Assembly (NCBI GenBank): GCA_003021175.1
Contig: PXQV01000001.1
Coordinates: forward strand, 244,472-281,901
Length of the DNA: 37,430 bases
Direction of reading: 5' to 3'
Source of the DNA: Halobacteriales archaeon QH_7_66_36
GTDB taxonomy: Archaea; Halobacteriota; Halobacteria; Halobacteriales; Haloarculaceae
Shown: in pieces, positions 1 to 37,430 of the stretch
Numbering within the stretch: position 1 is the stretch's first letter
How the letters are laid out: the number at the start of each line of letters is the position of its first letter
Notes under the pieces: generated by a model
Seen by the model: only the letters and a program-made list of their open reading frames with translations
Told to the model about the DNA's origin: nothing
The model's database searches: none
Made by a program: the position numbers and the translations under genes

Positions 1-1238
1 GTCGACCCGAGTCGCCGCGCCCGTCGCTGGACGCGGTCCATGCGGCCGCCCAGCAGTCGGAAGAACTCCGGCATCGCGACGAAGAGGATGATGAGTCCAC
101 GGAGTACGCCGACGAGTTGCGGGGGCACGTCCGTCGCGAAGTCGACGACGGTGGTCCCGGATTTGAGCACGCCGAACAGCAGCGCGGCGAAGCCGACGCC
201 GACTGGGTTGTTGCCCGCGAGGATAGAGACGGTGATCCCGTCGAAGCCGTACGCCGGCACGCCGGTCTGGTAGTTGCCGAGGATCATCAGCACGTACAGC
301 GCGCCGCCGAGCCCGCCCAGCGCGCCGGAGAGAGCGAAGCTCGCCACGACGGTCCGGGCCGCGTCCACGCCGCCGTACTCAGCTGCCTCCGGCTGGAGGC
401 CGCTCGTCCGCAGATCGTAGCCGAAGGACGTGTGCGCGAGCAGATAGTAGATCGCGACGATGAGACCGATCCCGAACAGGAGTGCGATCAGCGAGAAGTT
501 GCCGCGAGGGTCGAAGGCGATTGCTGGGAAGTTGGCGTAACTTGGGAGCGCCCGCGTCTGTGTCGCCGCGCTCGTGGGATCTTTGAACTGATTGAGGACG
601 AGGTAGCCGACGACGCCCGTCGCGACGAAGTTCAGCATGATCGTCGTGATGACCTCGTTTGCGTCGGCGCACGCCTTCAGCGCCCCCGGTATCGCGCCGT
701 AGAAGCCCCCGCCGACCGCGCCGGCGAGCAGTCCGAGCGGAACGAGCGTCAGTGTGCCGACGAACCCGGAGACGACCGGCGCAGCCGCGAGCACTGTCAA
801 CGCGGTCGAGAAACCACCGACGACGAGTTGCCCCTGCGTCCCGATGTTGAACACGCCCGCGCGGAACGCGACCGCGACGGAGAGCCCGGTGAAGATGAGC
901 ACCGTCGTCTCTCGTAGCGTGACGGCCATCTGTGCGTTGCGCGGGCTCCACCCTGCCGAGAACGGGTCGCCGAGCGCGCCGAGGAACAAGCGGTCGTACA
1001 CCGCAACCGGGTCGTAACAGAAGCCGACGGCGAAGAGCCGCGGGACGCCGAATGGTGTCGGATGGGTGAGTACGAACGCAGCGCTCGAACAGGCGGTCAT
1101 CCGCCCGGCGACGAGCACGAGGAGCGTGCCGACGAGTATCGACGAGAGCAGCGCCGCGAGGCTGATGGCAAGTCGCTCGGTCGCCGACGCGGTCACGAGT
1201 CGCGCCAGCAGTCGCTCGATCCGGTCACGCCAGCTCAC
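1..1238 (-). CDS. BMP-family ABC transporter permease (YufP-like), cut by window edge
   Basis: This is an inner-membrane permease of an ABC importer of the BMP/nucleoside type. It opens with a GTG at 1238 that overlaps the TGA of the upstream ATPase gene by four bases, which indicates translational coupling. The frame stays open to base 1, about 412 codons, so the C-terminus lies outside the window. Hydrophobic segments start near residue 28, and the family motif FNIGTQGQ follows near residue 127. Later come the ANEVITTIMLNF loop and the YGGVDAARTVV / SGALGGLGGALYV segments typical of YufP-like and branched-chain permeases. A second permease (YufQ-like) would be expected beyond base 1. The substrate is inferred from the BMP lipoprotein only: nucleoside or a similar small molecule. 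Confidence 0.9.
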   Translation of the reverse strand, partial: MSWRDRIERLLARLVTASATERLAISLAALLSSILVGTLLVLVAGRMTACSSAAFVLTHPTPFGVPRLFAVGFCYDPVAVYDRLFLGALGDPFSAGWSPRNAQMAVTLRETTVLIFTGLSVAVAFRAGVFNIGTQGQLVVGGFSTALTVLAAAPVVSGFVGTLTLVPLGLLAGAVGGGFYGAIPGALKACADANEVITTIMLNFVATGVVGYLVLNQFKDPTSAATQTRALPSYANFPAIAFDPRGNFSLIALLFGIGLIVAIYYLLAHTSFGYDLRTSGLQPEAAEYGGVDAARTVVASFALSGALGGLGGALYVLMILGNYQTGVPAYGFDGITVSILAGNNPVGVGFAALLFGVLKSGTTVVDFATDVPPQLVGVLRGLIILFVAMPEFFRLLGGRMDRVQRRARRLGS

Positions 1239-2717
1239 GACTCCTCACCCGCGAGCCGGAGGGACGGGAGCGAGCGACTCGGCTCCTCCCCCGCCATCAG
1301 CAGCCCCAGTTCCTCTTCGGTCACGTCGTCCGGGTCGACGACGGCCATCAGCTCGCCGCCGTGCATCACGGCGAGTCGGTCCGAGAGCATCTGTATCTCC
1401 TCCAGCTTCGAGGAGACGAGCAGCACCGCACCGCCGGCGTTCCGGAGGTCGAGCAGTCGGTCGTTGATGAACTCCGTCGACCCGATGTCGACGCCACGGG
1501 TCGGATGGGTGGCGACGAGCAGCGACGGATCCCGCTCGAACTCGCGGCCGACGATGAACTTCTGCTGATTGCCGCCGGACAGCGACACCGAGCGAGCGTC
1601 CGGGTCCGGCGGGCGCACGTCGTACTCCTTGACGACCGCTTCGGCGTGGTCGCGCGCTCGGTCCCAGTCGATGCGACCGCCCGCGGCGAACGCCGACGCG
1701 TGCTGACTGCCGAGCAGGCCGTTCTCCACGAGGTCGAAGTCCATCACCAGCCCGCGCTCCTGTCTGTCCTCCGGGATGTACGCCATCCCGGCCTCGATGT
1801 GGTTGAGCCGCGACCAGTCGGCCACGTCGCGTCCCTCGAAGTCGACCCGGCCGGCGGTCGGCTCGCGGAGCCCGGTTATCGCCTCGACCAACTCCGCCTG
1901 TCCGTTGCCGTCGACGCCGGCGATGCCGAACACCTCGCCGGCCCGGACGCCGAAGGACACGCCGTCGACGACGGTGACGCCACGCGAGTCCTCGACCGTG
2001 AGGCCGTCGACGCGGAGCGTCTCGTCGCCGGGGTCGCTCGGTCGCGCGTCCGTCTCCATCAGCACCTCGCGGCCGACCATCAGTTCCGCGAGCGCCTCGC
2101 GGTCGGTGTCGTCCGCGGAGACGCTCTCGACGTTCTTGCCGTCTCGGAGGACGGTTATCTCGTCGGCCGCCTCCATCGCCTCCCCTAGCTTGTGCGTGAT
2201 GAAAATCACCGTTTTGCCGGCCGCGGTGAGTTCCTCGAACACCGCCAGAAGCTCCTCGACTTCCTGTGGCGTCAACACCGCCGTCGGCTCGTCGAGGATC
2301 AACACGTCGGCACCGCGGTACAGCGCCTTGAGTATCTCGACGCGCTGCTGGACGCCGACGCTCACCGTCTCGATGCGAGCGTCGGGCTCGACCGCGAAGC
2401 CGTACCGCTCGCTCAGTTCGCGCACCTCGCGGCGGGCCTGCTCGCGGTCGACCGAAGTGCTGGTGGATCATCCCGACGCCGGCGTCGATGGCGTCGCCCG
2501 GCGACTCGAAGGATCGTTCTTCGCCGTCGACCACGACCCGGCCCTCCTCGGGCTGGTAAAGCCCGTAGAGGACGTTCATCAGGGTCGTCTTGCCAGCGCC
2601 GTTCTCACCGAGCAGCGCGTGGACGCTCCCCCGCTCGACTTCGAGCGTCACGTCGTCGTTGGCGACGACGCCGGGGAAGCGCTTCGTGATTCCGTCGAGA
2701 TGGACGGCGTCGGCCAT
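1235..2717 (-). pseudogene. BMP-type ABC transporter ATPase, broken by an internal deletion with frame loss
   Basis: This would be the tandem-domain ATPase that drives the importer. The first frame (start ATG at 2717) reads through Walker A ([11 protein letters not shown]) to the Q-loop GMIHQHF near residue 88. The frame then breaks at about 2454, and the rest continues in another frame with [18 protein letters not shown], the first-domain signature and Walker B ([16 protein letters not shown]), and the whole second domain ([28 protein letters not shown]). Homologues of this family carry about 22-23 more residues between HQHF and VDR (the 'MLV..FTVAENIVLG' stretch). They are absent here, so this is a deletion with frame loss and not a single-base error. 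It lies 5 nt after the BMP gene and overlaps the permease start. It is either a true pseudogene or a sequence/assembly fault. Confidence 0.85.
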
Positions 2718-2722
2718 CCGGC

Positions 2723-3877
2723 TCAGACGTTCGTCGGGTCCGTCGGAACGTCGACGCTACCATCGATGATCGACTGTGCGGCGGCGTCGATCTCGCTCTT
2801 GACCTCCGCGGATATCTCCGCGCCGAGCTGCTGGCCGTAGGTGATACCCACGCCGTCGTCGGCCAGTCCGAGCGAGGTCGTCGCGCCGCCCTCGAAGCTC
2901 CCGTTCACCGTCGCCTCGATGGCGCTGTAGACGGCGGTGTCGACCCGCTTCACCATCGACGCGAGGATCACGTCCGCGTACGAGGACTTCGTCACCGACT
3001 GGTCGCGGTCGACGCCGATTGCGAAGCGGCCCTCCTCCTGTGCGGCCTGAAACACCCCCGTGCCGGTGTTGCCCGAGGCGTGGTACACGATGTCGGCTCC
3101 GCTGTTGTACATCTGGAGGGCCGCCTCCTTGCCGGCCGCCGGGTCGTTGAACGAACCGGTGTAGGCCGTCTGCACGTCGAGGTCGTCGGAGGCCGACTTC
3201 ACGCCGGAGACGAAGCCAGCTTCGAACGTCGCGATCAGGTCGGACTCGACGCCGCCGACGAAGCCCAGATTCGTCGAGTCACTGGCCGTCGACCCGCCGC
3301 CGGCAGAGAAGGAGCGCGTCGACAGCAGGCCGGCGAGCCTGCCGACGAGGAACGACCCTTCCTCCTCGGCGAAGACGTACGAGCCGACGTTGTCGAACTG
3401 CTCGTCGCCCTCGTCGTCGCCGTCGGTGTCTCTCATCGGCACCGCGTCGACGATCTGGAACGACTGCTCGGGATACTCGGGAGCGACCTTCGAGAGCGCG
3501 TCACCCTGTAGGAAGCCGATACACGTGACGAGGTCGTAGTTCGGGTCGGTCTCCTGTGCGAACTGCCGCTGGAGATCCTCGAAGTCGGAGGGCTGCTGTG
3601 GCTGGACCTTGCGGGACTCGACGCCGAAGTCCTCGGCCGCCTGCTGGACGCCCTGCTGGGCTTGGTCGTTGAACGAGCCGTCGCCGAGCCCGCCCGTCGC
3701 GTACACGATGCCGGCGTTGGCAGACGCGCTCGCCTCGGCACCGCCACCGCTGCTCGACGTCTCGGTGTCGCCGCCGTCCGACGTCTCCTCACTGGACGGA
3801 CCACCCGAACAGCCTGCGAATCCGGCGACGCCTGCTGCGCCCGCGCCTGTGATGAACCGGCGTCTGTCGAGTTTTAT
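2723..3877 (-). CDS. BMP-family substrate-binding lipoprotein with non-standard ATA start
   Basis: This is the extracellular solute-binding lipoprotein of the ABC importer. The N-terminus reads [22 protein letters not shown], a twin-arginine signal ending in a lipobox Cys near residue 23. A Ser/Gly/Thr/Glu-rich linker follows, and then the BMP/PnrA fold ([18 protein letters not shown], the DLVTCIGF segment, [13 protein letters not shown]). No ATG, GTG or TTG precedes the signal in frame: the codon before KLDRRR is ATA at 3877-3875, directly after an in-frame TAG. A TATA-like box lies about 29 nt upstream of that ATA, as expected for a leaderless message starting there, so I place the start at ATA. 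The next usable start is GTG at 3706, but it would remove the whole export signal. It heads the operon with the ATPase and permease. Confidence 0.85.
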
Positions 3878-3901
3878 CTATTCCGTAACGCCGCAGCCCC
3901 C

Positions 3902-3910
3902 GATAATAAG
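3902..3910 (-). promoter_or_regulatory. TATA-like promoter of the BMP operon
   Basis: On the minus strand the sequence cttattatc is centred about 29 nt before the ATA codon taken as the BMP start. That is the usual TATA-to-start distance of leaderless haloarchaeal genes, and it supports transcription beginning at or near 3877. Confidence 0.5.
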
Positions 3911-3953
3911 CGCTACGACCCGCTTTGAGCGCGCTGACAGGTGTGGGCAGGAC

Positions 3954-5249
3954 TCACAGCTCGGCTTCGACGGTCTCTCGCGCCCGGTCGACGAGCGCGT
4001 CAACGTCCTCTGCCTCGGCGTAGATCCGAACGTACGGCTCCGTTCCCGACGGGCGCACGAGCACCCACGACGCGTCCGGCCGTTCGACGCGGACGCCGTA
4101 CTCCGTGTCGACCTCGCCGTCGGGAAACGCCGCCGGCAGTCGCTCGGTGAGCGCCGCCATCACCCGTTCCTTCTCGTCGTCGGGACAGGGGACCGACACC
4201 TTCCGGTACGGCCGCTCCGTCACCGGGTCGCGCAGGCCGTCCAGCCCCGACTCAGCGACGAGCCGCGTCAGCACCGCCGCGCTCGCGACGCCGTCGATCC
4301 ACGGACCGAACGCGGGGTGGATGTGTTTCCACGGCTCGGCCGCGAATGCGACGCCCGTCTCCGCGTCGCCGCGGGCTGCGGCGATACCCTCGTGGAGCGC
4401 GCCGAGCCGCACGCGCTCGACCCGCCCGCCCGCGGCCCGGACCCGCTCGTCGATGCGGGCGGAGGCGTTCGGCGTCGTCACGACCACCGGGTCCGCCGTC
4501 ACGGCCTCGCGCACGAACCGCTCGGCCAGCACCGCGAGCACGGTGTCCTCGTGGACCACCTCGCCGTCGCCGTCGACGACAACGATGCGGTCGGCGTCGC
4601 CGTCGTGGCCGATGCCGAACGCCGCGTCGCCGTCGCGGACGAACGCCCGGAGTTCCGACAGCGAGTCGGCGGTCGGCTTCGACCCGCGGGCCGGGAAGTG
4701 GCCGTCCACCTGTGCGTTGAGCGCGACCACGTCCGCACCGAGCGCGCGCAACACCGCCGGCGTCGCGACGCTCGCCATCCCGGTGCCACAGTCGACGGCG
4801 ACGCGCAGGCCGTCGGGGTCCGCGCCGATACCCCGGGCGTACTCCGCGACCGCGTCTCGGTAGTCGGCGAGCACGTCCGCGCGCTCGGCGTCGCCGAACT
4901 GGTCCCATGGGACCGGTCGCTCGTTGGCTTCGACCCGCGTTTCGACCGCGCGTTCGGCCTCGCGGTCGTACTCCTCGCCGTCGACGAACAGCTTCAGCCC
5001 GTTGTCCATCGGCGGATTGTGGCTCGCCGTCACCACGCGCGCGCCGCCGGACTGGAGACCGCTGGCGACGGTGTCCGCCAGCGCCGTGCCCGTCTCGCGA
5101 CCGTCGCGGCCGACGGCGAACACCGGCGTCTCGTCGGAACCCGTCTCGCGTGCGTGCTGGGCGGCCGCGCGGCCGACCGCCAGCGCCGCCGCCGGGGTGA
5201 CTCGGTCGCGAACGTCGCCGCGGATGCCCGCGGTGCCGAACAGTTCCAT
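3954..5249 (-). CDS. Phosphohexomutase (phosphomannomutase/phosphoglucosamine mutase type) with a missing N-terminal segment
   Basis: This is a cytosolic alpha-D-phosphohexomutase that interconverts 1- and 6-phosphosugars for glycan and nucleotide-sugar synthesis; mannose versus glucosamine preference cannot be read from the sequence. It has the N-terminal FGTAGIRGD, the catalytic serine loop TASHNPP (Ser76), the metal-binding GHDGDADR and the C-terminal phosphate-binding RPSGTEPYVR. One oddity is clear: GLQSGGARVV (about residues 64-73) runs straight into TASHNPP. Family members have about 22-23 residues there, including a 'PTPA' motif. The frame is kept, and the 431 residues plus this segment would give the usual length of about 450. 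The catalytic residues remain, but a strand and helix of domain I are gone, so activity is doubtful unless this is a sequence error near 5033. Confidence 0.88.
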   Translation of the reverse strand: MELFGTAGIRGDVRDRVTPAAALAVGRAAAQHARETGSDETPVFAVGRDGRETGTALADTVASGLQSGGARVVTASHNPPMDNGLKLFVDGEEYDREAERAVETRVEANERPVPWDQFGDAERADVLADYRDAVAEYARGIGADPDGLRVAVDCGTGMASVATPAVLRALGADVVALNAQVDGHFPARGSKPTADSLSELRAFVRDGDAAFGIGHDGDADRIVVVDGDGEVVHEDTVLAVLAERFVREAVTADPVVVTTPNASARIDERVRAAGGRVERVRLGALHEGIAAARGDAETGVAFAAEPWKHIHPAFGPWIDGVASAAVLTRLVAESGLDGLRDPVTERPYRKVSVPCPDDEKERVMAALTERLPAAFPDGEVDTEYGVRVERPDASWVLVRPSGTEPYVRIYAEAEDVDALVDRARETVEAEL

Positions 5250-5293
5250 ACCGTGAGTTGCAGACCGGGGTATTTCAACCGTGTCGTCCGCAG

Positions 5294-5420
5294 GTAGTGT
5301 TCAGATACGCACAGAGGAGCCGGTACAGCCAGTGTGCCAAGCTTGGAAGCCCCCGCCGGCCCCTTCCAGTCCCACCCGACCGCGCTTGGTCGGGCAGCCG
5401 TCGCCTATCTGAACACCGTC
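5294..5420 (-). repeat. Dispersed intergenic repeat, copy A (short form)
   Basis: This member of the repeat family is found at four places in the window. Read on the minus strand it carries a TGTTCAGATA box (plus-strand copy TATCTGAACA at 5406-5415), then the core GTGGGACTGGAAGGGGC (reverse of 5361-5377), and after only three bases GGGGGCTTCC (reverse of 5345-5354). A second TGTTCAGATA in the opposite sense lies at 5298-5307, so the whole copy is bounded by 10-bp inverted repeats. The 5250-5452 gap holds nothing else that I can support as a gene. Confidence 0.6.
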
Positions 5421-5452
5421 CGTCCGCGCGCTTTAAAGTGAAAAATCGGCGA

Positions 5453-5902
5453 CTACAGCTCGACGCCGCTGGGGATGAGCGAGTGTTGGCGCAACAGCCC
5501 GCCGTCCGCGTCGTAGACGAGGAACGTCCCCTTGTGCTGTTCGAGGAAGTGGTCGCCGTCGATGGAGACTTGGATGCGATACCGGTGCTGTTCGTCCGTC
5601 TCCTTGCCGTACTCGCGTGCGGCGTCGATGAACCGGAGCACGTCGTCGCTGTCGGCGTTGAGTTCGAGGACGAACTCGCCGGTCACGCGGTTGGTAACGG
5701 AGACGACTGCCTCCGGCGATTCGTCTATCGGGCCTTGGAGCCGGCAGGCCACGTCGACCTCGTCGGCCGCGAGCGGTTCGCCCGTCGCGTCGGTGAGCCG
5801 CTCGGCCAACTGATCGGACGGCCCCTCGAAGTCGATGGCCACCGTTGGAACCCCCGAGGTGTCGAGATTGCTCGCCTCCAGCGTGAAGTAGTCGCGCCGC
5901 AT
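5453..5902 (-). CDS. Conserved haloarchaeal protein of unknown function (DUF5793-like)
   Basis: This encodes a soluble, very acidic protein of 149 residues beginning MRRDYFTLEASNLDT. It lacks a signal peptide and membrane segments. The pattern of alternating strands (TVAIDFEGPSDQLAERL, EVDVACRLQG, AVVSVTNRVTGEFVLELN, HRYRIQVSIDGDHF) suggests a small beta-rich fold. I associate this N-terminus with the haloarchaeal family DUF5793, from memory and unchecked. It is divergent from the membrane protein at 6012, and the 109-bp gap between them would hold both promoters. No function is proposed. Confidence 0.8.
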   Translation of the reverse strand: MRRDYFTLEASNLDTSGVPTVAIDFEGPSDQLAERLTDATGEPLAADEVDVACRLQGPIDESPEAVVSVTNRVTGEFVLELNADSDDVLRFIDAAREYGKETDEQHRYRIQVSIDGDHFLEQHKGTFLVYDADGGLLRQHSLIPSGVEL

Positions 5903-6011
5903 CTACACACGCTTAGCGTCGCGTCGGCAAGAACGTAACGGGGCCGGCAGGCCCCGCACGGCCCGCAGTCCAGCCCGACAGATTTTACTCACGGGCCGCG
6001 CGCGGGCAACT

Positions 6012-6515
6012 GTGGCGTGGGTCGACCCCGAGTACGCGGGCGAGTTCGCCGTGGTGTCCGCGTGGCTCGCAGCGCTGCTCCCGTGGTCCGTCTCGCTGAG
6101 TTCACCGGCTGGGGGGAGCTTCGTCGTCGTCCGGTTCCCGTTCGTCGCCTTCCAGTTTCTCTTCGGCATCGAACTCGGGGCCGCCGAGGTGCCCGTGTTG
6201 CCGATGTGGGCGGCCCCGGGGTTCCCGCAGAACACCGGCGTCGCGACCGCGTACACGGTTTGGCTGGCGGGCGGCGTCGCCGTCGCGGCCGCGGTAGCGC
6301 TCTCCGTCGTCTACTACGCCCGCGAGACAGATGTCGAGGCGAAGGCTCCAGTCGACCCGGCGCGGCTCATGGGTGGCCTGCTGACGCTCGGTGGCGTGTC
6401 GCTGCTCGGGGCCGTCGGACTCCTCTTCGGCTTCTACGCCGGCGTCACGGTGCCCGTCGGTGCGCTCATCGTGCCGGTGCTCGGCGTCGCACTCCTCCGG
6501 ACGGATGCTCGGTAG
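6012..6515 (+). CDS. Conserved haloarchaeal membrane protein, function unknown
   Basis: This encodes a 167-residue integral membrane protein starting at GTG (MAWVDPEYAG in translation). Five hydrophobic stretches are visible: about residues 12-30, 37-55, 77-100, 117-138 and 142-162. The fourth and fifth are joined by a short loop (GFYAGVTVPVG). There is no signal sequence, metal motif or recognisable transporter signature. It converges with the pilus gene, whose stop is 15 nt away. The GTG is preferred because the conserved-looking WVDPEYAGEFAV begins right after it. Confidence 0.75.
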   Translation: MAWVDPEYAGEFAVVSAWLAALLPWSVSLSSPAGGSFVVVRFPFVAFQFLFGIELGAAEVPVLPMWAAPGFPQNTGVATAYTVWLAGGVAVAAAVALSVVYYARETDVEAKAPVDPARLMGGLLTLGGVSLLGAVGLLFGFYAGVTVPVGALIVPVLGVALLRTDAR

Positions 6516-6530
6516 GGCGGTGACCTGAGT

Positions 6531-8666
6531 TCAGGACGGAACCGGCAGCAGCAGCAGCGCCAGATACGCGATGGCAATCATCAGGGTGGCGTGCTTCGCG
6601 CCGGAGAGCAGGTCGCCCTGACTGAGTTTGCCGGCGGTGAAGCCGGAGACGGCACCCTGAATGATCGTGCTGTGGAGCATGACTGTCGCGTACGCACCGG
6701 TTTGTCGCTGGCCGCTGGTGCCGGTGAGACCAGCGCCGAGTCCGGTACTGGGGACGCTTTGCCCGCTCGCACCGCCCGTCAGTTCGCTTCCGGACGGGAG
6801 TGCCGGGATGAAGACGAGCACCAGCGCCGCGACGATGCCGATGAACACGAAAAACGAGATGTAGATGATGAGCACGTAGATGATGAGCTCCTGTCGGCGG
6901 CGACGCTCCAGCCGGCGGTCGGTCTGCGCCTCGTCGGCGGCGATACGCAACACCGGTGCGACGTCGTCGCTGGCGTGGACGGCGTTCACGATGAGGACGA
7001 CTGCACGGGCCGCCAGCGGCGACTCTGCCCGCGACGCGAACCGCACCAGCGCGTCCGACGTCTTCGCCCCGAACTCGATGTCCCGCCGAACCTGTCGGAT
7101 GAGATCCGTCAGCCCGGGGACGCTCTTGGGTTCGAGTTCCCTGATGCTCCGGGTGACACCCATCCCCGCCTCGGTCCGGTCGGCCAGCCGGTCGATGAAG
7201 TCGGGAAGCGCCCGCTCGATCCGCCGGAGCCGGCTGCTGGAGATGTACTCCGCGACCGAGAACGGGGCGAGCACCAGCAGTGCCCCCTGAATCAGGTAGT
7301 CGTCTGCCGTCGTGATGCTCATCGTCCCGGTCGAGTACAGTTCGTACAGCTGAACGAACACGTACGTGGTCGCGATCGCCATCGAGACGTACAACACCGT
7401 CAGCGGCGACCGCACCGCCGCGTCGAACGGATTGGCGACGGTTTGCCGAACTCCACGGAGCCGGTCGTACATGTAGATCCGTTCAAGGTTCGCGCGGTCG
7501 GTCGGCAGCACGCCGCCGTCGGTCACAGTCTTCTCGGGCGTCTCTTCCGACGATGACGACGGCCCGCCCCGGTGGAGCATCTCCGCGCCGATCTCTGCGA
7601 CGCCACCCTCGCTGTCCAGTCCCAACTCCGCGGTGAGCCCGCCCAGATACGACATGAACCCGACCGTCGTGAGCGGGATGATCCCGTAGACGAACACGCG
7701 CAATGGATCGAGCGTGCCGCCGAACAGGAGACCGATGATGACGAGGATGGTGATGAGGAACAGCGGACCCGCGACGAGCAGCGCGACGTACCCCTCGGCG
7801 AGCGCGGCCAGTTCCTCCAACACCTGCTGTTGGCGCGTCTTTCTGTCGTCCCTGTACTTCTCGTACTCCTCGCGGAAGTACTCCGACATCGGCCGGCCCG
7901 TCCGGAGCACGTCGCTGAGATTCTCGGCGAAGTTGGCGAACTCCGTGCTCGGGGTCGTCTGCGCCAGCCGACGGGTGGCGTTCAGGAAGTCGGCGTTTGA
8001 GAACTGCATATCGCGGAGGCTGACGACCAGTTCCTCGGCGGTCTCGCCGAAGTAGTCGCTGTTCTGTCCGGTGATCTCGACGAGTTTCTTGTGAGTCATC
8101 CCGCTGCGCGAGAGCGCGAACATGAACGCGACGGTGCGGGGAAGCGACTCGTCGATGGCGGCCTCTCGCTTGTCGGCGATCTGTCGCGGCCGGTACCACC
8201 GGTAGAGATACACGAGGCCGCCCGTGCCGACCCCGCTGACCACGCCACCGACGACGAAGACGGCGATCACCTGTGCCGGCGTCGGATCCGGAAACGCGAG
8301 TTGGCCGGCGAGGAACTGCAGCTGCCCGGGGAGTTCGGATCTGAGCGTTGCCTCCGGCACCGCCAACAGGTCGAAGACGAATCCGATGGCGGCGATGCCG
8401 AGCAGCGAGCCGGCCATCACACACAGGCTGGCGTACAGCAGCGTCTTGGCCGCGTACACGCGGTAGGTGACGCCGAGTCGCGCCGACTGGACGAGCCCTT
8501 CCCGGCGTACCTGTCGCGGCGTGTCGTTGTCGACGTACGATCCGAACAGCTGGAGTGCGACGCGGTTGAGTTGGCGATTGGTGCGTTCGATCCGCGAGCC
8601 GACGACGAGCGCAACGACGACAAGCCCGCCGAGGACGATCACTCCGAATCGTCCGAGCGGGATCAT
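6531..8666 (-). CDS. pilC: Archaeal type IV pilus inner-membrane core protein PilC (T2SSF/TadC family)
   Basis: This encodes the polytopic platform protein of an archaeal type IV pilus or archaellum-like machine. Its 711 residues carry two T2SSF modules. The first has a cytoplasmic part (IADKREAAIDESLPRTVAFMFALSRSGM, about residues 163-190) followed by membrane helices near 295-345. The second (about 480-640, LPDFIDRLADRTEAGMG) is followed by helices near 600-635 and at the C-terminus. Extra hydrophobic segments sit at 5-25, 75-105 and 140-162. The length and double module match euryarchaeal PilC/TadC proteins. Its ATG shares one base with the stop of pilB, so the two are co-translated. No prepilin gene is visible nearby, so the pilus it serves cannot be named. 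Confidence 0.9.
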   Translation of the reverse strand: MIPLGRFGVIVLGGLVVVALVVGSRIERTNRQLNRVALQLFGSYVDNDTPRQVRREGLVQSARLGVTYRVYAAKTLLYASLCVMAGSLLGIAAIGFVFDLLAVPEATLRSELPGQLQFLAGQLAFPDPTPAQVIAVFVVGGVVSGVGTGGLVYLYRWYRPRQIADKREAAIDESLPRTVAFMFALSRSGMTHKKLVEITGQNSDYFGETAEELVVSLRDMQFSNADFLNATRRLAQTTPSTEFANFAENLSDVLRTGRPMSEYFREEYEKYRDDRKTRQQQVLEELAALAEGYVALLVAGPLFLITILVIIGLLFGGTLDPLRVFVYGIIPLTTVGFMSYLGGLTAELGLDSEGGVAEIGAEMLHRGGPSSSSEETPEKTVTDGGVLPTDRANLERIYMYDRLRGVRQTVANPFDAAVRSPLTVLYVSMAIATTYVFVQLYELYSTGTMSITTADDYLIQGALLVLAPFSVAEYISSSRLRRIERALPDFIDRLADRTEAGMGVTRSIRELEPKSVPGLTDLIRQVRRDIEFGAKTSDALVRFASRAESPLAARAVVLIVNAVHASDDVAPVLRIAADEAQTDRRLERRRRQELIIYVLIIYISFFVFIGIVAALVLVFIPALPSGSELTGGASGQSVPSTGLGAGLTGTSGQRQTGAYATVMLHSTIIQGAVSGFTAGKLSQGDLLSGAKHATLMIAIAYLALLLLPVPS

Positions 8667-10318
8667 CAGTCCTCGCCTCGCCCTGCGATGGCGGTCGGCG
8701 TGTCCGCCGGCTGCCCGTCGATCTCCGACAGCACGGCGGCCGGGTCGCGCGCGTACCGGTTGATCACTGCGGTGAACTCCTCGTAGCCGTCGACCTCCTG
8801 ATCGACGAGATACTCGATGATGCGCCGCCGGTTGCGGAACTCTTCGCGGAACTCCCGCTCCGACCAGCCGTTGGTGCGCCGGATCTGTTCGAGCACGCGA
8901 CTGTCCGTGTACTCACCGCTGACCGAGTCGGTCGCCGGGTCCCACGAGTAGAGGTCCGAGAAGTTCAGCTCTCCCGTCCGGTCGTCGATGTTTCCGATCT
9001 CGACGACGCTGTCGGCCCGGCGCACACGCTCGTCGCCCTGTCGTGACAGCGTCTGGACGCTCAGGATGTCGAGCGACTGCACCATCGCGCGGGGGACGTT
9101 GATCGGGTCGTTTTCCAGCCGGTTGATGACGGTCTGGACGGAGTCGGCGTGCATCGTCGAGTAGGTCGTGTGGCCGGTGTTCATCGCCTGAAACAGCGTG
9201 AGCGCCTCCTCGCCACGCACCTCGCCGACGATGATGTACTCCGGTCGGTGGCGCAGCGCCGAGCGGAGCAGCGCGTACATCCCGATATTAGCCGCCTCCG
9301 AGAGCCGTTCGCGCGTGATGTTCGACAGCCAGTTGTCGTGTGCCAGCGATATCTCGCGGGTGTCCTCGATGGTGACCACCTTCGAGCCGGGCGGGAGGAA
9401 CATCGAGACGGCGTTCATGCTCGTGGTCTTCCCCGACGCCGTGCCGCCCGCGAAGATGAGATTCATCCGGTTCTCGATAGCCAGCCAGAAGTAGGCCATC
9501 TGCTCGACGGTGAACGTGCCGTAGTCGATGAGATCCACCGGGGTCATCGTGTCCTCGTCGTACTGCCGGATGGTGAACGCAGAGCCGTGTGCCGACACCT
9601 CCTCCGTGTAGACGAGTTCGGCACGGGAGCCGTCCGGCAGCGTCGCGTTGCTGATCGGCTCTGCGACGCTGAGTTGCCGGTCGGACATCTGTCCCAAGCG
9701 GACGATCAGGTCGTCGAGGTCCGCCCGCCCGAAGGAGATGTTCGTCTTCAGGTCGGTGTAGCCGTCGTGGTAGACGAAGACGGGGATGTCGTAGCCGTCA
9801 CACGAGATGTCCTCGATGTGCGGGTCGTTCATGATCGGCTGGATGCGGTGGTAGCCGGTGAAGTCCCGGTCGATGTAGTAGAGATACTTGTGGAACTCCT
9901 CGGCCGTGATGTCCGCACCGTACTGTTCGAGCGTCGCCTCCAGTTGCGACCGCAGCACGTCCTCCTCGTCGATCTCGACCTCGGTGGTCGTGTACAACAG
10001 ATGGTCCCGAATGTCGCTTTTCAGTGATTCGAGCAGTCGCTCTTGGGCGGTGGTGAGTGACGGCTCGACCACGTGATACCGCAGTTCGTTGGCCTCGAGG
10101 TCGTCGTATATCGAGACGAACGAGAACGGGACGTCCACCCAGTAGCGCTCCTGTTCGACGCAGTTCTCCGGCACGTCGTACGAGGTGAGCGGCTCGTGTT
10201 CGTCGAACCGGTAGGTGCCCACGTTGACGGACACGCCGAACAGACTCTCGTAGGCGCGTTTCAGCCGGGTCGTGAGACGGTCGGGTTTGAGTCCCGCACC
10301 CGGTGGGCTGGAAGCCAT
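8666..10318 (-). CDS. pilB: Type IV pilus assembly / type II secretion ATPase PilB
   Basis: This is the cytoplasmic hexameric ATPase that powers archaeal pilus assembly together with PilC. Its 550 residues comprise an N-terminal region (about 1-240), then Walker A GGTASGKTT near 290, an acidic Asp box (VVTIEDTREISL), Walker B YIIVGEVRGEEA, and a His box TGHTTYSTMHAD. All of these are typical of the GspE/VirB11-type family. The ATG at 10318 sits 27 nt after a clear TATA box. It is the first gene of the two-gene operon with pilC. The small membrane gene upstream (10371-10658) is on the same strand but is separated by that promoter. Confidence 0.92.
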   Translation of the reverse strand: MASSPPGAGLKPDRLTTRLKRAYESLFGVSVNVGTYRFDEHEPLTSYDVPENCVEQERYWVDVPFSFVSIYDDLEANELRYHVVEPSLTTAQERLLESLKSDIRDHLLYTTTEVEIDEEDVLRSQLEATLEQYGADITAEEFHKYLYYIDRDFTGYHRIQPIMNDPHIEDISCDGYDIPVFVYHDGYTDLKTNISFGRADLDDLIVRLGQMSDRQLSVAEPISNATLPDGSRAELVYTEEVSAHGSAFTIRQYDEDTMTPVDLIDYGTFTVEQMAYFWLAIENRMNLIFAGGTASGKTTSMNAVSMFLPPGSKVVTIEDTREISLAHDNWLSNITRERLSEAANIGMYALLRSALRHRPEYIIVGEVRGEEALTLFQAMNTGHTTYSTMHADSVQTVINRLENDPINVPRAMVQSLDILSVQTLSRQGDERVRRADSVVEIGNIDDRTGELNFSDLYSWDPATDSVSGEYTDSRVLEQIRRTNGWSEREFREEFRNRRRIIEYLVDQEVDGYEEFTAVINRYARDPAAVLSEIDGQPADTPTAIAGRGED

Positions 10319-10340
10319 TACCGTTTGCTTCTGCCTTGCG

Positions 10341-10350
10341 ATATTTAATA
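10341..10350 (-). promoter_or_regulatory. TATA box of the pilB-pilC operon
   Basis: The minus-strand sequence tattaaatat is centred about 27 nt upstream of the pilB ATG. It fits a haloarchaeal TATA box driving a leaderless transcript. Confidence 0.65.
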
Positions 10351-10370
10351 GGCGGGGTGGACAAAACCGG

Positions 10371-10658
10371 TTACACGCCGGCGTGGCTGACGTAGATGTA
10401 CGCGAGACTCCCGAACGCGGTCATAGTGATGCCGACGCCGACCAAGTTCGTGAGGCCGAACAGCGGTGCCGCGTTGACGCTGGTGGGATCCGAGAGACTC
10501 GGCACGTAGACGTTGAGCAGCGCGAACGCGACGATACCGAGCCCGAGTGCGATGGTGACGAGTGCCGAGTACTGGAGGACGGAGGGTGACCGCTGGCGGC
10601 GACTTGCGTACCACGTCATCTCGGGATCGCTGTCGTCTCGTCCCCCGCTCGCAGACAT
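10371..10658 (-). CDS. Small membrane protein, function unknown
   Basis: This encodes a 95-residue protein (MSASGGRDDSDPEMTWY...) with two hydrophobic helices at about residues 33-52 and 67-90 and a short soluble Arg-rich N-terminus (ASRRQRSPS). I chose the ATG at 10658; an in-frame upstream codon would add nine residues with no visible support. It resembles the many small two-helix haloarchaeal membrane proteins without a known role. It lies 52 nt upstream of pilB on the same strand, but pilB has its own promoter, so a link to the pilus is only positional. Confidence 0.7.
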   Translation of the reverse strand: MSASGGRDDSDPEMTWYASRRQRSPSVLQYSALVTIALGLGIVAFALLNVYVPSLSDPTSVNAAPLFGLTNLVGVGITMTAFGSLAYIYVSHAGV

Positions 10659-10770
10659 ACATCGAGTGACAAGACGTGGCCTCAAATTTCTGTGGGTGGA
10701 CGAGACCGTACACCGGACCCCTGCGTCCCGAAATCGGTGCGGCTAACCCGACGCCGGTCCACGCGTCCGT

Positions 10771-11442
10771 ATGACCGAGGAGGACGCCGACCGACGGGCC
10801 GTGCGGACCACGTACGACCGTATCGCCCCGTACTTCTCGGAGACGCGCGCCCATCCGTGGCCGCAGATAACGGAGTTCCTTGAGGGACGAACCGCGAGCG
10901 TCGGTCTCGACCTCGGCTGTGGCAACGGCCGTCACGCCGAACCGCTGGCCGACCGGTGTGACCGCGTCGTCGGTCTCGACCTCTCGCGGTCGCTGCTCGA
11001 CATCGCCGGCGAACGGGCCGCCGAGCGGGGCGTCGAGGCCGGGTGGGTGCAGGGCGACGCGGCCACGATCCCACTCCGGGCGGGGACGGTAGACCTCGCG
11101 CTCTACGTCGCCGCCCTCCACCATCTCCCGTCGCGTGAGGCCCGCCGGCAGAGCCTAAACGACCTCGCGCGCGTCCTCGCGGCGGACGGGCGAGCGCTCG
11201 TCAGCGTCTGGAGCGTCACCCACGGGAGGTTCGACGCCGAGTCGGGGTTCGACACGACCGTCGACTGGACGCTCCCGGACGGCGAGACGGTCCCGCGCTA
11301 CTACCACATCTACGACCCCGAGGAGTTCGCGACGGACCTCGGTGCCAGCGCGCTGGCCGTCGAACGGACGTTCACGGACAGCGGCAACTGCTTCGCTGTC
11401 GTGCGCGGGAAAGGGAAACGCACATATCAGACCACCGGGTAG
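10771..11442 (+). CDS. Class I SAM-dependent methyltransferase, Trm9/ALKBH8-like
   Basis: This is a cytosolic S-adenosylmethionine-dependent methyltransferase of 223 residues. Motif I is GLDLGCGNGRH (about 46-56), motif II GLDLSRSLLDIA, motif III QGDAATIPL. The post-motif AALHHLPSREARRQSLNDLARVL followed by GRALVSVWSV strongly resembles Trm9-type enzymes, which methylate carboxymethyl-uridine at the tRNA wobble base; the substrate here is inference. The start ATG at 10771 follows a short divergent gap to the small membrane gene. It ends 96 nt before tRNA-Gly, in the same direction. Confidence 0.88.
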   Translation: MTEEDADRRAVRTTYDRIAPYFSETRAHPWPQITEFLEGRTASVGLDLGCGNGRHAEPLADRCDRVVGLDLSRSLLDIAGERAAERGVEAGWVQGDAATIPLRAGTVDLALYVAALHHLPSREARRQSLNDLARVLAADGRALVSVWSVTHGRFDAESGFDTTVDWTLPDGETVPRYYHIYDPEEFATDLGASALAVERTFTDSGNCFAVVRGKGKRTYQTTG

Positions 11443-11488
11443 CTAACGGTGCCGACGAAGGAGCGAAGCGAGTGAGCGCCGGTGGTGA

Positions 11489-11542
11489 GCGAACCCGTAT
11501 GGTTCGCGAGCCGCAGTGCAAACGAGTGAAGCGAGTTTGCAC
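11489..11542 (+). repeat. Two hairpins abutting the 5' end of tRNA-Gly
   Basis: GCGAACC (11489-11495) and GGTTCGC (11501-11507) form a 7-bp stem with a 5-nt loop. GTGCAAAC (11516-11523) and GTTTGCAC (11535-11542) form an 8-bp stem whose right arm includes the first four bases of tRNA-Gly. They may terminate the methyltransferase message, shape processing of the tRNA 5' end, or be a relic of rearrangement next to the integration target. Confidence 0.5.
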
Positions 11543-11609
11543 CGGTGGTCTAATGGTATGACTTTGGCCTTCCAAGCCAACGATCCGGGTTCAATTCCCG
11601 GCCGGTGCA
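11539..11609 (+). tRNA. tRNA-Gly (anticodon TCC)
   Basis: A complete cloverleaf can be drawn. The acceptor GCACCGG pairs with CCGGTGC with discriminator A. The D-arm has GTC/GAC pairing. The anticodon stem is TTGGC/GCCAA around loop CTTCCAA (anticodon TCC), and the T-arm is CCGGG-TTCAATT-CCCGG. CCA is not encoded. The last 13 bases and the next one are repeated at 15517-15530, so this gene was the target of the island that follows; it remains intact. Confidence 0.95.
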
Positions 11610-11610
11610 T
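11597..11610 (+). repeat. Left attachment site (attL) in tRNA-Gly
   Basis: CCCGGCCGGTGCAT, the 3' end of the tRNA plus one base, is repeated exactly at 15517-15530. Direct repeats of a tRNA 3' end mark the ends of an element integrated by a tyrosine recombinase. Confidence 0.75.
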
Positions 11611-11663
11611 AGCGTATATAACTATTTTGCGGGCTTTGCTGACACGTCAGCGGGGTGGTCGCC

Positions 11664-12005
11664 ATGAGCGTCGAGCGCGACGTCGACGTCTACCTCGACG
11701 ACAACGGAAACGCGGCCGCCGCGACCGTCGTCGAGCGCCGCGAACTCCGGCTTGACGAACTATTCCAAGACGGCGAGCTTCGGCTCTGGGAAGACGAGTC
11801 TGGATGGAGCGGCTTCCTTCGCGAAGAGCGCGGCGAGGATGTCGTATACTACGACGTGAACAGGCTGGAAGACGCACCTGAGCCCGAGTGGCTTCGAAAG
11901 ACGCGGTGCGGTGAAGATGCCGTTCGCAACGGCATTCGCGCCCACATCGCCGACCCCAAGGCCGGGGGCGCTGGGAACTTCGTCCGGAGGTGCTCGCCAC
12001 CATGA
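11664..12005 (+). CDS. Small acidic protein of the island, function unknown
   Basis: This encodes a 113-residue protein (MSVERDVDVYLDDNGNAAAATVVERREL...). It is acidic in the first 80 residues (ELFQDGELRLWEDESGWSGF) and ends GGAGNFVRRCSPP. There is no membrane segment or recognised motif. The ATG at 11664 is preferred over an in-frame GTG nine bases upstream. A TATA-like sequence (gtatataac) lies at 11615-11623. Its TGA overlaps the ATG of the SWIM-finger gene (ATGA), so they form an operon. Genes of this look occur in haloarchaeal viruses and plasmids; I do not recognise a family. Confidence 0.65.
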   Translation: MSVERDVDVYLDDNGNAAAATVVERRELRLDELFQDGELRLWEDESGWSGFLREERGEDVVYYDVNRLEDAPEPEWLRKTRCGEDAVRNGIRAHIADPKAGGAGNFVRRCSPP

Positions 12006-12382
12006 GCACCGGCGTCATCCCCGAGGGTACGGACCCGGAAGAGATCGAGGTCAAGAGCGTCGAGTGGCTGGCGCGCAACGCCGGGCCCGTCGACATCGCC
12101 GGCGCTCGCGAGCGGGAGACTGAAGCGTGGGAACGCGGAAAACAGAACGCCAGCGACGCGGCCGTCGACGTTCGGCAGGATGTCGGAGCTGCGGTCGTGC
12201 GGCTTCCAGACGGCGACCCCCACGCGACGCTTCTCGTCGAAGGTGCCGGGAGCGATAACGGGCCGTTCGCCGGCGCGTGCGACTGCAAGGGCTACCAGTA
12301 CCACGACGGGCCGTGTGCCCATCTCGTGACCCGCGCCGTCCGGTCGATCCTCCGCCCCGGCGAAGTGCCGGAAGATGTCTAA
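12002..12382 (+). CDS. SWIM zinc-finger protein
   Basis: This encodes a 126-residue protein (MSTGVIPEGTDPEEIEVKSVEWLARNAG...). The C-terminal half holds CDCKGYQYHDGPCAH, a CxCx(n)CxH SWIM zinc finger. SWIM domains bind DNA or proteins and are frequent in haloarchaeal mobile elements. The preceding part (GAAVVRLPDGDPHATLLVEGAGS) looks like the beta strands that usually lead into a SWIM finger. It overlaps the gene before it by four bases, and the start codon of the next gene lies within its end. The role is unknown; a DNA-binding or regulatory function in the element is inference. Confidence 0.8.
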   Translation: MSTGVIPEGTDPEEIEVKSVEWLARNAGPVDIAGARERETEAWERGKQNASDAAVDVRQDVGAAVVRLPDGDPHATLLVEGAGSDNGPFAGACDCKGYQYHDGPCAHLVTRAVRSILRPGEVPEDV

Positions 12383-12814
12383 CGGTATCAAGAGCTGAAG
12401 AACGCCGGCGGGCCTGCCGAGGCCGACGGCGGCCCGACGAAGGCCGGCCGTGCTCGTCGTCTCTCTCGCGACGAGGTGATCCGGGCGACCGCCGACGGCG
12501 TCGACGCCGGCGCGCAGGACTACAAGAGCGGCGAGCGGAACGACGTGGTCGGCGCGGTCACGGTCTCCGACGTCCAAGACATGGCGCGACCCAAGATGGA
12601 GCTGAAGTGGAAGACCGTCGCGAAGGACGCGTGGCCGGCGCTCGTCGAGGAGTGGCCCTGCTTCCGCGTCGAGGAGCAATCGGACGGCTCGAAGCGACTG
12701 ACGGTCGACCCAGACAAGGTCCCCGTCGAACTCGCGCGGCTCGTCGAGCGGTCGGTGGAGCGAGAGGACCTCGCCAACTCGGTTGTAGGTGGCCGCGAGG
12801 CTGGAGGGGCCTAA
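12375..12814 (+). pseudogene. Island gene split from its start codon by a one-base frameshift
   Basis: An ATG at 12375 overlaps the end of the SWIM gene and reads M-S-N-G before running to a stop seven codons in (TGA at 12396). One base shifted, from 12386, the frame reads YQELKNAGGPAEADGG and continues for about 140 residues to TAA at 12812 (...DMARPKMELKWKTVAKDAWPALVEEWPCFRV...). Adding one base after AACGG would give a continuous protein of about 145 residues starting at the overlapping ATG. Without that, the first usable start is GTG at 12476, giving a 112-residue product. The protein is soluble and I know no family for it. The last 14 residues are encoded within one arm of the 24-bp inverted repeat and the bases just after it. 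Confidence 0.6.
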
Positions 12815-13004
12815 CGATGGTCGCGAGCACCGGGTGGATCCCACCACCGTTGCACTCGATCTAAACTTCGCCTGTCCTGTCGTCTGTATTTAAGTGTTCG
12901 TTAGAGCGGCGTGCGTGAGTTGGAGCGGTGCGGAGCGGTGCGGTAGTGGACTTACGGAACGGGTAGACACCCGATTTCGAACCTACAACCGAGTTGGCGA
13001 GGTC
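12767..13004. repeat. Perfect 24-bp inverted repeat pair (arms 12767-12790 and 12981-13004)
   Basis: The left arm starts GACCTCGCCAACTC and ends GTTGTAGGT; the right arm is its exact reverse complement. The arms are 190 bp apart. The left arm lies in the 3' end of the frameshifted coding sequence and the right arm in noncoding DNA. One base outside each arm the pentamer CGAGA occurs (12761-12765 and 13006-13010), which may be chance or a target duplication. The interior contains a TATA-like tatttaag (12889-12896) and two tandem copies of GGAGCGGTGC. Confidence 0.8.
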
Positions 13005-13086
13005 ACGAGACCAAGCCCTCCACCCGCATCCGTTCGATCAGGGGCGGGCGACGTTCGGGATGCTGTAGTGGGTGCTAATTGGACGG
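12815..13086. other. Noncoding stretch between the island's first operon and vapBC
   Basis: No convincing gene is present. It begins with a 15-codon open frame (ATG at 12817, MVASTGW...) that stops at 12864. It then holds a TATA-like element at 12889-12896, a GGAGCGGTGC tandem duplication near 12920-12942, and the right arm of the inverted repeat. A small RNA from the TATA-like element is possible but unsupported. Confidence 0.5.
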
Positions 13087-13087
13087 G

Positions 13088-13095
13088 TAATTTAT
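13088..13095 (+). promoter_or_regulatory. TATA box of the vapBC-type operon
   Basis: The sequence taatttat is centred about 29 nt before the antitoxin ATG at 13121, matching a leaderless haloarchaeal promoter. An antitoxin of the AbrB type would be expected to bind here and repress the operon. Confidence 0.5.
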
Positions 13096-13120
13096 CACCT
13101 TCTGACCACTACGGTCGGCT

Positions 13121-13387
13121 ATGTCGACGGACAGGTCGGAGGAGCGAGACCGTGTGGAGGCTGAATCGACGGTGAACGAGAGCTACGGAACGACGATTCC
13201 GGCAGACGTTCGAAAGGCCCTTGGTGAGGAGTTGGAACCGGGCGACAAGGTACGGTGGGTGGTCGAGGGGGAAGCCGTGTCGGTGGAGATCGTCCACGAG
13301 CGGTTCGGAGCGTTCGATAATATCGAGCCGCTCGACGGTCCCGAGTGGGACGGCGACGCGGAAGCGGAGAGCGCGTGGAGCGAGTAG
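13121..13387 (+). CDS. vapB: VapB-type antitoxin, SpoVT/AbrB domain
   Basis: This encodes an 88-residue protein with a swapped-hairpin AbrB DNA-binding domain at about residues 16-55: STVNESYGTTIPADVRKALG followed by LEPGDKVRWVVEGEAVSVEIV. An acidic tail (about 60-88, EPLDGPEWDGDAEAESAW) would wrap the toxin, as in AbrB-type VapB proteins. Its stop is directly followed by the toxin ATG with no gap. Its predicted role is to neutralise the PIN toxin and to repress the operon. It lies inside the tRNA-Gly island. Confidence 0.88.
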   Translation: MSTDRSEERDRVEAESTVNESYGTTIPADVRKALGEELEPGDKVRWVVEGEAVSVEIVHERFGAFDNIEPLDGPEWDGDAEAESAWSE

Positions 13388-13825
13388 ATGTCGGACGTTC
13401 TCGTAGACGCTAATGTAGTGCTGGATGCGCGAAACCAGAACGCTGGCCGCCACGAACAGGCGCTTCGTATCTTCCGAGGAATCGACCGGGGAGAACTGCC
13501 ACGGGCTAGGGTCGTGAACTACGTCATGGCCGAAATCCTGCACCCGCTACAGAAGCGATTCCGGAAGGGGGTGGCTATCGAGACACTCGACAGGCTACAA
13601 GAGAGTCGGGGATTCGACCTCGTCAACGTTCCACAGGGCGTGCACGCGGACGGTGAGCGACTGTTCCGGTTACATCGGGGGTCGGACCCGCCGGAGTGGG
13701 TGGATTCGCTTATCGCCGCCTACATGCTGTCTGAAGGGCTCGAATTCATCTACTCGTTCGATGACGACTTCGATACGTTCGACAGCATCACGCGGCTGAA
13801 CACGGCAGATAATCCATTCCAGTAA
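13388..13825 (+). CDS. vapC: VapC-type toxin, PIN-domain ribonuclease
   Basis: This encodes a 145-residue PIN-domain protein. The acidic catalytic set is visible: Asp7 in VLVDANVVLD, Glu49 in NYVMAEILHP, Asp106 in EWVDSLIAAYM and the Asp125-127 cluster in IYSFDDDFD. In VapC toxins these bind Mg2+/Mn2+ and cut tRNA or rRNA; the target here is unknown. It is co-translated with the AbrB-type antitoxin. All key residues are intact, so the pair is probably functional although several neighbours in the island are broken. Confidence 0.88.
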   Translation: MSDVLVDANVVLDARNQNAGRHEQALRIFRGIDRGELPRARVVNYVMAEILHPLQKRFRKGVAIETLDRLQESRGFDLVNVPQGVHADGERLFRLHRGSDPPEWVDSLIAAYMLSEGLEFIYSFDDDFDTFDSITRLNTADNPFQ

Positions 13826-13840
13826 ACGAGCTGCCACCGG

Positions 13841-14101
13841 TCATCGCCACGTCGATTCGACGGAGGTCCGGTACCGGAGTCCGAGGACGGACGTGTTCGC
13901 GATGTCTTTCACCGTCGTCGCGGGATACGCGCCACGGGCTTCTTGGAGGTTCTCGTGCGACTCGACGAGGTGCGTGAGCGCCGCGTCGATGACATCCGAC
14001 CGCGGCGGGTCGTCAGCTGGGCCCGCGGAGACGATATCGCCTGCTTGGTCGAGCAGTCACTTCCGTTCGTCGCTGAGCCGGAGTGTCGTTCGGTCAGTCA
14101 T
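13841..14101 (-). pseudogene. DUF7386-like small protein with premature stop at codon 15
   Basis: The minus strand reads MTDRTTLRLSDERK, then TGA (14059-14057), then in the same frame LLDQAGDIVSAGPADDPPRSDVIDAAL and on to a TGA at 13841, 86 codons in all. I recall haloarchaeal proteins with ERKRLLDxAGDIV at this point (DUF7386, from memory), so a CGA (Arg) codon has become TGA by a single C-to-T change. The N-terminal TTLRLSDE pattern resembles a ribbon-helix-helix regulator. It converges with the PIN toxin, 15 nt apart. Confidence 0.65.
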
Positions 14102-14356
14102 GGACTGTTTATATACCCGTGTACACACGGGGGGCCGATCTGCGTCGTTCTGGGGTGAGCGAGCGACGGTTAGTTATAAACGGGGGTCGGGCTCCCGGTG
14201 TGATCGGGCCGACGCGCCGCGCTCGACGAGGCGATTCTATGCACTCGTGCTGTTCGCGAACAGCGCTCACGTGCATACTTCGACGATACCCGTGACATCG
14301 ACGCGTGACTGGGTGCCTGAGAGCTAAAGACCGGCCTTCAGCGTCGACGCTCATCG
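14102..14356. promoter_or_regulatory. Operator-like noncoding region with two strong dyads and TATA-like boxes
   Basis: No supportable gene is present. CCCGTGT-AC-ACACGGG (14116-14131) is an inverted repeat next to tatata (14110-14115). GCTGTTCGCGAACAGC (14249-14264) is a perfect 16-bp palindrome. Between them lies ttataaac (14175-14182). Such dyads usually bind dimeric regulators, and the broken gene at 13841-14101 may have been one. The region could also be a former replication or control locus of the element. Confidence 0.5.
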
Positions 14357-14581
14357 TCACCCCGGCACCACCAGAAGCACGCTCGTCTGTGGATGGAGGA
14401 ATATCTCTGCCTCGCGTCCGGGACTCACATCCCGATGTCGCGCGTGAGGTTGCGGGTACGGAAAGTAGACGGCTGATTCACCAGAGCTAATCCCCAGCCG
14501 TGCCCCGAGCCCCACCAACTCGTCTGAATCATCGTCGAGGGCCCCGATAGCGTCGAGCGCTCGATGTCGCGCGGTTCCCAT
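14357..14581 (-). CDS. Small island protein, possible regulator
   Basis: This encodes a 74-residue protein (MGTARHRALDAIGALDDDSDELVGLGARLGISSG...) ending REAEIFLHPQTSVLLVVPG. It has no membrane segment. It is supported mainly by its promoter: a TATA-like sequence about 27 nt upstream of this ATG and a palindrome over the predicted transcription start. I do not recognise the family. The strand-rich C-terminus could suit a small DNA-binding or dimerising fold, but this is a guess. It could also be a chance frame. Confidence 0.4.
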   Translation of the reverse strand: MGTARHRALDAIGALDDDSDELVGLGARLGISSGESAVYFPYPQPHARHRDVSPGREAEIFLHPQTSVLLVVPG

Positions 14582-14612
14582 ATGCACTACATGCATGACC
14601 ACGTACTTAAAC
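14582..14612 (-). promoter_or_regulatory. Promoter with operator-like palindrome for the 14357-14581 gene
   Basis: The minus-strand TATA-like gtttaag (14606-14612) lies about 27 nt from the ATG at 14581. ATGCA-CTACA-TGCAT (14582-14596) is an inverted repeat directly at the start codon, where a repressor would block a leaderless transcript. Confidence 0.4.
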
Positions 14613-14672
14613 AAGCGTCCGGCTACGTAGCGCGCCCGGTGGTTACTTTCGACCGTCCCTGCGTGCCAGCTG

Positions 14673-14912
14673 ATGTCCGACGAGATTACTACGGTACATC
14701 AGAACGTGAACGGACGGCAGAGAACCGAGAAGCGCCTCCCGCACGACGGCGAGGTCTACGTGTTCGAGGCCGGGGGGGACGGGGAGTACGAACTCGAGTC
14801 CCACGACGCGGCCCCCTCGGGGGTCCTCGACGAGCTGCTCGACCACCTCGGCGAGGAGGAATCGGTCGACGCCGAGAAACGCGCGTCGACGATCAACGCC
14901 AGCGATGAGTGA
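14673..14912 (+). CDS. Small acidic island protein, function unknown
   Basis: This encodes a 79-residue acidic soluble protein (MSDEITTVHQNVNGRQRTEKRLPHDGEVYVFEAGGDGEYELESHDA...). Several short strands are followed by a helix (SGVLDELLDHLGEEES). No motif is known to me. Its last codons overlap the ATG of the next gene (ATGAGTGA), indicating an operon with the two following genes. Small overlapping acidic genes of this kind are typical of haloarchaeal viruses and plasmids. Confidence 0.6.
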   Translation: MSDEITTVHQNVNGRQRTEKRLPHDGEVYVFEAGGDGEYELESHDAAPSGVLDELLDHLGEEESVDAEKRASTINASDE

Positions 14913-15084
14913 CGACGACGCGAACCCCCGATACGTCTGCGAGGGGTGTCAGACCGTCGAAACCGGCGACGGAGAGACTAAGCGGGTCGACAAGGTCCGT
15001 GAGGTGAACAGCATCTCGACCGCTCGGATGCTGGCGGACATCCACGCGATCAAGACGGGCCATTCGCCTGAGGTGAGAGGATGA
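14905..15084 (+). CDS. Small CxxC protein of the island
   Basis: This encodes a 59-residue protein (MSDDDANPRYVCEGCQTVETGDGETKRVDKVREV...). Cys12 and Cys15 form a CxxC knuckle that could bind zinc with a partner or be half of a ribbon. Its start overlaps the gene before it by eight bases and its TGA overlaps the ATG of the next, so it sits in the middle of a three-gene operon. No family is recognised. Confidence 0.55.
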   Translation: MSDDDANPRYVCEGCQTVETGDGETKRVDKVREVNSISTARMLADIHAIKTGHSPEVRG

Positions 15085-15460
15085 GCTGGCGCGTCGAGAC
15101 CTTCGAGGCTGACGACAATCACGGACAACGGCGAGACGTTCGAGCTCGCGGAGAAGACCAGCACGCCCCTGCACGTGCCCGCACGACCGCGAGCGCGAGA
15201 GCTGTGCGTTCGTCGCTCGCGACAAGGCGAGCAAGTGCCCGTCGACTCGGTCCCCGCACCGAATCCGGACGGGGAGCGTCGGCTGGCAACTCGACATCGG
15301 TCTCCCGCCGTGGGTAGTTGCCGAGCGAGTCGACGCGACGATCAAGGTGATCGAAGAGCACTACGACAAGGTGTCGCCGCGTGAGCGCATGGAGCGCCGG
15401 CGGCGGCCGTTTGTCGCCCAGATGGACATCGAAGAAGACGACAACCATGACGAGAACTAA
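15081..15460 (+). pseudogene. Island gene broken by two frame shifts
   Basis: From ATG at 15081 the first frame reads MSWRVETFEADD. At about 15117 the sense moves by one base to ITDNGETFELAEKTSTPLHV, and at about 15175 again to CPHDRERESCAFVARDKASKC...SVGWQLDIGLPPWVVAERVD, ending at TAA 15460. Each step changes the frame in the same direction. The joined product would be about 125 residues, with three Cys and one His near the middle that could bind zinc. The unshifted frame instead gives an Arg-rich chance product. This is the last gene before the right att site. Confidence 0.55.
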
Positions 15461-15497
15461 TCCAGCGTCCCGTGGAACCGCGGGACGGAACGGCGAA

Positions 15498-15530
15498 CCG
15501 GGCACTCAATTCCGTGCCCGGCCGGTGCAT
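15498..15530 (+). repeat. Right attachment site (attR): T-arm-like hairpin plus tRNA-Gly 3' end
   Basis: Bases 15517-15530 (CCCGGCCGGTGCAT) repeat the tRNA-Gly 3' end exactly. The similarity extends left: CCGGGCAC (15498-15505) and GTGCCCGG (15514-15521) form a perfect 8-bp stem around loop TCAATTCC. This is the tRNA T-arm (CCGGG...CCCGG with TTCAATT) lengthened by three base pairs, CAC/GTG. Confidence 0.7.
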
Positions 15531-15533
15531 CTT

Positions 15534-16829
15534 CTAATCCCCCGGCGTCGGCCGAGGCGCGCGCTGGGCGTCGCTGTACATGAACAGGAAGAGGCCAGTT
15601 GCGCCGGTGATGAGCGCCGCCGCGATGGCGAAGGCGGTGGTCACGTCCGTCGCGTCCCAGATGACGCCGACCGTGACCGGCCCGATCACCTGCCCGACCT
15701 TCCACGCCACGGAGCGGAGCGACATCGATCCGGCGACGGCGTCGAACTGCTCGCCCTCCTCGACGAACAGCGCCATGCTGGCCGGGAGCCGAATCGAGTC
15801 CGCGACGCCACAGATCATGTACGCGCCGGCGAGCACGAAGAAGGCGGGCGGAAGCAGGAGCGCGCTCGCCGGCGCATCCCCCACGGCGGGCAGTCGAATC
15901 GTGACCCCGGGGAAGACGACCGCGGCCTGCTCGGCGAGCGGGATACACAGCGCACCGAGCGCGTACAGCAGTGCGCCGAGCGCGATGAACCGGTGTTTGC
16001 CGCCCAGTCGGTCGGTCAGGTCGCCGACGTACCCCTGCGTGAGCGCCTTCGTCAGCTTGCCGCCGGCGAGCAGACCGCCGACGACGAACGGGTTCATTCC
16101 GAACGCGGTGCGGGCGTAGATGGGGAGAAAGGTGATGACGGCCATCTTGCCGAAGGACAGGCCGAGTCGGAACGTGACGAGCGCGCGGATGCTCGACAGC
16201 GAGAGCAGCGAGCCGAGCGTCTCCAAACCCGTCGCTTCCTCGGGGTCGGCCTGTCCGCCGGGGTCGTCCCGGAGCACGAGGAGGACGAGCACGCCGGCCC
16301 CGAGCGTCACCAGCGCGAGCACGGCATAGGCGACGTAGAAGTCGTAGAGGGCAAGCAGCGCGCCGCCGACGAGGTCGCCGAACAGCGAGGAGAACGCCCC
16401 GACCTGATTGTACGTGCCGAGCCACAGGCCCTGCTCGCTCTCGCCGGCGATTTCGCCGATCACCGTCGACCCGGTGAGCCAGAGGACGCTCGCGCCGATA
16501 CCCTGAAAGATGCGCATCGCGATGACGCCCTCGACGTTCGACACCATCGCGTAGCCGACGAAGACGAGGGCGTTCAGGCCGAGCCCGGCGAGCAGCCACC
16601 GCTTCGCGTTGCCGGTGTCGATCATCCGACCGAGCGGGAGGACGATGAGCAGTTGGACAACGGCGAAGGCGGTCCCGAACAGGCCCTCGACAGTCGAGGT
16701 GGTGTTGAAGATGTCGGCGTACAGCGCCAGTGCGATGGCGACGGTGGAGTACGCCTGCGCGCGGGCGAACGCCGTCCCCGACATGGCGACGAACTCGGGG
16801 TCCTTGAGGACGCGGAGGGACGATGCCAC
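15534..16829 (-). CDS. MFS transporter
   Basis: This encodes a 431-residue major facilitator superfamily protein with about 12 hydrophobic helices. The first cytoplasmic loop carries the superfamily signature in the form LPLGRMIDTGNAKRWLL (about residues 64-80). The matching second-half loop is GYVGDLTDRLGGKHRFI near residue 270. A soluble linker (RDDPGGQADPEEATGLETLG) separates the two halves. The substrate is unknown; drug/metabolite proton antiport is the usual activity. It ends three bases beyond the right att site of the island, so it was the convergent neighbour of tRNA-Gly before the insertion. Confidence 0.88.
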   Translation of the reverse strand: MASSLRVLKDPEFVAMSGTAFARAQAYSTVAIALALYADIFNTTSTVEGLFGTAFAVVQLLIVLPLGRMIDTGNAKRWLLAGLGLNALVFVGYAMVSNVEGVIAMRIFQGIGASVLWLTGSTVIGEIAGESEQGLWLGTYNQVGAFSSLFGDLVGGALLALYDFYVAYAVLALVTLGAGVLVLLVLRDDPGGQADPEEATGLETLGSLLSLSSIRALVTFRLGLSFGKMAVITFLPIYARTAFGMNPFVVGGLLAGGKLTKALTQGYVGDLTDRLGGKHRFIALGALLYALGALCIPLAEQAAVVFPGVTIRLPAVGDAPASALLLPPAFFVLAGAYMICGVADSIRLPASMALFVEEGEQFDAVAGSMSLRSVAWKVGQVIGPVTVGVIWDATDVTTAFAIAAALITGATGLFLFMYSDAQRAPRPTPGD

Positions 16830-16901
16830 TACGCGGCCGGAATAACGGGCCCTACAAAAGTTGCACCGTCCGCGGCCGCCGTGCCGGTGTGTGACACCGA
16901 C

Positions 16902-17714
16902 TCACAGCTCGATGCGCTCGACGAGCGTGCCGTCGTCTTCGGTGTTGACGGCGACGATGCGGACCTGCTCTTCGAGCCCCGACGCGTGGAGCTTCGACGT
17001 GAGCAGTTCGTCGACCTGATACACGCCGGCGGCGGCGTTCATCTCGATTTCGACCAACACCGGCCGGTCGTCGCCGGGCGACAGCGAGACGCGCTGGATC
17101 GCCTGCGACGAGAGCGTGTCGATGCCGCGGCCGCCGCGCTCGTACGGGATGCGCGAGCGCCCCTGCTCCATGTCGAGCGCGTCGGCGACGCGGACGACGC
17201 CGGCTTCGAGCGTCAGCGGCGTCTCCTCGGTGTGGTGGCACAGGATGGCGTGGAGCGTCTCCCCCTTCACGCGGACGGCTTCCGGGGTGTCGTAAAACTC
17301 CGCGAGCAGTCGGTCGAGTACGTCCGCGGCCAGCGGGATGGAGTAGTACGGGTGGTCGTCGCGGTGGACGACGTGGCCGATGTCGTGGAGCGTCGCAGCC
17401 AGCGCGACGATGACGGGTTCGTCCGCCTCGTCGAGCCCCTGCTCGCGTGCGCCGTTGAACTCGACGCCGCCGCGTTTCAGCAGGTCGTACAGACACAGCG
17501 CCCGGTTGCGGACGATCTCGATGTGTTTCCGCCCGTGGTCGTTGTACTCCTTCCGTTGGACGGGGTTGACGTTCTGGGCCGCCAGATACGCGTCCACCTC
17601 CGGGTCGGACTCCAGCAGCGAGAGCACTGCATTGACCCGCTCGTCGGGGAAGGCGTTGGTCGCGTCGGGGTCGTACTCCCGCCCGCCGTCGCCGTCGGCT
17701 TCCGTATCGCTCAT
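16902..17714 (-). CDS. HD-domain metal-dependent phosphohydrolase
   Basis: This is a soluble 270-residue protein with an HD-superfamily core. KEYNDHGRKHIEIVRNRA supplies the first His, LAATLHDIGHVVHRDDH the HD pair (about residues 105-121), ILCHHTEE a further His, and VRVADALDM the last Asp. HD proteins of this arrangement hydrolyse nucleotides or phosphoesters with divalent metals; the substrate is unknown. The C-terminal 70 residues (VSLSPGDDRPVLVEIEMNAAAGVYQVDELL) form an additional domain. I start at ATG 17714 (MSDTEADGDGG); an upstream in-frame extension is Arg-rich and looks non-coding. It is divergent from tatA. Confidence 0.85.
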   Translation of the reverse strand: MSDTEADGDGGREYDPDATNAFPDERVNAVLSLLESDPEVDAYLAAQNVNPVQRKEYNDHGRKHIEIVRNRALCLYDLLKRGGVEFNGAREQGLDEADEPVIVALAATLHDIGHVVHRDDHPYYSIPLAADVLDRLLAEFYDTPEAVRVKGETLHAILCHHTEETPLTLEAGVVRVADALDMEQGRSRIPYERGGRGIDTLSSQAIQRVSLSPGDDRPVLVEIEMNAAAGVYQVDELLTSKLHASGLEEQVRIVAVNTEDDGTLVERIEL

Positions 17715-17788
17715 ACAGCATGGACCTCTCCGCCGGCGAAAAGGGTTCTGGCGAACGGAGCTGTGACGGGTGTACTGCGAGGAAAAAG

Positions 17789-17798
17789 CATATAATCG
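17789..17798 (+). promoter_or_regulatory. TATA box of tatA
   Basis: The sequence gcatataatc is centred about 30 nt before the tatA ATG, the usual spacing for a leaderless haloarchaeal message. Confidence 0.6.
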
Positions 17799-17822
17799 CA
17801 AGGTGGCACGTTTCACTCATAG

Positions 17823-18143
17823 ATGAACCCAATCGTTCCGGCCCAGTTCGGTATCCCCGGCGGTCCCGAACTCCTCGTCATCCTGCTCATCGCCGTACTG
17901 CTGTTCGGCGCGAACAAGATCCCGAAGCTCGCGCGGTCGACGGGCGAGGCGATGGGTGAGTTCCAGAAGGGACGCGAAGAGGTCGAACAGGAACTCCAGG
18001 AGATGCGCGAGGGCGGTGCCAGCGAAGAGGAAATCCAGCAGACCCGCGAGGAGTACGAGGCGGACGAGTCCGTCGACGTCGACTCCGACACGGAACTGAA
18101 GACAGAGGCCGAAGCCGAACCGGCCGCCGAAGAGACGAACTAG
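17823..18143 (+). CDS. tatA: Sec-independent (twin-arginine) translocase subunit TatA
   Basis: This is the pore-forming subunit of the Tat pathway, which exports folded proteins and is the dominant export route in haloarchaea. It has 106 residues: a short N-terminus, one membrane helix (GPELLVILLIAVLLFGANKIP, about 14-34), the conserved FG-x-x-K-IPKLAR hinge, an amphipathic helix (STGEAMGEFQKGREEV) and an acidic coiled tail. This matches the TatA family in order and length. The window contains Tat clients: the BMP lipoprotein (2723) and the halocyanin (21256). It appears to be a single gene with its own promoter. Confidence 0.93.
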   Translation: MNPIVPAQFGIPGGPELLVILLIAVLLFGANKIPKLARSTGEAMGEFQKGREEVEQELQEMREGGASEEEIQQTREEYEADESVDVDSDTELKTEAEAEPAAEETN

Positions 18144-18223
18144 CTCGGCCGTCCGTCTGTTTTACTGCGGGGAGCGGCGTCGCTCCACAACGATTTTGTC
18201 CGTCAGCGCGGAGTGTCTCGTGA

Positions 18224-18297
18224 GGGCGTGTGGCCTAGTGGACGAGGGCGAGGGGTTCCTAACCCCTCGACCGCGGGTTCGAATCCCGCCACGCTCG
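18224..18297 (+). tRNA. tRNA-Arg (anticodon CCT)
   Basis: The cloverleaf has acceptor GGGCGTG pairing with CACGCTC (one G-U), discriminator G, a D-arm GCCT/GGGC, anticodon stem AGGGG/CCCCT with loop TTCCTAA (anticodon CCT), and T-arm GCGGG-TTCGAAT-CCCGC. CCA is not encoded. The 3' end plus one base (18284-18298) is repeated at 18505-18519, so this gene has also served as an integration target. Confidence 0.95.
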
Positions 18298-18604
18298 TGC
18301 AGCGACGAGCGAACGCAGTGAGTGAGACGCGAATCGGAATGGTGGGATTCGAACCCTGCAAGTCGCAGTCCCGCAGGGAGCGAAGCGACCGAGCAGACCC
18401 GTCTTGCTCCGGTTCGAATCCCCCGTCTCCCGTCACGTCCGTTCCTCGCTTTGCTCGTCACTCACGGCCGTGACGACCTTCGTGAAGCCTACGGTTTCAC
18501 TCAGTCCCGCCACGCTCGTTTTCCGGCGAGCACCGCGAGCCAACGGGCCGGGCGGCAAAAGACACATGTTTGCGTGGTCGAACCGCCGGTGAGGCGTTCC
18601 CTGT
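18298..18604. other. Integration scar and tRNA fragments downstream of tRNA-Arg
   Basis: No gene is supportable. TCCCGCCACGCTCGT, the tRNA-Arg 3' end, recurs exactly at 18505-18519 (221 bp away). In between, T-arm-like sequences occur in both senses: GGGATTCGAACCC at 18344-18356 and GGTTCGAATCCCC at 18411-18423. Neither can be folded into a complete tRNA. I read this as the residue of one or more elements that integrated at tRNA 3' ends and were largely lost. Confidence 0.55.
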
Positions 18605-19228
18605 ATGACGGATTCTGACGACAGAGGTACGGAGGACCCGGTGACCAGCGCACTGGTCGACGGATCGACGTACGACCAGATCCGGGTACAACGAATATCG
18701 ACGTTCAAGTGGCCGGTTCGTCGGAAGCTGTTCCGACTCGGTGGGCTGTCGTCGGCCATGTCGGCACTCATCCTCTCGCTTGCGCTCCTCCCCTCGGGCG
18801 TGGTCGAGTTTCTCCCGACCGACCCGTACACCGCGCTGACTCGGACGGTGTTGGTCGCCGCCATCGGCGTCGCCGTGATGGCTATCTCGGGGGTGCTGCT
18901 CGCGATTGCCGAGGCGGCCCGCAAGCGACTCGAACCGATGGACGAGGCGCGGGCCGAGGCGATGCTCGCGTTCGAGGAGATGTGGTCACTCATCGGCTTC
19001 GTCATCGGCGGGGGCACGGCCGCAATCGCGGCGGGCTTCGTCATCGCGGCTCACGCCGGCGTCGATGTCCTCGACGGCGTGTATCGACTCATCGGCCCGA
19101 TGGCGTACACCTCCGTTCCGGCGCCGATCCCACCGTCGGCCGTCGCGGTCACCGCTCTCGCGGTCGGCACGACCTTTCTCGTCGTCAGCGCCGTGTTCCC
19201 CGACGACGGTCAGTGGACGGGTTCGTAG
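18605..19228 (+). CDS. Membrane protein of unknown function
   Basis: This encodes a 207-residue protein with a 45-residue soluble N-terminus (MTDSDDRGTEDPVTSALVDGSTYDQIR...) and four hydrophobic helices at about residues 48-68, 79-103, 127-152 and 178-199. A charged helix (AARKRLEPMDEARAEAMLAF) links the second and third. It matches no transporter or enzyme signature that I know. Its last 19 bases overlap the end of the convergent MBL gene. No clear TATA box was found upstream. Confidence 0.7.
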   Translation: MTDSDDRGTEDPVTSALVDGSTYDQIRVQRISTFKWPVRRKLFRLGGLSSAMSALILSLALLPSGVVEFLPTDPYTALTRTVLVAAIGVAVMAISGVLLAIAEAARKRLEPMDEARAEAMLAFEEMWSLIGFVIGGGTAAIAAGFVIAAHAGVDVLDGVYRLIGPMAYTSVPAPIPPSAVAVTALAVGTTFLVVSAVFPDDGQWTGS

Positions 19229-20238
19229 CCGTCGCGGAGTCGGTCGATCACGGTCGGGAACAGCGCGTCTAAGTCGGCGTCCGGCTGGACCAGCTCGTAC
19301 TCGCGGCCCGTGCGTTCGACGACGCCCGCGTCGTGGAGATGGTCGAGATGTGCGAACGCCTCGCCGGGACCGTGCAGGATGTGGATGTTCCGGAGGTCGC
19401 CGAACAGCGCCTCAGACACCGCCCACGGAGTCGCAGGTCCGTCGGCGAGCGCGTCGACAACGCGGGCCGTTCGCTCGCGGTGGTGGTCGATGATGTCGGC
19501 CGCCCGTCCCGGCGGGTCGACGATGGCACCCCGGTGGCCGGGCCACGCGCGGGTGTAGCCGCGGTCGACGATGTCCGCCAGCGTGGCGAGATACTTCGCC
19601 AGCGGCGCGTCGACGCGCACGTCGGCCCCGCCGACGTTCGGTGTGTAGTAGGGGAGGAGTGCGTCGCCGGCGAACAGCTCCTCGCCGTCGGCCCCGTCGA
19701 ACGCGAAGCCGGTCAGTCCGGCGGTGTGGCCCGGTAGCCCGACTGCCTCCAGCGTCACGGAGCCGAGGTCGAACCGCTTCCCGGCCTCGAACGTCGTCAC
19801 CGTCGGATCGGGGTTGTCGTCGGTGTTGGCGCTCAGGAACGACAGCAGTTCCTCGCGCTCGGCCGGGGGCATCCCCCACTCGGTGATCTGTTCGCGGAAT
19901 GCGTCGCCGGGGCCTTGGGGGTCGACCCGGCCGGCGACGATGCCCGCGTCGGCCTCGTGGACGTACACCGGACAGTCGGCTTCGGCCTGTATCTTCCCCG
20001 CGAGGCCGGCGTGGTCGGGGTGCCAGTGGGTAAGAAGGATCTGGTCCACGTCGGCGAATTCGGCGTCCAACTCCGCGAGGCCGGCCCGCAGCTCGTCCAG
20101 CGTCCGCGAGCGACCGAGGCCCGTATCCACCAGCGTGAGGGTCGCGTCGGGTTCGGTGCCGAGCACGTAGCAGTTGTTCAGCCCCTCGAAGGCCGCGTTG
20201 CCGAGCTGGATCTGGTGGAGTGCGAAGGGGAGATTCAT
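19210..20238 (-). CDS. MBL-fold metallo-hydrolase with C-terminal winged-helix-like domain
   Basis: This is a soluble 342-residue metallo-beta-lactamase-fold hydrolase. The metal motif HxHxDH is HWHPDH (71-76). Further ligand positions are in GLPGHTAGL (about 183) and FAGDALLP, and a late His is in WPGHRGAIVDP. The C-terminal 90 residues (HHRERTARVVDALADGPATPWAVSEALFG...AHLDHLHDAGVVER) look like a winged helix, as in LACTB2/glyoxalase-II-like proteins. Such enzymes cleave thioesters or nucleic acids; the substrate is unknown. Its ATG overlaps the stop of the upstream ubiquitin-like gene (ATGA), so the two are co-translated. Confidence 0.88.
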   Translation of the reverse strand: MNLPFALHQIQLGNAAFEGLNNCYVLGTEPDATLTLVDTGLGRSRTLDELRAGLAELDAEFADVDQILLTHWHPDHAGLAGKIQAEADCPVYVHEADAGIVAGRVDPQGPGDAFREQITEWGMPPAEREELLSFLSANTDDNPDPTVTTFEAGKRFDLGSVTLEAVGLPGHTAGLTGFAFDGADGEELFAGDALLPYYTPNVGGADVRVDAPLAKYLATLADIVDRGYTRAWPGHRGAIVDPPGRAADIIDHHRERTARVVDALADGPATPWAVSEALFGDLRNIHILHGPGEAFAHLDHLHDAGVVERTGREYELVQPDADLDALFPTVIDRLRDGYEPVH

Positions 20239-20513
20239 CGGCCACCTGCGACGGAGGGCGCGAGTGTCAGCGTGTCGCCGTCGGAGAGTTCCGTCCCGTC
20301 CGCATCGCGAACCGGGTCGTCGGCGACGAGGACGTTGATATTCGACCGGAGTCGCCCCTCGCCGTCGAACAGCAGCGGTCCGAGGCCGTCGTGGTCGGCG
20401 TCTAATTGGTCGAGCAGCGCCCGGACCGTCGTTCCCACAGGTATCTCGCGTTCGATCCGCTTCTCGCCGACCGCCTCTCGGACGGTGGCGTGAAACTCGC
20501 AGGTGACGCGCAT
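20235..20513 (-). CDS. Ubiquitin-like SAMP/MoaD-family protein ending Gly-Gly-Arg
   Basis: This encodes a 92-residue beta-grasp protein (MRVTCEFHATVREAVGEKRIEREIPVGTTVRALLDQL...NINVLVADDPVRDADGTELSDGDTLTLAP). That is the MoaD/SAMP pattern, which in haloarchaea serves as sulfur carrier for molybdopterin and as protein modifier. The C-terminus is SVAGGR: the diglycine (90-91) is followed by one Arg instead of being terminal. Activation by an E1-like enzyme needs a free terminal Gly, so the Arg would have to be removed, or this member acts differently. I chose ATG 20513; an upstream in-frame extension is Arg-rich and lacks strand pattern. It is translationally coupled to the MBL hydrolase. Confidence 0.85.
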   Translation of the reverse strand: MRVTCEFHATVREAVGEKRIEREIPVGTTVRALLDQLDADHDGLGPLLFDGEGRLRSNINVLVADDPVRDADGTELSDGDTLTLAPSVAGGR

Positions 20514-20606
20514 ACGCGGCGTCAGAGTGGCGCGGGCAAGAGCGTTGTCACGGCGAGGAAGGCCACGAGTCACCGCCGACTCGCGTACCGGTGTATTCGG
20601 AGGGCC

Positions 20607-21212
20607 TCAGCCGACGGTCGTCGGGATGCCCTTCGTCTGCCGGTAGTCGCCGTCGAGTAGCGCGGTTATCTTCTCGACGAGCGCCGCGCGGTCCGCGTCG
20701 GTCCACGCCGCTGGCTCCGTCACCGGCACGACGAGGAACCCCCGGCCGCGGATGCCCGTCGCGTGGTGACTGGCGGCGTCGACATCGACCTTCCGGAGCA
20801 GCGAGGTGTGCTGTTCGAGCGCGTATCGGAGCGCTCGGTCACCGACCGGAAAGAGGATGTGGGCGTTGATGGCCCGGAGTTCGGCGTCGAGGAAGCGCTC
20901 CTGCTCGTCGTACGCCGCCTCCGGCGGTTCGCCGTCCGTGATCCCCGGATGCGCGTACGAGAGGAACGTGTTCGACAACTGCGGTTCGTCGCTGTACGCC
21001 TCGGCGGCGAAGCCAACTTCGGCCAGCACGGACTGGAGTCTGCGACCGGTTTTCGTCTCGGTAAACGGCACACCAGTCTTGACCCCACCGTGGCGGGCGG
21101 GACTGTCGCCGATGAAGTGAAAGTCCGCGTTGGCGTCGCCGTAGCCGTACGCCGCACCCCCATCGATACGCATGCCGAACGGGTTGTGCACCCTCTCGGT
21201 GACGTTCTCCAC
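20607..21212 (-). CDS. Uracil-DNA glycosylase family protein
   Basis: This encodes a 201-residue protein with the UDG fold pattern. Motif-1-like FIGDSPARHGGVKTGVPF (about 32-49) is followed by LQSVLAEVGF, SNTFLSYAHPG, and motif-2-like LFPVGDRALRYALE with SHHATGIRGRGFLVVPV. It lacks the cysteines of iron-sulfur family-4 enzymes. Predicted role: removal of uracil or related damage from DNA, but some such haloarchaeal proteins are uncharacterised, so the substrate is open. It lies near a photolyase-related gene, which may only reflect a loose DNA-repair neighbourhood. Confidence 0.8.
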   Translation of the reverse strand: MENVTERVHNPFGMRIDGGAAYGYGDANADFHFIGDSPARHGGVKTGVPFTETKTGRRLQSVLAEVGFAAEAYSDEPQLSNTFLSYAHPGITDGEPPEAAYDEQERFLDAELRAINAHILFPVGDRALRYALEQHTSLLRKVDVDAASHHATGIRGRGFLVVPVTEPAAWTDADRAALVEKITALLDGDYRQTKGIPTTVG

Positions 21213-21255
21213 GTCGGGACGGAGGGATGCCAGCGGGCAAAAAAGTCGCGTTCCG

Positions 21256-21771
21256 CTACTCGACGACGACGCCGCCCTTCATCCCGAGGGTGCGGTGGGG
21301 CGAGCAGTAGTAGAACGCGACGCCGCTCTCCTCGAACGTCTGCGTGAACGGCTCTCGCTGTTCCTGCGGGCTGCCGCTGGAGAGTTCGAAGTCGGAGTCG
21401 TCGGCCGAGACGACGTTGTGGCTCCCACCCTCGCCGGTCCACTCCCACGAGACGGTCGTCCCGGTCGATATCGTCACTGCCGGCGGCGCGTACGCGTAGT
21501 TGGCGCCGTTGCCCGGCGCGCCGACCTCGATCACGACTTCGTCCGCACCGGTCTCGTCGGCGAACGACCCGTCGAAGTTGCCCGTCTCGTCGTTGCTGTT
21601 GAGATAGTCGACGACCCGCTGTTCGGCCGCCGAGTAGTCGCCGCCGTTCGCGTCGCTCTCGCCGCTCTCGCCTCCGTCGCTACCGCTGCTACAGCCAGCG
21701 AGCGCCACGCTCGCGCCAGCTGTCGCCGCCGCTGCGAGGAACCGCCGTCTGCTCGTTTCGTCGGTGTTCAT
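21256..21771 (-). CDS. Halocyanin-like blue copper lipoprotein
   Basis: This is an exported electron carrier of 171 residues. The N-terminus has a Tat signal (SRRRFLAAAATAGAS) ending in lipobox ALAGC at about Cys26, then a Ser/Gly/Glu linker. The plastocyanin-type domain gives type-1 copper ligands: His in GGSHNVVS, then Cys, His and Met in YYCSPHRTLGMKG at the C-terminus. It would sit on the outer face of the cytoplasmic membrane and pass electrons to respiratory or other acceptors. It is a monocistronic-looking gene, divergent from the photolyase-related gene. Confidence 0.92.
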   Translation of the reverse strand: MNTDETSRRRFLAAAATAGASVALAGCSSGSDGGESGESDANGGDYSAAEQRVVDYLNSNDETGNFDGSFADETGADEVVIEVGAPGNGANYAYAPPAVTISTGTTVSWEWTGEGGSHNVVSADDSDFELSSGSPQEQREPFTQTFEESGVAFYYCSPHRTLGMKGGVVVE

Positions 21772-21909
21772 ACGGTCGATCCGAGGATCCGAGCGTGCAA
21801 AAGTCGTGTCTTCGAGACGGATACCTGCGACCGCCGTCAGCAGGTTACCGACCGTAATCCGGCTGTCACGTGCTCCACCTTCATACCGCTCGCGTCCCTG
21901 TCAACGCAC

Positions 21910-23436
21910 ATGGCAGTCCTCGTTCTCGGCGATCAACTGCATCCCGACCACGGGCCGGTCGCCGACGCCGACCGCGTCGCGATGGTCGAGGCACGTGCCT
22001 TCGCGCGCCGGCACGCCTACCACCCGCACAAACTGACGCTCGTCTTCGCCGCGATGCGACACTTCCGCGACCGACTGCGCGAGGCGGGCGTTACCGTCGA
22101 CTACTACGAGTGTGAGACGTTCGCCGACGGGCTGGACGACCACTTCGAGCAGTATCCGGGCGACGACCTCGTCGTCATGGAGCCGCCGAGCCACGGCGCG
22201 GCCGACCGGCTGACCGGACTGATCGCGGAGCGAGGCGGGAGTCTGGACGTGGTCGAGAACGAACTGTTCCTCGCCTCGCGGGCGCTGTGGGACCGCGAGT
22301 TCGGCGACGAGGAGCCGCCGTATCGCCACGAGGATTTCTACCGCGTGGTGCGCCGCGAGACGGGGTATCTGATGGAGGACGGCGACCCGGTGGGCGGCGA
22401 GTGGAACTACGACGACGAGAATCAGGAGTTCCCCGGTGAGGGGTACGAAACACCGGAGCCACCGCGCTTCGAACCGGACGCGATCACCGAGGAGGTGTGG
22501 GAGTGGGCGACCTCGCTGTCTGGGAGTTACGACACGGAGCCGAAGGGGCCCGAGTGGGCCGACCCGGAGCCGTTCTTCTGGCCCGTGACGCGCGAGGAGG
22601 CACTCGACGCGCTCGACGCGTTCGTCGACTCGCGGTTGGCCGAGTTCGGTCCCTACCAAGACGCCATGCTCGCCGAGGAGTGGTCGCTGAACCACGCCCT
22701 GTTGTCGGGCGCGCTCAACGTCGGACTGCTTCATCCGGCGGAGGTGGCCGAACGGGTCATCGAGGGGGCGAAGGAACAGCCGGACACGCCGCTCAACAGC
22801 GTCGAGGGGTTCGTTAGGCAGGTGATCGGCTGGCGGGAGTTCATGCGTCACGTCTACCGCGAGGGGATGCCCGACCTCGCGGACGCGAACCAACTGGACG
22901 CCGACCACGACCTGCCGGAGCTCTACTGGACCGGCGAGACGGACATGGCCTGTCTCTCGGACGTGGTCGACGGCGTCCGCGAGCGGGGGTACAGCCACCA
23001 CATCGAGCGGCTGATGATCCTCTCGAACTTCGCGCTCGTCTACGGCGCGGAGCCGGCCCAACTGAACGAGTGGTTCCACGCCGGCTACGTCGACGCCTAC
23101 CACTGGGTGACGACGCCGAACGTGGTCGAGATGGGGTCGTTCGGACAGGGCGTGTTCGCGACGAAGCCGTACGCGTCCAGCGCCAACTACGTCAACCGGA
23201 TGAGCGACTACTGCTCGGGGTGTGAGTACTACCACACGAAGGACTCCGGCGAGGGAGCCTGCCCGTTCAACGCGCTCTACTGGGACTTCCTCGACCGCAA
23301 CGAGAAGCAGCTCCGCTCGAACCACCGGATGGGTCTCGTCTACTCACATCTCGACAATAAACAGGACGAGGAACTCGACGCGATCAGAGAGCGCGCGGCC
23401 GAGGTGCGCGAGATGGCAGAGAACGGCGACCTGTAG
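21910..23436 (+). CDS. Photolyase-related protein of the iron-sulfur (FeS-BCP/PhrB) clade
   Basis: This is a soluble 508-residue flavoprotein of the cryptochrome/photolyase superfamily. It starts MAVLVLGDQLHPDHG, characteristic of the deoxyribodipyrimidine photolyase-related branch. Four cysteines sit at 348 (MACLS), 435 and 438 (YCSGCEYYH) and 451 (GACPF). This is the spacing of the [4Fe-4S] ligands in bacterial (6-4) photolyase PhrB, from memory. The antenna domain (1-130) and FAD-binding helical domain (about 270-460, with SVEGFVRQVIGWREFMRH) are complete. Likely activity: light-driven repair of (6-4) photoproducts, useful in sunlit brine. The start ATG is clear, 139 bp from the divergent halocyanin gene. 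Confidence 0.92.
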   Translation: MAVLVLGDQLHPDHGPVADADRVAMVEARAFARRHAYHPHKLTLVFAAMRHFRDRLREAGVTVDYYECETFADGLDDHFEQYPGDDLVVMEPPSHGAADRLTGLIAERGGSLDVVENELFLASRALWDREFGDEEPPYRHEDFYRVVRRETGYLMEDGDPVGGEWNYDDENQEFPGEGYETPEPPRFEPDAITEEVWEWATSLSGSYDTEPKGPEWADPEPFFWPVTREEALDALDAFVDSRLAEFGPYQDAMLAEEWSLNHALLSGALNVGLLHPAEVAERVIEGAKEQPDTPLNSVEGFVRQVIGWREFMRHVYREGMPDLADANQLDADHDLPELYWTGETDMACLSDVVDGVRERGYSHHIERLMILSNFALVYGAEPAQLNEWFHAGYVDAYHWVTTPNVVEMGSFGQGVFATKPYASSANYVNRMSDYCSGCEYYHTKDSGEGACPFNALYWDFLDRNEKQLRSNHRMGLVYSHLDNKQDEELDAIRERAAEVREMAENGDL

Positions 23437-23442
23437 CCACCG

Positions 23443-24429
23443 TCAGTGCGCGTGGTCGTGTTCGTGCTCCGAGTGGCCGTGCGGGTCACCCTCAACGAAC
23501 TCGTGGGCCGTTCGGTCGCCGGCCGCGAACTCGTCGATGCGGTCGACGACGGCCGACCGGTCGAGGAACCCTTCGCCGAGCACGAACCGTTCGAGCGCCG
23601 AGAGCCACTGTTCGTAGTAGGGGCGCGACTCGTCGCGGTCGATCTCGTCCACGAGCCGTCGCTGGAACGTCTCCCATGGGCGGTCCTCGGTCAGCGCGAC
23701 CGCGAGCGCGAACGAGCGCGCCTGCCACGGCGCCTCGAAGGTCGGTCGGTCCGCGTCGAGCGCGTCGATGCCGTCGACCGTCGCCGCGCCGCCGTCGGAG
23801 GCCGCGGAGCCGTCGCCCAGCCGGTCGACGCCGATCATAGCGTTTCGAGTGACGTGCTCGACCAGTTCTGCCTCGTCGAGTCCCTCCGTTCCCAGTGGGC
23901 GTTGCGGGAGCACCATGTACCGGAGTTCGGAGGTGGAGTCCCACACTTCGATGTCGACGCCGTCGTCGAGGTCTAAGCCGAAGTCGTCCCGGAGCAGGCC
24001 GCGCGGATCCTTCACGGCCCGGGACCGATACTCCGGCGTCTTATACCACGTTGGCGGGAGACCGAGCACGGCCCACGGGTAACACGAGCAGAGCGTGCAG
24101 ACGACGAGGTTGTGGGTCGTCTCGTCGTTTTCCGCTACCTGTATCTCCATCGTCTCCGTGTCCACGTCGATGTCGAGTTCCTCGATGGCGGCGGTGCCGT
24201 CGTCCAAGAGGCGTTCGCGGAACGCGTCGTCGGTCCACGCGCGAGCGACGACGCGTGCCCCGTTCAGCGGGCCGATCTCGTCCTCGTACGTCGCGACGAT
24301 CTGGTCGATGGTGTCCGTCGAGAGCATCCCCTCGTCTATCAACAGCGACTGGAGCGCTCGCGCTCGCGACTCCGGGTCGTACTCGCGGCGGAGCGCGTCC
24401 GCGTCGAACGCGTCTGGGTCGTCGGTCAT
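23443..24429 (-). CDS. Cobalt-type nitrile hydratase alpha subunit fused to its activator domain, with His-rich tail
   Basis: Nitrile hydratase converts nitriles to amides. Residues 1-205 are the alpha subunit; the metal site is CTLCSC (111-116, followed by YPWAVLGLPPTWYK), the Thr form typical of cobalt enzymes. After a Gly/Ala linker (about 205-228) residues 229-305 match the small activator (P14K/NhlE-type): FEAPWQARSFALAVAL...FQRRLVDEI...YYEQWLSALERFVLGEGF. The protein ends HGHSEHEHDHAH, a likely metal-binding tail. In bacteria the activator is a separate protein that loads cobalt by subunit swapping, so here alpha and chaperone are one chain. The start ATG at 24429 is preferred over an upstream GTG. 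The beta gene lies upstream but is damaged and 547 bp away. Confidence 0.9.
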   Translation of the reverse strand: MTDDPDAFDADALRREYDPESRARALQSLLIDEGMLSTDTIDQIVATYEDEIGPLNGARVVARAWTDDAFRERLLDDGTAAIEELDIDVDTETMEIQVAENDETTHNLVVCTLCSCYPWAVLGLPPTWYKTPEYRSRAVKDPRGLLRDDFGLDLDDGVDIEVWDSTSELRYMVLPQRPLGTEGLDEAELVEHVTRNAMIGVDRLGDGSAASDGGAATVDGIDALDADRPTFEAPWQARSFALAVALTEDRPWETFQRRLVDEIDRDESRPYYEQWLSALERFVLGEGFLDRSAVVDRIDEFAAGDRTAHEFVEGDPHGHSEHEHDHAH

Positions 24430-24529
24430 GTTCCGACCCTTCACATCCGAGCGCTTCAATCTTCGGACGGCCGAGACGATCGTGTGCAAATAAGAGTGAC
24501 TCCGGAGACTAGCCGGCTAATGAGGTGTA

Positions 24530-24691
24530 GAAAGCCCCCGGTCGCTCGACTCGCGCGCCTCGCTGCGGTCCTCCCGCTCGCGTTGCTCGCGGTGCGGTCC
24601 TTGCGTCGGCGTGCGTCGTCGCCCGGCCCCTTTCAGTCCCACCCACCGCGGTTTCTCGGCCGAGCGACGGCCCGCCTATCTGAACACCGTC
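24530..24691 (-). repeat. Dispersed intergenic repeat, copy B1
   Basis: Read on the minus strand it has a GGTGTTCAGATAGGC box (reverse of 24675-24689), then GGTGGGACTGAAAGGGGC (24627-24644), a variable middle with two GGACCGCA motifs and the word GAGTCGAGCGA, and GGGGGCTTTC at 24530-24539. It faces copy B2 head to head. The whole 24430-24976 interval between the two nitrile hydratase genes holds these repeats and no supportable gene. Confidence 0.65.
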
Positions 24692-24700
24692 ACAGAGGAG

Positions 24701-24862
24701 GTAGTGTTTAATTAAGCGATTGCCGGCCAAAGCACCGCTCGGGGCGGGACTGGAAGGGGCTGTGCGCTCGACGAAGACGGGTGATGTAAGGACCGCAGGA
24801 GGGAGCGGAGCGACCGACGAGGACCGCAGCGAGCCCATCGAGTCGAGCGTGCAGGGGCTTCC
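24701..24862 (+). repeat. Dispersed intergenic repeat, copy B2
   Basis: On the plus strand gtagtgtttaattaag replaces the TTCAGATA box. It is followed by GGCGGGACTGGAAGGGGC (24743-24760), the shared middle words AAGGACCGCA, GAGGACCGCAGCGAG and GAGTCGAGCG, and GGGGCTTCC at 24854-24862. It is clearly homologous to copy B1 over its full length but in the opposite orientation. Confidence 0.65.
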
Positions 24863-24976
24863 AAAATCTTCGCTGCTCCGGTCACCACAACTCCACGGCT
24901 TCACTAAACAGCACCGTAGAGGAAGAAAAGCAGTCGACGCACCGAGACCGGCGACCCGAACGAAGCGATGGCGCGC

Positions 24977-25597
24977 TACTCGTCTGCGTGCCGCAGATAC
25001 GGCTCCCAGAGTTCGACCGAAATCGAGGTGCCGTCGTCGCCGCGGTCGCCCCACAGTTCCGCAGCGGAAAAGCGGATGTTGTAGAGTGGCTCGCTCCGCT
25101 CGTCGCCGTGGGCGGCCGCGTCCGGATACGTGTGACTACCGCGGTAGGCGCGGAGCGTGGTTCCGAACGACGACCCGGTCGCCGGCCTCGAACGCCGGCT
25201 CCGAGGGCGTGCCGCTGGAGTCGTACGCGTCGTTCACGCCCGCGGCGAGCTCGCCGATCAGGTCCGGGTCGGTCCGCTCCGGGACCGTGGCGTCGCCGTC
25301 GGCGAAGGCGCGGGTCCGCTCGCGGACGGCGTCGGGATCGAGGACGCCGCGCTCGACGAACAGCCGCGTGATGGCGGTCACCCACCGGTCGTAGTAGTCT
25401 GACGTGAGATAGTCGGCCGGCGGCATGCGCTCGATGCTGTGGCGGAACGCGTCGATACCGAAGGTGCCAGAGCCGAGACCGGCGACGAACGTCGCGTACG
25501 TCTCCCCCTCCCACGGCTCGTGGAAGGTGTCCTCGTGTTCGGTCGTGTCGACGGGTCCGAAGCCGTCCATCCCGCCCACGTCGTGGATACCGTCCAT
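24977..25597 (-). pseudogene. Nitrile hydratase beta subunit with internal deletion and frame loss
   Basis: The first part starts MDGIHDVGGMDGFGPV, the hallmark beta N-terminus, and continues through GVNDAYDSSGTPSEPAFEAGDRVVVRN. There the frame breaks (about 25160). The C-terminal part resumes one frame over as TLRAYRGSHTYPDAAAHGDERSEPLYNIRFSAAELWGD...VELWEPYLRHADE, stop at 24977. Family members have about 20 residues between VRN and the RG strand, including an HTRxPxYxRG motif; these are missing. The remaining halves are well conserved, so the lesion is recent or an assembly fault. Without it the alpha-activator fusion would lack a partner. It lies 130 bp downstream of the peroxidase-related gene on the same strand. 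Confidence 0.85.
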
Positions 25598-25727
25598 GCG
25601 ACGGCGTTCCGCAGGCCGACAGGAAAAACCTCCGCCGCTCGGACGGTGTATGAGTGCCGCGAGAGGCGGACGCCGATGCGGCCGTCTGGGTCACCGACGA
25701 CCTGCTCGGCACCGACAGGTCGGGGTG

Positions 25728-26300
25728 TCAGCCCTCCTTGCGGCCGAGCGTGTAGAACGCCTCGTTCGGACGCATGTCGGCGACGGTCGCCATCCGGTTC
25801 GAGAGATTGTAGTACGCGACGACGCTGGCGACGTCCCACACCTGTTCGCGCGTGAAGCCGGCCTCGATTAGCGCCTCGACCGCGGCGTCGTCCACCTCGC
25901 CCGGTGACTCGGTGAGCAGTTCCGCGAAGTCCAGCATGGCGCGGTGGCGCGGAGAGAGGTCGGCGCTCCGGTGGTTCGTCGCCAACTGGTCGGCGAGCTG
26001 TGGGTCGTCGGCGTAGATGCGGACGAGCGCGCCGTGGGCGACCACGCAGTAGAGACAGTCGTTGATCCCCGAGACGGTGACGACGAGCATCTCGATTTCG
26101 TGACGCTCCAGCGACGTGTCCTCAACGAGCGCGTCGTGGTACGCGAAGAAGGCACGGAAGTGACTCGGCTTGTACGCGAACGCCGGGAAGACGTTGGGCG
26201 TGAACCCCGCCTCTTCTGTCTCCTCGGCGATGCGCTCGCGGATGTCGTCGGGCAACTCCTCGGTGTCGGGCGCGTCGAACCGTCCCATCGGCTCGGTCAT
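25728..26300 (-). CDS. Peroxidase-related (AhpD-like/carboxymuconolactone decarboxylase family) protein
   Basis: This encodes a 190-residue all-alpha protein. The redox pair is in INDCLYCVVAHG (about residues 67-78), the CxxC plus downstream His of AhpD-like enzymes, which reduce peroxides. The length and C-terminus (NLSNRMATVADMRPNEAFYTLGR) match the 'peroxidase-related enzyme' subfamily. I start at ATG 26300 (MTEPMGRFDAPDTEEL). It precedes the nitrile hydratase beta gene on the same strand; whether it belongs to the same pathway is unknown. A tiny membrane-protein gene lies just upstream. Confidence 0.85.
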   Translation of the reverse strand: MTEPMGRFDAPDTEELPDDIRERIAEETEEAGFTPNVFPAFAYKPSHFRAFFAYHDALVEDTSLERHEIEMLVVTVSGINDCLYCVVAHGALVRIYADDPQLADQLATNHRSADLSPRHRAMLDFAELLTESPGEVDDAAVEALIEAGFTREQVWDVASVVAYYNLSNRMATVADMRPNEAFYTLGRKEG

Positions 26301-26325
26301 GAGGGAACGGTCCACTCGCCGGGGC

Positions 26326-26451
26326 TTAGTCCTGCCGGGCGTCCCGGAGTCGCAGGAGGCCGTACAGGAAGAAGTAGCCGACGACGCCGAGGGCGAACAC
26401 GGTGGCCGGGATGAGAAACGGCCCGAACGTCTGCCACACCGCGTCCAACAT
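26326..26451 (-). CDS. Tiny single-helix membrane protein (41 aa)
   Basis: The minus-strand ATG at 26451 opens a 41-residue protein, MLDAVWQTFGPFLIPATVFAL..., with one long hydrophobic segment (about residues 9-34) and a charged end (RLRDARQD). It has the same strand as the peroxidase-related gene 25 nt downstream, so the two may be co-transcribed. Such very short haloarchaeal membrane proteins are common and mostly uncharacterised. Confidence 0.65.
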   Translation of the reverse strand: MLDAVWQTFGPFLIPATVFALGVVGYFFLYGLLRLRDARQD

Positions 26452-26517
26452 ACCCCCTCTTGCGTAGCCGGGGACAAAAGACCGTAGGTTCATAGGGCGG
26501 GGCGCCGCAGCGAAGCC

Positions 26518-27009
26518 GTGTACGCGCTCGGTCACTACGGCGTCGCCCTGTTCGTGTACGCGCCGGTCGGCTTCCTGCTCGCGGGGACGGACCCGACGCT
26601 CGCGCTGGTCGGCGGCGCGGGCGTGCTCGCCCTCTCGACGGTGCCGGATTACGACCTCCGGATTCCGTTTCTCACACACCGAGGGATCACCCACACACTC
26701 CTGTTCACTGTCGTCGTCGCGGCGCTCGCCGGAGCCGTCGGCTGGCAGTTGGGGACGGGCACATACACGCCGCTCGGCGGGCCAGTCGAAAGCGCCGGCT
26801 TCGCGGCCGGCATCGCGGCGCTCGGCCTCGGGTCACACATCCTCGGGGACGTGCTCACGCCCGCCGGCGTCGCCGTGTTCTGGCCGCTGTCGAGCCACGA
26901 GTACACGGTCGGCCTGACGCGGGCGGACAACAGGATCGCGAACTGGGGGCTGTTCGGCGTCGGGGTGTTCGCTGCGACGGCGGCCGTGTGGCTCGCCGTC
27001 CAGCTGTAA
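26518..27009 (+). CDS. Membrane-bound metal-dependent hydrolase, DUF457/YdjM family
   Basis: This encodes a 163-residue integral membrane protein starting at GTG (MYALGHYGVALFVYAP). The family signature is present: an N-terminal His, VPDYDLRIPFLTHRGITHTLLF (Asp/His cluster about 43-64), and a second set GLGSHILGDVLTPAGVAVFWPL (about 103-124). About five hydrophobic helices are visible. DUF457 (YdjM/YfhO-type) proteins are predicted membrane hydrolases; in bacteria some are DNA-damage inducible. It converges with the MTH865 gene, 2 nt apart. Confidence 0.88.
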   Translation: MYALGHYGVALFVYAPVGFLLAGTDPTLALVGGAGVLALSTVPDYDLRIPFLTHRGITHTLLFTVVVAALAGAVGWQLGTGTYTPLGGPVESAGFAAGIAALGLGSHILGDVLTPAGVAVFWPLSSHEYTVGLTRADNRIANWGLFGVGVFAATAAVWLAVQL

Positions 27010-27011
27010 CG

Positions 27012-27263
27012 TCAGATGTGGTCCTGCGCTTCCAGCTGGTCGAGGATGTCGTCGACGAACTCGTCGGCGCTCTCGTAGGGGAACTCACCGCCGCCGAGTT
27101 TCGTGTTCAGTTCCATCGCCGTCATCGAGAAGTCGTCCGATTCGAACCGGGTGCCCGGTCCGTTCGGGAGCGCCGGAACGAGGTCCATCGGACTGTCGAT
27201 CGGGTAGTCCGCGTCTTTGAACGCATCTATCATCTGCTCGCGGAGGTCGGCTTTGTCTGCCAT
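27012..27263 (-). CDS. MTH865-like family protein
   Basis: This encodes an 83-residue helical protein: MADKADLREQMIDAFKDADYPIDSPMDLVPALPNGPGTRFESDDFSMTAMEL...GGEFPYESADEFVDDIL. The order LREQ, (A)DYPI, LPNGPGT, TAxEL and (E)FPYESADE is that of the archaeal MTH865 family (EF-hand-like fold, function unknown). It has its own TATA box and appears leaderless. Confidence 0.88.
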   Translation of the reverse strand: MADKADLREQMIDAFKDADYPIDSPMDLVPALPNGPGTRFESDDFSMTAMELNTKLGGGEFPYESADEFVDDILDQLEAQDHI

Positions 27264-27286
27264 ATGCCCACCGTGGAAGACGACGG

Positions 27287-27295
27287 TTAAATAAG
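27287..27295 (-). promoter_or_regulatory. TATA box of the MTH865-family gene
   Basis: The minus-strand cttatttaa is centred 28 nt before the ATG at 27263, consistent with a leaderless transcript. Confidence 0.6.
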
Positions 27296-27443
27296 ATTCG
27301 AGAACCCGAGTTCGACAACTAAGACGGGGTTTATTCAGTACACGCGACCTCAGTTTCGGGTTTCGGAGGCTTCGATCCTCGACCGTTAGCGTGGCGTCTC
27401 GGTGCCCACTCGTCGAGTGAGCGCCGGCTGAGCAGCCACGGTC

Positions 27444-27600
27444 GGGTGGGAAATCGAAAGGGACCGACTGCTCGCGGAGCGAGCCGACGGTAGCACGGCC
27501 GGAGGCCGCGAGGCGACTCCGTCGCCTCGGCCCGCTCGCGCGGTGCAGCCGCGCGAGGCGCGCACCGAGGCGCAGCCCGCGAGCGGGAGGGGGCTTTTGA
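27444..27600 (+). repeat. Dispersed intergenic repeat, copy C
   Basis: On the plus strand GGGTGGGAAATCGAAAGGGAC (27444-27464) corresponds to the GGTGGGACTGAAAGGGGC core with a small insertion. The copy ends AGGGGGCTTTT (27589-27599). The middle is rich in palindromic GC words (CTCGCGGAGCGAG; CGCGAGGCGACTCCGTCGCCTCG). The 27296-27686 gap contains only this repeat and its flanks. Confidence 0.5.
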
Positions 27601-27686
27601 GACTCTCCTCAGTATAGCAAGTACCCACCTCCCTTGATTAAACATCACCGTCGCAGGTCCGCACCCCTCTTCCGGAGGAACACACG

Positions 27687-27693
27687 TTTTATT
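27687..27693 (+). promoter_or_regulatory. TATA box of tyrS
   Basis: The sequence ttttatt is centred 27 nt before the tyrS ATG, typical of leaderless haloarchaeal promoters. Confidence 0.6.
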
Positions 27694-27716
27694 CACACGA
27701 CCCCGGAACGACCGGT

Positions 27717-28754
27717 ATGGACGCCGCCGAGCGCGCGACACTGGTGACGCGGTTCACGGAGGAGGCCGTGACCGAAGCGGAGATAGCGTCGATACTCGCG
27801 GAGCGTGACGACCCGCACGCGTACATCGGCTACGCGCCGACCGGCGAGATGCACATCGGTCACTTCACCACGATGCGGAAGCTCGCAGACTTCATCGCGG
27901 CCGGCGTGGACGTGACCGTTCTCGTCGCCGACCTCCACGCGCATCTCGACGACGAGAAGTCGCCCTTCGAGCTGTTGGACGCCCGCTCGACCTACTACGA
28001 GGAGGCCATCCGCGGGATGATCGAGGCGGCCGGCGCGGACCCGACTGCCGTCGAGTTCGTTCGCGGCACCGACTACCAGCTCGACGAGCCGTACACCCTC
28101 GATCTGTACCGGCTCATCGCGGACACGACCATCTCGCGGGCCCAGCGCGCGGGCAGCGAGGTCGTTCGCCAGTCCGAGAACCCGAAGCTCGGCGGCCTCG
28201 TCTACACGCTGATGCAGTGTCTCGACGTGGCCGCGCTCGGGGCCGACATCGCCTACGGCGGCATCGACCAGCGGGGCATCTACATGCTCGCCCGCGAGGT
28301 GCTTCCCGGCGAGGGGTACGACAAGCCTGCCTGCGTGTTCGCGCCGCTGCTGTCGGGGCTCTCCGGCGGGAAGATGTCCGCCTCCGACGCCGGGTCGAAG
28401 GTGAACCTCACCGACTCGCCCGACGCGGTCGAGGAGAAGATTCAGGGTGCCTACTGTCCGCAGGGGGAGACGGAGGACAACGGCGTCCTCGAGTATCTCG
28501 AATACCTCGTCTTCCCGGTGTTCGAGGAGCGCGGCGAGTCGCTGGTCGTCGAGCGACCGGAAGAGTACGGCGGCGATTCGGTGTACGACGACTACGAGAC
28601 GCTGGAGGCCGACTACGTCTCCGGCGAACTCCACCCCGCCGACCTCAAGCCCGGCGCGGCCGCGGCCATCAGTGAGGTCATCGCGCCCGTGCGCGACCGC
28701 CTCCGCGACAACCCCGACCTGTTGGCGGAGGCGTATCCCGAGACCCACGGCTGA
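27717..28754 (+). CDS. tyrS: Tyrosine--tRNA ligase (archaeal type)
   Basis: This is a cytosolic class I aminoacyl-tRNA synthetase that charges tRNA-Tyr. Its 345 residues carry the HIGH motif in GYAPTGEMHIGHF (about 40-52) and the KMSKS equivalent GGKMSASDAGSKVNL (about 218-232). Tyr-binding elements YTLMQCLDVAALGADIAYGGIDQRG are intact, and the short C-terminal region is of the archaeal/eukaryal type without an S4 domain. Length and start agree with archaeal TyrRS. It is monocistronic with its own promoter. Confidence 0.95.
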   Translation: MDAAERATLVTRFTEEAVTEAEIASILAERDDPHAYIGYAPTGEMHIGHFTTMRKLADFIAAGVDVTVLVADLHAHLDDEKSPFELLDARSTYYEEAIRGMIEAAGADPTAVEFVRGTDYQLDEPYTLDLYRLIADTTISRAQRAGSEVVRQSENPKLGGLVYTLMQCLDVAALGADIAYGGIDQRGIYMLAREVLPGEGYDKPACVFAPLLSGLSGGKMSASDAGSKVNLTDSPDAVEEKIQGAYCPQGETEDNGVLEYLEYLVFPVFEERGESLVVERPEEYGGDSVYDDYETLEADYVSGELHPADLKPGAAAAISEVIAPVRDRLRDNPDLLAEAYPETHG

Positions 28755-28856
28755 CCGCGCTCGGGGACGCGGATGTTACCTGATTGGTTCGGGAAAAGTC
28801 GGTAACCGCCGGGTCCGCGAGCGCATTTGTACCCGCATCCCGTAGGCGGTAACGTA

Positions 28857-28904
28857 ATGAAATCCGATAACCGAAGCGCAGTCAGTATCGCGGTGATAGC
28901 ATGA
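28857..28904 (+). CDS. Putative 15-codon leader ORF overlapping the DoxX start
   Basis: An ATG at 28857 opens MKSDNRSAVSIAVIA and stops with a TGA that overlaps the DoxX ATG (ATGA). The exact stop/start overlap suggests translational coupling. The sequence resembles the N-terminus of haloarchaeal proteins that begin with a charged stretch followed by AVS-x-AV before a hydrophobic helix, so it may be a truncated remnant. It may also be a chance frame. Confidence 0.35.
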   Translation: MKSDNRSAVSIAVIA

Positions 28905-29341
28905 TCCCGCTTCAGACCGGCCTCTTCGCCTCCGCCGGTGCCGGCGAGCTGTTCCTGCTCGCTCGGCTCCTGTTCGGCGGCGTCCTGGCGTTCATGGGCG
29001 TGAATCACTTCCTGAACGTCGACGAGATGACCGGCTACGCGGAGTTCAAGGGCGTCCCTGCACCCCGCTTCGGCGTCGTCGCCTCGGGCGTCCTGCTTGT
29101 GGCTGGTGGTCTCGGTCTCGTCGTCGGTGCGTTCCCCGTGCTCTCGGCGGGCGCGCTCGCGGCGTTCCTGCTCGTCTCGGGAGTCATCTTCCACGACTTC
29201 TGGGCGGTCGACGACCCGGAGGAACAGCAGGCCGAGATGACGAACTTCCTGAAGAACGCGTTCGGTGCCGGCGCGGCGCTCGCGTTCCTGGCCCTCGGCG
29301 GCACAGCGTGGTCGTACGCGCTGGGCGTCGGCCTGTTCTGA
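28901..29341 (+). CDS. DoxX family membrane protein
   Basis: This encodes a 146-residue protein with four hydrophobic helices (about 13-35, 54-74, 77-96, 118-142). The DoxX pattern is present: LLARLLFGGVLAFMGVNHFLNVDEM, then YAEFKGVPAPRFGVVASGVLLVAGGLGLVVG, and FHDFWAVDDPEEQQAEMTNFLKN before the last helix. DoxX-like proteins are linked to quinone or thiosulfate redox chemistry, but most are uncharacterised. The start ATG is clear; a 15-codon frame ends over it. Confidence 0.88.
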   Translation: MIPLQTGLFASAGAGELFLLARLLFGGVLAFMGVNHFLNVDEMTGYAEFKGVPAPRFGVVASGVLLVAGGLGLVVGAFPVLSAGALAAFLLVSGVIFHDFWAVDDPEEQQAEMTNFLKNAFGAGAALAFLALGGTAWSYALGVGLF

Positions 29342-29424
29342 ACGGCTCCGTACTTTTCTCCGACCGGTGACGCGTCTCCGTCGCACGTACGAACGCACTT
29401 GTCCCCCCACGACAAGAGCGAGGT

Positions 29425-29907
29425 ATGAGCGACGACGACCTCACGCACACGGACGACGAGGGCACGGCCGAGATGGTCGACGTCGGGGCGAAGCCGGACA
29501 GCGAGCGGCGCGCGGTCGCGCGAGGGAGTATCCACCTCGCGCCGTCGACAGTCGACGCGGTTCGCGATAACGACGTGAAGAAGGGCGACGTACTCGCCGT
29601 CGCGCGCGTCGGGGCGATTCAGGCGGTCAAACACACGTGGGAGACGATTCCGATGTGCCACGGGATACCCGTCTCGAACGTCGACACCGACTTCACCGTG
29701 CACGACGAGCGCATCGACCTCCGGGTCGCTGTCGAGACCACCGGCAAGACCGGCTGTGAGATGGAGGCGCTCGAAGGCGTCACGACCGGACTCAACGTCG
29801 TCTGGGATATGGTGAAGGCCGCGGAGAAGGACGCCGAGGGCCAGTATCCGGGAACGCGGATTACGGACGTGGAAGTCGAGCGGAAGGACAAACGTGTGCT
29901 CGAATGA
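29425..29907 (+). CDS. moaC: Cyclic pyranopterin monophosphate synthase MoaC
   Basis: This enzyme makes cyclic pyranopterin monophosphate, the first stable intermediate of molybdenum cofactor biosynthesis, acting with MoaA. It has 160 residues. It has EMVDVGAKPDSERRAVARG near the start, IPMCHGIPVSN (substrate-site region), and KTGCEMEALEGVTTGLNVVWDMVKAAEKD, which contains the conserved Glu-Met-Glu, Asp and Lys residues. Many bacterial enzymes have CHPIP where this has CHGIP. No other moa genes lie nearby, apart from a MoaD/SAMP-like gene at 20235. It converges with hflX. Confidence 0.93.
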   Translation: MSDDDLTHTDDEGTAEMVDVGAKPDSERRAVARGSIHLAPSTVDAVRDNDVKKGDVLAVARVGAIQAVKHTWETIPMCHGIPVSNVDTDFTVHDERIDLRVAVETTGKTGCEMEALEGVTTGLNVVWDMVKAAEKDAEGQYPGTRITDVEVERKDKRVLE

Positions 29908-29928
29908 ACTGACCGACCGTCGGAACGC

Positions 29929-31242
29929 TCAGCCCTCGGCCGGGGCAGCGAGGTCGGCGGCTTTCGCGCGCGACTGCTCAACGATTGCGGGGCGCGCCTC
30001 GAACTCGATGATCACCTGTTCGCCGTAGTCGACCGCCTCGACGGCGGCGTGGTCGTGGACCCACGAGACGAGGCTCATCGCGTCGTCACACATCGGGACG
30101 ACGAGCCGCTCGCGCTGGAAGTCGGGGAGTTCGCGGTCGACGCGCTCGCGCAGTTGCTCCACGGCTGTCCCTTCCTTGCCGGAGACGGCGACCGGATTCG
30201 GCGCGAGCGCCGACAGCGCCTCGCGCTTGCGGGCCAACTCCTCGTCGGTCACCGTGTCCACCTTGTTGAGGACGGTGACGATGGGCGCCTCGTTGCGCTC
30301 GTACAGCGTGTCGTGGGAGGTAACGAGCTTCTCGCGTATCTCCTCGACCGGGTCGGAGACGTCGACGACGAGCAGGACGAGGTCGGCGCGGTACACCTCA
30401 GACAGCGTCGACTTGAACGACTCGACGAGCCAGTGGGGCAGATCCGAGATGAAGCCGACGGTGTCGGTGACGAGCACGTCGCGTTTCCCCATCTCCGCGC
30501 GGCGGGTCGTGGTGCCGAGCGTCGTGAACAGCCGGTTCTCGCTTTCGGCCGTCGTGTCCAGATCCGGGTGGCGGTCGGCGTTCTCGTCCACGTCGAGGTC
30601 GGCGGCCAGCCGGCGCAGGAGCGTCGATTTGCCCGCGTTCGTGTAGCCGGCAAGCGCCACCAAGTCGAATCCGGACTCGCGGCGCTGTTCGCGGCGGTGT
30701 TCTTCGGTCGCCTCGATGGCCTCCAGCTCGTCGCTGATCCGCGCGATCTGCGCCTTGATGTCCTGTTCGCGCGACTCGTCGTACTCGCCGAGACCCATGA
30801 ACCCCGGCCGCTCGTCCCGCTTGGCGAGCGACGCCTTCGCCTCCGCGCGCGGGAGTTCGTATCGGAGTTCGGCCAACTCGACCTGCAGTTGCGCCTTCTT
30901 CGTCCGTGCCCGCTGGCCGAAAATCTCCAGAATGAGGCGGAACCGGTCGAGCACGGCGATCCCCTCGGGGAGCGTGTTCCCGATGTTGTACGTCTGATAC
31001 GGGCCGAGTCGGTTGTCGAAGACGACGGTGGTCGCCTCCCGTTCGCGCACGAGGGCCGACAGCTCCTCGACTTTCCCCTCGCCGAGACAGTAGGCGGGGT
31101 CCTCCTTTCGGTTCTGCGTGAGTTCCCCCGCGACCCGGTAGCCTGCGGCCCCGGCGAGTTCGCGTATCTCAGCCGTGTCCGGGTTCGGGGCGTCACCCCG
31201 CTTGGCGACGACCGCCGACCCGTTGTCCGAGTTCCCTTTCAC
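29929..31242 (-). CDS. hflX: GTPase HflX
   Basis: This is a ribosome-associated GTPase that rescues or splits stalled ribosomes. Its 437 residues comprise an N-terminal HflX domain (about 1-165, with YNIGNTLPEGIAVLDRFRLILEIFGQRA and ELAELRYELPR), a coiled linker (DIKAQIARISDELEAIEAT), then the G domain: G1 GYTNAGKSTLL (about 197-207), a G2 TTxxR region (FTTLGTTTRRA), G3 DTVGFISDLPH, G4 NKVD. A short C-terminal domain (about 355-437) follows. All GTP-binding motifs are intact. The ATG at 31242 is the natural start. Confidence 0.93.
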   Translation of the reverse strand: MKGNSDNGSAVVAKRGDAPNPDTAEIRELAGAAGYRVAGELTQNRKEDPAYCLGEGKVEELSALVREREATTVVFDNRLGPYQTYNIGNTLPEGIAVLDRFRLILEIFGQRARTKKAQLQVELAELRYELPRAEAKASLAKRDERPGFMGLGEYDESREQDIKAQIARISDELEAIEATEEHRREQRRESGFDLVALAGYTNAGKSTLLRRLAADLDVDENADRHPDLDTTAESENRLFTTLGTTTRRAEMGKRDVLVTDTVGFISDLPHWLVESFKSTLSEVYRADLVLLVVDVSDPVEEIREKLVTSHDTLYERNEAPIVTVLNKVDTVTDEELARKREALSALAPNPVAVSGKEGTAVEQLRERVDRELPDFQRERLVVPMCDDAMSLVSWVHDHAAVEAVDYGEQVIIEFEARPAIVEQSRAKAADLAAPAEG

Positions 31243-31321
31243 TCACGAGAGGCTTTGGCGTACGAACACAAAAGCTTCCGCCCGCTCGTTAGCCGCACAC
31301 AGAGACGAGCACGCCCGGTCC

Positions 31322-32272
31322 TCAGAACAACACGCCGGACTGGAGAACGGTCACGAGCACGGTCAACGCGACGACGCTCGCAACGGTCGTCGTGAAGATA
31401 GCGGTGCTTAGATACTCCGGCGCGGTGATTCCCTCGGTCGCCCCGTCGGTGTACTCGATGGTGAGCGCCAACGGCAGGACGGCCGCCGGCGTCGCGGATT
31501 CGAGGACGAACACCTTGGCGACGACCGGGTCCTCGAAGGCCAGCGCCAGCGCGACGCCGATACCGACCGCTGGCGCGACGACCAGTTTCAGGGCCGTCGG
31601 CGTCACCGACCGCGAGACGGCCGCTACGTCCGTGTCGGCCAGCTGGATGCCGAGGACGAGCAGCATCACCGGAATAGACGCCTCGCCGACGAGGCCGAGC
31701 GTCTCCATCGCCGCGGTGTCGGCCGGGGGGACGACGCCACCGAGTCGGACGGCGACGGCCGCGACGACCGCGTACAGTAGCGGAAGACGGAACACCTCAC
31801 GCACGGCCTCACGCGTGTCACCGCCCGCGCCGCCTGAGGCGATATAGACACCGAGCGTGTAGACGACGAGGTTCTGGATCGTCAGATACAGCACGGCCGT
31901 CGTCCGGCCGGTCGCGCCGAAGGCGAACTCCGAGAGCGGAATGCCGACGAACCCGGAGTTTGGGAACGCCGCGGCCAACATCAGTGCGCCCAGCAGCGGC
32001 CCGGACTGCCCCGTCAGCCGGCCGACGGCCCACGCCACGCCGATCATCAGGAGCGCGTAGCCGACGACGCCGACGGCCAGTTTCGCCACCGCGCCGCCGC
32101 CGAGGTCCGTCGTCGCAATACTGTGGAAGGCCAGCGCCGGCACCAGCACGTACAGACCGAGGGTGTTGATCGGCCCGACCTCGACGCCGGTGCGACTCCC
32201 GAGCAGATACCCGACCACCGCGATGGCTAACACCGGCAACACCGCGTTGGTGAATGCGCCCGCCAGCGTCAC
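31322..32272 (-). CDS. AEC (auxin efflux carrier) family transporter
   Basis: This encodes a 316-residue integral membrane protein of the AEC/PIN-like family with about ten helices. It starts at GTG 32272 (MTLAGAFTNAVLPVLAIAVVGYLLG), preferred because the upstream in-frame stretch is hydrophilic and Arg-rich. Family features include LGLYVLVPALAFHSI, the AAFPNSGFVGIPLSEFAFG loop (about 113-131) with conserved Asn and Gly, and the second-half ASIPVMLLVLGIQLAD followed by FVLESATPAAVLPLAL. AEC proteins export small organic acids or signalling molecules; the substrate is unknown. It is transcribed away from the regulator at 32485, which may control it. Confidence 0.88.
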   Translation of the reverse strand: MTLAGAFTNAVLPVLAIAVVGYLLGSRTGVEVGPINTLGLYVLVPALAFHSIATTDLGGGAVAKLAVGVVGYALLMIGVAWAVGRLTGQSGPLLGALMLAAAFPNSGFVGIPLSEFAFGATGRTTAVLYLTIQNLVVYTLGVYIASGGAGGDTREAVREVFRLPLLYAVVAAVAVRLGGVVPPADTAAMETLGLVGEASIPVMLLVLGIQLADTDVAAVSRSVTPTALKLVVAPAVGIGVALALAFEDPVVAKVFVLESATPAAVLPLALTIEYTDGATEGITAPEYLSTAIFTTTVASVVALTVLVTVLQSGVLF

Positions 32273-32484
32273 GCCTCGCTCACCCGGCCCGTCGCCGCGT
32301 CGACCGCAGTCGAACGCTCGAACAGCGATAGAATCGTCATACGACAGCCTAATTGCTCGACCCACGAGTACCCTTCCAGAAACACATTCACCGTCGCCGA
32401 ACCACTCACGTCGCGTGTGTATGCACGCTCTGAAATTATTTCACAACTCGAAACGGCTATGATGGTGGCGCCGAACCGAGGGGT

Positions 32485-33279
32485 ATGCCCGAACCGCTGG
32501 CCGAGGTGGAGTTTCTCGCTCGCTCCGCGAACCGCATCGAGATACTCGCGACGCTCTCGGCGGACGCGTACACGCGGCGGGAACTGGGCGAGGCCGTCGA
32601 TGCCTCACAGCCCACCATCGGGCGCGTCCTCAACGACCTGTCGGCGCGAAGCTGGATCGACTACGACGGCGAGCGCTACGAGGCGACCGCGACCGGTGCG
32701 TACGTCGCCGCCGGCATCACGGACCTGCGTGACCGACTCGCGACCGAAGCTCGACTCCGCGAGGTGATCGACTACTTCCCGTTCGACGCCGTCGACGTAG
32801 GGCTGGACTCGCTCGCCGACGCTCGGATCACGACCCCCTCTGCGCCCCGCCCCAACGCACCGATCGAGCGGATGACCGAACTGCTCCGGGAGACGAGTCA
32901 CACCTCGCTCGTCTCCTACGCCTTCAACCGCGACAAGCTCGCACTCCTCCACGACCGGGCGGTGGACGGCGACCTGACCGCGCGGGGCGTCTTCACCACC
33001 GAGGCGATCGACCCTATCGCGGCCGACCCGACGCTCAGCGAGATGCTGCGCGACGTGCTCGACGCGTCGGGCGTCGAGATGCGCGTCACCGACGAATCCG
33101 TCCCGTTCGCCGTCGAGGTGACCGACGAGCGGACGCACTTCCTGCTCCGTGACGCCGACGGCGTGGTTCGCGCGGCGCTGGACACGGGAGACGAGGAAGT
33201 GCGTGCGTGGGCGGAAGAGATGCTCGACCGCTACTGGACGGCCGCAGAGCCGCTGACGAGCGACCGGCTGACCGGATGA
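32485..33279 (+). CDS. Winged-helix transcriptional regulator with FilR1-type C-terminal domain
   Basis: This is a 264-residue cytosolic regulator. The N-terminal winged helix covers about residues 1-70 (EFLARSANRIEILATLSADAYTRRELGEAVDASQPTIGRVLNDL). The rest (about 85-255) has the pattern of the FilR1/methanogenesis-regulatory domain (VISYAFNRDKLALLHDRAVDGDLTARGVFTTEAI...VEVTDERTHFLLRDADGVVRAALDTGDEEV, first residues approximate), which is typical of large haloarchaeal regulator families. The effector is unknown. It is divergent from the AEC transporter. A TATA-like aattattt lies near 32434-32441, about 48 nt upstream, so a short leader is likely. Confidence 0.87.
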   Translation: MPEPLAEVEFLARSANRIEILATLSADAYTRRELGEAVDASQPTIGRVLNDLSARSWIDYDGERYEATATGAYVAAGITDLRDRLATEARLREVIDYFPFDAVDVGLDSLADARITTPSAPRPNAPIERMTELLRETSHTSLVSYAFNRDKLALLHDRAVDGDLTARGVFTTEAIDPIAADPTLSEMLRDVLDASGVEMRVTDESVPFAVEVTDERTHFLLRDADGVVRAALDTGDEEVRAWAEEMLDRYWTAAEPLTSDRLTG

Positions 33280-33435
33280 TCAGCCGCCGCTGGACTCGTA
33301 GCTCCGGTAGCTCACGGCCTCGCCGTCTACGATGACGGCGTCGCCGCCGTTCTCACAGCCCTCCGGCGTCTCCTTGTCGAGCCCGCCGTCCGTGGTCGCG
33401 TCACCGAACTCGTACGGGTTGTCGTCGTACTCCAT
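33280..33435 (-). CDS. Small acidic protein (51 aa), function unknown
   Basis: The minus-strand ATG at 33435 opens MEYDDNPYEFGDATTDGG..., a 51-residue acidic protein with one Cys, ending SYRSYESSGG. It stops immediately against the end of the convergent regulator gene. A TATA-like gcttatgc lies about 29 nt upstream, so a leaderless message is plausible. The terminal Gly-Gly is notable but may be chance. Confidence 0.55.
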   Translation of the reverse strand: MEYDDNPYEFGDATTDGGLDKETPEGCENGGDAVIVDGEAVSYRSYESSGG

Positions 33436-33487
33436 GTTATCAATTCACATTTGACGGGCATAAGCTTTCGTCAGACGACCGGGAACC

Positions 33488-34273
33488 TCACGCGCGTTCG
33501 AAAAGGTGCGGTACGTCCGCCAGTCCGTCAACGACGTGGTCCGGTGTCACGTCGGCGGACTCGGCGTCGGCGCGGTCACTCCGGCCCGTCGTCACGAGCA
33601 CGCTCGTCATCCCCGCCCGCTCGCCCAGCGCGACGTCGGTGTCGAGACCGTCGCCCACGACGAGACAGTTCTTCAACGCGGCGAGCCGCTCGCCGATCAG
33701 TTCCAACACGACGCCCGACGGCTTCCCGAGCACGCGGTCCGGTTCGCGCTCGGCGACGCCCGCGACGGCGCGGGTGATCGCACCGCTGCCCGGGTACGGT
33801 CGCCCGTCGCCGCCTGGATACGTCCGGTCGGGGTCGGTGCCGTAGAACGCCTCGGCTTCTTCGAGCGCCCACAGGCCGTCGGTGAGCGCGTCGTAATCGA
33901 AGTCGTAATCGTGTGAGGTGACGACCACGTCGGCCGCGCTCGGGTCCGTCGTGGTGTCCACCGCGGCCGTCCGCAACTGCTCGCGGAGCCCGTCGGAGCC
34001 GATGACGAACACGGCGTCGTCGGGGTGTCGGTCGGCGAGGAACTCGGCGGCGACCGTCCCCGCCGACAGCACCTCGCGCTCGTCGGCCTCGATGCCGAGG
34101 GCGGCCAACCGTTCGACGTAGCCGGCGGGACTCCGCGTCGGGTTGTTCGTGACGAACACGACCCCCAGCCCGTGGTCGCGGAGTGTCCTGACCGCGTCCC
34201 GCGCTCCGTCGATGAGCCTGTCACCCCGATAGACGGTGCCGTCGAGGTCGATGACGGCGCCTTCGTACTCCAT
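33488..34273 (-). CDS. HAD-IIA family phosphatase (NagD-like)
   Basis: This is a cytosolic phosphatase of 261 residues. HAD motif I is VIDLDGTVYRGD (Asp nucleophile at about 9), motif II VFVTNNPTRSP, motif III Lys in GKPSGVV, motif IV VVGDGLDTDVALG. The large C2A cap between motifs II and III and the overall length match NagD/4-nitrophenylphosphatase proteins, which dephosphorylate nucleotides or sugar phosphates. The start MEYEGAVIDLDGTV is standard for the family. It is a single gene between a tiny ORF and the HTH/TumE-like pair. Confidence 0.9.
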   Translation of the reverse strand: MEYEGAVIDLDGTVYRGDRLIDGARDAVRTLRDHGLGVVFVTNNPTRSPAGYVERLAALGIEADEREVLSAGTVAAEFLADRHPDDAVFVIGSDGLREQLRTAAVDTTTDPSAADVVVTSHDYDFDYDALTDGLWALEEAEAFYGTDPDRTYPGGDGRPYPGSGAITRAVAGVAEREPDRVLGKPSGVVLELIGERLAALKNCLVVGDGLDTDVALGERAGMTSVLVTTGRSDRADAESADVTPDHVVDGLADVPHLFERA

Positions 34274-34348
34274 ACCCCCCGATACGACCTCGGGGTGAAA
34301 AACGCGCTCGGTCGCGTCAGCCGTGATTGCGGAGGGATCCCCTGACTC

Positions 34349-34831
34349 TTAGGGCGGATTGCTCCCCGCGTTCAGTAGCGAAATCGATTCCGCGTGGTAG
34401 GCTACTCGCCACAGCTTGAGAACCGCCCGCGCGACCAGTACCTCCGGCGACTGGGTGATACAGGACTCCTCAACTTCGCTCGGCTCGGAGGACGCATCCG
34501 GTGGGGGATGGTAATGTTCGAGGCTGGGGACGTTGCGGTAGTCGCCGTCGTGCGGATGTTTCCCCCACCGAAGGTCGACACCGCGTGAATCCGTGTAGTG
34601 GAACGCGTAATCGTCACGTGTCGTCCATCGGATATCGATGCGCGCCGTGTCGGCTCCGCAGAGGCCATCGTCAAACGCGACTTCGAGCCTTGCGGGGTCG
34701 AGATAGTCGTCCAACTCTGCGGTCGCTAACGGCTCGTCGGCGTCGAACACGTCTCGGATGGCGAGGAGTGCTGGCCGGTCGGTCGGACCTCTGAGTGTGT
34801 GTACTTCAGTCGCCCCGCTATGCTCTCCCAT
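34349..34831 (-). CDS. Putative toxin (TumE/DUF6516-like) of a toxin-antitoxin pair
   Basis: This encodes a 160-residue soluble protein (MGEHSGATEVHTLRGPTDRPALLAIRDVF...). The middle reads ARIDIRWTTRDDYAFHYTDSRGVDLRWGKHPHDGDY...LEHYHPPPDAS, then a helix SPEVLVARAVLKLWRVAYH. The tyrosine-rich strands followed by His-x-His segments resemble the TumE/DUF6516 toxin family as I remember it; this is pattern matching only. It starts 3 nt after the stop of a winged-helix gene, the usual antitoxin-first order. The C-terminal 15 residues (SISLLNAGSNPP) may be an extension. Confidence 0.6.
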   Translation of the reverse strand: MGEHSGATEVHTLRGPTDRPALLAIRDVFDADEPLATAELDDYLDPARLEVAFDDGLCGADTARIDIRWTTRDDYAFHYTDSRGVDLRWGKHPHDGDYRNVPSLEHYHPPPDASSEPSEVEESCITQSPEVLVARAVLKLWRVAYHAESISLLNAGSNPP

Positions 34832-34834
34832 CTG

Positions 34835-35422
34835 CTACTGTGCGAGTGCGCTCCCGTTCGGTGTCGATTCGTCACCGACGAACCGTTCGGCGTTGGCGAT
34901 TGAAAGCGCGGCGTTGGCGAATGCGAGGTTCCGACGCGTCGTTTGCCACTCTCGGATCGTCTCAGCGTCGAACTCTCGATGGGTCGCCGCCTCGGAGAGC
35001 GTCTGGTTCGTCCGCTCGACGAGTAACTCCTCCGGCGATTCGACGCCGTACTCGGCTTGGAAGTCACTAACGTGCTCGCGCATCTCCGAAATACGGGAGA
35101 TCAGCTCGTCCGTCGAGACGCGGTCGAGGATATCTGCTGTCTGCTCGACGACGAGCGACTCCGGCGAGCGTCGGTAGGTCGTCTCGCCGTTCTCGCCGGT
35201 TCCGGTGGTGACGAACCCCTCGTCGTCGAGAGTATCGAGGTGTTTTCGTGCAGTTTTCGGCGACGTGCGCGCAGTGTCGGCGACAGCGTCCGCGGAGACT
35301 GGTGTGTAGGTGCGACTGATGACTTCCCGGACTCGCTCGTGAGGCGTGGTCTCGGCTTCCCACTCCTCGCCGACCGCCTCGTTGACGTTCTCGAACTCCT
35401 CGGGGTCGGTAGAATCTTCCAT
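34835..35422 (-). CDS. Winged-helix regulator, likely antitoxin partner
   Basis: This encodes a 195-residue acidic protein starting MEDSTDPEEFENVNEAVGEEW. A winged helix-turn-helix spans about residues 38-85 (ISRTYTPVSADAVADTARTSPKTARKHLDTLDDEGFV), and a helical, probably coiled second half (ISRISEMREHVSDFQAEYG...EWQTTRRNLAFANAALSIANAERF) would contact a partner. I associate it with haloarchaeal DUF7342-type proteins, from memory. ATG 35422 is chosen: a TATA box lies about 24 nt upstream. Together with the next gene it forms a two-gene operon. Confidence 0.75.
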   Translation of the reverse strand: MEDSTDPEEFENVNEAVGEEWEAETTPHERVREVISRTYTPVSADAVADTARTSPKTARKHLDTLDDEGFVTTGTGENGETTYRRSPESLVVEQTADILDRVSTDELISRISEMREHVSDFQAEYGVESPEELLVERTNQTLSEAATHREFDAETIREWQTTRRNLAFANAALSIANAERFVGDESTPNGSALAQ

Positions 35423-35442
35423 ATGCTGAATTCGATCCAGAG

Positions 35443-35450
35443 AAATATAG
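35443..35450 (-). promoter_or_regulatory. TATA box of the HTH/TumE-like operon
   Basis: The minus-strand ctatattt is centred about 24 nt before ATG 35422. Just upstream, CTTC-CGC-GAAG (35453-35463) is a small dyad, and a second AT-rich box (aatatatt) lies at 35465-35472, so autoregulation is plausible. Confidence 0.5.
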
Positions 35451-35519
35451 TTCTTCCGCGAAGGAATATATTGCACTGTGCGGGCGTAGCACTCCTCCGG
35501 TAATGCATCGCTCGTGAAG

Positions 35520-37148
35520 TTAGCCGAGGAGTTCGTCGAACCGGTAGATCCGCTCGTCGGCACCGGCGACCACGAGCGTGTCGCCCTGCCGGATTCGGTA
35601 CTCCGGGCCGAGGTCCGTGTCTACCTCGCCGTCGCGCTCGACGGCGACGATCGTACAGCCGGTTCGGTTCCGCACGTCCGCGCCGCCGAGGGTTCGGCCC
35701 ACCAGCGCCGGGGCCTCGGTGCGAATCAGCTTGACCTGCGTGTCCAGCGCGAGGATGTCCTCGTCGAGGACCGCCGACGCGACCATTCGTCCGGTGATGG
35801 ACGCCAGCGAGAGCACGTAGTCGGCCCCGGCGCGATACACCTTCTGGACGCTCTCGCGCCCCTCGGCGCGGGCGAGAATCTCGACGTTCGGCATCATGTC
35901 GCGGCAGATGAGCGTCGCGAACTCCGCGGCCGTGTCGTCGCCGACCGCGAGCACGACCGACCGGGCCCCGTCGATCCCTGCCCGTTCGAGCGTCGCCGGT
36001 TCGGTCACGTCACCGACCACGTCGACGCCGTCGTGCTCGTCGATATCGACGACGGTGTACGGGATCTCGGCGTCGTCGAGTGCGCCCCCCACCTTCCGCC
36101 CGACCTCGCCGTAGCCGAGGACGAGCGTCTCGCCGGGGCCGAACCGGCGCACGTCGGTCAGGGTCAGCTCCTTCAGCCGCTCCAGTTGGTCCTCGCGGCC
36201 GGTGACCAGCAGCACCGTCCCGCCGGTAAGCGGCTTCGTGGGGTCGGGCGGACTCTGGAACTCACCCCCGAACCACGCGCCGATGACGTTCACGCCCGCC
36301 CGTTCGCGGAGGCCGCTGTCGGCCAGCGTCCGTCCGACCAGCTCGCTCCCCCGCCGGATCGGGAGCTCGACGACGTCGAACGCCTCGCCCAGTTCGACCG
36401 CGTCGCTGAGTTCCGTGGACACGGCGGTCGTCACCTTTCGCGCGAGACTCTCGCCGAGCAGTTCCCGCGGCGACAACACCGCGTCCGCGCCGGCGAGTTC
36501 GTGATAGCGGGCGCGGTCGGGTTCCTCGACGACGCTGACCACGCGGATGTCTTCGGTTATCTCCTTCGCCGTGAGGACGATGCTCGTGTCGAGCTCGTCG
36601 GAGATGTCCGCGACGACCGTCCGGGCGTCTCGCACGTTGACCGCCTCCAGTCCGGCCGTGGAGTCGGGCGTCACGCTGACGACGCGCTGTCCGTCCTCGT
36701 GCAGCGTCCGCGCCCGGTCGCGGTCCGGCTCGACGATGACGTGGTCGATGCCTCGCGCGTCGAGCTCGTCGATGAGCGTCGCCGACCGCGCCGAGTAGCC
36801 GCAGACGATGACGTGGTCCGATAGGTCCTCCGCGTTCGACGGCACGGTCGTCGAGAGGGCGTCGTCCAGCAGGGGAAACACGAGCGCCGGAAGCGCGAGG
36901 AAGATGAGCAGCACGCCCGTGATGTCCATCGCGATGACGAGCAGCGTCATCTCCGTCGACCGCCACGGCGCGTCGGAGCCGAACCCCGTCGTCGTGAACG
37001 TCTCCACCACGATCTGTAGCGAGCGAACGAACGGCCGCGGCCGGTCGTCGAAGACGGTCATGCCGACATCGTACGCCACCGCGTAGCCGAGCACGACGAG
37101 AACCAGTCCGACGACGTATCCGGTCAGTCGTCGCTTCCACGTCTCCAT
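35520..37148 (-). CDS. Potassium-channel-like protein with two RCK (TrkA-N/TrkA-C) modules
   Basis: This is a 542-residue membrane protein. Two helices (about 9-29 and 66-94) flank a pore loop with TTTGFGSD (52-59) in place of the usual TVGYGD filter. There follow two regulatory units: NAD-binding RCK-N at about 110-240 (DHVIVCGYSARSATLIDEL), TrkA-C near 255-325, a second RCK-N at about 340-450 (ETLVLGYGEVGRKVGGALDD) and a second TrkA-C to the end (VKLIRTEAPALVGRTLGGADVR). This is the layout of archaeal ligand-gated K+ channels. Ion selectivity with the altered filter is uncertain. It matters for a K+-accumulating halophile, and it is a single gene. Confidence 0.88.
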   Translation of the reverse strand: METWKRRLTGYVVGLVLVVLGYAVAYDVGMTVFDDRPRPFVRSLQIVVETFTTTGFGSDAPWRSTEMTLLVIAMDITGVLLIFLALPALVFPLLDDALSTTVPSNAEDLSDHVIVCGYSARSATLIDELDARGIDHVIVEPDRDRARTLHEDGQRVVSVTPDSTAGLEAVNVRDARTVVADISDELDTSIVLTAKEITEDIRVVSVVEEPDRARYHELAGADAVLSPRELLGESLARKVTTAVSTELSDAVELGEAFDVVELPIRRGSELVGRTLADSGLRERAGVNVIGAWFGGEFQSPPDPTKPLTGGTVLLVTGREDQLERLKELTLTDVRRFGPGETLVLGYGEVGRKVGGALDDAEIPYTVVDIDEHDGVDVVGDVTEPATLERAGIDGARSVVLAVGDDTAAEFATLICRDMMPNVEILARAEGRESVQKVYRAGADYVLSLASITGRMVASAVLDEDILALDTQVKLIRTEAPALVGRTLGGADVRNRTGCTIVAVERDGEVDTDLGPEYRIRQGDTLVVAGADERIYRFDELLG

Positions 37149-37201
37149 GTACGGTGTCTCGGCGGGAAGTGATAAAAACGGTCGCGCGTTCGGGAGAACA
37201 G

Positions 37202-37390
37202 TATTCAGATAAGAATTAGTTCGGAGAGTAGGAAGACGACGAGGTGGAGAAAGCCCCCAGGTGCTACGGTCGCGCGCAGCGCGGACCAGCGGTCCGCGGG
37301 CCGTGTGAGCGGCGGTGCCGCGAACAGACGGCCCACGGCCGCGAGCAGATCTCGCTACGCGCCTTGCCCTCCTTTCAGTCGGGCTGTGGT
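37202..37390 (-). repeat. Dispersed intergenic repeat, copy D
   Basis: On the plus strand TATTCAGATAAG (37202-37213) is followed by GAAAGCCCCC (37249-37258), a long GC-rich middle with inverted words, and CTCCTTTCAGTCGGGC (37369-37384). It is the same arrangement as copies A and B1 in the same orientation. The remaining bases to 37430 contain no supportable gene. Confidence 0.5.
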
Positions 37391-37430
37391 GTCCTCGCGC
37401 GGTTGCCCCGCGCGAGCGGGCCGAGGCGAC

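Follow-up and report, generated by a model that had tools for sequence, protein, structure and literature searches.

The window, a stretch of 37,430 nucleotides from Halobacteriales archaeon QH_7_66_36, carries at 19210-20513 two genes that the preliminary description had read as a SAMP-like gene whose stop overlaps the start of an MBL-fold hydrolase gene, and both were found in this arrangement on the minus strand, where all the features given here lie. The first gene (20513-20235) encodes a SAMP-like protein of ThiS/MoaD fold of 92 aa with the C-terminus TLAPSVAGGR, and the ThiS profile (PF02597; 42.9 bits, 7.1e-11, cut-off 22.5) places it in the ThiS/MoaD beta-grasp superfamily. The codons of its diglycine G90-G91 (20241..20246) are followed by a single masking codon, CGA for Arg92 (20238..20240), the last base of which doubles as base 1 of the MBL start codon. 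The resulting overlap of 4 nt, ATGA (20235..20238), consists of the SAMP stop TGA (20237-20235) and the ATG (20238-20236) of the MBL-fold hydrolase gene (20238-19210; 342 aa; Pfam Lactamase_B, 1.1e-22). As encoded, with an Arg after the GG, the protein lacks the exposed C-terminal GG by which functional SAMPs are classed, and the pair is two genes in the window, not the single frame of a Ubl polyprotein. A near relative, L063 from MAG QS_9_67_17, whose SAMP and MBL are 89% and 94% identical to those of the window, likewise ends in GGR, so the Arg is real and a sequencing error was ruled out. The neighbours upstream on the same strand are a UDG-superfamily gene and a copper-binding (halocyanin-like) gene, and those on the other side are an unnamed gene with no profile match and TatA-like, HD-domain and MFS genes.

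A profile of 14 relatives (alignment A1) searched against 146 genomes of the family retrieved 33 genes scoring at least 111 bits, the next listed match standing at 95 bits. The clade gene was present in every genome of the window's genus (6/6) and of groups g7 (8/8) and g88 (4/4), and in 6/8, 8/20 and 1/2 genomes of g10, g4 and g89 respectively. Both glycines are invariant in all 33 members, making up two of the 8 invariant positions among 89 well-filled columns, and are spelled with 11 codon pairs without any amino-acid change. The tails beyond them measure 0-70 aa and share no sequence beyond close relatives. The ending GGR was found in the window genome and G333 (taken as L063) only; a carboxypeptidase could take off such a single Arg. 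Two members, G330 and G324, end in plain GG and need no cut. The masked diglycine to which the preliminary description had drawn attention is therefore general in the clade, and the Arg itself is not; the survey of C-termini that it had proposed returned an invariant GG with varying tails, together with the two plain-GG homologues, a form that it had named as contrary evidence.

The MBL gene lies directly downstream of the SAMP gene, or is fused to it, in 27 of the 33 members (three fused, two with plain GG and 22 with tails of 1-70 residues), so the arrangement is not due to chance, and a lack of co-occurrence, the other contrary evidence named beforehand, was excluded. With MBL starts inferred, the SAMP stop lies within an ATGA or GTGA whose start codon is in the MBL frame in 21 of the 24 linked pairs that are unfused; the junction of G359 reads TTGATG, and the plain-GG members have a TAG just before the MBL start with both genes in one frame. 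The other six members, all from g7, have no MBL within a 12-kb stretch and each bears exactly two residues past the GG.

The closest PDB relative of the window SAMP is 2m19 (1.3e-10; 85.9 bits with the clade profile), which we take to be HVO_2177, the SAMP3 of Haloferax volcanii. The two are alike in their beta-grasp fold, length of about 90 aa and C-terminal V-A-G-G, but 2m19 ends at the GG whereas the window clade forms a separate sister group, mostly with residues past it. In a SAMP tree of 60 rows, whose inner forks are weak because only 93 columns were usable (the SAMP3-like row L246 has only 52 residues), the 33 clade rows grouped together (support 100/96) as sister to 21 SAMP3-like rows (87/85), and six SAMP1-like rows took their own side (100/100), away from the window clade. 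The suggestion of a distinct modifier thus agrees with the tree. The window protein passes the SAMP1 equivalog model NF041918 (62.5 bits, cut-off 60), a model that also takes a SAMP3-like protein (102.9 bits), and genome G000 carries a separate SAMP1-like gene, L002 (117.1 bits); despite the pass, SAMP1 identity was rejected on the position of the protein outside the SAMP1-like side. SAMP3 identity was rejected likewise, the protein standing outside the SAMP3-like group in a tree from which HVO_2177 itself is absent.

Three relatives (G247, G331 and G332) have SAMP and MBL fused in frame with the GG at the junction, and the fused loci L116 (Halosegnis rubeus), L084 (MAG QH_7_65_31) and L034 encode Ubl polyproteins with an internal GG, that of H. 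rubeus being one open frame of 437 aa. Read from the DNA, the codons directly after the GG differ across the three loci (AAA, AAG and TCC). The fusion has a single origin in the SAMP tree (100/99), where the branch of the fused SAMP domains is long (1.04). In G330, of the same genus, the junction reads GG-TAG-ATG with SAMP and MBL in one frame, and the loss of a stop such as this would give the fused form. The predicted structure of the H. rubeus fusion, based on alignment A4 in which the SAMP half rests on three rows, has a mean pLDDT of 84.6, and its lowest stretches, the two under 50, are residues 41-51 and, at the GG junction, 89-95.

The selection pressure on these parts of the protein is unequal. 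The pN/pS of the tail was 0.54-0.87 in five pairs (three of which compare the same three genomes with one another), on small counts of 3-11 non-synonymous differences and with a loose tail alignment for G314/G316, against 0.11-0.24 for the SAMP body in the same pairs; taken with the invariant GG, these values indicate that selection keeps the diglycine and constrains the tail far less. In three further unfused SAMP bodies the ratio was 0.09-0.33; the top value among unfused pairs (0.33) is that of the window SAMP body against G333. For the fused SAMP domains it was 0.36-0.53, and for their own MBL halves 0.12-0.31; these SAMP domains are therefore constrained, though less than the MBL half, and on account of this difference and of their long branch, their function may be changing.

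The MBL belongs to the MBL-fold superfamily with the HxHxDH motif, as H71, H73, D75, H76, H171, D192 and H235 are invariant in an alignment of 12 sequences; by MBL numbering we take these residues to be metal ligands. The closest solved structure by sequence is TTHA1429 of Thermus thermophilus (PDB 2zo4; 2.7e-29), which is also the closest by structure to the MBL half of the H. rubeus homologue (Z 36.1, 296 residues, rmsd 2.0) and is a stand-alone bacterial protein, unlike the linked MBL of the window. Further structural matches are a Bacillus paraoxonase (Z 32.8) and LACTB2 (PDB 4ad9; Z 23.9, rmsd 3.9 across 260 residues). The lower matches (VIA-align) include PqsE, presumably thioesterase-like, GloB and B3 lactamases, from which no single function follows, residues 1-94 being barely probed. 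The C-terminal region, in which a winged helix of LACTB2 type was looked for, aligns with TTHA1429 and less well with LACTB2, and its sole Pfam match, B_lactamase-like_C, remains below the cut-off (15.6 bits against 27). Our guess is an ester or thioester hydrolase, perhaps with a housekeeping role. The gene neighbourhood was set aside as a clue to function, as no gene is near all of 54 haloarchaeal loci (of unequal lengths), the commonest neighbours being a UDG-like gene (17 loci) and one that we presume to be PurL-like (22 loci).

The window genome encodes two JAMM genes and one ThiF-type E1 above the family cut-offs, on contigs other than that of the SAMP-MBL pair. One JAMM scores 164.2 bits against the NCBIfam desampylase model (cut-off 130) and lies 0.4 kb from the E1; the corresponding JAMM of the fused genome G247 scores 149.7 bits. 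The matched part of the window-genome E1, taken alone, reaches 431.6 bits against the UbaA cut-off of 450. A JAMM was found within 1.6 kb of the E1 in 8/8 genomes searched, and the residues E, HSHP, S and D, which we take as the JAMM motif, are intact in 12/12 aligned rows, an alignment that left out the second JAMM of the window genome. In the sections of the literature drawn on here, HvJAMM1 frees SAMP1 that is fused to MoaE by a cut exactly behind the Gly, with jamm1 needed in vivo (PMC4443979), and SAMP precursors of Caldiarchaeum subterraneum are cut by CsJAMM (PMC6043591). According to earlier work cited in PMC8832034, as far as the parts used here go, HvJAMM1 also cleaves linear fusions without requiring the SAMP1 GG, so the conservation of the GG need not reflect the cut.

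From the sequences, we consider it probable that the window gene encodes a pro-SAMP that is matured by a JAMM desampylase cutting after the GG. The protein would be a Ubl of the SAMP3-sister clade with a short, dispensable tail past a working diglycine, a tail of one Arg in the window because the SAMP stop is tied to the MBL start. The desampylase-family JAMM encoded beside the UbaA-type E1 would make the cut, and the E1 could then activate the freed glycine for isopeptide conjugation or for sulfur carriage. Translational coupling would yield the MBL together with the SAMP, and in the sister species the MBL would make up the latter half of a joint polyprotein; rather than act on the SAMP, it is most likely a partner that is co-produced or linked in cis. 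The invariant GG, the variable tails and the three in-frame fusions are in line with the earlier suggestion that a peptidase would be needed to expose the diglycine.

The SAMP and MBL genes do not always occur together. Eight genomes with an MBL of the linked type have no intact clade SAMP in front of it: clear SAMP remnants precede the MBL in G325 and G320 and a doubtful one, beside a run of N, in G322, while none was found before the MBL in G365, G241, G043, G367 and G360. In an MBL tree of 58 rows these eight are scattered at several points among the linked MBLs, in a group of 33 rows (99/97), so the SAMP has been lost more than once, and the lack of an intact copy before all eight MBLs marks it as dispensable. 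A different group of the same tree, on a weak branch (87/74) apart from the linked g7 MBLs, contains the MBLs of the six g7 genomes with an unlinked SAMP, from which the linked MBL has apparently been lost. Typing of MBLs by identity to the window protein was dropped, the linked MBL of G250 being only 52% identical; the tree upheld the division. The pair is linked, not obligate, because either gene has disappeared where its partner was kept.

These losses bear on the proposal of the preliminary description that the thiocarboxylate or thioester of the modifier is a substrate of the MBL, here widened to hydrolysis of a SAMP acyl-adenylate. The overlapping or in-frame genes, and a fold that aligns with paraoxonase, GloB and PqsE, speak for such a role. 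However, an MBL homologue occurs in 228/293 genomes of the order (E<=1e-40), a tblastn scan of 108 MBL loci found a SAMP nearby in 9, every one of the window clade, and either gene can go without the other. Moreover, SAMP2 and SAMP3-like proteins are joined to unrelated partners, as described below, so that a common partner chemistry is not seen. We found no support for the proposal and consider it very unlikely. A SAMP that is never activated and assists the MBL as a folding or partner domain, its GG kept for structure or by descent, appears unlikely too, although it would suit the higher pN/pS and long branch of the fused SAMP domains and the eight genomes that retain the MBL without an intact SAMP; it would leave unexplained why the GG is kept in every member through so many codon pairs, including the six without an MBL in the 12-kb stretch and the two with plain GG.

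Two further readings concern what follows the GG. A general carboxypeptidase might trim the tail, or the tail might stay, as a by-product of a SAMP stop that is tied to the MBL start, and both the ATGA/GTGA overlaps and the loose constraint on the tail codons are what such a by-product would look like. An endoprotease would nevertheless be needed to remove tails of 10-70 aa or whole fused domains, and the six MBL-unlinked members still bear their two extra residues, which makes this reading improbable. That the GG codons serve as the ribosome-binding sequence for the MBL start draws on their position next to that start in the short-tailed pairs, and is scarcely credible: codon choice rules it out, as the first Gly codon is GGA, giving GGAGG, in 1/33 members, and the GG is kept at 30-210 nt from the MBL start and also with no MBL downstream.

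Ubl precursors and Ubl-enzyme fusions are already known. The SAMP precursors and CsUb-pre of the distant archaeon Caldiarchaeum subterraneum also have residues past the GG and are cut by JAMM-family enzymes, an MBL partner or fusion not being described in the parts of PMC6043591 referred to. Natural MoaD-MoaE and engineered SAMP1-MoaE fusions (PMC4443979 and PMC8832034, in the sections cited) join a Ubl with an internal GG to an enzyme and are released by JAMM; there, in contrast to what is seen of the SAMP-MBL pair, the partner uses the sulfur of the Ubl. A neighbour of a Ubl gene was listed as 'GloB, glyoxalase' in 2010, in a figure legend of Makarova and Koonin (PMC2948915), sections 6 and 7 of which do not mention a SAMP-MBL fusion or a masked GG. 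An MBL likewise stands beside a ubiquitin-like conjugation system in the bacterial operon type 6a (an E2-E1-JAB fusion with MBL; NCBIfam '6A-MBL'), as far as described in the part of PMC1779556 used. The window locus differs from it in that no E1, E2 or JAB was found among the six neighbours scanned, nor did the 6A-MBL model match the window MBL, and membership of this anti-phage system was rejected. Our literature search, of limited coverage, returned no publication on SAMP-MBL, SAMP2-peroxiredoxin or SAMP2-acetyltransferase fusions. We take QbsE/QbsD to be a bacterial precedent, on which the best 10 of 17 literature matches held nothing.

The masking of the diglycine extends to other SAMPs. 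SAMP2 ends at GG in 17/20 family genomes and is tailed (RWD, RWG and RY) in exactly the three genomes with the SAMP-MBL fusion. Its restriction to these Halosegnis-group genomes was ruled out, because a strict pattern for the SAMP2 C-terminus was matched with a base other than T behind it in 36/293 genomes of the order, and with TRR behind it in 61/293; the pattern misses many SAMP2 genes including that of the window genome. Reading of 33 of the 36 matching genomes (G176, G118 and G102 being left out) revealed 17 tails of 2-11 residues, 13 peroxiredoxin-like fusions and 2 GNAT fusions, the match in G096 not being a SAMP2. Pfam named SAMP2 and AhpC-TSA in two of the fusions and SAMP2 and an acetyltransferase in both GNAT fusions, the remaining peroxiredoxin-like assignments being made by eye from common sequence. 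SAMP2 was single-copy (E<=0.01) in the 17 genomes tested, comprising 16 fusions (14 peroxiredoxin-like and 2 GNAT) and G082 with a two-residue tail. The 18 SAMP3-like loci (L013-L032 minus L015 and L016) comprised 5 with plain GG, 9 tailed and 4 that run into a further domain ending in AGG, and in the two fused proteins scanned ThiS was the only domain named by Pfam. Makarova and Koonin describe, in the part of PMC2948915 used here, a haloarchaeal TBP-like family with a C-terminal GG, arCOG06308, and the AGG-ending domain is taken to be this family.

For SAMPs that carry a tail or a fused domain behind an invariant GG, the best explanation is a precursor that the desampylase would cut. Tentatively, we raise the possibility that halophilic archaea repeatedly make their Ubl modifiers as proproteins or polyproteins, for the maturation of which the desampylase would be obligatory, and that the fused enzyme may be inactive until cut. 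The combinations of SAMP with MBL, of SAMP2 with a peroxiredoxin-like protein or an acetyltransferase and of a SAMP3-like protein with a second domain resemble the eukaryotic fusions of ubiquitin with ribosomal proteins. The haloarchaeal desampylase is known for the removal of modifiers; should many haloarchaea normally produce their SAMPs with a tail or a fused domain, it may also render the modifiers usable, a role similar to that of the processing proteases of eukaryotic ubiquitin, and the recurring partner enzymes (MBL, peroxiredoxin-like and acetyltransferase) may hint at what these modifiers regulate.

Upstream of the SAMP-MBL pair, the window carries a gene of the UDG superfamily (20607-21212, minus strand). 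Of 54 further haloarchaeal loci, 17 likewise have a UDG-like gene near the MBL gene, so the SAMP gene may have been inserted between the two. Remnants of a SAMP gene precede an intact MBL gene of the SAMP-linked branch in genomes G320 (locus L208) and G325 (L203) and, as a doubtful case, in G322 (L210). The remnant in G320 retains both ends around an in-frame internal deletion, and that in G325 consists of the C-terminal end only.

Among the family genomes tested, SAMP2 proteins with a tail (RWD, RWG and RY at loci L276, L277 and L278, respectively) were confined to exactly the three genomes encoding a SAMP-MBL fusion, and SAMP2 ends in GG in the remaining 17. In genus g29 (family f17), a peroxiredoxin-like (AhpC/TSA) domain is joined in frame to SAMP2 (L296-L309 without L300, L328-L340 and L342), with GG at residue 65 followed by a linker of varying length, and this fusion was the sole SAMP2 found in 14 of the 15 genomes tested. 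In genus g72, a GNAT acetyltransferase domain is fused to SAMP2 in L343 (G260) and L344 (G199). A second domain also continues from the SAMP3-like proteins L019, L027, L028 and L032, where AGG is the C-terminal end of that domain itself. The gene for the JAMM desampylase-type protease and that for the E1 activating enzyme were convergent and at most 1.6 kb apart in all eight genomes searched (L227/L269 and matching loci).

The SAMP1 equivalog model NF041918 of NCBIfam was tested on five proteins (P0001, the Halosegnis rubeus fusion L116, L005, L180 and L014). Its matches extend to a SAMP3-like protein scoring 102.9 bits and to four proteins of the window SAMP clade, which score 62.5-86.2 bits; automatic naming as SAMP1 through this model may therefore be misleading.
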